This document shows positions 1 to 64,000 of a stretch of DNA of 64,000 nucleotides, piece after piece (position 1 is the stretch's first letter; the number at the start of each line of letters is the position of its first letter). A model generated the notes under the pieces. The model saw nothing but the letters and a program-made list of their open reading frames with translations, searched no databases and was not told where the DNA came from. A program made the translations under genes and the position numbers. Source of the stretch: Ilex aquifolium (Eukaryota; Streptophyta; Magnoliopsida; Aquifoliales; Aquifoliaceae). Location: positions 47,038,142-47,102,141 of the forward strand of contig OX637394.1 in assembly GCA_951799425.1 (NCBI GenBank). Direction: 5' to 3'.

Positions 1-298
1 TTTATTACTTTTCGAGTTTTGTTTAAATGTTTTTTATTATTGGAATAGTGATTTATTGTTGCATATTCGAATTGTTTTTATTGCATAATATTTAAAACCT
101 CCTTTGTTGGTATCAATTGTCCTTCGCTGCATTGAATTTTTGTTGTATCTTGACGGGTTTGAGTTGGCCATTTGGGTAAGTCAGTCTGCCTGGTCGGCAA
201 CGTCAATCATTTATAATAGTTATATCTGACACAATAATGATGAACAAAGAAAAAAAAAATCAATTTTCTCAGAGCAAAAAACCTTATAAGGTGAATAT
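1..298 (+). other. Intron 2 of 2OGD gene A (partial)
   Basis: No coding sequence seen. Bases about 60-140 resemble 60890-60975 inside intron 2 of copy F (shared runs such as attcga, gttgtttttatt and ttggtatcaat). The window therefore most likely opens inside intron 2 of a first family copy whose exons 1 and 2 lie upstream. This is inference from paralogy. Confidence 0.6.
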
Positions 299-857
299 TA
301 GAGGTGATAATTTCTGACACAACACAAAAATACGACATGAAATTGATACAAAATTAGCGGGTTATGGTTGATTATTTCTCGACACAAATTCCTATATGAT
401 ACAATCCGTTAACACGAATAATAAATGAGTTGAGTTAGTATTAAATACGAACAACATGAAATTGTCACAATTAACACGTTTAAGTAGTATTATAAGAATA
501 AAATATTAAATTTTTTATTATTTTTAATCAAGTAGTGACCTAATTCTTGTACAAAAAAAATATTTTTACTCATTTTTATTATTATATTTATTAAGTTAAT
601 TTTTAGTTTATAGAAAAAATATGAGTATAGATTAGATTAAATGATAATAAAACTTTAGACATCAAACTAAGCGTTGATTTTTTTTTTTTTATGGGTTATA
701 TGGGTCAATACGAACATGATACGGAAATAAATAAGTCGGCACAATACGCCACAGTTAGTTAAACGGGTAGGGTTAGGATTGACTTGTGCTCGACACGAAC
801 CCAAAATGACACGACTTGAACACGAACACGAACTGACATGACATAATGTCACCCCTA
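299..857. mobile_element. hAT-type MITE (TAGRGGTG ends)
   Basis: The ends are inverted: TAGAGGTGATAA at the left and a right end whose complement reads TAGGGGTGACAT. The element is flanked by a perfect 8-bp duplication, gtgaatat, at 291-298 and 858-865. An 8-bp target duplication with TAGGGGTG-like termini is characteristic of non-autonomous hAT elements. The interior is rich in gacacgaa-like words and has no convincing ORF; the minus-strand ORF across 667-918 is a by-product. A related truncated copy lies at 49110-49287. It sits in intron 2 of gene A. Confidence 0.85.
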
Positions 858-865
858 GTGAATAT

Positions 866-1671
866 AAAACACTGTTAGAGTATTTTAATAAAAGGAGCAG
901 GAGGAAACTGAATCCCACATCGACGAGTTTTTTAAAAGAACTTAAGTTTATATGCTATATTAGTGCTACCTTAAAATTGAGTTAAGTGAGACTTTGAGGC
1001 TCACACATGCATAAGGGTGGGACCAACAGAGGAGATAAGAGTTTCTGGAATTTAATTTCTATATATATTCTTTTCTAATGCTTTAGTTTTCTGAGTAATA
1101 TAGAAATGTGTCATGTGAAGTAACAATCAATTAGGTTAAACTGTTATATCTATAGTATTAATAAAGTGCTGCACCTCATTCCTTTTACCTTTCAGATTCA
1201 TTTTTCCAACAAACACAACCTTGAATATTCCACAACAAAAACCTCAAGAAAACTATCTAAAATATTATTGATGGCTGAATGAAGGCTTCTCAATAGATAA
1301 ACACATGCATACTAAATCAAAACCTTAGTTTACCCTAAATTTGGGGTAGCTTAAGAATATTCTAAAAATTTCCCAACCGGTAAAATGGTGATTCGATCAT
1401 TGGATAGCTTATGAAGGCTTCTAAATTTGGGGTAATTAAATAACACTACTTTGATTTCACTCGATTATAAACCCCTTTTGTCCATTTTTCTCTGCTATTA
1501 CTTTGTCATCTTCTTTTGTGTTTTGGATGTGCAACGGTTTTTTTTTTTAATTCGTTAAGAACTCTCTCTTTGTTATAAAGTTGTGAACTAAATAAAGGAT
1601 CTCTCTTGAACTCACAATTACACCAAGCCCTCACCATGCTTTAATACCTCTCACTGTGTTCTTTTGTGCAG
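866..1671 (+). other. Intron 2 of gene A, 3' part
   Basis: Non-coding. Stretches at 1205-1440 match the ends of intron 2 in the other copies (near 13900-14050 and 61030-61270), for example the words around 'attgatggctgaatgaagg'. The intron ends in a pyrimidine-rich tract and a CAG acceptor at 1669-1671. Confidence 0.65.
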
Positions 1672-1941
1672 ATCATCACCAATGATAGAATTAGAAGCGT
1701 GAATCACAGGGTATTGGCAAAAAATGTAGGCCCAAGAGTTTCTATGGCAGCAATTTTTAGAACACCTATTAATAAAGAGACTCCATCAAGACTGTATGGT
1801 CCGATCAAAGAGTTGTTATCTGATGAAAACCCCGCAATCTACAAGGAGGTCACAATGAAAGAGTATATGACACTTCTCTCCGAGAAAGGGCTCGATGGAA
1901 AGGGAACCTCTTTAATATCATCTTTTAAATTGCACAAGTAA
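1672..1941 (+). CDS. 2OGD gene A, exon 3 (ACC oxidase homolog-like)
   Basis: Last exon of a 2-oxoglutarate/Fe(II)-dependent dioxygenase: 89 codons plus TAA, opening IITNDRIRSVNHRVL after a tttgtgCAG acceptor. It supplies the distal iron-binding histidine (in VNHRV) and the RxS motif (GPRVS) that binds the 2-oxoglutarate 5-carboxylate in this superfamily. It then runs through the family C-terminus ([16 protein letters not shown]) to SSFKLHK. The length equals exon 3 of copies B and F (270 bp), and the frame is open. Exons 1-2, including the HxD motif, lie before the window, so whether the whole gene is intact cannot be judged. Clade and substrate are not inferable; relatives include ACC oxidase homologs and deacetoxyvindoline 4-hydroxylase. 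Confidence 0.88.
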   Translation: MITNDRIRSVNHRVLAKNVGPRVSMAAIFRTPINKETPSRLYGPIKELLSDENPAIYKEVTMKEYMTLLSEKGLDGKGTSLISSFKLHK

Positions 1942-2884
1942 AGAATGGAACCTTTTGTGGTCAACATTGAAGGCTAGCACTTGAGATCATGAGCTGATGT
2001 TATTCTGCATACTTATTCTGTAACAGTTCCGAAAGCAAGTGTATGGAACTTGGAAACAAAAACATCCATATTCTGCAAATTAATAAGAAAAACATGGCTA
2101 CTGACCTGATGGCTACGGTGGCATAAAATTCCAAAGTAGTGATAATATTGTCATAATTGAAGAACATGGCTACTGACCTCAGATAGTGGACCACCATTCC
2201 TTTCTTCTCTGTCATCTTCAGAATACAAATTCGGAAATTTTTTATTATATATGGTGGTCATCCCACTGATCTCTTCTCTTAGATAAAAAGTACGGTGGTC
2301 ACAAGTTCATTGCTTTTGGAGGATCTAATCTAATCACATGGCTTCTAATGTTGTCATGTTTACCTCCTTTAGTAGGTTTTTTTATTCGTTAATATGGTTC
2401 AAGGTCGTAGTATTGACCATCAACATGGAGAGCATTGAGATGTGTTGGTCCTGACGTCACAATACGGCATTGAGCGTTATGCACAAAAGGCTGGATAAAA
2501 AAAATTAGATATAACGAGAGAGTTAGGTCATGTCATGGATATATGAAATGGTATCATGGGATCACATAATGAAGACTAGGAGAAATTGACTGAGTTGTAT
2601 GAGCTGTCTCTTAGTTGAGCACGAGTTCAACTAGACTTGTGATTTATATGAAATGTGTATCGGTCTTAGAATGGTAGGTGTTGAATCGTATACAAAAAAA
2701 AAAAGGTTAGGATCGATATTAAAAATATATAGTTTTTTAGAGTCACCTTATAGTTTTTTGGGTTTAACTTATAAACTTTTGGAGTCAAATTACAGTTTTT
2801 TAGGGCGTTTAGGATCGATCTTGAAATGTTAGAATGGATCATCAATACTCCAAAAAAATTATAACTGGACCCTAAAACTTTGTA
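1942..2884. other. 3' flank of gene A; duplicated spacer
   Basis: No gene seen. From about 2300 to 2884 the sequence is repeated in the duplicated units at about 35310-35645 and 37900-38470 (shared words 'ggaggatctaatctaatca', 'ggctggataaaaaaaa', 'gtattggtcttagaatgg'). The longer match at 37900-38500 continues past 2889 into 7683-7720, so 2300-7720 minus the copia element was once continuous. Confidence 0.7.
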
Positions 2885-2889
2885 ATTTA

Positions 2890-3079
2890 TATTAGGGTGT
2901 AAATATTGTATATTAGAGTTTGTTAGACTTGTACAGGTGTCATTTGTTCATTGGTTGTACATTTGATTAAGTTTTTTCTTCTCTGCTATATATATTAGCA
3001 GCTTTCCCTCTTTTGTATATGTTCGATAAATCAATGAAGATCATTTTCTTCTTCTCTCTTCTTCTTCTCGAGCTTAATA
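2890..3079 (+). repeat. 5' LTR of copia element
   Basis: 190 bp, TATTAGGG...CTTAATA, with inverted TATTA/TAATA tips rather than the usual TG...CA. It contains a TATA-like tatatatatta near 2988. It is identical to the 3' LTR except for G at 2918. Confidence 0.95.
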
Positions 3080-3091
3080 TGGTATCAAAGC
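3080..3091 (+). promoter_or_regulatory. Primer-binding site
   Basis: TGGTATCAAAGC follows the 5' LTR directly. It is complementary to the 3' end of initiator tRNA-Met (plant consensus TGGTATCAGAGC), with one A for G. Confidence 0.9.
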
Positions 3092-3158
3092 AAATTTGAT
3101 CCGCTGCAAATTTGCTTGTTTTCTTCTTCCTTCGTTGATTGTTCTTGTCCTCTTCGAT

Positions 3159-3524
3159 ATGGCGACTCTTTCCTCGATGAGTGATTCCAATTCTGGAGAG
3201 CGTACCAATTCAAATCATTCCGTCATTGAAGAACCTTCGAATCCTTACTATCTTCATCATTCTGATAGCCCTGGGCAAGTGCTCGTCTTGCAGCTGCTCA
3301 CCGGTGAGAATTATACCAATTGGAGTCGTGCGATGTTAATTGCCCTATCTGTGAAGAACAAATTGGGATTTGTTGATGGTTCCATTCCTGAGCCTCAAGG
3401 TACTGATGATAATCTGTTCAACTCCTGGATTCGCAATAATAATATTGTTATATCTTGGATCTTGAATTCGGTTTCAAAGGAAATTTCTGCCAGCATTATT
3501 TTTGCTGCTTCTGCCCGTGAGTAA
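3159..3524 (+). pseudogene. gag: copia gag, N-terminal part
   Basis: Opens at ATG 3159 (MATLSSMSDSNS). It contains the plant copia gag signature LLTGENYTNWSRAMLIAL and a VDGSIPEP stretch, then meets a stop at 3522-3524 just after SASIIFAASARE. In related elements about 50 further residues (the middle of the UBN2-type gag domain) follow here. They are missing and the frame shifts, so the next ORF picks up at SNYRPNCSCGKC. An internal deletion joined the two parts out of frame. The capsid-like protein could not be made from this copy. Confidence 0.9.
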
Positions 3525-5085
3525 TTACCGGCCTAATTGTTCTTGTGGAAAGTGTTCTTGTGGTGGACTTAAAAATCGTAACGATCATCATCAAATGGAG
3601 TACATAATGTCCTTCTTAATGGGACTTGATGATTCTTTCTCTCAAGTTCGTGGTCAGTTGCTTCTCATGGATCCGATGCCTCCTATTAATCGTGTTTTCT
3701 CTCTGATTGTTCAAGAGGAACAACAAAGGAGGACTAATCCTTCCTCTGATTCGAGCAATACTACTGGCACAATGGCCTTTGCTGTTAAAACAGATGTTGT
3801 TAAATCTGGTGGATCTGGTTCTCAAAATTCTCAGAATTCCACTTTCAGTGCTTCCAAGAATCAGAAAAGAGACAGGCCTTATTGCACGCATTGCAAGATT
3901 CTTGGACATACTATGGATCGTTGCTACAAGATCCATGGATATGCTCCTGGATATAAATTCAGATCCAACAACAATTCTAATGCTGCTGCTCATCAAGTTT
4001 CTACTTCTGATGATAGACCAGATCAGTCTAATTCTTTTGGAGGTTTTGTTCAGAATCTGAACTCCAATCAATATCAGCAGCTAATGTCGATGCTTTCTAC
4101 ACATTTGAGTAGCTCAGCAAAGGTCACCAATGATCCTGATCCTTCTCAAACCAACTGCCTCGCAGGTATTTGCTTCTCTGTGTCTTTGAGTCCTCCAATT
4201 TCATCCAATCAGTTCTGGATTGTAGACTCAGGAGCTACTCGACATATTTGTTCACAAGCCAATGCCTTTGTTTCCTTGCATTCTATTCATCACACAACAG
4301 TTACTTTGCCAAATCATTCTCAGATTTTGGTCCATTTTGTTGGTGATGTTAAACTGCATTCTGACCTTGTGCTTAAAGATGTATTGTTTGTCCCTCAATT
4401 CAAATTCAACTTGATCTTAGTCAGTGCTTTAGTTACTGGGTCTGGTCTTATAGTGCGTTTCCTTCCTGACTGCTTTGTTATCCAGGATCTTTCAACCAAG
4501 AGGATGATTGGCAGGGGTGACAAAGTCCAAGATCTCTATGTTCTTAATGTTCAGTGTTTGAATTCTATTTCCAATGCCTTTGTCAATAATGTTTCTGCTC
4601 ATATTTGGCATAATAGCCTAGGACACATTTCTTTTAAGAGACTTGATTCTTTGAAAGATCAGTTGAAATGTGATGTCACTAGATTACATAAGTTGGATCC
4701 TTGTTATATTTGTCCTCTTGCTAAGCAAAGAAGACTGTCCTTTGAGTCTAATAATCATTTGTCCAAATTTCCTTTTGATCTTGTGCACTGTGATATTTGG
4801 GGGCCATATCAATCTGTTTCTTATACTGGTCATCGATTTTTCTTGACTCTTGTTGATGATTGCACTCGTTTTACTTGGGTTTATTTGTTGAGGAATAAAT
4901 CTGATGCTATCTCTGTGGTACCGAAGTTTTTCAACATGGTTTCAACACAGTTTAATGCCAACATCAAGGTGTTTCGATCTGACAATGCAGCTGAGTTATC
5001 TTTTGTTGAGTTTTTCCAAGATAAGGGAGTTTTGCATCAGTTTTCATGTGTTGACAGGCCTCAGCAAAACTCGATTGTGGAGTGA
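3519..5085 (+). pseudogene. pol: copia gag C-terminus, protease and integrase N-part
   Basis: Continuous ORF with, in order: the gag C-terminus; a CCHC zinc knuckle (CTHCKILGHTMDRC, about 3883-3925); the aspartic protease active site DSGAT (from about 4225); the GAG-pre-integrase motif (WHNSLGHISFKRL); and the integrase core (FDLVHCDIWGPYQS, LTLVDDCTRFTWVY, SDNAAE). It ends at TGA 5083-5085 in the conserved stretch PQQNSIVE-stop-KHQH, where relatives have Arg. CGA or AGA to TGA is a one-base change. No RNA-level recoding signal was recognised. Confidence 0.92.
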
Positions 5086-6150
5086 AAACATCAACACCTC
5101 TTGAATGCGGCTCGGTCATTGTTTTTCCAATCCAGGATTCCAGTTTCTTTTTGGACAGATTGTGTTCTTACTGCGGCTTTCTTGATTAACAGAACTCCTT
5201 CTCCACTTTTGAGGCACAACACACCTTTTCATTTGTTATACCAAAAAGCTCCTGATTACACTCTTTTTCGAGTTTTTGGCTGTTTAGCATTTGTTTCCAC
5301 CTTAGCTGCTCATCGAACCAAGTTCCAACCTCGTGCTCGAGTTTGTGCTTTCCTTGGTTATCCGCCTGGTGTGAAAGGTTATAAGTTCTATGATGTGGAG
5401 ACCAAGCAAGTTTTTCTTTCACGAGATGCAGTGTTTCATGAGGAAGTGTTTCCTTTTCATGCTATTACTAGTTTAGATCAAGTTACTGATCCATTTCCGG
5501 ATTTGGTTCTGCCACATCCTTCATTGCAAGCTCATTTTATTTCAGATTTTGCTTCTTCACATGTTCATGCTCCACTTGTTACTTCTGATGTTCCAGCTGA
5601 TCTTCCCATTGATTGTCCTGATACTAATTTCCCAATTGTTTCTTCATCGGGTCCTTCTCCCTCTGGTGTTGTTTCTACTTCAGCAGCTACTATTACAGTA
5701 GATGATATTACAGCAATTGTTCCTTCTACATCAGGTGATGTTGTTCTTCGAAAATCTACCAGAGTGACTCATCAACCTAATTATTTGAAGGATTATCACT
5801 GCAATTTACTTGCTGGCTCTCCTACTCCTGCTTCAACTTCCACATCTTATCCAATCTCTAACTACATCTCTTATCATGGTCTTTCTGATTCACACAAACA
5901 GTTTGTGCTCAGTGTATCATCTCAAGTTGAGCCTCAATACTATCACCAAGCAGTGAAGTTTCCTGAATGGAGATTGGCTATGCATGAAGAGTTGAAATCT
6001 ATGGAAGCAAACAACACCTGGACTGTCACTTCTCTTCCTCATGACAAGCATACCATTGGCTGCAAATGGATTTACAAGATCAAGCTTAAATCGGATGGAT
6101 CCATTGAGCGACATAAGGCTCGTTTGGTAGCTAAAGGCTATACACAATAA
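5086..6150 (+). pseudogene. pol: copia integrase C-terminus and RT N-part
   Basis: Same frame as the preceding ORF, reopening after the TGA. It holds the integrase C-terminal region (FQSRIPVSFWTDCVLTAAFL, RVFGCLAFVS, FLGYPPGVKGYKFYD), a low-complexity Ser/Thr/Pro linker, and the start of reverse transcriptase (WRLAMHEELKSMEANNTW, KHTIGCKWIYKIK, RHKARLVAKGYTQ). It stops at TAA 6148-6150 where the family has a second Gln (CAA to TAA). Confidence 0.92.
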
Positions 6151-7485
6151 GAAGGTTTGGACTTTGTTGAAACTTTTTCTCCAGTGGCAAAATTAGTGAC
6201 TGTGAAGGTTCTTCTTGCACTTGCTGCCTCCCATAATTGGCATCTAGCCCAACTCGATGTCAACAACGCTTTTTTAAATGGCGATCTTTTTGAGGACATC
6301 TATATGGATCTCCCTCTCGGCTATCTTAGACAGGGGGAGTCCTCTCCATCTCAAAGCAAACTAGTATGCAAGCTTCACAAGTCAATTTATGGTCTTAAGC
6401 AAGCTTCGAGACAATGGTATTCAAAATTTTCTCAAGCTTTGCTCAAGTTTGGCTTTCTTCAGTCAAAATCTGATTACTCTCTCTTCACAAAAGGTCATGG
6501 ATCTTCTTTTGTTGCTCTTCTAGTTTATGTGGATGATATCATCCTTACTAGTCCTTCACCTCAAGCTATATATGAGCTCAAACAGTTTCTGCATACACAG
6601 TTTAAGCTCAAGGATCTTGGTTGTCTCAAGTACTTCCTTGGTCTTGAGATTGCTCAGTCCAAGCAAGGTATTGTGCTTTCTCAACGTCATTACACTTTAC
6701 AGTTACTTGAGGACACCGGTTACTTGGCTTGTAAGCCAACTGTTGTTCCAATGGATCCAAAACTTCGTTTAACTGCCACTGAAGGTGAACTACTTCCTGA
6801 TATAACACACTATCGGCGGCTTGTTGGGAAACTTCTTTATCTCACTTTATCTCGCCCAGATATTAGTTCACAAGCTCACTTAATTCTTGGCTCAACCTCG
6901 ACTCAACCTCGACTCCCTCATCTCAAGGCAGTGCATCATCTGCTTCGTTATCTCAAGAAAAGTCCTGGTCAAGGGTTGTTGTTTTCTTCTAATTCTTCCT
7001 TGCAGCTGAGAGCTTTCTCTGATGCTGATTGGGGATCATGCCCTGATTCTCGATGCTCTACTACAGGTTTTTGCATCTTTATTGGTGACTCTTTAGTCTC
7101 TTGGAAGGCCAAAAAGCAGACCACCATCTTTCGATCCTCAGCTGAAGCTGAGTATAGAGCTCTTTCCTCTACTGCCAGTGAGCTTATTTGGTTGCAGCAC
7201 CTTCTTACAGATTTTCAAGTCAAGGTTGATTCTCCTGCATTGCTATATTGTGACAATCAAGCTGCGATACATATTGCCTCTAATCCAACCTTTCATGAAC
7301 GAACTAAGCATATCGAGATAGATTGCCATTTTGTTCGTGAAAGAGTTACTTCGGGAGTTCTCAAATTGCTTCCCATTAGATCTCAATACCAATTGGCTGA
7401 CATGTTTACTAAACCCCTCTCATCTACTCAGCTTTTTTCTTTGCTGTCCAAGATGGCTGTAAAGGACATTTACAAGCCACCTTGA
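6151..7485 (+). pseudogene. pol: copia RT and RNase H
   Basis: Continues in frame after the TAA: EGLDFVETFSPVAKL, QLDVNNAFLNGDL, the polymerase active site YVDDIIL (about 6524), LGLEIAQSKQG, then RNase H (FSDADWGSC, SSAEAEYRALSSTASELIWL, LYCDNQAAIHIA, ERTKHIEIDCHFVRE, LADMFTKPL). It stops at 7483-7485, seven bases before the 3' LTR. This stretch is a good RT/RNase H ORF but is cut off from upstream pol by the stop at 6148. Confidence 0.93.
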
Positions 7486-7492
7486 GGGGGAG

Positions 7493-7682
7493 TATTAGGG
7501 TGTAAATATTGTATATTAGAATTTGTTAGACTTGTACAGGTGTCATTTGTTCATTGGTTGTACATTTGATTAAGTTTTTTCTTCTCTGCTATATATATTA
7601 GCAGCTTTCCCTCTTTTGTATATGTTCGATAAATCAATGAAGATCATTTTCTTCTTCTCTCTTCTTCTTCTCGAGCTTAATA
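7493..7682 (+). repeat. 3' LTR of copia element
   Basis: 190 bp, one mismatch to the 5' LTR (A7521). It is preceded by the polypurine tract ttgagggggag at 7482-7492. Downstream lies the 5-bp duplication attta (7683-7687). Confidence 0.95.
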
Positions 7683-7907
7683 ATTTAACCTCAAAAATTA
7701 GTAATCCACGGTACAATACTATAGAAAAAAATTTGGGTTGATATGTTAGCGGCCCCAAATATGTCCCCACCCATCTAAAAATGGAGATTACATTATCTTA
7801 GATGCTTAGATTGGAGATCTTGATGTTTTTTTCTCTCTTCTTCCCATTCTAGCTTGAAAAAAATAGGCATTCTATTTCTACTAGTTCTCTCTCCGGGAGA
7901 ACAGAAA
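7683..7907 (+). promoter_or_regulatory. Proximal upstream region / 5' UTR of gene B
   Basis: About 225 bp between the copia 3' LTR and the gene B ATG. The part from 7750 is shared with the upstream of fragment E (53120-53234), with common words such as 'gagatcttgatgttttt' and 'cttcttcccattctagcttg'. No clear TATA box is visible in the remaining sequence, so the native core promoter may have been displaced by the insertion or may lie unrecognised here. Confidence 0.5.
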
Positions 7908-8458
7908 ATGGTGGTCACAGCCTGTGCTCAATCTCCTCCAGCAGTTATGTCAAATTATGATCGGAAAAGTGAACTAAAAGCTTTTGATGATTCAAAAGCT
8001 GGTGTAAAGGGACTTGTAGATGCCGGGGTGGCGACAATCCCACGTATATTTCTCGGCCATGACCAAATTAAGCATGATGAGAAGTTGCATTCTGCAGGAG
8101 ACTCCCAGCAGTATAGTATTCCAGTTATAGACTTCACAGGCATCCATGAAGATCCCGGGCGACGTGCTTATATCGCCGACAAAGTCCGGAATGCTTGCGA
8201 AAAATGGGGTTTTTTCCATTTAATCAATCATGGAGTTCCGGCGAGTGTAATGAATGGAATGACAGATGGGGTTCGATGGTTTCACGAACAAGACACTGAG
8301 GTGAAGAAACAGTTCTATTCCCGAGATGTCATGAGAAGGTTTACATACAACAGTAATTTTGATCTGTATCAAGCACAAGCAGCTAGTTGGAGGGATACAT
8401 TTTATTGTGTTATGGCTCCTCATCGACCTGATCGTGAAGAACTTCCCGCGGTGTGCAG
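7908..8458 (+). CDS. 2OGD gene B, exon 1 (ACC oxidase homolog-like)
   Basis: N-terminal exon of a 2-oxoglutarate-dependent dioxygenase. The preferred ATG is 7908 (MVVTACAQSPPAVMSNYDR); a second in-frame ATG is at 7947 (MSNYDRKSELKAFDDSKAG). The family hallmarks follow: KAGVKGLVDAGVATIPRIF, SIPVIDFTGI (start of the DIOX_N domain), CEKWGFFHLINHGV, WFHEQDTEVKKQFYSRD and SNFDLYQAQAASWRDTFYC. The exon ends in phase 2 at a good donor, GCAG|GTATGT. No exon 2, which would carry the iron-binding HxD, was found in the next 6 kb. The nearest exon 3 is at 14503. The exon itself is open and well conserved, but gene B looks incomplete in this assembly. A copia element ends 225 bp upstream. Confidence 0.82.
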
Positions 8459-10611
8459 GTATGTGTTAGGATTCTAACATTAGTATGTTCCTAGCACAGT
8501 GGTTTCTCATGCCACAACTGATAAATGTTTTTTTTTTTTTTTAATCTCAATATTATTGTGCAATACCCATTTAATTTTCCAACAGATCCTTGGTGTGATG
8601 CTTAAAGATTTCTTCAAAAGGGATGGAAAATTATGTGACGTTTATGTTGGACTAAAACAGTTTTTAGTTATAAAAAATTAATTTTTGATCGACTTTTGAG
8701 TCTAAATTAAAATGAGATTCACCCATAATTTTGAGTAAATTTTTGTGGGTTCGTGTTCTATTTCGCAAGGAAAATAACATAGTATATTTAATTGCGCAAA
8801 CCGAGTAAGATGTGAATGGGAAAATAGACTCCCAAGCGATCCTCGTAAAATGTGGAAATAGAGGTTGAGTAATGTGAGATATAATACTAATACCACGTTG
8901 GTTGGGCAAGAAAGGTTTGATGAGAATATATACCCAAGTTTATTCTATGGGTTGGGTTTTAAGGGAGAACACAATTTTGTGGATGGGGAGGACCTACATG
9001 ACCATGGGTTCAAACACACGTGTGTGACCCAACCCGACCAGGACAGGTGTGGATGCAATCTTATATTTTTGGAGAAATTTTTTTTACTAAATGAGTCTTT
9101 AAATTCGTAACCCGTTGGAATTTAAATTTCATACCAAAAACTCGAATTCAAAGTGTGCGTCAGGTTGAAATTCGAATTGGTATTTGTTTATATAAATCCA
9201 GATTCATTCTGTTTCAGTTCTGGGTTGTTTCAGTTCTTGTGGTAACTGTCTGAAACAGTCATCATTCTGTTTATATAAATCCAGATTCATTCTGGGTTAT
9301 TAACTTACATCACTTATGAAATTAGTCATTAAGACAGTTATTACATTCATCATTTTCGTGATTAAGACTCATCATTTTTGAGAGTATAAAATATTCTGGT
9401 TCGTTGGACAAACAGATTGTTGTGCTACTTGTGATTGTGTGAAAATCATTGCATTCTACAAGGCAGACATCGAGATTTTTATTAGCACATGTATGAGGGC
9501 GAATTCTATCTTAAGAACATAGTGTCAAATACTAGTCTTGATTTAAAATTTAATTTCCGTTCCTGTTCGACAACCGGGTTAGTTTTATGTGTTTGCATGA
9601 TATAAATCATAAATTACAATAAATAATCTGTCATAGTAAAAATCCACCTACACTTCATTGTTCCTAGACTTAGCTATAGGTCTCTTGTGCGGTGGGTATG
9701 ACTTCCTCAGTTTAATGCTGAAATTAGCAATGCGCTGCATGCATTATTCGATGATAATATTATGGGTACTATGTGATAAACAAGAAAAAAACTTACCCAA
9801 TTTTTGTCACTACCCTCTTTTAAGTATTTTTTTTTTTTTTTAAGTTTCTTTTCATTTCTAGCATTGTTGTATATGAATCTCTGAATTGTTGGAATTACTT
9901 CAATCTAACTTCAGTTGAAAAATCGCTCTAATATCACTTTGTTGGAGTCAAGAGAATTAAAAATAAAATGAAAGAAAATAGAGGAGGATATGAGCAATCA
10001 AAAAAACAAAAAAAATTATTCAAGTTGATTACAAAGTACACACTCAACTTGGACTCTTTAATTTCTTTCCAACTCTACTTACCATAAACACTATAATACA
10101 TATATACTATTTATATATGTCTCAAACATCATTCCTAGCCTTGCATTATTAACATGCCACTACGTACCTCCACTACCTGGAGAATTAACTCACCTTTAAT
10201 ACATTTCACTCATCCCTACATGATACAGTAAAATATCATTATCCCACTACCACACCTTATTAAGACCACTTAATCTATTCTATACTACTTATAAAAGTGG
10301 CTAACAATGAAAAACTTTTAGTTTCCTCTTTTACCCTTAGTTAATATAATAAAGTCCATTATATCCCTCATGTCCTATTAACTTCTTAAATTAAATACAT
10401 AAACTTCTCATATTCCTTGATCTTCTAAAATTAATTACATTCACAAACATCTATAGATATTTTCTACTCAGTGAGGTAATTGTATTATTGCCTTCCTAAA
10501 AAAAAAAAAAAAAGAGATGGTTATAGTATCAGGTTTATTTAAGTAGAATCTAATTTGAATTTTTATTTAGAAATAAGTGAATTTGAATTTTAGCGATTGT
10601 AGTATTTAATA
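8459..10611. other. Spacer/intron after gene B exon 1
   Basis: No gene recognised and no exon 2. It contains a direct repeat of about 26 bp (tttatataaatccagattc-like) at 9186-9211 and 9269-9294, homopolymer runs near 9830 and 10500, and AT-rich sequence. The short ORFs at 8499, 8865 and 9658 have no family resemblance. Confidence 0.5.
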
Positions 10612-12003
10612 AGGGACAATTACACCCAAGCCCCATGAAATTTGTCACTTAATCACCTAGACCTCCTTACATTTGAAATATTACACACATATTTATTGAG
10701 ATTTGTTCGCAGGTAACACATAGACTTCTATCGTTAATATCCGTTAATAAATTACTTTCAGACCCCAAAAATTTGAAACATATAATACTTAGATCTCTCA
10801 AGTTTAAATATTATACTTAGACAAAAAATATTCAAATTAAAGATATAATATCAAATATTTAAAATTTTACAACCAAAATTCATGTTCTATTATGTCATTT
10901 ATTAAAATAAAATTTTAATTTTTTCCTAAAAAACATAATTAGTATCGTTGATGCTGGAATTTAGATGACATCCATGTCAATTTGTTTGACTTTGGCACCT
11001 AAAAAAGAAGTTGGAGGTCAGAGGGGATCTTTGGGGGGTTGACTCTCCAATGACTAAGTTAGTAAGTGACTTAAATGTATGAACTGAGTTTAAAAGTTAG
11101 GAGTAACATACCTGGAGCATCTTGGACTAAATGAACTTTTCACCTTGAGGCAATTTTTCCATCGTCAAGTACAAACATATGAAATAAGCCTGTTAAACAT
11201 ATTTGTATGTTCCATTATATCATACATTGACATAAAACCCAAACGAAATTCCAATTTTTTGAAGAAAAAATAGTAATCAGTATAAATATATCAAAGAACT
11301 TAATTCAACACTCACTTTCATACAATTATACAATTTAGATGACATCCACGTCAATTTTTTTGACTTTGGCACCTAAAAAAGAAGTTGGAGGTCGGAGGGG
11401 ATCTCCGGGGGGTTGACTCTCCAATGACTAAGTTAGTAAGTGACTCAAATGTATGAACTGAGTTTAAAAGTTAGGAGTAACATACCTGGAGCATCTTGGA
11501 CTAAATGGGCTTTTCACCTTGAGTCAATTTTTCTATCATCAAGTACAAACATATGAAATAAGCCTATTAAACACATTTGCATGTTCCATTATATCATACA
11601 TTGACATAAAACCCAAACGAAATTTCATTTTTTTGAGGAAAAAATAGTAATCAGTATAAATATATCAAAGAACTCAATTCAACACTCACTTTTATACAAT
11701 TATACTATCTATTGGAATAAACTAAAAAATCAAATAAGGGGTCAAACTGTAATTGACACAATATTTTCTATTTTTAATTGAGATAATTTAGTTGTTTAAT
11801 AGATTTCGTTAGTTCTGTAATTAATAAGGATCTAAATGTAATATTTTAAATTTGAGAGGTTTAAATATTAAATTTCTACAAATTTTAGGGGTCTGAATGT
11901 AATTTATTAATGGATATACTAGCGGATATTGACGACAGGGGTCTAAGTGTTATACGCGTACAAGCCATAGGAGGTCTGTGTGTAATATTTAAAATGTCAA
12001 CAT
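10612..12003. mobile_element. Long-inverted-repeat element, family 1
   Basis: The left arm (10612-10920: acaattacacccaag, cacctagacctcc, aaatattacacacata) is repeated in reverse complement at about 11770-12003 (ggaggtctgtgtgtaatattt at the right). Arms of over 200 bp with phrases for 'taacactTAGACcc' alternate on the two strands. The right arm appears to lack its outermost 40-50 bp, so no target duplication could be set. A second family member is at 32690-33546. The interior carries a 374-bp tandem duplication. No transposase ORF. The superfamily is undecided; long arms suggest a foldback or Mutator-like element. Confidence 0.65.
10959..11706 (+). repeat. 374-bp tandem duplication
   Basis: Two near-identical copies, 10959-11332 and 11333-11706, both opening atttagatgacatcca(t/c)gtcaa and holding 'ctaaaaaagaagttggaggtc'. 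They differ by scattered substitutions. They lie in the core of the long-inverted-repeat element; the related element at 32690 has only one version of this core. Confidence 0.85.
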
Positions 12004-13100
12004 GTCTATCTATATCTATACTACTTTAAAATGTCAAGATATATAAAAAAATTTATTTGTACATATTTATCCTTCAAAATTCTAAAAATGCCAAGATCAC
12101 CATTGAAATTGGAATACAAAACACTTGTGACATTCATCATATCAAATGGGTCATTAAATTTTTCATAATGAGTATTATTGTATTTGCTTAGTATAGATAT
12201 ATCACTTTAATAAACTTATAATGTCAAAAATATTATATTAACTCTTCATCTTCCAATATTTTCATGTTACTATTAACTCTGCCAAAGACCCAACGTGAAA
12301 TGATCATGACAAGTTCAGAGTAACCTAAACTGGAAGGGATATTAGATAAAATTCGATCATATTTCAGACAAGCATGAACTTCAATACTTGTCGATGACAA
12401 CACAATTTGGTGGACAATGTCAAGGATTGTCGGAGACATCATGCCAATAGGGAGAAGCATAGCATTGCAAGATTGAGACTAGAAACATACAACGACGCCA
12501 ATCAACCATCGATTCATGGATAACGAAGAGGTTGAGAGCTTGATCAACTCGTATATCCTTTGTTGCCTCAATTGGGAAGCAGAATGTTTCTCCATTCGCT
12601 CTACCCAGTCAACCCACTACTGGTCTGGGTTGATCCAAGACCTTAAAGGATTGGTACCCTAGTCCCAAGACTTCCATTAGTCTTGAGACTAATAAAGCAT
12701 TAGGGTTTCCCTTTTGGAGACATAATAGAAATCTATAAGTCCTTCAGAGACATGGACTTGAAAGAAGGGCTAAGTGCGAGACTTGAACTCGAATTTGATG
12801 TGAGAATAAGAACCCTATGATTTGTAGAAGTTTGGACAACATTTTTAACATCAAGGGGAAATCGCAAAAAAAGGGATGTCCGTAGTTGAAGAAGAAGCAG
12901 TTGGCTGACTCATTTGTTTTTTGGGTGCCATTTGAAGGTTTGAAAGGAATGAAGCAAAGGGAAATGCAGAAGAAGACAGAGATAAAGAAGTGATACGAAG
13001 TGAAATTAATGGTGGGACTGTCAAATGATTATATAGTGCTTTGAAAGATATAGTCGCGCCTGTTTAGTTCCCGCGTAAGTTCATTTATTTAAGTTATTAA
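12004..13100. other. Unassigned spacer
   Basis: No gene recognised. A 75-codon minus-strand ORF (12233-12460) and a plus-strand open stretch from about 12516 (MDNEEVESLINSYILCCL) have more balanced base composition than the flanks and could be a captured gene fragment. Neither resembles a family I can name and both are interrupted by stops. Confidence 0.3.
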
Positions 13101-13800
13101 ATTAACCCAAATAAATGAGGGGGCATTGTTTAGATCATATTCTATAATTTTTTTGTGAATAAACAATGAATAAGATCTGTCTAGAAAATGAATCAGCCAA
13201 AGAGGATTGCCATGTAACATTTACTTAATCAGTAAGGGAAGAGATAAATTCCGTCGATGTGACCTTTTCAAATCCAAGGATAGTTACATCCCCTGTGATG
13301 GAGGGAATAGAACGATTATTCTTGAATTCAAAAAGGCAGCAATTATCAAGGTGAAATGGGTCCTAGTAGTATGGAAAACAATAGTTAAAGCAAGGGGAAA
13401 ACTAGGAGAAAATTGCCTCAAGAAGTTAGTGTAACTGTCGATGAAGAGATACCTATAAAAGAGCTATTAATTACAAAAAAAATGAGATGACCAAACCCAA
13501 GAAAGACCCACAACTTGGGTATTTTAGGAGTAGTGTTAGATTTAGGTCAGAATTAATGCTTGAGGTTGATTCATTAGTCTGTTGTAACCTAGAGCCTTTC
13601 AAAGATTGATAAAAAATGTCTTTCTTTTTGTTAATCTTTTGATTGTCATTTTACTTGCTTTGACTTCGCTGATTGTTGTCATCAAAGGAAGTTCTGAAAC
13701 AAGTTATTTGAACCCAACATCAAGCAATCATCTGAGATCGCCATGTTGAAGGATTACGTCTGTCGATTATGAGAGAAAAATCTTTTGAAGAGACCAACAC
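13101..13800 (+). mobile_element. LTR-like remnant
   Basis: It has a TATA-type box (cctataaaagagc, about 13451) and a downstream 'ggaagttctgaaacaag' segment shared with 15116-15590. The first 380 bp are repeated at 54748-55115. This looks like promoter and R-U5 debris from an LTR retrotransposon. No termini or target duplication could be fixed. The 75-codon ORF at 13207 lies inside and is not conserved as protein in the 54-kb copy. Confidence 0.45.
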
Positions 13801-13839
13801 TAGTCAATCTATAATATTGTAGTCATACATTTCTACAAG

Positions 13840-14502
13840 TTATACAACGACAACGAACATAGAGAAATCATGTTTCTTAATAACTCACATAAAACCCCTA
13901 TGACAACAAGGTGAATATACGACACAACCTTGAATTCACAAGGAACAATATGAGAAAACTCTGAAATATTGTTGATGACTGAATGGAGACTACTTAATAG
14001 ATAAAGATTTTATGTAGTACATGAAACCCTAAGTCTGTGTAAATTGTGAATTAATAGCCTAATAAAATGAAATTGCCAAAAGTGAAGCGTGTTGAGTTTT
14101 CCTGCTAAAACAAAACTATATTTCATAATCTAGGAGATTAGACAAAATCAATAATACTAATAGTGCAAGACTTAATTAAAATTAAAATTTTGTTTTAAAA
14201 CTTTAAAATGAGGAACCGTTCAAAAAAAAAACTTTAAAATGAGGAAATTTGAGAGAAAAATTGTTTAGATCACGACAAAGCTTTGAGTTTTGATCCTTGG
14301 ACAGTTTGTAATTAAACAACACGAATCTCGTTCCATTTTGACTCCGTCACTCTTTTTCTTCTACTATTGTTTTGTCGCCTTTGGTTGCATTGTGTAAAGT
14401 GTGATAGTTTCCTCACCACGAACTTTCCCTTTTGTTGTACGATTTTGAACAAATTAACTATTACCTCACCATTTCACGATCTCCATGTCTTCGTTTGTGT
14501 AG
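13840..14502 (+). other. Intron 2 (3' part) before exon 3 of B
   Basis: Resembles the end of intron 2 in gene A (13930-14050 matches about 1212-1345). It terminates in a TAG acceptor at 14500-14502. Non-coding. Confidence 0.55.
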
Positions 14503-14772
14503 ATCATCACCAATGATAGATTTAAAAGTGTCAATCACAGGGTATTGGCAAGAAATGTAGGTCCAAGAATTTCAATTGCTGGATTTTTCAGAACACACTT
14601 TATAGAAGGCATTACATCAAGATTGTATGGGCCGATTAAAGAGTTGTTATCTGATGAAAACCCTCCAATTTATAGGGAGATCACCATCAAAGAGTGTATC
14701 ACACATCGTTACGAGAAAGGGTTGGATGGAAAGGGAACCTCTTTAGTATCACCTTTTAAATTGCATGAGTAG
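14503..14772 (+). CDS. 2OGD exon 3, probably of gene B
   Basis: Open 270-bp exon, [20 protein letters not shown] to SPFKLHE then TAG. It carries the distal iron-binding His (VNHRV) and RxS (GPRIS). Near the middle it reads [20 protein letters not shown]. It lies 6 kb downstream of exon 1 of B, with no exon 2 between them. Exon 1 ends in phase 2 and this exon begins in phase 0, so direct joining would shift the frame. It is a real but probably non-functional piece unless exon 2 is elsewhere or missing from the assembly. Confidence 0.75.
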
Positions 14773-15115
14773 ATCCCGGAACTTTTGAGGTTACCATTGT
14801 AAGTTGGTATGTAACTTGGAGAATATAAACGTAAGGTACTGCAAATCAATTGAATAAAGTATTTAATATTTGGTCCAATGACATTTTTCTTGCATAATTA
14901 TTTTAAAAATTTTACTTTATCTCTTCAATGATTAAAAGCCTCAAATTGTGTTCTAAATTATTATTTATATAGAAGCATTGTGCCCTAATTTGTAAACTAC
15001 ATCTTGTTTTTCGAGTGTGGACATCCAATCAGTCATGCATGTTATTTGAGATAATTAATTGGTTATGGGGGTGTTTTTACATAAAATAAAAAATTGTGAA
15101 AACATTCGATGTATG
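14773..15115. other. 3' flank of exon 3
   Basis: AT-rich non-coding sequence; nothing recognised apart from ordinary 3' flank. Confidence 0.5.
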
Positions 15116-15590
15116 TGTTGTTGGCAAGCCTAAAATCATTAAAGAATTACCACATGTCAGGATTTGAAGAAAAGGTAGGAAGCAACCAGCCACAGCTCTG
15201 ATTTGAAAGAGGAAATAACAATTTGGGAGTTACAAAGCCAACTAACCATCGATAAGGGAGAAACCGTCGAAAAAAATGGCTATAAAAAGAGGAAAAGAAA
15301 GAGTTAGAAAGAACAACTGAAACCCCTCACAAGACACACAATCAGGGCATTTGGGAGCAATGCTAGAGTTAGTTTTTGGGAAGTAGTTAGTGCGGTAATC
15401 AAAGACTGTTAAATCAGATGCTCTGTAACTGAAACTCACTCGATCGAATTGATAAAGACATATTTCTTTGTTACTTCAGTATTTTGTGTGTTTTGTTATC
15501 AAATTTCATCCAAGGAAGTTCTGAAACATGACAATAGAACTCATCTACAAGCAATCGTCTGAGAGCTATCTGTCAATTGAGTCATTTCTG
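15116..15590 (+). mobile_element. LTR-like remnant, related to 13101-13800
   Basis: Starts near TGTTGTTGGCAAGCC, has a TATA-like box (ggctataaaaagagg, about 15279), and contains a 'ggaagttctgaaaca' segment also found near 13687. It ends near caatcacaaca. It looks like an LTR with TG...CA ends, but no second LTR, clear PBS or target duplication was found. Confidence 0.45.
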
Positions 15591-15656
15591 TCAATCACAA
15601 CAGGTTTTGGAGCAACAGGGGGTAAGTGCAATTTTTAAATTTTCACGGGATAAAGT

Positions 15657-18130
15657 TGTTGAGAAAAAATAATAATCATGACTTTTCATGTTCTAGGAGT
15701 TATATTTTATGCATTTAGTTTTTGTGTTAGTGGGTCATCAATTTGTTAGTAGTGGGGGGCAAAGAAATTATGGTATGTTAATTCTCCTAGTAATGGAGGA
15801 GTGAGGTCTTTATTATTTTTGTTATTGGGTTGTGTAGTGGGGTTATATTGTATAAGTCTATATATATCCTATGTATTACACCCATTTGAGTATGAGTGAA
15901 TTAAAAGAGTTCTTCATTTCTTCAATAGTCTCTTCCATTATACGTTTTTGAGTGTGTGATAGTCCTCTAGATTCCAACAAAATGGTATCAGAGCTAGGCT
16001 TGAGTGTCAAAAAAAAGAATGATGTCGAATGGAATGCTTCCATTTCAAATGCCCCGGTTCACCAAAAATAACTATGAGAATTGGTGCATTAGCATGAAGG
16101 CAATTCTTGGATCCCAAGACTTGCGGGAGATTAACCAATGGTTACACGGAGCCGAAAGATGAAGCTTCCTTAAGTCAAGTCCAAAACTAAGCTTTGCCAA
16201 CTATAAAAAAGAAGGATAAAAAAGCTCTTTCACTGATCTGTCAATGCTTGGATGACGCCATGTTACAAAAGGCTGCTAGTGCAACAACATCCAAGGAAAC
16301 ATGGGATGTTTTTCAAACCGCTCATAGTGGAGTTAAAAAACTCACGGAAGTTCATCTCCAAACTCTACGAGATGAATTTGAGGCTTTACGCATGAAGAAT
16401 TTGAATTTGTTTCAGATTATTGCACAAGACTCTTGGTCGTTATGAATAATTTGAGAACGTATGATAATGATCACTATAATGATACCCGAGTGATAGAAAA
16501 CATCCTTCGTTAATTGGACCCCAAGCTTGACTACATTGTCATAGCCATTGAAGAGTCTAACAATTTAGACACAATGACGATTGACGAACTCATAGGATCA
16601 TTGTTAGCCCATGAATAACAGCTAAGCAAGAAGAAGCAAGAGTCGTTGGAACAAGTGCTACAAACCAAGCTTTCATTCAAAGAAAAATAAAGAAGGCAAG
16701 ATGAAAGTCTTAGAGGTAGAGGGTTTGGACGTCGAGGTAGAGGTCATGGTCGAGGTAAAGGAGAAAGCTTTGGCCAAAATTCGTCCAACAAAGAATTAAA
16801 AGGCCAAGAATCACACAGTGGAAGAGGACGTGGAAGAGGCAAGAATTCAAAGTCATATAGAGGGAGATATGACAAATTTCATATTCAAAGTTATAATTGT
16901 CACCGATATGGTCATTTTGCTGTCGAGTGTAGAAATGACTTTGTTGAAGAAATATCACACTTTGTTGAAAACAAAGTTAAATAGGTAGAGTCAACCTTGT
17001 TATTGGCATACAAAGAAGAAGAAAAGGGAGAAAAGAATGTATGGTACCTTGACTCCGGTACTAGCAATCATATGTGTGGAAGCAAAGATTTATTTGTAGA
17101 GGTTGATGAATCGGTGAGTGAAAAAGTCACTTTTGGAAATTCTTCTCAAATTTCAGTAATGGGAATATGTAATATTTTGATTAGTTTGAAGGATGAAAGG
17201 CACCAAGTTATTTCTAATATTTTTTATGTGCCAAACACAAAAAATAATATTTTTAGCTTGGGACAACTCTTAGAGAAAGGTTATGATATTTGCATGAAAA
17301 ATCATAATATTTCAATAAGAGATGGAAATGGAAATTTGATTGCTAAAGTGTCAATGACAAGAAGTAGAATTTTTTTGTTGAATATTCAAAGTGATGTGGA
17401 AAAATGCTTGAAAGCTTGTGTTAAAGATTTTTCTTGGTTATGACACTTAGGCTTGGGCATATGAATTTTGAAGGACTAGTTTTGTGGTCTAGAAAGAAGA
17501 TGATGAAAGCATTGCCTTCTATCAACCATCCAGATCAACTTTGTGAAGGATGTCTAGTTGGAAAGCAAGCTAGAAAAAGCTTTTCCAAAAAAGTCATTTC
17601 AAGAGCAACCGAGCCACTTCAACTTGTTCACTCAAATGTTTGCGACCCCATAGACCCACCACCGTTTGGTATGAACCGGTATTTCTTCTCTTTATTGATG
17701 CTTTTAGCCAAAAAACGTGGGTTTATTTTCTAAAAAAAAAAATTAGAGGTGTTTGGTGTTTTCAAAAAGTTCAAGGTTTTTATTGAAAAACAAAGTGGGT
17801 ATGAAGTTAAGACAATTATATCTTATAAAGGAGGTGAATTCACATCAAATGAATTCAAAAAAATTTGTGAATAAAATGGAATTCACCATCCTCTAAAACC
17901 ACAATACAATGGTGTTGTCTAAAGGAAGAACCGCATCATTCTTGACATGACTCAGAGTATGTTAAAGAGTAAGAAATGCCCAAGGAATTTTGGGCAGAAA
18001 TTATTGATTGTACCATCTACTTGTCAAATCGGTGTACCACTGAAAGTGTTCAAGATAAAATACTACAAAAGCATAGAGAGGAATCAAACTAAGTGTCTCT
18101 CATTTTGTTTGATGACCCACTCGTTGGCCT
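15657..18130 (+). mobile_element. Second copia element, 5' half only, decayed
   Basis: A 323-bp 5' LTR (15657-15979, TGTTGAG...TCCAACA, TATA-like tatatatat near 15866) is followed by a consensus PBS TGGTATCAGAGC at 15983-15994. Then come gag (ATG near 16022, MLPFQMPRFTKNNYENW; more gag at 16194-16445), an Arg/Gly-rich stretch, and a zinc knuckle in which the second Cys is Tyr (CHRYGHFAVEC). Protease DSGTSNHM (about 17053) and integrase (GHMNFEGL, CEGCLVGKQARKSFSK) follow to about 18110. The frame breaks many times. RT, RNase H and the 3' LTR are missing, cut where minus-strand gypsy sequence begins. The gag style resembles Tork/Tnt1-like elements. Confidence 0.85.
16997..17443 (+). pseudogene. 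copia protease / pre-integrase fragment
   Basis: The longest open piece of the second copia element: [18 protein letters not shown] (aspartic protease active site DSG), [13 protein letters not shown], then [15 protein letters not shown] and the start of the pre-integrase region. It ends at a stop in SWL where the family has LWH. Integrase resumes in another frame at 17434-17733. Confidence 0.85.
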
Positions 18131-18356
18131 GTCATAGAACCTCAAATTCGTTATTCGAATGAGGATCTGCTACTGGCAGATTGCCTTCTGGGTTTAGCAG
18201 GGGATCTGCTGGGATCTTGAGTTACCCCATAGCATTGGCTTCTTGCTGGTTCTACAAATGTGGTTGATTTCCCTGAATTTTGCTCATGTTGCACGTAGAG
18301 ACCATTAATTACGAAGAATCTGTTAAATTTAAGTAAGAAACAGTCGTTCTCATGGA

Positions 18357-19527
18357 CCGCGCCAAACTGATGGTGTGGTCTACGCGATTGAGTGGTTGAG
18401 CTCGGGATTCAGAAAGAGGGAAATGGACTTGAGATTCGTTAGGAACGATTATGGGGATTCGCTGGGACATCCAGTCAGAGCTACTAGGCTCATAGTGTTG
18501 AACAGTCAATCACAGAGACTATAACAACCAGTGGAAATCGATAGACAGGAGTGTAACGACAAATTTCACGTGTAATATAACACGAAAGTAATGTCAAAAT
18601 TACAATTGTTGAATGATTCGACTTGATTTATTAAATTGGTATTGACTCTCTTTGTCGTGCTTCTCACATGCACTATCCTCTGATTCTCAGTGAATTTGGT
18701 GATGATGAGGGCCGGATCAACGTGTTTCTCGATCTTTGATTTGGTGTTGACTTTGGTAGATTTGGTGTTTTTCTCAATCTTCGATTTAGTGATGCTTTGG
18801 TAGATTTATTGAAGACGAGAGTCGCATTGACGTGAATCTCGTTCTTTGATTTGTGACTTGACTTTTTCGAATCTTCCCACCATTCTTTGTGTTGAATGGC
18901 TTGAAGATAGTTTGGATCTCTTAAATAAGGACCTTGGCGGTGTTTCTTCTACTTAGAGATGGATTTGCAATATCTCAGTTGAGGGTAGACTCCAGCAGAG
19001 CTTTACTGTTGATCTTCTCTTCTTCTCCTGAGATGGACTCTGGTAGAGCTTTCTTGATCTTCTCTCCTCCTTGGCTTCTCTAGTTCTTCTTTCTTTTTTG
19101 ACTTACCCCAAACTTCTATTTATAGTGGTAGGAGTAGTTATCCATATAAGGGTAGTAGCTATTCATATAAGGGTATTTTTACGTGAATACCCTAATGTGA
19201 GCTTTTGGTAGTGGGCTACGCATAAATTTGTGGGTTTTAGTTAATTTATGGAATTTAAGTCCAACCCACTTTACCTTTTAAAAGTGTGTTTAATTTAGGC
19301 CTATGAAATTTAAGTCCATTTTAATTTAATTTAAAAAGTCTAGTTAATTGCATTTGGGCTTGTATTATTTGGGCTATGGAATTTTGGTCCAACTCAAGCC
19401 TATTTAATTAAATTTAGACTTGTATCATTTGGGCTTATGAAATTTAGGTCCAACCCAATTTCATTTATCTAATTAATTTGAGCCTAATTATAGATATTAA
19501 TTTGTTAATTTTTTTTTAATGTCTACA
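18357..19527 (-). mobile_element. Gypsy-type LTR and PBS, minus strand
   Basis: Read on the minus strand: an LTR from TGTAGACATT (19527) to ACCATCA (18368), TG...CA, about 1160 bp, followed by GTTTGGCGCGGTCC. A TTTGGCGC word just after the LTR is typical of the internal start of plant Ty3/gypsy elements. A minus-strand TATA box (ACTATAAATAGAAG) lies near 19120. The U3 part (19200-19480) is built of degenerate repeats with the plus-strand theme 'tttgggcttatgaaatttaggtcc'. Internal sequence continues only to about 18170, where it abuts the copia remnant; no coding region survives. Confidence 0.65.
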
Positions 19528-19528
19528 A

Positions 19529-20087
19529 GGAGATTTATAGTGGTTCACAAATTCGGAAGTTTAACTAGTCCACTCTAATGGAGTCTCTTGCTCTTGGGGA
19601 GTTTGCTATTATTTGGGGAAGAAGATTACAAGGTAGAAACAGAAAGTAAACTTTTAGGCCTCTCCTACAAAACATGGGATTGATCCCTATTTATAGCCTG
19701 CAGGAGCTAGGTGTTATCAACGTGATTCCTTGGCAATCGTCGTAGTCATTGTGTAACAGTCGTGATCTATGCGCCATCATCGTAATCCCCTTGGGGTCAT
19801 TGCAACCCATAAGATGGGATATTTGGCTGATAGAAGTTATATTCCCGGGTTGAAACGTGGCCTTCCAGAAAGTGTGAGTTGTTGCTGTCTTATTGTGCGT
19901 AGAGGTCACGTCGGTAATGGTTATCAACCTGGAAGACCTGAGCTGGGATTTGAAGATCCGAACTGGGGTTCAGATGTCCGAGTTGGAATGCCCGAGTCTG
20001 GCATCGTCATGTGGGACCCCTATTGGGGACAAGTTCCCGATCTACTTCTGGCCCGAGCTTAGACTTAACTAATTTTTGGTATCATCA
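19529..20087 (-). mobile_element. LTR fragment, family starting TGATGATACC, minus strand
   Basis: On the minus strand it begins TGATGATACCAAAAATTA (20087 leftwards). It has a TATA box (GGCTATAAATAGGG, near 19690) and a conserved 'ccactctaatggagtctctt' block (plus strand 19571-19590). The same family is present on the plus strand at 36130-36725, where the start and the block recur. GC content is above the surroundings. The far end is truncated near 19528, where it meets the 18357-19527 LTR. Confidence 0.65.
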
Positions 20088-20194
20088 TAACTCATACTTA
20101 TAAACTTGACTATATATCTGTTGAATATATGTAACACATCAATAACGAATAAATAGAAATCATGTTTCTTTATGGAAGAAAAATCATAACAACA

Positions 20195-20751
20195 GTTTGG
20201 ATCGGATTCTGACTGATCCGAATTAGAATTCGAATTCAATTTCAAAAGTCCGATCCGAATACAATTTGATAATCCTGGCGGATTTTGTTTTCATGGTCCA
20301 TATCCAAATCTGTTAACAATCTAAAATCCGATCCGAATAACTTAATTAACTAATTTTTAACAAATTATACCTAAATTTCAACTAATTTTTTTAAAATAAT
20401 TACTTAACTTTTTAAATACTTATACAAAAATATATAAATAATTCGGATCGGATCATAATCGGATAAAATATAGGTATATCCAAATCCAAATATGTTAAAT
20501 ATAATGTATCGGATTCGGATTTGAGTCCAGGTTGACAATAACAAATATTAGTAACTTTATTATTCTAATATTTAAATAATTACTTAACTTTTTAAATACT
20601 TATATAAAAATATATAAATAATTCGGATCGGATTATAATCGAATTGAATATAGGTATATCCAAATCCAAATCTGTTAAATATAATATATTGGATTCGGAT
20701 TTGAGTCCAGATTGACAGTAACAAATACTAGTAACTTTATTATTGTAATAT
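20195..20751. repeat. CGGATCGGAT repeat with 180-bp tandem duplication
   Basis: Rich in (a/t)tcggatcgga words of both orientations. Two copies of exactly 180 bp (20392-20571, 20572-20751) share 'tacttaactttttaaatact' and 'aggtatatccaaatccaaat'. Probably a non-autonomous transposon with an internal duplication. No termini fixed, no coding sequence. Confidence 0.7.
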
Positions 20752-21333
20752 GTCAGTGATAATATTTGGAACATAGTTTATCGATTAAATTTAATGGATG
20801 GTCAGTAGATAATTGATAACTTTTAAACTATAAAATGGAAATTAACCCTATTTTTTTACAGCGTTGATAATTAGTCATTTTTTTGTACATACACAATGTA
20901 AAATATTTTTTGGCCATTTATGTTGAATGGACTTCATGTATGAAATATGATATGATAAATAAAAATGCAATATTTTTTTGTGATTGGTTAAGAGGAAAAA
21001 ATTAGAGTATGTAATTAAAGTGCCTACCCTTACATGAAAACCCCTAAATTGGAAATTAAAAGTCTAACTATCGAAAAATTACTAAAAATGAAGGTTTTGA
21101 GTCACCCTATGAAATAAAATAATATTTCACCAGGACATAAGAAGAATTCAAGAAAATTAAATTCAAATTTTCTAAAAAAAAACCATTATTTTGAAACATT
21201 CCTAAATTTACAGGATTGTAATTGAAAGGTCTAAACCACAAAACAAGATGGAAACAGAATAGATCACACCAAAGCAATGCTTGTAGTATAACTCATCAAT
21301 CTTTTAATATCTCCATGCCTTTCTTTTGTGTAG
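20752..21333 (+). other. Spacer / intron 2 remnant before copy C exon 3
   Basis: AT-rich, non-coding. It ends with a pyrimidine tract and TAG acceptor (21331-21333) homologous to those before exon 3 in A, B and F. Confidence 0.5.
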
Positions 21334-21597
21334 ATCATCACCAATGATAGATTTAAAAGCGTCAATCACAAGGTATTGTCAAGAAACGTAGGTCCAAGAA
21401 TTTCAATGGCTGGGTTAACACAGGGGACATAATGTAGTACTACATCAAGACTGTACGGGTCGATCAAAGTGTTGTTATCTAATGAAAACCCTCCAATCTA
21501 TAGGGAGATCACCATCAAAGAGTTTGTCACACTTCGTTATGAGAAAGGGGTTCATGGAACTGGTTATGATTTCTCACCTTATAAATTGAACAAGTAG
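21334..21597 (+). pseudogene. 2OGD copy C, exon 3 with in-frame stop
   Basis: Clearly homologous to the other exon 3 copies ([23 protein letters not shown]; then [26 protein letters not shown]) and ending KLNK plus TAG. It is 264 bp, six shorter than the intact copies. The FFRT segment is replaced and contains TAA at 21430-21432 (codon 33). The C-terminal motif is also drifting (KGVHGTGYDF). The distal His and RxS are still legible. No exon 1 or 2 is associated. Pseudogene. Confidence 0.9.
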
Positions 21598-22239
21598 AGA
21601 TTGGAATGTTTGGGGGGTCGCCAAGGATCAAAACTTCATTTCATTTTCGTCAAAATTCCTATGTTTTAGAATGTTTTAAGATATTTTGGAGTGTTTCGAC
21701 GTATTTAGATACATTTCAACCAAATGTTTTAGGATATTTCATAATACTGGCAACGCACTACATGCGTTGCATGTAAATAAATTAAAGAGTTAATAACACT
21801 TTTGATCCCTAAAATATGTATTTTTTGTCAGTTTAATTCTTATTGTATCAATTTTATCAATTTGACCCCTAAAATATTTAATTAGTGTTATTTTGGTCCC
21901 TACATAGACAAACCGTTAAGTTTTTGACAAAATGATTACGTGTTGGACACGTGATATCGTCTAAAAAAAATGATACTGTAACACCCCGCATTTTTCTTTT
22001 ATATATGTATATAGATATATAGTAAATAATTGTTTTAAAAATGTTGATATAGTATAACTCGAGGAAATAATATTTGAAATTTAGTTTTAGTATGTGAAAA
22101 TATGAAATTTTATGTCCTAGAACTTGTACTAAATAGGTTTGAGGTAGAAATATATGTTGGAGAGGTTTGGGATGGTTTTGGAAAGGCTTAGGAATGGATT
22201 GGAAATGAAAAATAAAGGAAGTAGGCAAATCTGGGATCA

Positions 22240-22360
22240 ACTACCGGTAGTAACAACCGGTAGTCAAGTGTCCAGTGTACTCGGACTACCGGTAGTCAAC
22301 AGGTAGTCGAGTGCCCAGAATAGTCGAACTACCGGTAGTCATAGTTTAACTACCGGTAGT
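22240..22360 (+). promoter_or_regulatory. Cluster of ACTACCGGTAGT palindromes
   Basis: Four perfect 12-bp palindromes ACTACCGGTAGT at 22240-22251, 22285-22296, 22328-22339 and 22349-22360, plus two partial copies (accggtag near 22256, aggtagtc near 22300). They lie 53-173 bp upstream of the LTR TATA box, where U3 enhancers are expected. They could be binding sites for a dimeric factor. The function is inferred; the factor is unknown. Confidence 0.6.
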
Positions 22361-22412
22361 CACTGTAAAAATCAGACAATTTTAGTTCGCGAACAGCCGG
22401 TTTTTCCCTCAC

Positions 22413-22420
22413 TATAAATA
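22413..22420 (+). promoter_or_regulatory. TATA box of the solo gypsy LTR
   Basis: tataaata in the context ctcactataaatactt, followed about 25-35 bp later by a pyrimidine-rich start region. Position within the LTR fits a U3/R boundary. Confidence 0.65.
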
Positions 22421-22977
22421 CTTCTTGCCATCCCTTTAGCCTTCATTACACACCTTAAAACCCTAGAAAACATTAGAGAGAAAGAGGGGAAGAGAAAAAC
22501 ACAAGATCAAAGGTGAAAAACAAGGAATTTAAGGGTGATTCAAGATCCAAGCCCTAGATTTCCAAGAACATCAAGGTAGAGGTTTTCTCTCACTCACTTA
22601 CATTGAGGCTAGGATATTTATATATGTATGTTTTGGCTATAAATGGTATATATATGCTATGAAATCATCCCCTCTTAGGCTTTTTGGCAAAGATTACATG
22701 TTTTGAACAAAGTTAGGGTTTAATACCCATGAAATCTCTTTTCTAGTTTTAAAACCCTAATTTTTGGGAGAGTGATGTATTTCTTCTTAAATGCTTCTTT
22801 ATTATGAACTTCAAAAACCGTAGTTGTTTGTGTTTGGTAGAAAAATGATGTTATTGTGATCTCATGTATTTTCTTTGTTGGTTGGGGAATTGTTACATAA
22901 TATATCTTGGGGATTTTGGAGAGATGCTTGTAAAATGATATAAATATTGGAATGGTATGCTTGGTTGGGTTGTTTGT

Positions 22978-23338
22978 GATGCCTTGAGGGTGAGAGTTTC
23001 CTTATAAGGATGCTCATGCCAAGAGAGGAGAGTATGTGATTTCCCTCAAGAGGTTCTTTATAAGGATGCTTGAGTTTGTGATGCCTTGAAGGTGAGAGGT
23101 TCCTTATAAGGATGCTCATGCCAAGAGAGGAGAGTATGTGATTTTCCTTAAGAGGTTCCTTATAAGGATGCTTAAAAAACTAAGCCTTGAGGGTGAGAGG
23201 TTCCTTATAAGGATGGTCATGCCAAAAGAGGACAGTATGTGATTTTCCTCAAGAGGTTCCTTATAAGGATGCTTGAGTAACCAAGCCTTGAGGGTGAGAG
23301 GTTCCTTATAAGGATGCTCATGCCAAAAGAGGACAATA
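22978..23338 (+). repeat. 101-bp tandem array with TCCTTATAAGGA palindromes
   Basis: Units begin at about 22978, 23080, 23181 and 23282 (three full and one partial). Each opens 'gccttgagggtgagag' and contains two half-units, each with the 12-bp palindrome TCCTTATAAGGA or a one-base variant. The array is inside the R/U5 part of the solo LTR. Short minus-strand ORFs here are by-products of the repeat. Confidence 0.9.
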
Positions 23339-24118
23339 TTATATAATGTGTGGGAAATGGTTTATATTTTGAAAATGGATGTTTATTAGAATGGGTTATT
23401 ATTGTTCATTTCTAGTACTATTGCTATTTAAACTTGAAATCCTTGTTGAAATGTCACTGCCTTATTTCAAATTATGTATCTATGTTATGTTAAAAATGAG
23501 ACCGGCCATTTTAAATAGGTTTCTAAACCTTGTTTGGGTTTGAGAGAATTTTTCTACAGAGCTTCGTGCTCACCCCCTACCGCTAACATTTTTCAGATTA
23601 CCCTCTCGAGGAAGAGCTGGGAGTCGAGGAGCCCGCACACTGGGTGATTCCGATAGACGGGAGCGTGGATCCCGAGGTGGATGCCTAGAGCGACACTTCC
23701 TTTTGTTCTAGACTAGGATATTCATTTTGAACCTTGTAAAGTCTAGTTTTATTTTGTTATTTCCGCTGCGCTACATTAGTTGATTTTTGGAATGTAACGG
23801 CCAAAATGGGTCTATTCTTTTGGGGATAATGCTGTAAATGTTATGGATGACTTGATGAAGTCTTATTTATTGATGGATTATATTAGTGCTCTCATGATAT
23901 GAATGTTTGAGAATGTAATGCCGTCCAGGGTGTGTTTTGGGGTGTTACAGATACGTGGTCACTTCCATCAGAAAATTTGACGGATTTTCTGATTAGAGAT
24001 CAAAGTGACACGGATGAAATATTTTAGGAACTAAATTGACAAAATATATACAATAAGGACTAAACTGGCAAAAAATGCATATTTTAAGGATCGAAAGTGC
24101 TATTAACCCTAAATTAAA

Positions 24119-25170
24119 TAATATTATTTTTATAAAAAAATTATATAGGTGAGTATAATTGAGTTTATCCTAATAATTAGGAATAAAATAAAAAATTAAA
24201 AGTTTCCAAAGATGCTAACATTTCTAAATAGTATAGATATAGATATCTATATAATAAAGTACAATACAATTCAAATCTCAAAAAATAAACAAAATGAATT
24301 TTGCTTTTTGCGGTTGAGATTTCTTTAAATTTTACTTTAAAGTTAATCCGACGGCCAATATTAACTCTCCAAATTTAATAGGAAAAATAGGCTCCTAAGG
24401 GTGTATTTGAAGTGACTTTTCAAAAGTGCTAAATTCTCATAAGTATTTTTTTTTTTTTAAAAAAGTAGTGTTTGAAACAGTTCAACTACCACCACTACCA
24501 CCACCACCACCGCCACCCCCCCCCCCCCCCCCATTGAGTTTGTTGACTCAAATATGTCATCTCCCAATTCATAATGTCGTCTCCCAATTCTCATAATGTC
24601 ATCTCCCAATTCACTGAGTTTGTTAACTCAAATATGAATCTCACTCTTTGATGAATTAAAGTAACAATCATCATATGCACGTGTCCATTAAATATCTCAA
24701 GATTAAGAGTTTAAGCAATCATAATAACTGAAAGATATTTATTTGCTTATTTAGTCAGTAAAAACATAATAACCTCAAAAATGGTCATGTTCAATATACA
24801 AAATGTACTAGTGCAACAATCTGAGACATCAGACAGTCTCCTATAACCAAGAAAGATAGTCTATGCCAGAAGATTGGACTACAATTCTACTGATGGTATG
24901 TCCAGTTTCATCTAATATTATGAATTTTTACTTATTTCATACAAGGATCCGATAATCTGATCTTCTGTGCATAAATCGAACTCTATATACTAGATTTTTT
25001 AATAATGTAAAATAAAAGACACACATGCATATCATATATTAATATAATGCAAAATATTTTACCCACACAGATTCTCATAAAAAATGAAGAACTTTTATTA
25101 AATAATAAATTGAGTTTCACTACAAAAAATAAACTTTTAGTATATAACTTAATTAGTTATTGCATATTTG
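24119..25170. other. AT-rich spacer with C-rich microsatellite
   Basis: No gene. Contains (ACC)n leading into a run of 17 C at 24516-24532, and a short local repeat of 'gtc(a/g)tctcccaattc' at 24557-24612. Sequence just before 25170 may be further decayed copia pol, but it could not be read convincingly. Confidence 0.5.
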
Positions 25171-26440
25171 TATGGAAAGTTAGATATTAATATTTATATG
25201 AAACTCCTTGAAGGATTACAATTGCCTGAAGGAAACACATTAAAACCACAAAACATATACTCAATTAAACTGAGACGATCCTTGTATGGATTAAAATAAT
25301 CTGGAAGAATGTGATATAACCGTCTCAGTGAGTATTTGGTAAAAGAATGGTATGTTAACAATCACGTATACATATGTGTATTTATTAAGAAATCTGAATC
25401 TGAATTTTCCATCATTACATTATATGTTGATGATATGAATCTCATTGGAACACCTAAATAGTTGATAAAAGTTGCTATATATTTGAAAAATGAATTTGAG
25501 ATGAAAGATCTCAGGAAAACAAAGTATTGTCTCAGCCTGCAGATCAAGCATATGTTAAACGGAATTCTTATTCATCAAATAACTTACACCTAAAAGGTCA
25601 TGAAGCGGTTTAACATGGATAAAGCATATCCGTTGAGTACTCAAATGGTCGTTCGATCCCTATGTCAATATGGATGCCTTTCATCCTAAAGAGGATAATA
25701 AAATATTTTTTGGTCCTGAAGTATCATACCTAAATGCAATAGGTGTTTTTGTTATATTTAGTATAATGTAATAGACTTGATATAGCATTTGCAGTCATCT
25801 TATTGACAAGATTTTATTTTTCACCAACTCGATGACATTGAAATAACATAAAAACATGTCATACTATGAGGAACTACAGATTTGGACTTGTTATACTCAA
25901 AGTAATCAATACACATGAGGGGAAGAATTTTATGAGGAGACATCAAGACACATGACATATGCATGCTGTACGATTTTTCCTTTGTCTAGGTTTTGTCCCA
26001 TTAGATTTTCCTAACAAGTTTTAATGAGGCAATATTAGTGTGTCTAACGATATTCTAATATTAATTTGAATATGTGCTCTTTTTCTTTCGCTGGGTTTTG
26101 TTCTCATAGGGTTTTCCTAGCAAAATTTTAACGAGACATATTATCATAGTATAATGGTGATCTAAGGAAAAGTGTTGTAAATATTACAATTACAATATAT
26201 ATTGTATATGCATTATATATAAAGTGGATGACCCCTAACCTACCAATTACTACACCAAGTAAATAGGAATTAGTGGGTATTAGTGCATTAGTTTATAACC
26301 CTTACCCATTGATATACCAACTTTAATATTATATTTAATGGTAATTATGTTTGAAGCCTATAAAAAGAGGTCTTAACTACATTAAGAAATACACAAGTTG
26401 ATAAACTCTTTCTCTAGAAATACGAGGTGTTAAACAATAT
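25171..26440 (+). mobile_element. Third copia remnant: RT piece plus 3' LTR
   Basis: A broken RT reading frame from 25171 to about 25850: LDINIYMKLLEGLQLPEGN, SLYGLK-stop-SGRM, the active site YVDD (TLYVDDMNLIGT), KNEFEMKDL. At least four in-frame stops are present. After about 300 bp comes aaggaaaag, then TGTTGTAAATATTAC from 26173, which looks like a 3' LTR with a TATA-like box (cctataaaaagagg, about 26358) and a possible CA end near 26439. Old, with no intact coding region. Confidence 0.75.
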
Positions 26441-26826
26441 GTTTCTTTTTTAATCTCTTTGCACAGTGTATTTCTTTAATTATTTATGGTTGTATTCTAT
26501 TTGATTGTGTAGTTATAATTCTACAGTTCTCATTAAATTCCTTTGAGAATATTGGATACATTGATCGTGTTTTTTGTAGATTGAGACAGGATCGTAGTAA
26601 CCAAAAGTATAATGCATTGTCAACCAATAGGTCCGTGAGATCGGGTTAAGATGGGATAATTGGTGAGGTCTTAAATCTGTGTTCTAATCTTGCATGACAT
26701 GAGATATGCGGCATAGGAGTTTGTTACTTCGTGTATACTGTTTGAGATGCTTTGGTGATTCTTGGTTTATTTGGTATCCGATACCATTGATCATATTCTT
26801 TCTCGTCATATTTTATACTTGTCCGC
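26441..26826. other. Spacer before TRIM-like element
   Basis: Possibly more LTR/R-U5 sequence of the preceding copia remnant (tgcacagtgtatttc, ttctacagttctc). No coding region. Confidence 0.35.
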
Positions 26827-28288
26827 TGTTGGAATTTGACTCAAACTCTCTAATTATCACGAATGAGAGTTTGTTGGGCAATCAATGTGAAAATCCTAAA
26901 TGAAATAGAAAAAATATTTGAAGAGTTTTAATATACCATGAATAGGTATATTAGACATGTGATACGAAACATAAAGAACAAATTGTATCTGAATAGGCTT
27001 GTGTTACAGTAGTTTATCCCTTTAAATAGGGTTGAGTATTATATAATCAGTTACCAGATGACTAGATTTCAGTGAATAATATGTCGATATAGATTCTTCG
27101 TCCGTGGATGTAGGTACAGTGTACTAAGGTGGGTATGTTGTATCGAACCACGTTATATCTTTTTGTCATGTTTTTATTGTTATCCTATTTTTGAATTCTT
27201 ATCTTCCAACAAATATTATTTGTGTTAATTATCCGCTGTGCAAAGCCAACAAGTGGTATCATAGATAGATTGATGATTCTGGTAGAACAATTATAGCTAC
27301 ATTGATGATCCTGATAGAACAATCAGAGTTAGATTGATGATCCTGGTGCAACAATCAAAGCAAATTATTAGCAATTCAATGATCAAGTTGGTGTTCATGT
27401 TGAAGAAGACTCTCTTACCACGTATGTACAATTCATATTTTTGTTTAGATTCACAATAAAAAAATTAAAGTTGGTATGAAACCAAACGAAAGACTAAGTT
27501 GATTCCTGATTGTTTGGATTTCAAAAATTACCACACGTGCTGTGTTGAATATGTTTCTGCAGTTTTTTGGACTCTCAGAGTTGAAATCGTGGTATTCCAA
27601 TGGTTTGGGAGCTATTGGGCTAACATAAATCCAATAGTGATGATATGATATCTTGTGGGTTACAAGTTACTGGGCTTTACCTTTGAATGGTGAAGTGCTG
27701 ACCATTGAGACCTCCCAAGAGCAGGTAAGACGCGGGCAGAAATGCACAAATGATGCAGGCCAAGATGCAGGCTCTTGAAAGACAAAGGATTATGGTGACG
27801 CAGAAGAGCAAGTTTGCACGTGGTGCTTAAAAAATTGATGATCAAAATCAAGGATGCCAAGCCCGATCTTGGGCATGACCAAAGTTGAAGAGTTTGGTTG
27901 AAGGGAAACTGTTGGAATTTGATTTAAACTCTCTAATTATTGGGCAATCAATGTAAAAATCCTAAATGGAATAGGAAACATATTTGAGGAGATATGTGAT
28001 AGAAAATATAAAGATCAAATTGTTTATGAATAGGTTTGGGTTACAGTATTTTATCCATATAAATAGAGTTGAGCATTATGTAATCAATTACCAGATGACT
28101 AGATTTCAGTGAATAATATATCGATGTAGATTCTTGATTCGTGGATATATGTACGGTGTACCAAGATGAGTATGTTGTATTGAACCACGTTATATCTTTG
28201 TGTCATATTTTTATTGTTTCTCTATCTTTGAATTCTTATCTTCCAACAAATATTATTTGTTTTAATTATCCGATATGCAAAACCAACA
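26827..28288 (+). mobile_element. TRIM-like miniature LTR retrotransposon
   Basis: Two direct LTRs, 26827-27251 (425 bp) and 27910-28288 (379 bp), both TGTTGGAATTTGA...CCAACA. The second lacks about 46 bp of the first near its start. Between them are only 658 bp with no coding capacity. A PBS-like TGGTATCA lies three bases after the 5' LTR (from 27254), and a purine tract (gaagggaaa) precedes the 3' LTR. The 5-bp flanks tccgc and cccgc differ at one base, consistent with an old duplication. Many LTR mismatches indicate a much older insertion than the 2890-7682 element. It is either a TRIM or an internally deleted copia derivative. Confidence 0.85.
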
Positions 28289-30600
28289 CCCGCTCTATTT
28301 AATATTTTCATGTTGATTTTGGAGAATAAAATCCAAACGAAATATTGAAGAATCATAAATGGTCGAATATCAATATAATTTTATAATATTGAAAATTGAA
28401 GGTTTATACGGATTTGAAGGTTAAATTGGTAATTGTAATTTTTTATTGAGATAGTGCTCTGTCACTTTTAATTAGATCTAAATTGTCAGATTTTAAGCCT
28501 AGTAACGTCTCTGAGAAATCGGTCGTTATCGCAAAGGGGGCGAAGGACAAATTAAAATGGCCGCAGAATAGGTTGACCGCCGAATGGTGGGAGCATGTTG
28601 TTAGGGGCGGATCTACCTTATAGCGGCCCCCCATTGACCTTTTAACAATCCACATGTACATTGTGGAGTTGGCTTCGGTACCGAAAAAGAAAAAATGGGT
28701 ACGATATCGAAAAATGAAATCAACTGACCGCTCGCCACCTATCCACAACAAAACTCATAAAAACTTATAACCGGTTTCACCGGTTTCGGTATATACTTCA
28801 TGAAATAAAAATATAAACAAAAATTTACAAGTTATTGAATGAACATGAACCCCTATACACTTTAAAGAATTAAAACATGAACCCCTGTACACTTTAAAAT
28901 TAAGTGATAATAAAAATTAAAATGATAATTATTTATTATATTTAAACATGAAATAAAAATATAACAAAAAATTAAAATAGTTGGGGTTATTGAGTGAAAT
29001 TAAATTAACATTATAGATTAAGTTAAAAATAATAGAAATTAAGTTGACCACTAAATAGATTAGAACAAAGTTATCATATTTGGGTATACTTTTTGCGTTA
29101 AATTAAAATAGGTAAAAAAGTTTGGGATAATATGAAACTAATTACATAGTTGAGGGTGTAATATAAAAAATATGAGGGAAAATTTGAAAAAGAGTGATAA
29201 TTTAGGGTTATAAGTGTAATTTAATGTTAACAAAAGCAACTTGATCGCTGGAAACCCTCTTGATCGCTACTGTGTGAAGCTCTTGATCGCTGATTGCAAA
29301 CACTTGATCTACCTTAAAATTAAGTGATAAGTGATAATAGAAATTAAAATGATAATTATTTATTATATTTAAACATGAAATAAAAATATAACAAAAAATT
29401 AAAATAGTTGGGGTGAAATTAAATTTTATGTATAAGTATAAAAATAATAGAAATTAAGTTCACCACTAAATAAATTAGAACAAAGTTACTTTTTGCTTTA
29501 AATTAAAAACAAGCGATTCAAGTTTGATTCCGATCGCTACATAACCCGATAGCCATCAAATTAAATAGATTTAGATATTAATTTGATTAATTGATGGTTA
29601 ATTGGATGAATTTGATTAATTGACGATTATTTAAGATGTTAATTTATTGAATTAAGTGTTAATTGGATGGATACGAATGTTAATGTAATTTTATGAGTTG
29701 AATGGTAGATGGAAGTTAATTTGATAAATTAAATATAAATTCATGAAATTGAATGTTAGTTTACAAAGTGAATTTTTATTGGATGTTAATCGAATGAATT
29801 AAATGTTAATTGAATGATTATGGATATAAATTGGATGAATTTAATATTAATTAAGTTGAATTTTAATATTAATTTGATGAATTGAATGTTTTAATGTAAT
29901 ATTAATTTGTTATTTTAATTAAATATATTAATTTTGATTGCTGCTGCGATCGCTTGATCCCAATCTTGATTGCAAACTTCACTCTTGATCGCTACAGTGA
30001 AGCTTTTGATCGCAATCTTGATTGCAAACTTCACTCTTGATCGCTACGGTCTGAAGCTTAATTTTTTTGGTAAAATTGTCAGGGTTATATTTTGGGTTAA
30101 GTTAAAATTATTACATTTGTTTTTCACGCTAAATAAATTATAAAAAAGTTAGGTAGGTGTTAAATTAAAATAGGTAAAAGAATTTGGGGTAATATGAAAC
30201 TAATTACATAGTTGAGGGTGTAATGAGAAAAATATGAGGGAAAAATTGAAAAAATGTGATAATTTAGAGGTATAAGTGAATTTTATTGGACAATCTAAAA
30301 TCTTGATCGCTGGTTTGAGCTATCAAGATTTTTCAGGGATGAGATTCATTTGTAAACTTGATCGAATGCTCTGATTTTTTTTTTAAAAATTTGTAAAGCT
30401 CAGTGAGTAGCCGGTAAAAAGTTATAGGCTTGATCAACGATAGAAGTTCTTCGTGAGTTGTGAACCGTTCATTTTTTTTTTCGGTACCATACCGAAAAGT
30501 AGATTTCGGTACTGTAGTCGGACCCATTGTCTAAAAATTCACGACTTTTTTTAAAAAAAAATGAGTGAATTGTCCCTCTCATTTTTTAAAGGAAAAATTA
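28289..30600. repeat. AT-rich block of partial duplications with TTGATCGC words
   Basis: No gene. About 28900-29215 is partly repeated at 29320-29515, and 29105-29220 again at 30165-30285 ('gggtaatatgaaactaatta', 'cataattgagggtgtaat'-like phrases). The word cttgatcgct recurs at about 29250-29300, 29950-30050 and 30300, around 'gattgcaaactt'. GGTACCGAAA-type words at 28676-28685 and 30483-30515 bracket the block in opposite orientations and might be the ends of a transposon, but no target duplication was found. Confidence 0.6.
29560..29935 (+). repeat. Degenerate TTAATTGGATGAA minisatellite
   Basis: About 370 bp of loosely repeated ttaattggatgaatt/gaatgttaatt words of 10-14 bp. The reverse complement theme (aacattaaattaacatt) fills 42370-42545. 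Low complexity, non-coding. Confidence 0.65.
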
Positions 30601-31115
30601 CACTTTACACCCAGACTTCCTAGCATGTTTGAATGGAATTTGGCTGAGGGATTGGACTCGTGTTATCAAACCAGTCCAAACCTTTTCAAACTTAATCTCT
30701 ATCTTTGAGTAAATGGGATTAAAAGATGAATCCAGTCTATACTCGTATTTGGTAAGTAACATATACATCTGTGGGACCTCCAAATTTATCACCATTATCA
30801 TCATATATTGATCATATAATTGACTATTTTGCTCATTGATCAATCCCATCCAAACCTTTGTTTGTTTGAGTCTTTTTTTTTTTTTTTTTTTTAAGTTAAC
30901 TTATGAACTTCATATTTTGGGTTTTTTTTTCCTCCCAACTTATGATGTCAAACATTAATAATGATAAAAAATTATGTATTTCACATAACCACAATAAAAC
31001 AGTTTTTTTTGGTGAAACCTTATCATAGTTCGAAAATTAGTCGTACGAAACATTCTTATAAAATAATATTCAACATACTGGAATATACAAAATAATTGTA
31101 CATCTAAAAATATTT
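30601..31115. other. AT-rich spacer
   Basis: No gene. Contains a long T run near 30880 and AT-rich sequence. Nothing further recognised. Confidence 0.5.
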
Positions 31116-31120
31116 GTATC

Positions 31121-31841
31121 TGACGGGATTTTTAGGCGGCTCAGCAGCCTCAAGCTGACACGTGGACAGATATAGCCGTTATGAAACTCAAAAGACGCCG
31201 AGCAGTAATAACCTGGAGGAGCCGAGTACACAGATCGAACCCAGCATTAAAGAAGACGTGACAGCTCATTAATGAGGCCTTGAGTGACTGTTACAGGGCA
31301 ATTAATGAGCCTCTGTGTCCTCGAGACCCACACAGACAATCATCATTACGGAGCATTAATGACTATCGCGTCAACCCAATGTTCTTGGGAGACCCCGAGG
31401 GCTTTTGTACCAAGCAGTAAACGCTCGGGAATAGGTCTCAAGCTCCTATCAGATGTAATTAAATGGTCGGGGATAGAGCCATAAGTGCTCGGCATGCCTC
31501 GAGCAATCATCCTATCAGCCGAGTGACCTAATCACCAGAATCTGAGTAGAAAACACTTATTATGCATGGATAAGAGTGCAAATCATTAAATGTTGAGATG
31601 TGACTCAAGGCTCCTGCACTCATGGCTAGTCCAAGTATAAATACTCCTCATAAACATGAACAAAAGTACAAAAACGAAACTGAGAAAAACACTGTGCTAA
31701 AGCCTCCAACACCTACTGACTTAAGCTTAAAAGGGGACGAGTCGGGTGTTCACCCGGCCCCTTTTCCTAACCTTGTGGTTGTTTCAAGTTCATCATGCAG
31801 AGGATCGCTATCTCTGTTCATTGTAGGAATTCTCTCGTGCA
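31121..31841 (+). mobile_element. Solo LTR (721 bp) with GTATC duplication
   Basis: TGACGGGATTTTTAGG...TCTCTCGTGCA flanked by a perfect 5-bp duplication gtatc (31116-31120, 31842-31846). It is more GC-rich than the surroundings. A TATA box (agtataaatactcc, about 31635) and a leader follow. No second LTR or internal region is present, so it is a solo LTR, probably gypsy-type. ORFs at 31284 and 31622 are fortuitous. Confidence 0.85.
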
Positions 31842-32041
31842 GTATCTTTAATTATCCTATGAAAATAAATGCTTGAAGTTGTTTTTGTTAAATGACAAAG
31901 CATAACGATGCACCAAAATGGGATCATGCTCTATCTCGCATTCACAAAACTCAAATGCTTGTGCTAATAAACCAACAAGTTCTGGTACATTCATATCTGT
32001 ATAGGGTAGACAGGAAATGGGTTTAAGGGTGTACAAATATA

Positions 32042-32435
32042 GGATTTGACTATGATACCCCCAAAAAAAAATTGATATTATACCTCCATTCATCACATTT
32101 GTTGTCACTTTTACCACATGTGGGTCCTTTTACCACTATTGTGGTACCCCAAAAAATGGTAAAAATAGTTACTACAACAGTGATAAAAATATCCACAAAT
32201 GTGATAAAAACACCCACAAATGTATTAAAAATACCCATAAATGTAATAAATTTTTTTTATTTTAAAGACAAGTGGTAAAATAATTACCACAAATGTGATA
32301 AAAACACTCACAACAGTGGTAAAAATATCCACAAAAATGATAAATCACCAACAAAAGTTATAAAACCACCCATTGAAGTGGTAAAAGTTAGAGGTAAGGT
32401 ACCAAATTTATTTCTTCGATACCATAGTCAAGTCC
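32042..32435. mobile_element. MITE with internal 20-bp minisatellite
   Basis: Inverted ends GGATTTGACTATGATACC (32042-32059) and, in reverse complement, GGACTTGACTATGGTATC (right end at 32435), three mismatches in 18. The interior (about 32100-32400) consists of imperfect 18-21-bp units around 'aaatgtgataaaaacaccc'. Candidate flanks acaaat and acaaac are too weak to set the superfamily. Confidence 0.65.
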
Positions 32436-32483
32436 ACAAACGTAATCTTCAATCTAAACTAGTTTGGCCCTCCAAAACACACA

Positions 32484-32514
<31 letters not shown>

Positions 32515-32518
32515 GGGG
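32484..32518. repeat. Poly-C run followed by G6
   Basis: 29 consecutive C then six G. A proline-rich ORF across it (32378-32620) is an artefact of the run. Other C runs: 17 at 24516 and 27 at 41393. The junction C29-G6 might also mark an assembly join. Confidence 0.9.
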
Positions 32519-32689
32519 ATTGTTAAAACACACTTTCATGGGTTTGAGAAGCCGAGACAGGTCCAGGCCAAAACTTCAGTCCAATCTTCAATTTTTGCAT
32601 CCAAACAAGAGTTTGGGTGAGGAATTGGACAATTTTTTTAAACCTAGCTTCTATAGACCCGTCAAAAACCTTGTAACAAACAGTCTCAT

Positions 32690-33546
32690 GGTCAAAATAT
32701 TACACACATATCTCTTGAAGTTTGTACGCGTGTAACACTTAGACTCTTACCGTCAATTGCGTTAGTATGTTTGCTAGCAAATTATGTTTGGACCCCCTGA
32801 AATTTGTAGACGTGTAACACTTAGATACTTAAAGTTTAAAATATTACACTTAAACCAAAAATATTTCAATTAAAGATAGAATATCAAATATTTTAAACTT
32901 TACAACCAAAATTAATGTTCTATTATGTCATTTATTGAAATAAAATCAAAATCAAAAATTTATTTTTCTTTAAAAAATTGTAATTAGTACTGTTGATGTC
33001 AAAATTTAGACGACCTACACGTTAGTTTGTTAGGCTTCAATCACCTGAAAAGAAGTCGGAGACCAGAGGAGAGCTCCGGAGGTCAAATCTCTGATGCCTA
33101 AGTCAGTAAGTGACTCAAAAATATGAACTGCATATAATAATCAATATAAATATATCAAAGAACTCAATTCAACACTCGTTTGCATACAATTATACTGTTT
33201 ATTGGAATAAAATTAAAAAATCAAAAAAAGTGTCAAACTGTAATGGACACAATATCTTCTATCTTTAATTTGGGTAATTTGGTCGTTAAATAGATTCCGT
33301 AAGTTTCGTAACTAATAAAGGGTTTAAGCATAATATTTTAAACTTGAGGGATCTAAGTATTACACATCTACAAATTTCAGGGGTCTAGGTATAATTTATT
33401 AACGGATAAACTAACGGACATTAACGGCAAGGGGTCTAAGTGTTACGCGTGTATAAATTTTAGGGGGTCTATGTATAACATTTCAAATGTCAAGAAGTCT
33501 AAGTGATTAAGTGACAAATCTCAAGAGGTCTGGGCGTAATTTCACC
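32690..33546. mobile_element. Long-inverted-repeat element, family member 2
   Basis: Left arm from 'aatattacacacatatctc' (about 32696) and right arm to 'aagaggtctgggcgtaattt' (about 33540) are inverted copies, with 'taacacttaga' phrases left and 'ggtctaagtgtta' right. The core 'ttagacgacctacacgttag' and 'ccggaggtcaaatctctgatg' matches the core duplicated in 10959-11706. The left arm seems to lack its outer end. No transposase. Confidence 0.65.
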
Positions 33547-34379
33547 TTTTTTAAAAATGCTGGTCTATATATTTTACTTTTGAAGAATCAAAAATATATT
33601 TTATTTTTAGATGTTGTAAAATTAAAATTCTCCAACCATTATATATGTTTATCAATTGTTTAATACACTCTATCAATTTGTTAAAATAATCGTATAGTTG
33701 CTCCAAGCTCTTTTTGTTTTTGTTTTTTTTTTTTTTTTTGTAGAGGATTAATGGCTTGTAAGTAAGTAAAACATGAAGAGATAAAAATTATACAATTTTC
33801 TAACTCAATTCGAAGGAGCATTTTCTAATTTTTCAAAGAATTAAGTTTCTCAACAAGAGATAAGATTATTTCCATTAGGCTTTGCAAGAAAATTAGAGAT
33901 AATTTTGCAACGAACTCTTTTATTGGTTATGTATTTTTCTTGCTTCTACAAACATAGACGATTTATTTTGGAGAGTTGAAAATAAAGTTAATCCATCAAC
34001 TTTTTCTTCTTCACTATTTTCCTTTCTTATCAAACATGATGTTTTATCTATCCCTCCAATTTTTTATCCTTCCAACTTTGCATGCTTTCATTTTTCCATC
34101 GTACCAAACGAAGCATTAAAATATTAATGCGGTTCCTATTTAGTCCATAGAGTTTCAGTTAGTACAATTTAGTCCTTAAAGTATTGATTGTGTTTCTATG
34201 AGAGACTTCCATCTATATTCATCGCAACCATCATACGGTTAGTCAAATTCAGAAGGGCTTTTTCATCTATCACTCTCACTCTCATTGTCTTTACCTAGTA
34301 GTCTAACCATAGTTATATCATTGACCCTTACCCTTAACTTATATATGGTGAGGTAGACATGAGATTAACAGTGATGAAG
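33547..34379. repeat. Spacer with CACTA empty site; segmental duplicate
   Basis: From about 33922 to 34275 it is paralogous to 47208-47255 plus 52125-52430. The CACTA element found there is missing here, so 33961-33970 preserves the uninterrupted target (gatttattttgg). No gene. Confidence 0.8.
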
Positions 34380-36129
34380 ATTCTGAAATTGATCCAGATT
34401 ATTCGGACTTAGATGATAGTACTTATGATATGAGTGATGATGAAATGTATGTAAAAAATGTGAACACAAGTGTTGAGTGGGAAGGCCTTGGATCAAAAAA
34501 TGTTGAAAGTGAGATGAGTAAAGGAAAAAAAATGCAATTTTGACAACTTAATTGCAGATGAAATTAACTTCATTTTATGTGATGAAAGATATTTTCAAGT
34601 GGGCAGCTCTTTCTTGAACTAGTATGTTTGCAGAAATAATTCAACTCAAAAGTGGACAAGCCTTGTGTAGGGTAATGCTTGTGTGAAAGCTTTGTGTGAA
34701 GTGACAGCGAAGGCTATCAATTCAACTGAGTGGAAACACAAGGGTTCCACGACATTAAAGAAATAGGAATCTTGTTGAAGATTTTATTGGGTAGGAGGAA
34801 TTTACCCACTAAATGGATAGGGTTTCTCAAAAAATAAAAATAAAAAATAAAAATTACACATTAAATTATTGAACTTGCCCCAAATCTCTCGCAACCAAGA
34901 AAGCGTCATCCTAGGTTTTGGTCAGTCCAAGATGTTCGCATTACCACTCTCCTCCCACAAGAACACTACACATCCATTGTGTGCATGCAACGGGTCTTCT
35001 CTTCCTTCAGATTTGAACATGGGCGTCCCTCGATTTTTCTGTGTTTTTGATATGGGTAGTGGTTTCAGGTGAAGAAAATGGGTTTAGTTTTGGTTGCAGG
35101 TGAAGACAATGGGAGACTTAGACGAAATGTCACTCTGAATTTGACTAATCATTTGGTGTTTTTCATGAATATAGACGGAAGTCTCTCATGGAAACACAAT
35201 CAACACTTTAAAGACCAAATTGTGCAAATCGAAATTTCAGGGACCAAAGAAGAACCACATCAATACTTTAAGGGTGTGATTTGCTATTCACCCTTTTTAT
35301 TATATGGTGCATTTGGAGGATCTAATCTAATCATATGACTTCTAATGATGTTTACCTGCTTTAGTACATTTTTTTTTCATTAGGTTCAAGATCGTAATAT
35401 TGACCTTAGAGAGTATTGAAACACATTGATCTCAATGTCACAATACGACATTGAGCGCTATGCATGAAAGGCTGGATAAAAAAAAAGTTAGGTATGGCAA
35501 GAAAGTTATGTCATACCATGGATATATGAAATGGTATCATAGGGTCATGTAATGATGATTAGGAGGAATTGACCGAGTTGTATGTATGAGCCGTCTCTGA
35601 GTTGAACACGAGTCCAATTAGACTTGTGATTTATATGGAATGTGTATTGGTCTTAGTTGAAATTATGATGTTTTATCCTTCTAGACATAACGATGTATAA
35701 TATTTATCACCTCTTTTAGGTCGAGACAGATAGCCTCTTGATTGTTGATTAACAAAGGGGAGAGTGGCTGTTTGTAGTACGTGAATTTGGAACATTGTAT
35801 TGTATTTGTAGTATTTTTTGATGATGGATGTCATATCTATATAATTAGGGAGTTAAAAGTTTAAATCTTATCCCCATGTATTTTCTGCTCATTACATTAC
35901 ATCATTTATTTCTATCACAAATTGATTATTTATGTTTTAGACATTGTTCAAATATCATTATATACACATATTGATATATATATATTTTTTTTGGAAATCA
36001 TGTATTTTAAGAAAATTTAATTTGTTATTTTTTTTTAATAAAATAATGGGTAGAAATTAATTTCAAATTATGTAACTAAAAAATGAATTTTTTTTTTTTG
36101 ATTATTTAGTATAATAGTGTTGATTCTTG
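34380..36129 (+). repeat. Duplicated unit, copy 1
   Basis: 34400-35640 is repeated at 37060-38255, and about 35925-36129 at 36730-36920. The first 250 bp can be read as an acidic stretch (EIDPDYSDLDDSTYDMSDDE, then VEWEGLGSKNVESE) faintly reminiscent of the N-terminal region of plant MuDR-type transposases, but the frame breaks and no catalytic domain follows. The ORFs at 34869 and 35069 are present in both copies without evidence of protein conservation. Confidence 0.7.
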
Positions 36130-36725
36130 TGATGATACCTAAAATTATCTATGGTTTAGATCGGTACATCGAGCTCGGACGACTAAGCACAGACTTCGCA
36201 GCTCATGATTATTGGCTCAGGATGTGCAGATCGGGAACCTTCGTCAACGAGACCCTTGTGCACGACGATAACGACAGCTGACACATTTTAGAAGGTCATG
36301 ACACTTAGGGAGTATAACTCGTAACGGCCCAACATTCTAGCAAATGAGTTACAACCGTCTCAACACTATGCAAAAAGAGCGTCGATTATGAGAAGGTGCA
36401 AGGATCACACAAGACAATCACGCAAGATATCTGAAGACTATAGAAAGGGATCAAATCCCTCACAATGTATAAAAGCAATTATCTGTACAATTACCCTGTG
36501 TAATCTTCTCCCCCGATAAATAGAAAATTTTCATAGGAGCAAGAGACTCCATTAGAGTGGACTAATCGAGCTCCTGAGCTGGTGAACTACTATAAACCTT
36601 ATGCCTGTTATTCTTTAAATTACGTCGCCTAACCGCCAAGAGCTTAGAAGCTCTGATTGGACATTTCAATGACTCCTAAATCCCCTAAACAATACGCCTC
36701 TGCTCGGTTATGCAAAGCACATCAT
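36130..36725 (+). mobile_element. LTR, TGATGATACC family, plus strand
   Basis: Begins TGATGATACCTAAAATTA and ends near CACATCATCA. It has a TATA box (aatgtataaaagc, about 36467) and the block 'aagagactccattagagtgg' (36541-36560). The block appears here in reverse complement relative to 19571-19590, consistent with the two LTRs lying in opposite orientation. GC-richer than its flanks. No clear target duplication. It lies between the two copies of the duplicated unit. Confidence 0.65.
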
Positions 36726-38480
36726 CAAATATAATTTTTATTTTAGTCATTGTTCAAATACAATAAATAGTGCATACATATTAATATTTTTTTTACATCA
36801 TATATTTTGAGAAAAATTTGTTAGTTTTTTTTAAAAAAAATAATGGGTAGAAATTAATTTCAAATTATGTAATTAAAAAAAAAGAAAAAAAAAATGTTAT
36901 GTAGTATAATAGAATCAATTTTTTGGACGCTCAGATTTTATATTGCATCGTATCTTAAGACACGAGTTATGACTTGTATGTTTATGTTTTGTTTTTGAAC
37001 AAAGACTAGTATTTTTATGCTATACATGTGTTTATTTATGTCAAAAGTAGAACGCTGAGATGATAGTACTTATGATATGAGTGATGATAAATTGTATGTA
37101 AAAAATGTGGACACAAGTGTTGAGTGGGAAGGCCTTGGATCAAAAAATGTTGAAAGTGAGACGAGTAAAGGAAAAAAATGCAATTTTGACAGCTTAATTG
37201 CATATGAAATTAACTTCATTTTATGTGATGGAAGATATTTTCAACTGGGCAGCTCTTTCTTGAACTGATATGTCTGAAGAAATAATTCAACATAAAAGTG
37301 GACAAGCCTTGTGTAGGGGTATGCTTGTGTGAAGTGACAGCAAGGCTATCAGTTCAACTGAGTGGAAACACAAGGGATCCACCACATTAAAGAAATAGGA
37401 ATCTTGTTGAAGATTTTATTGGGTAGGAGGAATTTACCCACTAAATGGATGGGGTTTCTCAAAAAATAAAAATTACACATTAAATTATTGAACTTGCCCC
37501 AAATCTCTCGCAACCAAGAAAGCGTCATCCTAGGTTTTGGTCAGTCCATGATGTTCGCATTACCACTCTCCTCCCACAAGAACACTACACATCCATTGTG
37601 TGCATGCAACGGGTCTTCTCTTCCTTCAGATTTGAACATGGGTGTCCCTCGATTTTTCTGTGTTTTTTATATGGGTAGTGTTTTCAGGTGCAGAAAATGG
37701 GAGAGTTAGACGAAAATGTCACTCTGAATTTGACTAATCATTTGGTGTTTTTCATGAATATGGACGGAAGTCTCTCATGGAAACACAATCAACACTTTAA
37801 AGACCAAATTGTGCAAATCGAAATTTCAGGGACCAAATAAGAACCACATCAATACTTTAAGGGTGTGATTTGCGATTCACCCTTTTTATTATATGGTGCA
37901 TTTGGAGGATCTAATCTAATCATATGACTTCTAATGATGTTTACCTGCTTTAGTAGATTTTTTTTCGTTAGGTTCAAGGTCGTAATATTGACCTTGGAGA
38001 GTATTGAAACACATTGATCCCGATGTCACAATACGACATTGAGCGCTATGCACGAAAGGCTGGATAAAAAAAAAAAGTTAGGTATGGCAAGAAAGTTATG
38101 TCATACAATGGATATATGAAATGGTATCATAGGGCCATAAAATGATGATTAGGAGGAATCGACCGAGTTGTATGTATGAGTCGTCTCTGAGTTGAACACG
38201 AGTCCAATTAGACTTGTGATTTACATGGAATGTGTATTGGTCTTAGAATGGTAGGTGTTTAGTGGTATACAAAAAAAAAAAAAAAGTTAGAACTTAGGAT
38301 CAATCTTAAAAAAATATAATTTGTTGGAGTCACATTATAATCTTTTGGGTTTAACTAAAACTTTTGGGATCAAATTACAACTTTTTTAAAGTGTTTAGAA
38401 TAGATCTTGAAATATTATAATCGACCCTCAACATTTCAAAAATGTTATAACTTAACCCTAAAAACTTTGTAATTTAAACT
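36726..38480 (+). repeat. Duplicated unit, copy 2, with copia empty site
   Basis: Counterpart of 34380-36129 in the order Y'-X' (36730-36920 then 37060-38255). It continues to 38480, matching 2640-2889 and then 7683-7720. At 38472-38476 the single attta is the uninterrupted target of the copia element. No gene. The acidic ORF at 37077-37268 is the counterpart of that at 34430. Confidence 0.8.
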
Positions 38481-39410
38481 CAATAATTAGTAATTGGCGG
38501 TGAAATAAACTTTCGGTAAGTAAACAAATCCTAATTTTGATAGTTTCATACCCCCTTTTCATATTTGGATATATCTACTCACCAACTACATACTTCCATT
38601 TCAGGCATTACTTGCATTTCAGGCCTTTAATAGGCTACGGATAAGGTGGGACAAATTGCTGAAAGAGTCGGAGGACAGAAGTCTGTCCTGTGTCGCATGT
38701 GACAGCCCAAAATAATTGACAGCCGAGTTTTCAAATTGAATTCGAATTTAAGTGAGACACATTGATCTGTTTTTTTTTTTTAGTAAATTATATTTTAAGC
38801 TCTAAACTATTATTCTTGTTTTATTTTGCACCCTTAATTATAAAATTTCTCACATTGTACCTTAAAGTATCAATTTTAATTCATATCACTCTAATAAATA
38901 ACGACAAACTTGATAATTTGTCAAATAAGGGAGGAAAATCCCAAAGAGTTTACCGCTAAGTGTCTAGCACCACTTTATTTTATTTTTTTTGCAACCAAAT
39001 GATTGTTGAGAAGAAAAAGAAGGTCAGTCAGAGGAAAAAAATTTGGAGCTTAGGAAGGACATGAATATGTATTTTTTCTTGATTTTTAATCTTCACACGT
39101 GCAATAGACAGTTACTTATTGGCAGTATAGACCATTCATATGTACATTTACTATCAAAAAATTGGCAATCATTATCTATCCGAGTGATATGAAATAAAAT
39201 TAATATTTTAAGGTACAATGTGAGAAATTTTATATATAATTTACCCTTTTTTTTTTTGAATAGATTGGCATAGCCATTATATTGGGTTGCAATCATTTTT
39301 TAGTATTGTCTTTGACTCACTGGGTGGACTACCTATCCAGTTGCTTGGGAGTTTCTTATTCCACTTCTAGGTACATAGTTAAACTTTAAAGAAATTGAAT
39401 GGTTTCATCA
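38481..39410. other. Spacer, duplicated in part at 52435-53030
   Basis: 38880-39405 matches 52440-53035 (shared 'aataaataacgacaaacttg', 'tgaatagattggcatagcca'). No gene. Low-complexity T runs at 38770 and 39250. Confidence 0.65.
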
Positions 39411-39419
39411 TTATTATTT

Positions 39420-40352
39420 GGGTCTTTTAAAAGTCAGTACACTAAATTAGACATAATTGTAAAAAAATACACAGAATAAAATATTTTAGAAAAAAGTACA
39501 CAGTTGAGATACAAAGATGTAAATGCCCATTTTATAAAATTTTCTTTCCTAAAAACTATAACAAGACATTTATCTTAAACGCTAAAATTTAGGGTCATTT
39601 AACTCAAAATCTCTTATCTTTAATGCACCTTGATTCATGCGAATTTTTTTAAAAAAATTGGTTTTGTTTTCAAATTATATTTATACATTAAAATATTTAC
39701 TACTACTAGTTTTTTAGGATAACTTTAATATTCCGTTTATTTTAGGATATATCACTTGTTTGAATTTCAAAATTTGTTAATATCCGAACTCCATAATAAT
39801 GTAATAAAGACAATGTAACAATACACTGTAACAAAGACAATGTAACAATACACTGTAACAAAAACAGTGTTCAGTGGTTTTGTGCATGTGATAATAAATT
39901 CAAAACGGAAATGCACTATTTTGAATGAAATTATATGAAAATATATGTTTTACAAAATGTAATAGTACAATATTTTGTGTAAATATCTTGTTACACTGAT
40001 ATTGTTACACTGCTACACTATTATTGTTACATTGTTATGGAGTTCAGATATTAAAATAATTTGAAAACAAAATCACTTTTCAAAAAAAAAAACGCATGAA
40101 TTAAGGAAGGACATATAAATACGAAATATCAAAGTTCTCCCATAAATTTAAGAGATGTTTAATACACAACTTTCCAAAAAATTACGCATAAATCAAGGGA
40201 GGACGAAAATGACACAAAAAAATCTAAAAATTTCAAATAATATACTTGGACACAAATAAGTATCAAAATTAAGGACTTTTTTACTCTATATTTTTTTCTA
40301 TATATTTTTTTATAATTAACTCCAATGTAATATACCTCCCTCCAATTTTCCC
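39420..40352. mobile_element. Mutator-type foldback element (933 bp)
   Basis: Inverted ends GGGTCTTTTAAAAG and, from the right, GGGAAAATTGGAGG, with homologous subterminal phrases (ataattgtaaaaaaataca). A perfect 9-bp duplication ttattattt flanks it (39411-39419, 40353-40361). Long internal arms pair 'gttttcaaattat...atccgaactccataa' with 'ttatggagttcagatat...ttgaaaac'. The empty site is preserved at about 53033-53041 in the paralogous segment. No transposase. Confidence 0.88.
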
Positions 40353-40400
40353 TTATTATTTTCAATTATGTTCCTGTCTGTCTGCATTGCATCCGTCATT

Positions 40401-40554
40401 AAGGCCCATATGTCATAGTCACTTAAAATGCCAGCCTTGCACCGCTGGGCATTGAAATATGTGATAGGAATATTATATACTTTTATGTCATTCTATATAT
40501 ACAATACCAACTGTGCAAGGCTGGCATTCTAAGTGACAATGACATATGGGCCTT
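40401..40554. ncRNA. 154-bp near-perfect hairpin, candidate hairpin RNA
   Basis: Arms of 42 bp (40401-40442 and 40513-40554, starting AAGGCCCATATGTCAT) pair with only two mismatches around a 70-nt loop. The paralogous segment near 53085 lacks it. The right arm, or the left arm in reverse, plus part of the loop resembles single-copy sequence at 56146-56204, upstream of a TATA-like box. That fits an inverted duplication of promoter sequence. It could be a MITE, a young small-RNA locus, or simply inert; no transcript evidence is available. Confidence 0.5.
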
Positions 40555-40945
40555 AGAAAAGGGTATGGCTTTAAAGTCTGTAATCTTACCAAAAACAGTA
40601 ATAATGTTGTCTCTGATACCATTATCTTAAAAGAATAGTAAGCTCATCTCAAAAAATTGTAACATTTTTTTTTTTTTAGAGAGGATTGAGACTTGAATCC
40701 TTAACCTCAAGAAGATAAAATTTTCACAAAACAAAGAGTATCATTAGATCAAAGACTAATTGATAAAGAAATTGTAACCTCACCTTATTTTTAGAGGTGA
40801 GAACTTTGTCTCTAGTGTTTAAAACTTAACTTTAAATGGTTATAATCTCACATTCAAATGTAGTAATTTCACAATAAATGGTTATAACCTTATTTTAAAA
40901 AGTTGTAATCTAACCTCTAAAATTGATAATTTTATCTCTATAGAT

Positions 40946-41721
40946 CAATGTTATCAGAACCGGACCGGTCATTGAACCGGCAAGGAGACCGAGTCAATGG
41001 TTTACTAGTTCAACCGTTGGATCAATTGGTAGGACCGATCATATAATAAAAAAATAAAAAAAATATAAATATTATAAAATATAATAATTTAACTACAATG
41101 CATATAATTTACCATAAATTAATAATAAAGACAGATGACAACATCATATTTTTGCCTTTAAAATTGATGAATAAATGTTTGATCAGTTGGCATTGATCAG
41201 CTGGTATACACTAAGAGAGAAGGAGAGAGAGAGAGAACCATGAGAAATTTGAATTCTTTCCCTTCCAAATCATCACTGAAAGTGCCTTATTTTCACTTGG
41301 AATGATTGGAGAGGTAGCTTCACATGACCCAGAATGAAGGTATTTCTGCATCTCTACCGAGTATTTTTATGCTCCTTCCACCCCCTCCCAAACCCCCCCC
41401 CCCCCCCCCCCCCCCCCCCAACCACCCCCAAGCACATACTTGAAGCATCAAAATGAACCTTTTGAATAGTTAGAATATGATCTTGAAGCCTACTGTGTTG
41501 CTGTGTTGAAGGCCGTTGGAGGGCCTTTTTTTTTTTTTTTAATATTATTTGAAATCCAACCGGTAGGTTTTAAAAAATCGTCCAGTTTACCGATTTGATA
41601 AGAAAACCGGCCGGTTTAGCGGTTTTCTTCCGGTTCAATTGCTTATACAGTTCAAATTCAGAACCGGACCGGCTTAAGTCTTGGTTCGACCGGTTGGTCC
41701 GGTCCGGTTCTGATAACACTG
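40946..41721. mobile_element. hAT-type element, GTTATCAGAACCGG family, copy 1
   Basis: Ends CAATGTTATCAGAACCGG and, reversed, CAGTGTTATCAGAACCGG. A perfect 8-bp duplication ctatagat flanks it (40938-40945, 41722-41729). Inner ends are rich in CCGG words. The middle holds GA repeats and a run of 27 C (41393-41419). The ORF at 41595 crosses the right end and is not a gene. A second copy is at 49507-50193. Confidence 0.88.
41393..41419. repeat. Poly-C run (27)
   Basis: 27 consecutive C inside the hAT element, next to ccaccccctcccaaa. Confidence 0.9.
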
Positions 41722-42369
41722 CTATAGATTGTAACTTAGTCTCAACTAATTACAAACTCACATTCAAATGTGATAAATTTACTTTAAACGGTTGCATCCT
41801 TACAAAAAGAGCTAGTACATCACATCTAAAGGCGATAATTTTACCCTTACAGGTTGTAATTTAATCTCAAATAATTGAACCATCACCTCCAAAGATAATA
41901 GTTTTACCTTAAAAGATTGTAACTTTCCTTTCAGATGTTATAACCTTACCTCTAAAAGTGGTAATTTTACTTCTATAGGCCGTAATTTAATTACAAATAG
42001 TTGTAACATTACCTCTAAAAGTAGTAATTTTACCTTAAATTAAAGATGGTAGCCTTATCTTAAGAGATTATAACTTTGTCTTTACAAATAGTAATTTTAC
42101 CTCAATAGTTATGATCGATCATAATTATTTGGGATCGATAGCAATGCCTCTGATTGATCCAAATATTCAATGAAACTTTTTTTTTTTTTTTGTGATTCCA
42201 CTCAATAAAAATCGATCATGAATATATTGGATGGATCTTAATGTATTTGATGGTCCAAAAATTATTTCAAACAAAATTTCTAGAGATTCCAATTAGATAG
42301 GATCGATCATGATTACTCAAAATTTTTTTTTTTTTTTGAATTTGTCCCGATCCTATACTATATTCAGTT

Positions 42370-42947
42370 ACATCAAATTGACTTGTAATTTTACGAAATT
42401 ACCTTTCAATTTCATCTAACTAACATTCAATTCATCAAAAATAACATTAAATTGACCTTCAAATTTATTTAAATTAACATTCAAAATTATAAATTTAACA
42501 TCCAATTAACATTTAATTGACGAAATTAACATTAAATTAACATTACTAAAGTCTCTCCCTTATTTTTGTTCATTTTTAAAAAGAGAGGCTTTGGTAGCAA
42601 CAATCTAATTATTGGTACCGTACCATAATAAATGTGTGATTGTCAATTTTTTGACATTAAATATTAATATATTTGCATCTTAAAGTTGCACCTTTTTTCT
42701 TTAAAGGTTGTAATTTTGCCTAGGTGATAATTATGTCTCTAAAGGTGGTAATATTACCTTAAAGGGTTAAGCTCACCTCAAGAGATTGTAACCATTATCA
42801 TTGTTATAAGTAAAATTACAAACTTTAGAGAAAAATGTATAACCTTATGTGGCAAGGAATCACTTTAGTAGATAATATTTAATGGCAAAAAATTGACAAC
42901 CACATATTTCTTATGGTACAGTACTGAGGATAAACCCAAATTTAAAA
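42370..42947. repeat. Degenerate ATTAACATTCAA minisatellite and spacer
   Basis: 42370-42545 is the reverse-complement version of the theme at 29560-29935 (caattaacatttaattgac). The remainder is AT-rich and shows nothing recognisable beyond minisatellite words at 42700-42800. Confidence 0.55.
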
Positions 42948-45066
42948 AAGAGGCTAAATATAACCATTTGATCTTTAAAGGAATGTGTAATCTCATCATT
43001 GGTGAAAAATGTAAAGATTTGAGTTTTCCTTGATTTAGGGTTAAAAAAAGATTTTACTTCATTTGATATAGGTATGGGTATAACTTTAGCATTGGAGAAG
43101 ATTTTTAAGAATTTTTTTTATCTTTTTTTAAAAAAGGGTATAAAAAAAGGTAAGGACAGAAGATGCTCTAACATTGAAGAAAGTTTTTAATAGTTTTTAT
43201 TACCATTTTTTAAAAAACAAATTTAAAAAACGGTAATGATTGGAGAAGGTCTGAGCGTAGCACCAAAATTTCACTATTAACAAAAGAAGATTATACAAAA
43301 TTCTTTAACTCAGAGAATAAAATCAAATATAGATGCCCAAAACTGGGGGTTAAAATCCACCCAAGGGGGCCAAAATTCCTCCTAAGTGAGAGCCAAAATT
43401 CCCTAAAATCCAAGGCCAAAAACCCAATAGAAAATCGAGTGGTCTACAATACCATCTATTGAAGTGCTCTTCATGAAATTAAGCATTACCAATACGGATA
43501 GAATATTTGAATTTTTGTATGTGCCATTACAGTGTATGTTTAAGCCTTTCAGAAGAAATATAAGTTGTCGCGATAAAATGATTTATAATGTTTTTCCCAC
43601 TAATCAATAAATTGGGTTTGGCAGAGCTGATGTAGTGGTAGCAATGCGGTGATTATTTGATGTGTTTTGGTGTATGGTGGTTGTATTATTTGAGTAAATA
43701 TTATTATAGTTGAAGTGGTATAGTTTGTTCGATCAAATCGATTAACATTGGTCGAGATGAAGGTATTATGACTTACTAAAAAGTTTTGTATTATTATTCT
43801 TCAAGTTATCAATTTTGCAATGTGTGCGATTTGGATTCGTTGGACGCTACTTATGGAATTGCGAAAGGTCAACTCAAATGACCTGTGACTGATAGAATTG
43901 ACACCAACATAGACACTAACTTCAAAGTGTGATTTTTTTTTTTTTTTTTTTCGATAAGTGAAAGCATGAAATATGTTATGACCTTATAATGTAGCAAATC
44001 GGTTAAGTATGTGCATGACCATAGTTACAAAAATTATTGACAGTTTGTCAGTAAATAATGCCATTACTGATTATAATTCCATGATTAGAGTAGGTTACGA
44101 GATTGGTTTACAAGCAAATTCATTTCCTTTATCCATATAAGATCGATTATGGCAGAACAAATAAATAACATGAGAGAAGATTTTTGTTTGTTTAGCGGGA
44201 TAATGGTAGAAAATGAAAGAAAGAGAAATTTTTTAAATTTTTTATGTGTTTGGTTAGCGTGAAATGAAAAATGGTATAAAAAATAATTTTCTTTCATATT
44301 TAAATTTTCTCACAACTAACAACTTTTTTTTTCTTATAAAAACCACAAAGAAATGCAAGAAAGTTGTGATTTATAATTGACTTCCCATTTTACCCTTATT
44401 TTTTTTAAAATGTTTTATTGGTTATTAATTTTAAAAAAAAATTTGTATGAATTTGGTTAACCATATAATTTGGCCTAGAGACCTTGGTGCTAATGTTTAT
44501 CTAAAAATTAAGTTATGAGCCACTTTTTAAAAAAAATTTAACTTTTAATTATAATAAATGTTTTTTTTCTTATTTAGACCGATTTAATATAATTAAGGGT
44601 AATTTAGACAATTAAAAAAAAATTCTTGTAATTTTCGTTTCTTTTAAACCAAAGAATGAAATTTTTTTAAAATTTTCTCTTAACTTTTTCATGCTAACCA
44701 AATACATACATAAAAATATATTTTTTTACATTATATTTTTTTTCACTTCACTTTCTATTATTTTTATTTTTCATCATTTTTTTTTCCTAACCAAACGGAC
44801 TCAGTGTGATCCGTCATTCATGAGTCAATAATAATGAATCAATTGAAAAAAAAATCAATTATACAACAACATGACCCTAATTAGCCATTTGCTTGAATCA
44901 CTAAAAAAATGGTGGTAGTGGCATTGTCTGCTTAGATAAAAAGATCTTCTTGTCTATACTTGGTACTTGCTTTTTCTTTGTTACTCACACAAAGTTTGTA
45001 TTCCATCTTGTCACCTATAGAGAAAAGAAAATAGTGGTCACAGCCTGTGCCATACCTCGCTTTCTA
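42948..45066 (+). repeat. Segmental duplicate: upstream region of copy D
   Basis: Matches 57165-59315 nearly end to end, and the match continues through exon 1 and into intron 1 (to about 46230 versus 60260). It contains no ORF of note and acts as the 5' region of the dioxygenase copy. Near the end, the ATG used in copies B and F reads ATA at 45031-45033. Confidence 0.85.
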
Positions 45067-45067
45067 G

Positions 45068-45456
45068 CAGGGCCGGCCCAATAGTATTAAAAAAAAACAG
45101 TGGCTTTAGGCCCCATAATTATAGATACATAACTAGTTCACATAAAATATTTAAATTCATGAAAATTTTAGGCCTTATAAAAAGACCCCAAAAAATTTAA
45201 GCCCAATCAAAAAATTATAATTTCAATAATTTGGGCCTACAATTTAATCCATAATATTAGAAACTCAAAAATCAAAAATTTTAAAAAAAAATAAAAAAAA
45301 ATCTGTCTCTCTCTCTTAAAAAACAAAAACAAAGTATCGCATCCTCCTCTCTCACTTCAAAAAAATTAAAAATATTTTTTTTAAAAATAATACTAAAAAT
45401 AAAAAGACATCATTTAATATTACCGCTTTAGGCCTCAATTTAACTTGAGCCACCTG
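45068..45456. mobile_element. hAT-type MITE in the 5' end of copy D
   Basis: CAGGGCCGGCCC at the left and GAGCCACCTG at the right, with a perfect 8-bp duplication ctttctag (45060-45067, 45457-45464). The interior is AT-rich with scattered 'aggccc' words and has no ORF. Copy F lacks the insertion and reads straight through (ctttctaattatgtcag). It separates the ancestral N-terminal codons from the rest of exon 1. Confidence 0.88.
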
Positions 45457-45466
45457 CTTTCTAGTT

Positions 45467-45978
45467 ATGTCAGATTATGCTCGGAAAACTGAATTGAAAA
45501 CTTTTGATGATTCAAAAGCTGGTGTAAAAGGGCTTGTAGATGCCGGGCTGACAAGACTTCCACGTATATTTATCCATGATCACCAAATTAAAAATGATGT
45601 GAAGTTGCATTCTAAAGGAAACTCCCAGAAGTACAATATCCCAATCATAGACTTGAGAGGCATCCATGAAGATGCAGCGCGACGTGATGAAGCCATCAAC
45701 AAAGTCATGGAAGCATGCGAAGATTGGGGCTTTTTCCAGTTAATCAATCATGGCGTTCTGGTGAATGTAATGAATGGAATGATAGATGGAGTTCGAATGT
45801 TTCACGAACAAGACACTGAGGTGAAGAAACAGTTCTATACGCATGATTTAACGAAAAGTTTTATATATGCTAGTAACTTTGATCTGTATCAAGCACCAGC
45901 AGCTAAATGGAAAGATACTATTTACTGTCCTATGGCTCCTCTTCCACCAAATCCAGAAGATTTGCCCGTGGTGTTCAG
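45467..45978 (+). pseudogene. 2OGD copy D, exon 1 (5' end disrupted)
   Basis: Open from the internal ATG 45467 (MSDYARKTELKTFDDSKAG) to a donor TTCAG|GTATGTAAG in phase 2. Motifs: RLPRIFIHDHQ, NIPIIDLRGI, CEDWGFFQLINHGV, FHEQDTEVKKQFYTHD and SNFDLYQAPAAKWKDTIYC. The first ATG of the family is lost (ATA at 45031), and a hAT MITE sits between it and this exon. The second ATG is the one also available in B (7947) and F, so a protein only about 13 residues shorter would be possible. No exon 2 or 3 follows before copy F at 59 kb. Called a pseudogene on structure; the exon itself has no stop or frameshift. Confidence 0.75.
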
Positions 45979-47252
45979 GTATGTAAGTAGTCTAGTACAC
46001 AAGATTCCCATTATTTTGAGCCTTGGGTAGAGTCAATAGATTATGTTTATTGTGCTACAGCTTGTTTAATTGGGATAACACACCTTAATTCATGAATTTG
46101 ATGACATGCTTCAACATTTAACTTCTTTTAACAAGGACAAGGTAGGTGTATCTGTAATTATGATAATGGATTACCCTTGATTATAGGTCTACTAGTTTCT
46201 AGTTCTTTTCGGCCCAACATTGTCCTATTTGGGTTTGCCATCATTTAAATTTGGGTCTCTCATTCTTTAAATTTGGGTATCTTATTCTTTAAATTTGAGT
46301 TTGTCCATTGGAGTTCTTTATATCAAATCAAGCTTTTTACTCAAATTTTAATTTTAATTTAAATAAAAATTTGAGTCCATTGGAGTTCTTTATATCAAAT
46401 CAAGCTTTTTACTCAAATCTTAATTTAAATTTGAATAAAAATTTGAGTCATAGTTGGAGATACTCTAATTTTGTTATCAAAATTTTAATCTCAAGTAATG
46501 TGGCACAATATGGTGAAAACTGTGCCACATCACTAACCAATAATATAGAAACAAATAAGAAAAAAAGATACCACACAAACCAATAATTTTCTGTTCATGT
46601 ATGTCCATAACTACAAACTCTTCTTCCATGTAAGTCACGAACTACCCAAGTGGGGTATACTTTACTCATTTAAAGTTTTATTATTGGTTAATGATACTAT
46701 ATCATCAATGCTGACATAATATCACTGTTGCATTCAATATTTTCTCATATAATATTGACAGGGTAACAATCAGATCTTATAATTAATGTAAGGTTGATCT
46801 TAGTTTGTTGGTGAAGATTTTGAAATTGATAGAACAGCTGGCAAATCATATTGTTTATGCACTCAATCAAACCAAATCAGCTGATGCAATGATTTTATGT
46901 TCTTTATTAGTTGTTGAGAATACCCAAATTGATAGATCAACAATTAAACTATAAAATGATTGATGCTTGGTTAACGATAAGTCAATGATATTGTAATTTC
47001 ATTCATTCACGCCAATAAATGTTGATCATAAAATAATAAAATAAGATGAAAAATAAATGATAAAATTTTATACGTATAACTCTGTAATTTGCTAAAAATA
47101 AAAATAATGTATGAAAAATGACTTTTCGATATTAAATTCTAACCCCTTAGTTGCACATGAGAATTGCAAGTTAGATCTAATGATTTTCTTAATCTATCAT
47201 AATTGATTGATTGGTTATGTGTTATTCTTGCTTCCACAAATATAGACGATTG
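45979..47252. other. Intron 1 remnant of copy D and spacer
   Basis: To about 46230 it matches intron 1 of copy F. Beyond that is unrelated AT-rich sequence with a 62-bp tandem duplication at 46314-46448 (tccattggagttctttatat) that belongs to a 'ccattggag' MITE type also seen near 57010. The ORF at 46308-46586 arises from that repeat. No exon 2 found. Confidence 0.6.
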
Positions 47253-47276
47253 ATTCACTACAACAAAAATTGTTTT

Positions 47277-47960
47277 TTGCAATGTTTTTTTTCGTCGCCA
47301 AATTAAAACAAATCGTCGTCAATTATTTTTTGCGACGTTTTTTTTTCGTCGCGTGTTCGTCGCAAAAAATATTTTGCGACATAAATTTATTTTCATCGCA
47401 AAAAAATTTTTGCGACGAAAAAAAAACGTCGCAAAAAGTAAAAAACGTAGCTAAAATATATTCCACCAGGGTAACAAAATAAAAAATAATAATTTAATTA
47501 ATTTTTTGCGACGTAAAAAAATAGTCGCCAATACTTTTTTACACAAATAAAAAAGTAAAAATAATACTTTAATTAATTTTTAGCGACGTTAAAAAATCGT
47601 CGCGAATAACGTTTTTAAAAAATAAAAAGTTAAAAATAATAATTTAATTAATTTTTAGCGACATTAAAAAATTGTTGATAATAAATTTTTTAAAAATAAA
47701 AAAGTGAAAAATAATAATTTAATTAATTTTTCGCGACGTAAAAAAATCGTCGCTAATAATTTTTTTTAAAATAAAAAGTAAAAAATAATAATTTAATTAA
47801 TTTTTCGCGACGTAAATAAATCGTCGCGAATAATTTTTTTACAAAAATAAAAATGTAAAAAATAATTACATTTGCGACGTATATAAATCGTCGCAAAAAA
47901 GATTTCTGCAATTTTTTGCGACGATTTTAATTTCGTCGCAAAAAAGCTAATTTTTTTTTT
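47277..47960. repeat. CACTA left subterminal GCGACG array
   Basis: Imperfect units of about 75 bp, 'aatttaattaattttt' followed by GCGACG and, 15 bp on, CGTCGC. Units at about 47482, 47568, 47641, 47717 and 47791. Subterminal short motifs in both orientations are the usual transposase-binding region of CACTA elements. ORFs at 47270 and 47793 (minus) are by-products. Confidence 0.85.
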
Positions 47961-48289
47961 AAAATAATTCATAAAAAATGATATTCCAATAGAAATTTTT
48001 ACCTGTACACCAATAATACATGTGTTCAATAAAAAATAACACAATTAATACATTTCACATCTTTTCCATTCAACATTCATTCACATCTTTTAAAAAAAAA
48101 AAAACAAAATTTTATTTCTAAAAAGAATGAATTACAAGAATCAAAGAATATGAAGTTCTAAAAATTAAAAAAATGGTTTTAATCCTTCAAGAGGATTTAA
48201 AGCATCTCTAATTACATTTAATGTCTGTTAAACTTGAACAGCTCCGACAGTCTAGCTCCATGCATGTGTACATTCCAAGATTATGGAAT

Positions 48290-48540
48290 TCAGAGTATAT
48301 CTCCTTGTTTTCAGTCAAATGCATAGAGTTTCTGAAACATCATAAAAACAACAGAGGCCCAGACATAAATACAAATATTGAACAAAGATGGATATGACAA
48401 GTGAGTATGGACGAATAAAAAATCTGAGCAATCAAATTGAATTTTGTGATGCAGAATATATCTCCTTGGTTTCAGTCAAATGCATAGAGTTTATTAACCA
48501 TCATAAAAACAACAGAGGGCCAATTTGTGTTGAAGCTTAT
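48290..48540 (+). repeat. Direct repeat in CACTA core
   Basis: Two copies of about 70 bp, 'atatctccttg(t/g)tttcagtc' through 'cataaaaacaacagag', starting near 48296 and 48459. Confidence 0.75.
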
Positions 48541-49109
48541 CATACAAAATATAAAGCTTCCAGATTGCGTATTATTTGCAAAATAACGGCTAAGACTTCA
48601 CACTTTTCAACGACACTCAGATTGTAAAAGACAGACATTTCATCTAGAATCTGCACAAAGGAAGCTTCACAAATTAAGACAACTATATGACTAACTAGGA
48701 GCCAGACCAAGAGCAGCATGATACCCAGATCTACAGACTTTTTCAAGCATTTAAGTGTAATATTTCTACAATTACCATACATATCATTGAAAAGTAAGGA
48801 TAGGCAACCACTAGAGAAAAAATTACTGCTTGAGCTATGGGGCATTGATGTAACAGAACTGAAGATATCTACTGGATATAGTAATAATAGCAGACATTAT
48901 CACAAAAAATTAATTGTATGTGTATTGGGGATATTGCTTGGAACACAGATCTGTGGGCAGCCATCTAACACCAAAAAAGTCAAGATGTTAGGTCTTTACT
49001 GAGTCCACCCTTATCTAGCATTGTCAATCAACATGGTCCAATTTTGTGGTATTCGTATAACCATACAAACGAGAAAATATAGAAAGTGTTCATTCTTAAA
49101 TAAATGAAT

Positions 49110-49287
49110 TGATCGTGTCAATTTCGGATTTGGCGAGTTGAACCCGAATATGACCTGTTAATATTTCGTGTTCGCTATCGGGTTAAAATCGAGTTTGTGT
49201 TGAATTATAATCGAGTTCGTCGATCTCATAAAATTTGTGTTAAGTTCGGTCGTAACGTCGTATTGAGTCAAAAATTGTCACCCCTAG
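49110..49287. mobile_element. Truncated TAGGGGTG-type hAT MITE
   Basis: Right end ...attgtcacccctag with gtgtcaatttcgg/cgtgttcgctatcggg words, related to the element at 299-857. The left end is not recognisable and no duplication is visible. It lies within the CACTA core. Confidence 0.5.
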
Positions 49288-49506
49288 TTTCTACGAATGA
49301 TGAATGGATTTCTTCTTAGTGTGAATTTTATTAGTTATTCTCATGGTATGAATAGTTTATAGATAATAATGTCTTCTAGGTTGATTTTTAGGGTGTTACA
49401 AAAGTAATGTACTAAAATTTTTAATTTGATAGTGAATTTCAATATTAAATAAAGTTCATTATTTATAATTATTAGATTGAAGGTAACCCCCGGTATTTGT
49501 TGAGAC

Positions 49507-50193
49507 CAATGTTATCAGAACCGGACCGGCTGGTCATCGAACCGGCTAGGGGACTGGGTCAATGGTTCAACCAGTGGGTCAAGTGGTCGAACCGGTCATA
49601 TAATAAAAAAATAAAAAATATATATATAATAATTATAAAACATAATAATTTAGCTAAAAATATAAAATAATACAATTTCTCATAAAATTAATTAACTTAA
49701 GTAAAAGATACACCATTGTTCAAACAAAAAGTAAAAAGAAACACCTACTGTTCGTCGCTGGAGAGGTCGATCCGGAGAGAGAGGTCGATCAAGAGAGAGA
49801 GAGAGATCGACTGCTGTTCATCGCCGGAGAGGTCGCCTGACTGCCGCTTGAGAACTAAACAAGGATTGCTGCTTCGTTGGTTGCCTGAGTTGTTGCCTGA
49901 GTGCGCCTGAGAACTGAGCAATGAGCAGCGGCAGCAGTCGCCTGAGTTGTCGCAGTTGCTGGTCGCCTGAATGCCTTGCAAGTTGCAAGAGATGAAGGGG
50001 CTTCTGGGTTTGGGTATCAAAATTTCATTGCTTGTCTTCGAACCGCCCGGTTCACGGTTTTGTCAAAAAACCGGCCGGTTTATTGGTTTTTAGCCGGTTC
50101 TCTTCCTTAAGCGGGCGGTCTAATTAGGAAACCGGACCGGTTAAGGTCCCGGTTGAACCGGTCAGACCGCCCGGTCCGGTTCTGATAACACTG
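49507..50193. mobile_element. hAT-type element, GTTATCAGAACCGG family, copy 2
   Basis: Same ends as 40946-41721 (CAATGTTATCAGAACCGG; GGTTCTGATAACACTG). Flanks gttgagac (49499-49506) and cttgagac (50194-50201) match in 7 of 8 bases. The middle (49750-50030) is unusually GC-rich, with repeated 'gagaggtcg' and 'gtcgcctga' words, unlike copy 1. ORFs on both strands there are probably fortuitous, though a captured fragment is possible. Confidence 0.85.
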
Positions 50194-50544
50194 CTTGAGA
50201 CTCCTAACAATTCAAATGTTGTGATGGATTAAATCAATAAATTATATCAAAATAATATTATTATAAAATATTATGTACAATACTACACTTAAATATTATT
50301 ATTGTATAATATGAAAAAAATATACATCATAATAAGGATGTTGGGCTATTTTTGGAATTTACCAGTAAAAATCTAATTAATGAGTTGTGCATCCATCAAT
50401 TAATACAAATTTTCTACCATAAAAAGTGAGAGATATTGAATATAACATACTGCTATAAATTGACAAAGGGTGATATTTTTATATGTCATTCGCTGTACGA
50501 CTTTATGTTATTTTAACTTTTAATGTGGTTATAATTTATATTCT

Positions 50545-52105
50545 GCGACGAAAATAAAACCGTCGCCATAAATTTTGAATCTATCTGCGACAAAAAATTA
50601 TTTGTTGTAAAAAATCTTCAATACCCGCCATTTTTGGCGCCAAAAAAAAAGGGCAAGAGTCAACTTTTAGCGACGTTTTTAAAAACTTCGAAAATAATAT
50701 GTTAAGTTTCATTAATTAAATTGTTTTTTTCATTTAATTTGCCAATACTCCCGCCAAAAACAATTATCAGGGAATTGCCTTTTCGCGACGTGTTTAAAAA
50801 AACGTCGCAAAAAAATTCCAAATCAGACACTTAAACTTTATTTTCCTTAAATTTTTTATTTAAGTAAAAAATTATTCGCGAGGTTTTTAAAAAACGTCGC
50901 AAAAAATAATTTATATTCTTATTTTTTAAATTTTTTATTTAAGTAAAAAATTTATTGGCGACATTATTTAAAAAGGTCGCGAAAAATTAATGAAATAGTT
51001 ATTTTTTACATTTTTTTATTTAAGTAAAAAATTTATTGGCGACGTTACACAAAAAGGTCGCGAAAAATTAATGAAATAGTTATTTTTTACATTTTTTTAT
51101 TTAAGTCAAAAAAGTTATTGGAAACGTCGCGAAAAATCAAAGATATTATTATTTTTCCCCATTTTGTTTAACTAAAAAATTTATTGGCGACGTTACATAT
51201 AAAGATCGGGAAAAATAATGAAATAGTTGTTTTTTACATTTTTTTATTTAAGTCAAAAAAGTTATTGGCGACGTTTTTAGAAAACGTCGCGAAAAATCAA
51301 TGATATTGTTATTTTTCCGCATTTTGTTTAATTAAAAAATTTATTGGCGACGTTTTTGAACAACGTCTCGAAAAATCAATGATATTGTTATTTTTTCCAT
51401 ATTTTATTTAACTAAAAAATTTATTGGCGACGTTTTTTAAAAACGTCTCGAAAAATCAATAATATTGTTATTTTTCCATATTTTATTTAACTAAAAAATT
51501 TATTTGCGACATTTTTAGAAAACGTCGCGCAAAATCAATAATATTGTTATTTTTCCATGTTTTATTTAACTAAAAAATTTATTTGCGACGTTTTTAAAAT
51601 ACGTCGCGAAAAATCAATGATATTGTTATTTTTCATATTTTATTTCAAAAAAATAATTATTGGCGACGTTTTTAAAAAACGTCGCGAAAAATCAATGAAA
51701 TTGTTATTTTTTACATTTTTTTTATTTAATTTGCCAATTCCCGCCATTACTCCCGCAAAAAACAATTACGAGGGAATAGTTTTTTCGCGACGTTTTTTAA
51801 AAACGTCACAAAAAATCTCAAAATAGAAATTTAAATTTTATTTTACTTCAAATTTTAGAGTATTTATTTTTGCGACGACACGAAACTATTGGCGACGAAA
51901 AATGTTTGTCGTAAAAATTTGAGAATTCCCGCCATTTCTCCCGCCAAAAAACAATGAGGAGGGAATCGCCTTTTTGCGACGTTTTTTAAAAAACGTCGCA
52001 AAAAAATTTATAAAAATAAAACTTAGCGACAAATTTATAAATCGTCGCTAATAGTAAACTTTTTGAGACAAATTTAAAATCATCGCAAAAAAAAACGTCG
52101 CAAAA
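50545..52105. repeat. CACTA right subterminal GCGACG array
   Basis: A longer array with units near 79 bp between about 51180 and 51720. Each holds GCGACG, a short A/T spacer and CGTCGC (a 23-nt interrupted palindrome), separated by 'aaaaatcaatgatattgtta'. The outer parts are more irregular and include 'cccgccattt' words. Confidence 0.85.
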
Positions 52106-52124
52106 AATGTTTTTTGTTGTAGTG

Positions 52125-53234
52125 ATTTTGGAGAGTTGAAAAAAAAGTTAATCCATTAACTTTTCCATATTTTCTATTTTCCTTCCTTATCGAACTTGAT
52201 GGTTTATTTATCACTTAAACTTTTCATCCTTATACCTTTCCATCCTTCTATTTTTTCATCGTACCAAACGAAGTATTAAAGTATTGATGCAGTTCCTATT
52301 TAGTCCATGGAGTTTCAATTTGTACAATTTAGTCCTTAAAGTATTAATTGTGTTTCCATGAGAAACTTCCGTCCATATTAATCACAAACATCAAAAGATT
52401 AGTCAAATTCTGTTGGGCATTTTCATCTAACTTTCTCATATTACTCCAATAAATAACGACAAACTTGATAATCTGTCAAATGAGGGAAGAAAACCCCAAA
52501 GAGCTTTCTGCTAAGTGCCTAACACCCACTTTATTTTACCTCTTTTGCAACCAAATGATTGTTAGGAAGAAAAAGGTCGGTCAGAGCAAAAAAATTTAAA
52601 GCTTAGAAAGGGGCAAAGCGATGGATAAGTATTTTTCTTGATTTTTGACCTGCACGTGTAATAGGCAGTTGCTTAGTGGCAGTACTAACCATTCACATAC
52701 ACAATTATCGTCAAAAAATTGATAATCGTTATCTATCGGAGTAATATAAAAATAAAATTAATACTTTAAAGTACAATGTGAAAATTTTTATATACAATTT
52801 ACCATTTGTTTGTTTGAATAGATTGGCATAGCCATTATATTAATCATAACCAAAATGGGTTACAATCATTTTTTAGTATTGTCTTTACCAGTTGCTTGGG
52901 AGTTTCTGATTCTTCCAAGCTGTAGCTACCCAGTGAGCAGCCGTATTTCCACTTCTAGGTACATAGCTAATCTTTAAAGACAATCTCTTAGCAATAGATC
53001 TAATATCAGTAAAGAAATTGAATGATTTCTTCATTATTATTTTCAATTATGTCCCTTTCTGTCTGCATTGCATCCGTCATTAAGCATGCGTTCCCTCCAC
53101 CAAAATTGATGTGTCAGAGGCCCCAAACATGTCCCCACTCTCAGAGATCTTGATGTTTTTTCCTCTCTTCTTCCCATTCTAGCTTGAAAAAACCAGGCAT
53201 TAATCTACTAGTTCTCTCTCTTGGAGAACAGAAA
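52125..53234 (+). other. Duplicated spacer and 5' region of fragment E
   Basis: 52125-52430 matches 33966-34275, and 52440-53090 matches 38880-39411 plus 40353-40400 (lacking the Mutator foldback). 53120-53234 matches the gene B 5' region. The 34.3-38.9 kb duplicated units are absent at the junction near 52432. No gene. Confidence 0.75.
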
Positions 53235-53483
53235 ATGGTCGTCACAGCCTGCGCTCAATCTCCACCAATAGTTATGTCAAATTATGATCCGGACAAGTGA
53301 ATACCCTAGTCTCGACGTAGATGATCTATCTTTGATCGGATCAGAGAAGAGATTAGTCGAAGAGCGCATAAATTGGTCCGAACACCCCTGATATTTAAAC
53401 TTAGACAAAAAAAAAAAAAGTGAACTTAAAACTTTTGATGATTCAAAAGCTAGTGTAAAAGGGCTTGTAGATGTCGGGGTGGC
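53235..53483 (+). pseudogene. 2OGD copy E, exon 1 scraps
   Basis: ATG 53235 opens MVVTACAQSPPIVMSNYD, closest to gene B, then has a one-base insertion (gatccgg against gatcgg) that shifts the frame to a stop. A polyA-tailed insert occupies 53302-53417. The exon resumes at 53418 (SELKTFDDSKASVKGLVDVG) and is cut at about 53483 by LINE sequence. Only about 45 codons remain. Confidence 0.88.
53302..53417 (+). mobile_element. Small polyA-tailed retroposon insert
   Basis: 116 bp ending in a run of about 12 A, flanked by aagtgaa on both sides (53295-53301, 53418-53424). It has the hallmarks of target-primed insertion: a SINE or the 3' tip of a LINE. Recognisable word: 'gcgcataaattggtccgaac'. No A or B box seen. 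Confidence 0.7.
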
Positions 53484-54499
53484 ATATTCCGACTCAGATC
53501 TCTTTCTTTATGTGGCGGTTGTTTCACGATTTCCTGGCCATAGATGATGGCTTAGAGAGACGGGGTTTCCATTTAGTATCCCGGTGTGTGTGTGGTGGGG
53601 CTGTTGAGACTCTTAGACATCTTTTTCTGGATTGTCCGCTTGCAGTTCAGGTGTGGGGTCACTTTTATCGGATGTTTGGGATCAGATGTTGGCCGTTTCA
53701 GTCTCCTTATGCTTTGATGTTTCATTGGCGGAGTTGTGCTCCTTCTGCAGGTCACGTGCGGGTACTGCTATCGTGCTTCATTCTGTGGCACTTATGGAAG
53801 GCGCATAATGCTTATAGGTTTGATGGCAAGGCCTTTCAGGTGACCGTTGTGATTCAGAGGGTTATGACCGATATGCAGTTGGTTGGGCTTGCTTTTGGGT
53901 TTGCTCCAAGTCAGTTGCGTCGGGATGAGTCAGTTGAGTTTGTAGGTTCTCTTAGGGTCTTGGTCCCTCGGCCTCGACCTCTTCGCTTGGTTGTTTGGAC
54001 TCGTCCTGTAGCGGGTTGCCTGAAGATCAGCGTTAACGGCTGTTCTAAAGGCAATCTGGGGCTGTCTGCGGCAAGGGGTATTATTCGGGACCACCAGGGT
54101 CGGGTACTTAGGGCTTTTTGCTCGTTTTTGGGGCATCAGCCTATTCTATATGCGGAGTTGGAGGCTGTTTGTGCTGGGTTGGAGTTGGCCGTAGATTTGG
54201 GAGCTTCTGAGTTGGTAGTGGAGTCAGATTCAGCTACAGTGGTTTCTTGGGTTTCTTCTCAAGGTACTGGGTGCTAGGTTTATGTTTACCTGCTTGCTCG
54301 GATTCGGGTTCTGTGTGCTTCTCTCTCGGCTCGCATCTGCCACGTCCTACGGGAGGCGAATCAGGCTGCAGACTTCATGGCTAATTGGGCTTGCTCTCAG
54401 CAGCTCAATCAGCGATTCCTTGATTCGTCATCCCTTCCTTCTGGGATTGCTGGCATCCTCGCCTTGGACACTCGACAGACCCCTCACGTTCGTCGTTGA
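53484..54499 (+). pseudogene. LINE ORF2 C-terminus: zf-RVT and RNase H
   Basis: Reads HIPTQISFFMWRLFHDFL, then the zinc-binding zf-RVT motif (CVCGGAVETLRHLFLDCPLA), a linker, and an RNase H domain. The first RNase H motif reads ISVNGCSKGN, with Asn where the catalytic Asp of relatives lies. The Glu (YAELEAVCAGLELA) and second Asp (VVESDSATVV) are present. TAG at 54275-54277 interrupts (GTGC-stop), a likely TGG to TAG change. The frame then continues through HVLREANQAADFMAN to TGA at 54497-54499. Confidence 0.9.
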
Positions 54500-54745
54500 G
54501 TTTTATTTTAATTGATGTTTTCTATTATTTTGTTTTGTGGGGATTTCCCACTTTACTTGTCTATTTATTTCTTTTCATGTTTTTGGTGGTGAGTCACCTC
54601 GTTTTTGCTTTGACGTTCTTCCACTTCTGGAGGCTTGGCTTTATGACCTCCTCCCTTGTACATTTTTCCTTTTAGTTATATATACTGGTAGGGGTCTTGT
54701 CAAACCCCCCACCCACACTGGGTGGCTTTGAGGAAAAAAAAAAAA
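53484..54745 (+). mobile_element. 5'-truncated plant L1-type LINE
   Basis: Only the 3' end of ORF2 is present, followed by about 240 bp of 3' UTR and a run of A (54734-54745). It starts inside the zf-RVT region and cuts off copy E. GC content is well above the flanks. No target duplication was found: the right flank is the 54748-55115 repeat, not dioxygenase exon, so a rearrangement probably followed insertion. Confidence 0.88.
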
Positions 54746-54747
54746 TT

Positions 54748-55115
54748 TAGGCTCCAAATAAATGATGCGACATTATTTGAACTATATTCTATAATTTTTT
54801 GTGAATAAACAAGGAATGACATATGTTCATAATATGAATCGGTCAAAGAGGATTGCCACATGTCATTAACTAATTCACTGGAGAAGAGATATAGTTGATG
54901 TGACCTTTTTAAATCCAAGGACAGTTAAAACCATTGTAATGGAGGGAATGAAACGAATAGTGTAATTCAAAAAGGCCGCAATTATCGAGGTAAAATGGGT
55001 CCTTGTAGTACAGAAATCAGTAGCTAAAACAAGAGGAAAAGTGGGAGGAAATTGCCCAAAGAAGTCAACGTAATTGCCGATGAAGAGATGCATATAAAAT
55101 AGACATTAATTGACA
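54748..55115 (+). repeat. LTR-like fragment, copy of 13101-13480
   Basis: Shares 'aaagaggattgcca', 'tgatgtgacctttt(t/c)aaatc', 'aaaatgggtcct(t/a)gtagta' and 'gatgaagagat' with 13190-13450. Conserved as DNA, not as protein. The TATA-like box becomes gcatataaaatag here (about 55090). Confidence 0.7.
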
Positions 55116-55296
55116 ATAAAAGGAAAATAATACACTGCGTTTATCTCTTCAATGAACTATGTAATGTAGTCCACGTCAGAATATAATAAAGTTTTTATTG
55201 ATGATGGCATAAAGGTATAAAATATTGATTTGGTTCAGAAATAGCATGTGCAGTAACAGAAGCCATTATTCAAGGCTGATATGATAATATATTTTA

Positions 55297-56122
55297 GGGT
55301 ATTGTATTTTTAATCTTTAAAGTATGTATTTTTTTATCAATTGAATTTTTATTGTATCAATTTTTGTTAATTTGTTTACTAAAATATTCAATTCGTGTCA
55401 TTTTAATCCCTACATAGACGGATCATAAAAAAACTTAATACATTGTCTGAGTAGGGACTAAAGTGACTCGGATTGAATATTTTATGTATTAAATTGATAC
55501 AATGAGAACTAAACTAATAAAAAATAGGGTTAATTGCATTAGAGGTTTCAAAGGTTGAGGTTTGTCTCATTTTGGTCCCCAATATTTCAATTGCATTATT
55601 TTAGTCTCTGAAATATTGAATATATTTTTATGTGGTCCCTCAAACACATTGTGTCTAGTTTGCTAACGATTTTTTATCATAAACTTGTCACGTGATACCT
55701 AAATTTGGGCAAAAAATTAATTTAGATAAATCTTGATTAAATTTTTACCCAAATTTTGATCATGAGCTATCCAAATTACACAGTTTTAATCATGAGTTAT
55801 CCAAATTTCGGACAAGAACTACCCATATTATACATTTTTGGTCAAGAGTTACTCAAATTTTGGTTAAGAGCTATCCAAATTATTTTTTGTTTACATTTAC
55901 TCATTTAGATATCACGTGTCAAGTTGATGATCAAAAACCGTTAGAAATTTGGACGCTTTCCACTTGAGAAACCACATAGAAATATATTTAATACTTCATT
56001 GACTAAAATGATGTGCTTGAAATATTGGGGACCAAAATAAGACAAATCTCATAATTTGAGGATCTCCAATAAAATTAACCCTAAAAAATATATACTTTAA
56101 GTACTAAAATTATTATTAACCC
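55297..56122. mobile_element. Mutator-type MITE (outer), same family as 21787-24109
   Basis: Ends gggtattgtattttt and attattaaccc, with a perfect 9-bp duplication tatatttta (55288-55296, 56123-56131). The arms contain 'taaagtatgtattttttt' and 'atatatactttaag'-type complementary phrases. Size without the nested element is about 262 bp. Confidence 0.88.
55527..56081. mobile_element. Mutator-type MITE (inner, nested)
   Basis: 555 bp, gggttaattgcatt...ccaataaaattaaccc, inverted arms of over 100 bp ('tttggtccccaatattt' and 'aaatattggggaccaaa'). A perfect 9-bp duplication taaaaaata (55518-55526, 56082-56090) lies inside the outer MITE. The centre has repeated 'gagctatccaaat' words. Confidence 0.9.
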
Positions 56123-56131
56123 TATATTTTA

Positions 56132-56740
56132 AATGGCTTTGAATTGGGCAATTCAATGCCTAATGGTGCAAGGCTGGCATTGTGACTGACACTGACACAT
56201 GGGTTTAAAAAATGGACAAAAATAATAACTATATAAGCAGCCAAGGGCGAGTAGAGAAGGACACACCAGATCTTGCAATCAACTTCAGAGTCCCTTGTTA
56301 GTCTTCTGATTTCTTGTTGCCTTTGGTAGCCTATTTTGCTTTCAATACTTTTTTGTCCACAAAATCGATCTGCACCGAAAAGGATTTCTGTTCCCATAAC
56401 TTATATAGTTTTGTTCACTTGCATTTCCACAAGGACTATCACTGTTTTGGATAAGTCGATTCGAATAAGATTCATTTCTATCTTCTTGTAAACGTGATCA
56501 TTAAGAAGGTATTACTACGAGCCTTATATTTTGTTTAATTTCACGTTTTTATATTTGGTTTTATATTTTATGTCATATGCTATATATATACTCTTAGATA
56601 TATGACATCATCAATTTTATATTCTAAGCATATTATGTTCTACTGTTCATAGTTGCATGATATATTCTTGTGATTTAGTTTTTGTTAATACAGTGTCTGT
56701 TAGATTTTTAAAACTGGGATATACTTCCAACAGTCCGAAG
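56132..56740 (+). other. Promoter-like spacer
   Basis: 56146-56204 resembles an arm of the 40401-40554 hairpin. About 30 bp on is a TATA-type box (aactatataagcagcc, about 56229), followed by leader-like sequence. This would suit a former gene promoter, but no ORF follows, only the exon scrap at 56741. The 91-codon minus ORF at 56122-56397 has no family resemblance. Confidence 0.4.
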
Positions 56741-56775
56741 GCAAGACACTGAAGTGAAAAAACAGTTATATTATA
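56741..56775 (+). pseudogene. 2OGD exon 1 scrap
   Basis: About 35 bp read QDTEVKKQLYY, matching HEQDTEVKKQFY in exon 1 of B, D and F, with stops straight after. Both sides are unrelated to the gene. A minute relic of another family copy. Confidence 0.65.
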
Positions 56776-57164
56776 TATAAACAAAGATTACAAACAAATA
56801 AACAAAACGAAAAAGAAAAAAATACAAAACACAAATTTACCTGGATCGGTTCAAAAAGCATACATTCACGGGCGAAGTATGCCCATTGGATCTTTAAAAG
56901 AAAGTGTAATCTCACCATTAAATATTTGGGTTTAAAAAAAGGTCTCTCTTGATTTAGGTTTAAAAAAGGGTTTCCTTTCATTTGGTATGAGTATGGATCT
57001 AAGACCATCTCCAATGGAGATCCAAACCCTAAACCAAATTTGAGGGAAAAAAAAGGGTAAAAAATTTGATTTAGTATAGACCTCTCCAATGGAGAAACTC
57101 AAATTTAAAAGAGGAGAAACTCAAATTTAAAAGAAGAGAAATCCAAATTTAAATGAGAACAAAC
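56776..57164. other. Spacer with 'ccatctccaatggag' repeat
   Basis: Contains 'gaccatctccaatggagatc' (57003) and 'ctctccaatggagaaactc' (57081), a theme of an AT-rich MITE type, with repeats of 'aaactcaaatttaaaagagg'. No gene. Confidence 0.5.
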
Positions 57165-59279
57165 CCAAATTTAAAAGAGGGTATATATGATCATTGGATA
57201 TTTAAAGGAGTGTGTAATCTCACAATTGGTGAAAAGAGTAAGGATTTGAATCTCCCTTAATTTGGGTTTAAAAAAGGGTTTCTTTTCATTTAGTATGGAT
57301 ATGGCCGTATGGGTTTAGCATTGAAGAAGGTTTTTAAGAGTTTTTTATATTTTGAAAAAAAAATGTACAAAAAAAGGTAAGGACTGGAGATGCTTTAACA
57401 TTGGAGAAAGTTTTTAAAAGTTTTTTTTATCCTTTTTTTAAAAATGTTTAAAAAAGAGTAAGGATTGGAGATGGCCTAAGCGTAGCACCAAAATTTCACT
57501 ATTAACAAAAGAAGATTACACAAAATTCTCTAATTCAGAGAATAAAACCAAATATAAATGCCCAAAACTTAGGGTTAAAATCCCCCAAGGTGGCCAAAAT
57601 TCCTCCTAAGTGAGAACCAAAACTCCCTAAAATCCAGGGTCAAAAACCCAAGAGAAAATCGAGTGGTCTACAATACCATCTATTGAAGTGCTCTTCATGA
57701 AATTATGCATTATCGATACGGATGGAATATTTGAATTTTTGTATGTGCCATTATGGTGTATGTTTAAGCCTTTCAGAAGTAATATAAGTTATGTACCAAA
57801 AAAAGAAGTAATATAAGTTGTCGCAGCAGCGCGATAAATATGATTTATAATGTTTTTCTCACTAATCAATAAATTGGGTTTGGCAGAGCTGATGTAGTGG
57901 TAGCAATGCGGTGATTATTTGATGTGTTTTGGGGTATGGTGGTTGTATTATTTGAGTAAATATTATTATAGTTGAAGTGGTATAGTTTGTTCAATCAAAT
58001 CGATTAACATTGGCCGAGATGAAGGTATTATGACTTGCTAAAAAGTTATGTATTAATGTTCTTCAAGTTATCAATTTTGCGATGTGTGAGATTTGGATTC
58101 GTGGACGCTATTTATGAAATTGAGAAAGGTCAACTCAAAAGACCAATGACGATAGAATTAACACCAACATAGACACTAACTTGAAAGCGTGAAATATTTT
58201 TTTTTTCGATAAGTGAAAGCGTGACATATGATATGATTTTATAATGTAGCAAATCAGTTAAGTATGTGCATGACCATAGTTACAAAAATTATTGACGGTT
58301 TGTCAGTAAATAATGCCATTACTGATGATAATTCCATGATTAGAGTAGGTTATGAGATTGGTTTACAAGCAAATTCATTTCCTTTATCCATATAAGGTCG
58401 ATTATGGCAGAACAAATAAATAACATGAGAGAAGATTTCCGTTTATTTAGCGGGATAATGGTAGAAAATGCAAGAAAGATAATTTTTTTTTAAATTTTTT
58501 ATGTGTTTGGTTAACATGAAATGAAAAATAGTATAAAAAATAATTTTCTTTCATATTTAAATTTTCTCACAACTAACAATTTTTTTTTCTTATAAAAACC
58601 ACAAAGAAATACAAGAAAGTTGTAATTTATAACTGACTTCTCATTTTACCCTTATTTTTCTTAAAATATTTTATTGGTTATTAATTTTAAAAAATCTTTG
58701 TATGAATTTGATTAACCATATAATTTTGCCTAGAGACCTTGGTGCTAATGTTTATCTCAATTAAGTTATGAGCCACTTTTTAAAAAAAATTTAACTTTTA
58801 ATTATAATAAATATTTTTTTCTTATATAGACCAATTTAATATAATTAAGGGTAATTTAGACAATTAAAAAAAAATTGTAGCTTTCATTTCTTTTAAACCA
58901 GAGAATGAAATTTTTTTAAAATTTTCTCTAAGTTTTTCATGCTAACTAAATACATGCATAAAAATATATTTTTTTGCATTATACTTTCTTTCACTTCACT
59001 TTCTATTATTTTCATTTTCCATCATTTTTTTCTTCCTAACCAAACGGACTCAGTGTGATCCGTCATTCATGAGTCAATAATAATGAATCAATTAAAAAAA
59101 ATCAATTATACAACAACATGACCCTAATTAGCCATTTGCTTGAATCACTAAAAAAATGGTGGTAATATTGCATTGTCTGCTTAGATAAAAAGATCTTCTT
59201 GTCTATTCTTGGTACTTGCTTTTTCTTTGTTACTCACACAAAGTTTGCATTCCATCTTGTCACCTATAGAGAAAAGAAA
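57165..59279 (+). promoter_or_regulatory. 5' region of 2OGD copy F (segmental duplicate)
   Basis: Colinear with 42948-45030 of copy D. Non-coding. The last 130 bp include gataaaaagatcttc (about 59184), a weak TATA-like candidate, then a pyrimidine-rich leader up to the ATG at 59280. No other regulatory motif can be defended. Confidence 0.55.
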
Positions 59280-59630
59280 ATGGTGATCTCAGCCTGCGTC
59301 GTATCTCGCTTTCTAATTATGTCAGATTATGTTTGGAAAACTGAACTAAAAACTTTTGATGATTCAAAAGCCGGTGTAAAAGGGCTTGTAGATGCCGGGC
59401 TGACGAGACTTCCACGTATATTTATCCATGATCACCAAATTAAACATGATGTGAAGTTGCAATCTAAAGGAAACTCCCAGAAGTACAATATTCCAATCAT
59501 AGACTTGAGAGGCATCCATGAAGATGCAGCGCGACGTGATGAAGCCATCAACAAAGTCATGGAAGCTTGCGAAGATTGGGGCTTTTTCCAGTTAATCAAT
59601 CATGGAGTTCCGGTGAATGGAATGATAGAT

Positions 59631-59808
59631 ACCAACGGTGTCTTGGTCTAGTGGTGCCAGGGGCTAGACTTTGGTAGGGAGGACTACGGTTCGATCCCCC
59701 ACAAGCCCGTTGGGAGGAGTTTAAAACCTTAACCCCAGGACCCGCTCCGAAACCGGATTAGTCGGCCCAATGGGTTCGGATACCGGTTGGCTGGACCAAA
59801 AAAAAAAA
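59631..59808 (+). mobile_element. tRNA-derived SINE in exon 1 of copy F
   Basis: 178 bp with an RNA polymerase III A box (TGGTCTAGTGG, 59644-59654) and B box (GGTTCGATCCC, 59688-59698) 33 bp apart, a tRNA-unrelated 3' part and an A11 tail (59798-59808). A perfect 16-bp duplication gaatggaatgatagat flanks it (59615-59630, 59809-59824). The perfect duplication and clean tail point to a recent event; the paralogous exon in copy D lacks it. Confidence 0.97.
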
Positions 59809-60307
59809 GAATGGAATGATAGATGGAGTTCGAATGTTTCACGAGCAAGACACTGAGGTGAAGAAACAGTTCTATACGCGTGATTTAACGAAAAGTTTTA
59901 TATATACTAGTAACTTTGATCTGTATCAAGCACCAGGAGCTAAATGGAAAGATACTATTTACTGTCCTATGGCTCCTCTTCCACCAAATCCAGAAGATTT
60001 GCCCGTGGTGTTCAGGTATGTAAGTAGTCTAGTACACAAGATTCCCATTTTTTTGGGCCTTGGGGAGAGTCAATAGATTATGTTTGTTGTGCTACAGCTT
60101 GTTTAATTGGGATAACACACCTTAATTCATGAATTTGATAACACGCTTCAACATTCAACTTCTTTTAACAAGGGCAAGGTAGGTGTATCTGTAATTATGA
60201 TGATGGATTACCTTTAATTATAGGTCTACTAGTTCTAGTTCTTTTCATCCCAACATTGTCCTATTTTTGTATGCCCTATGAAGTCCTGTATTCTGGGGGC
60301 AAGAGTC

Positions 60308-60340
60308 CCTCTCTCTCTCTCTCTCCCTCTCCCTCCCTCC
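60308..60340 (+). repeat. (CT)n microsatellite in intron 1 of F
   Basis: About 33 bp of ct/cct repeats, part of the intron. Copy D's intron has diverged before this point. Confidence 0.85.
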
Positions 60341-60476
60341 TAGATGTTTTATCAATGGTATGACTATGACCCAATGCGTAAAGCCATGTCCTAGCTAGCT
60401 CTGTCATTTGCTTTGACATTCATTTTTTAGGTTTATGTGTTCAATATATTTACCCTACTTAATGTTGAGCTTGCAG

Positions 60477-60798
60477 AAAGATAATGTTTGAGTACTCCAA
60501 CTACCTCTTGAGTTTGGGTCTCACTCTGTTTGAATTACTCTCGGAGGCTCTCGGACTCGATCCCAATTACCTGAAAAACTTCGGTTGTGCCGAGGGTCTC
60601 TTCCTCGTAGGCCATTACTACCCAAAATGCCCTGAACCAGAATTGACTCTTGGTGCTACCAACCACACAGACAGTGGATTTCTTACTATTGTTCTCCAAG
60701 ACCTAGTGGGTGGCATTCAAGTCTTGCATGAGAATCAATGGGTGGCTGTGCCCCCCTTGCCCGGAGCTCTAGTAGTTAACGCTGGTGATTTCCTACAG
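60477..60798 (+). CDS. 2OGD copy F, exon 2 (HxD exon)
   Basis: The only exon 2 in the window. It begins after a TTGCAG acceptor, completing the Arg codon split with exon 1 ([19 protein letters not shown]). It contains [29 protein letters not shown], then [14 protein letters not shown] with the iron ligands His (60664-60666) and Asp (60670-60672), [16 protein letters not shown] and VVNAGDFLQ. It ends in phase 0 at CAG|GCAAGT, a non-canonical GC donor that otherwise matches the consensus. Reading through runs into a (TA) repeat. Confidence 0.92.
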
Positions 60799-60802
60799 GC
60801 AA

Positions 60803-60852
<50 letters not shown>

Positions 60853-61592
60853 TTTATATATTTTGTTCACTGCAATAATGATCTATGGTTACCTATTCGA
60901 GTTGTTTTTATTAAACTCGCACAATTAAAGACTACTAAGTTGGTATCAATAGTCCGTTGTATTGCCATCAAGATTTCATATTCAACTTAATTAAGTCTTG
61001 TCTAATTTATTTTGCAGTCGGTATCACCAACATCAACTTAATTAAGAAAACTATTATTAACGATTGAATGAGGGCTTTTCAAATTTTAAAACTGCAAATT
61101 GTACATTGAAACCTTAATTTACGCTAAATGGTGAACTAAAATCTTAATTAAATCAAAATTACCACTAATATAAAGTTATAAGTTAGACATATATAAGTGT
61201 ATTTTGTTATGATTCTAGGAGACTTAATGGAAATTAACTGCAAACTTTGCAGTAGTTTATGAGTATTCTAAAAATTTCCGAAAATTGTCATCTCTAAAGA
61301 CTACATGGTGGAATTTAGTCGAAAAATACATTAGATCAAGGACTTCCATTCCCAGGAAAGTCCCCAACATCAACTGGATCAATCTTTGTTGGTGGCTAGA
61401 GCGAATACCTGTGTTGCTTCCCCAGCTACGCTCCATTATGACTCCTTTGTTCATTTTTCTCTACTATTAGTTTGTCGTGTTTTGGATGTGTGACGGTATG
61501 TTTCCCTTAAAAACTCTCCATTGTCATAGAGTTTTGAACAAAATAAAGGATCTCTTGAACTCACAATATCATTAATGTGTTTGTTTTTTCAG
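60799..61592 (+). other. Intron 2 of copy F, GC-AG type
   Basis: 794 bp from GCAAGT to TTTTTTCAG. It starts almost at once with a (TA)22 microsatellite (60806-60849). It resembles intron 2 of gene A over much of its length. The short ORFs around 61257-61470 on both strands are chance. Confidence 0.8.
60806..60849 (+). repeat. (TA)22 microsatellite
   Basis: 44 bp of perfect TA repeats beginning eight bases into intron 2. Likely polymorphic. Confidence 0.95.
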
Positions 61593-61862
61593 ATCATCAC
61601 GAATGATAGAGTTAAAAGCGTGAATCACAAGGTACTGGTGAAAGATGTAGGCCCAAGAACTTCAATGGCGGTGTTTTTCAAAACACATATTAATGAAAAG
61701 ACTACGTCCAGAATGTATGGGCCGATCAAAGAGTTGTTATCTGATGAAAACCCTCCAATCTACAGGGAGGTCACCATTAAAGAGTATATGACACGTCTCT
61801 ACGAGATAGGACTCGATGGAAAGGGGACCTCTTTACTATCACCTTTTAAACTGCTCCAGTGA
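61593..61862 (+). CDS. 2OGD copy F, exon 3
   Basis: Open 270-bp exon: [54 protein letters not shown], then SPFKLLQ and TGA. It has the distal iron-binding His (61626-61628) and RxS (RTS). It is close to the gene A exon, with no lesion. The acceptor is ttttttcAG. Confidence 0.93.
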
Positions 61863-62400
61863 AGAATGGATGTTAAAAAATAAACTTATTTTAAAATTTA
61901 TTATATTATTAAGGTGTGTTAATTTGGTATGTGGTAATGAACAAGGAATATGTAAGTAGTGGAAGACAAGAGTATTACTGGGTGCTAATTCTTCAAGTAA
62001 TAATGTCTTAATATTTTGGTGAATGTAGTGGTGTGTGAATGTAATGTTAGGAGTTATATGTATGACCTATATAAATAAGATATATAGTCTAGTATCAGAA
62101 GTAAGTATAGTTGAGAAGTAGTTGAAGACTTCAAGTTGAGTGTGTAAGTGTGATTGTCATCCATTTGTATGGATTTTTTTTTTCCAATGTTGTCATAGAG
62201 TTTCTGTTGTTTAATCTCATTTCTTATTCATGTTACCCTACATCAATAAATCTCTTTGCAAAGAGTCATTTTATTGTTATAATCGTTGTATTCTAATCGA
62301 TTGTTTAACCGTTGATTTGTGATGTTAATTTGGGCTTCGGTTTGATGTGTCTTTGTATTTGTTGTGCAAAAAATATTTTGTTGATATAATACTTGGGACC
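61863..62400 (+). other. 3' flank of copy F
   Basis: Non-coding, AT-rich. Words such as 'gaccta tataaataagatat' near 62066 resemble a TATA-type box and could begin an LTR-like sequence running into the next segment. Confidence 0.45.
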
Positions 62401-62960
62401 TATTGACACATGCGTCGGGTATACTCCGTGGCATTGATATGGTTTTGGGATGTGATTGTGGCCCTGAGGGGCGTGTATTAGAATGAGATGTACCGAGTAG
62501 TGCCTAGTATGTTGCCGAAACGAACCAAGTATGAAGCTACAAGTGATTTGAATTAAATCGTGGGACTTTGTATGATTTTGTGAAAGGATCTGTGTTAAAT
62601 GCTCATTTTATTTGTTGATGATGCGGTTGATTGTTGGATTATTGTGTGTCCTTGTGATTTTGTATATTTTGTTGTAAATTATTTATTGGGCCTCCCAAGC
62701 TCACCCCCATTTACCCCCATTTACCCCTCGCAAACGGAGGTTCGATACAGGATCGATGAAAGGCACTAGAGAATCGAATCACTTGAGGATTAAGGAATTT
62801 TAGGTATTTATTTACTGTAATGGTTTCAATAGTTGGTGATTGTAATGGGTGTAATTATTTTTAATATTTGAAGATGAATTTTGGCAATTGTGATGGAATT
62901 GTAGTTCGCATACCGAATCCGAGAGGATCGGGCTCGAGGCGTGATAGAGAGTCGGGGTTA
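62401..62960 (+). mobile_element. Gypsy-type LTR debris
   Basis: Moderately GC-rich. It contains 'cctcccaagctcaccccc' (62693) and a 'tcgggctcgaggcgtgata' stretch, comparable in style to the 3' part of the solo LTR near 23560-23690. No ends or duplications found. Confidence 0.4.
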
Positions 62961-64000
62961 TATTGTCATATAGAAAAAGAGAAAAATTAGTATGGACTAC
63001 ATGACCAAAAAGTTCAGGTAAGCTAGATCTCATACCTTAAAAAATACATGCCTAGACTTACTGACAAATTAGGTATCAATTTTTTAGTTTTTAGCAATTC
63101 TCACAAAAAAGTTTGGGTACTAAACATATCCTAATTTTAAAATAGATGAATTGCACGAACATCTCAATCAAGAACCATAGTTCAAGGTGTAATGTGAGAA
63201 ATGTAATAGCTGAAAGGGCAATGTCATAGGAATAACTATCATTGGTGATGTAATGTGAGAAACGTGATAGTTGAGACGACAAAGTAAGATAGGGACAGAG
63301 CTAAGGCTGATCAAAGTGTAATATTTTTTCTTGACTGTTTTCATCAAATGAAAGTGATTTCGTAAGAAAGATGAATCGGTAGTTTAATTTTAAAATTTCA
63401 ATCTTCCAAAAGAGGAATGTTATTTATACTTAAAAATTTGACCTAATTTACTAACCTAATAGTGTGGCTTCAATAAAACTATTGGATCAACACCAAATTT
63501 CATTATTTGATGGGGCCCATAGTCTAAACAGACCTGACTTATTTTACTCCGAACAAGCCCATTATTTAAAATTTTCTGTTAATGAAGGCCAAAGTTGATC
63601 AAAATATGAGCTTGAAATTGCCACATTAAGTAGAACAAAATAACCCTTCTTCGGATTTGAACCTATGATCTTATAGTTATTAGCTTGAACTTTTACCCTT
63701 GTAACAAGCAACGGCCCTTATGAAATCATTTGCAATTTATAATAATATGACAGACTTCAATAAGTACATCTGACGGTCTCAAATAGATTCATCCAACGGC
63801 CACTAACATTCATCTTAAAACCATTCATATTATACTGTATCTTCAGACACGGGTTACCCCTAGTAGTTGATAAACTATAATCCTTAGGTTCAGTATTCTG
63901 AGGTATTGTATACTATTGTGTTTTTCCGATGTCTAGTTAATTTGCATTGTTTTTGTAACTAGAAGAATACCTCATTTGCTACCTTTTTGCTTGTTTTTCC
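62961..64000. other. Terminal spacer
   Basis: AT-rich, non-coding as far as can be seen. A short local repeat of 'aatgtgagaaa(t/c)gt(a/g)atag' occurs near 63190 and 63251. No gene or element recognised. Confidence 0.5.

Follow-up and report, generated by a model that had tools for sequence, protein, structure and literature searches.

A young SINE insertion in exon 1 of a duplicated dioxygenase gene of holly

In holly (Ilex aquifolium), one copy of a 2-oxoglutarate/Fe(II) dioxygenase gene, here called copy F, carries a 178-bp SINE inside its first exon, and it is very probable that a LINE-aided insertion of this young element broke what is one redundant member of a duplicated gene family. Copy F lies in the window, the 64,000-nucleotide stretch of DNA that was analysed, on chromosome 4 (C4:47038142-47102141). 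In the sequence of events that we propose, pol III would use the A and B boxes inside the element to make a tRNA-like SINE RNA, a LINE reverse transcriptase would copy this RNA into exon 1 by target-primed reverse transcription, and this retroposition would leave behind a 16-bp flanking duplication (TSD) and a tail of eleven A residues (A11). The element would belong to a small and very recent burst in the genome, while its host would be redundant, since chromosome 11 holds an intact gene of which it is a duplicate, and may already have been decaying. Such a locus would provide a clean, datable example of the death of a duplicated plant enzyme gene, and the insertions of a SINE family as young as this one could act as presence/absence markers in holly.

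The features of copy F, of the insertion and of the neighboring copy E are as follows.

59280..60015, + strand: exon 1 of copy F with the SINE inside; ATG at 59280, DIOX_N (PF14226) before the SINE
59614..59630, + strand: site of a 9-bp loss in copy F, from alignment with 15 paralogues
59615..59630, + strand: 5' copy of the TSD, 16 bp, a sequence repeat
59631..59808, + strand: SINE, 178 bp, with genome-wide copies and one change from the subfamily-A master
59644..59654, + strand: putative pol III A box TGGTCTAGTGG, by general consensus
59649..59651, + strand: in-frame TAG within the SINE, codon 124 of the broken frame read from the ATG at 59280
59688..59698, + strand: putative pol III B box GGTTCGATCCC, by general consensus
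59798..59808, + strand: A11 tail, from the sequence
59809..59824, + strand: 3' copy of the TSD, 16 bp, a sequence repeat
60477..60798, + strand: exon 2 of copy F with HxD; PF03171; followed by the GC donor CAG/GCAAGT
61593..61862, + strand: exon 3 of copy F, which ends in TGA and contains the distal H and RxS; PF03171 just under the cut-off
45456..45978, + strand: copy E, consisting of exon 1 alone, with about 96-98% identity to copy F; SINE site empty

The two copies of the TSD (GAATGGAATGATAGAT) are identical at 16/16 positions with a spacing of 194, and the 178 bp between them include the A11 tail. The A and B boxes, called by their general consensus, are separated by 33-34 nt, a spacing of the SINE type. 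A 178-bp unit with A and B boxes, an A11 tail and a perfect 16-bp duplication in exon 1 is what the original prediction had described, and every one of these elements is exact. The unit matches no RNA family in Rfam up to an E value of 10 and ARAGORN detects no tRNA in it, and the tRNA origin of the SINE hence rests on the boxes, from which the element appears to be tRNA-like and transcribed by pol III.

The insertion adds 194 bp to exon 1 of copy F, a length not divisible by 3, and the frame therefore resumes in another register, while reading from the ATG meets a TAG at codon 124; both the gain of 194 bp and an immediate TAG had been anticipated. The TSD, the TAG and the near-identical copies elsewhere in the genome likewise agree with the proposal that a young SINE destroyed the reading frame. 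With the frame broken in this way, copy F would yield the N-terminal third of the enzyme at most and has presumably lost its function, and a message that bears a stop and has introns downstream of it is expected to be degraded. Among the pieces of copy F, Pfam recognizes PF14226 before the SINE and PF03171 in exon 2, with exon 3 slightly below the cut-off, and gives no match for the piece after the SINE. Exon 1 ends at the donor CAG/GTATGT at 60016, and the exon pieces are otherwise free of stops and frameshifts. The assertion that everything else in the gene is sound holds for the three exons, HxD, the distal H and RxS, all of which are present, but not for three codons that are missing or for a replacement:silent ratio on the copy F branch that is neutral (see below). 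The GC donor of intron 2 (60799-60804 in copy F) is common to copy F and the loci L031, L032, L033 and L034.

The SINE site is empty in 15/15 paralogues that cover it (2 in the window and 13/14 fetched loci), a sixteenth (L042), which ends short of the site, being excluded from the count. The same alignment reveals a second lesion, missed by the original prediction, in that three codons (9 bp) are missing from copy F where the SINE inserted, a segment that is present in 15/15 of the compared paralogues, including L033, where it is accompanied by one base fewer nearby. Two GAATG repeats flank the 9 bp, so slippage before the insertion, or a deletion with it or after it, are all possible. The 1-bp deletion of L033 (L033:1520-1530) lies only a few bases from the place where copy F carries the SINE, which makes this a repeat-rich spot hit in two copies. 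Copy E has an AT-rich insertion of 388 bp near its start (45068-45455), which lies between 9-bp direct repeats (GCTTTCTAG; 45059-45464 with the repeats); this insertion begins with CAGGGCCGGCCC, as in some DNA transposons, and its opposite end is not mirrored.

The SINE is not confined to copy F. A genome search for the 178-bp unit, put forward at the outset as a check, finds that it recurs, with at least 97% identity in the 40 scored matches (copy F's own included) among 215 first-look candidates, and because the unit recurs and the sampled copies have TSDs of their own, the insertion is not a chance resemblance. A head pattern of 64 nt (three mismatches or fewer) gives 66 genome matches, 51 of them exact, 11 with one mismatch, none with two and 4 with three, the differences in these last four being mainly at the 5' edge. 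The corresponding tail pattern (45 nt, three mismatches or fewer) gives 82 matches (17 exact, 9 with one mismatch, 50 with two and 6 with three), and 49/50 of the two-mismatch tails represent one identical second master that differs at two positions, such that 66/82 tails are identical to one of two masters. Reversed-pattern controls for head and tail give 0 genome matches. A third tail variant is seen in L047, L063 and L064, where the A tail is preceded by GATACC or GGAACC at the end of the unit. The copies are dispersed over many chromosomes and form a small, uniform and very recent burst; these counts apply within the limit of three mismatches, and older, more divergent relatives may exist. 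A non-exhaustive literature search on Ilex and SINEs found no description of this family, and words from the tail sequence retrieved no SINE paper by title.

An exact TSD of 11-18 nt flanks 28/30 sampled copies (in 8 of which 1-3 nt at the 5' junction do not match), the two without a TSD being L020 and L023, and A tails also occur in the other copies inspected. Among 20 further loci, 18 picked for a tail without a head match plus two variants, 18/20 have an alignment that starts no earlier than unit position 17-103 while the A tail is retained, and at many of them a TSD can be seen. TSDs, A tails and 5'-truncated copies are marks of LINE-driven retroposition, and the SINE would hence have been mobilized by a partner LINE. 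Copy F is not the only host with a broken reading frame, since 2/30 sampled copies interrupt recognizable coding sequence, which is a lower bound because only open frames abutting the insertion were considered. The SINE at L008 (G000:C1:31493508-31493683; unit L008:1501-1676) is identical to the subfamily master, has the TSD AATTGTTTACCAAGTTC and is flanked by open frames with matches to F-box (1.9e-7) and LRR_At5g56370 (2.1e-12), and it looks as if it interrupts an F-box/LRR gene. Long open flanks also occur at the sampled copies L017, L018 and L027, those of L017 being without a Pfam match.

That the insertion is recent, as first proposed, is borne out by the perfect TSD, the near-identical family and a single change from the subfamily-A master in 167 bases, a CpG turned into CpA (G to A) at unit position 71. 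One change cannot date the copy in F. For the family, heads have 11 changes from the master in 62 x 64 (3,968) bases and tails 13 in 82 x 45 (3,690) bases, with four intermediate tails taken as their own type, so that copies are about 0.3% from their masters, a value biased low by the three-mismatch limit. Plant substitution rates are 1-7 x 10^-9 per site and year, and at these rates the age of the family would be roughly 0.4-3 million years.

Within the window, copy F is the sole dioxygenase copy with all three exons, as had been claimed, but this is not true of the genome, in which chromosome 11 (C11:26.506-26.509 Mb) carries L031, a 380-aa duplicate with its three exons intact. L031 matches PF14226 (4.2e-20) and PF03171 (5.9e-32) and is 98% identical to copy F in exon 2, 97% in exon 3, 98% in the part of exon 1 that follows the SINE, and 95% over 59000-59630. 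One part of intron 1 has only 81% identity between the two, and intron 1 of L031 contains about 770 bp (about L031:3066-3833) that are absent from copy F. Further three-exon copies are L032, which is open from ATG to stop except for 15 nt that the codon comparison does not cover, and L035, L037 and L041, with three open exon segments each (starts not assembled). At its left edge the window cuts through a further copy, L033 (C4), whose exon 3 is at 1673-1942 of the window with exons 1 and 2 just outside, and whose exon 1 carries the 1-bp deletion. Because the near-identical, unbroken L031 remains, the broken copy F does not show that holly has lost the enzyme.

We lean slightly toward the view that the SINE is a passenger lesion in a duplicate that was already non-functional and drifting neutrally, with constraint relaxed before the insertion. 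On branches polarized with one outgroup (L032), leaving out three unpolarized changes and codons 113-117, copy F has 14 replacement and 4 silent changes, a replacement fraction of 0.78 that equals the neutral expectation of 0.78, and L031 has 6 replacement and 7 silent changes. The neutral ratio on the copy F branch speaks for earlier decay, but the replacement:silent contrast between the two branches is not significant (Fisher p = 0.13), and while 14 or more replacements among 18 changes have a probability of 0.006 under an omega of 0.24, this becomes 0.16 under an omega of 0.5, such that 14:4 is not extreme at the family-wide omega of about 0.5. The silent divergence of 0.05 between copy F and L031 is several times the depth of the SINE family (about 0.3%), which suggests that most of the changes in copy F are older than the SINE and so fits prior decay. 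The 9-bp loss would fit it as well if older than the SINE, but it may date from the insertion or later. The sister copies on C4 are broken too, copy E being limited to exon 1 and carrying an insertion close to its start, and L033 having its 1-bp deletion. Decay of copy F prior to the SINE is thus the likelier reading, although the sequence comparisons leave it suggestive and close to evenly balanced.

The SINE may instead have struck a working gene and be still segregating, its presence or absence marking enzyme activity, as was first suggested. The perfect TSD, the one CpG change in 167 bp, the high uniformity of the family and the exon pieces free of any other stop or frameshift speak for such an inactivating event, but an intact near-identical duplicate exists, copy F is also short of three codons at the same place and its branch has the 14:4 ratio of replacement to silent changes, and we regard this as unlikely. 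The proposed link between SINE presence and enzyme activity is weakened because there is an intact duplicate. Polymorphism of the insertion in copy F is in itself plausible because the SINE family is young, and a search with the flanks across the 103 contigs of the one-haplotype assembly turned up no further copy of allelic identity with an empty site. A broader proposal, which we hold only tentatively and at somewhat less than an even chance, is that members of the family continue to transpose in hollies today, with new insertions arising from a handful of near-identical masters, that the insertion in copy F is heterozygous or polymorphic and that exons are being broken repeatedly (the dioxygenase and the F-box gene). 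If true, holly would show SINE-driven gene loss under way in a long-lived tree.

It is very improbable that copy F stays functional through splicing that removes the SINE like an additional intron. On paper, 63 GT...AG pairs in the range searched drop the stop and restore the frame, but this number is uninformative because chance gives that many, and the best donors match 7/9 consensus bases and the acceptors are without a T-rich tract, unlike the real sites of the gene. Three codons would still be absent, and no convincing donor/acceptor pair was found. An assembly artefact has a negligible probability, since the unit, TSD and tail are exact with the same pattern as in 28/30 other sampled copies, the assembly is a long-read one according to excerpts of its description (PMC11109700), and nothing was found in favor of an artefact.

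The holly SINE resembles plant SINEs of the tRNA type. According to excerpts of the AnnoSINE report, their boxes are 25-50 nt apart with the 5' TSD at most 40 nt from box A, and the holly SINE is alike in its box spacing, its A tail, a TSD near box A and dispersed copies, with no terminal inverted repeats noted in it either (PMC8825457). Unlike these, the holly family is small (about 80 close copies) and nearly identical, with no tRNA match by Rfam or ARAGORN. A close parallel, compared by description only, is the Au SINE of wheat, which the excerpted account describes as 181 bp long (178 in holly), with pol III boxes, recent activity and insertion polymorphisms in genes (PMC5787218). The same excerpts show that such insertions can be polymorphic within a species and describe their scoring in wheat by full-site/empty-site PCR; the gene-associated insertions of wheat are mostly intronic, whereas the one in holly is in a coding exon (PMC5787218).

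The holly gene shares DIOX_N and 2OG-FeII_Oxy, HxD...H and RxS with plant 2-oxoglutarate/Fe(II) dioxygenases, with copy F broken. Its closest solved relatives are the At5g05600 product (6lsv) and a feruloyl-CoA 6'-hydroxylase-type enzyme (4xae), and we take its subgroup to be that of the ACC-oxidase-homologue type. Tandem dioxygenase clusters are paired at C4:47.00-47.10 Mb and C11:26.40-26.65 Mb on opposite strands, each with broken and open copies. The two are about 90-96% identical in most long aligned stretches, and the pair looks like a duplicated chromosome segment. Between dioxygenase exons of the window, a run of long open frames of 148, 539, 354 and 444 codons (3078-7485, + strand) is probably a mobile element.
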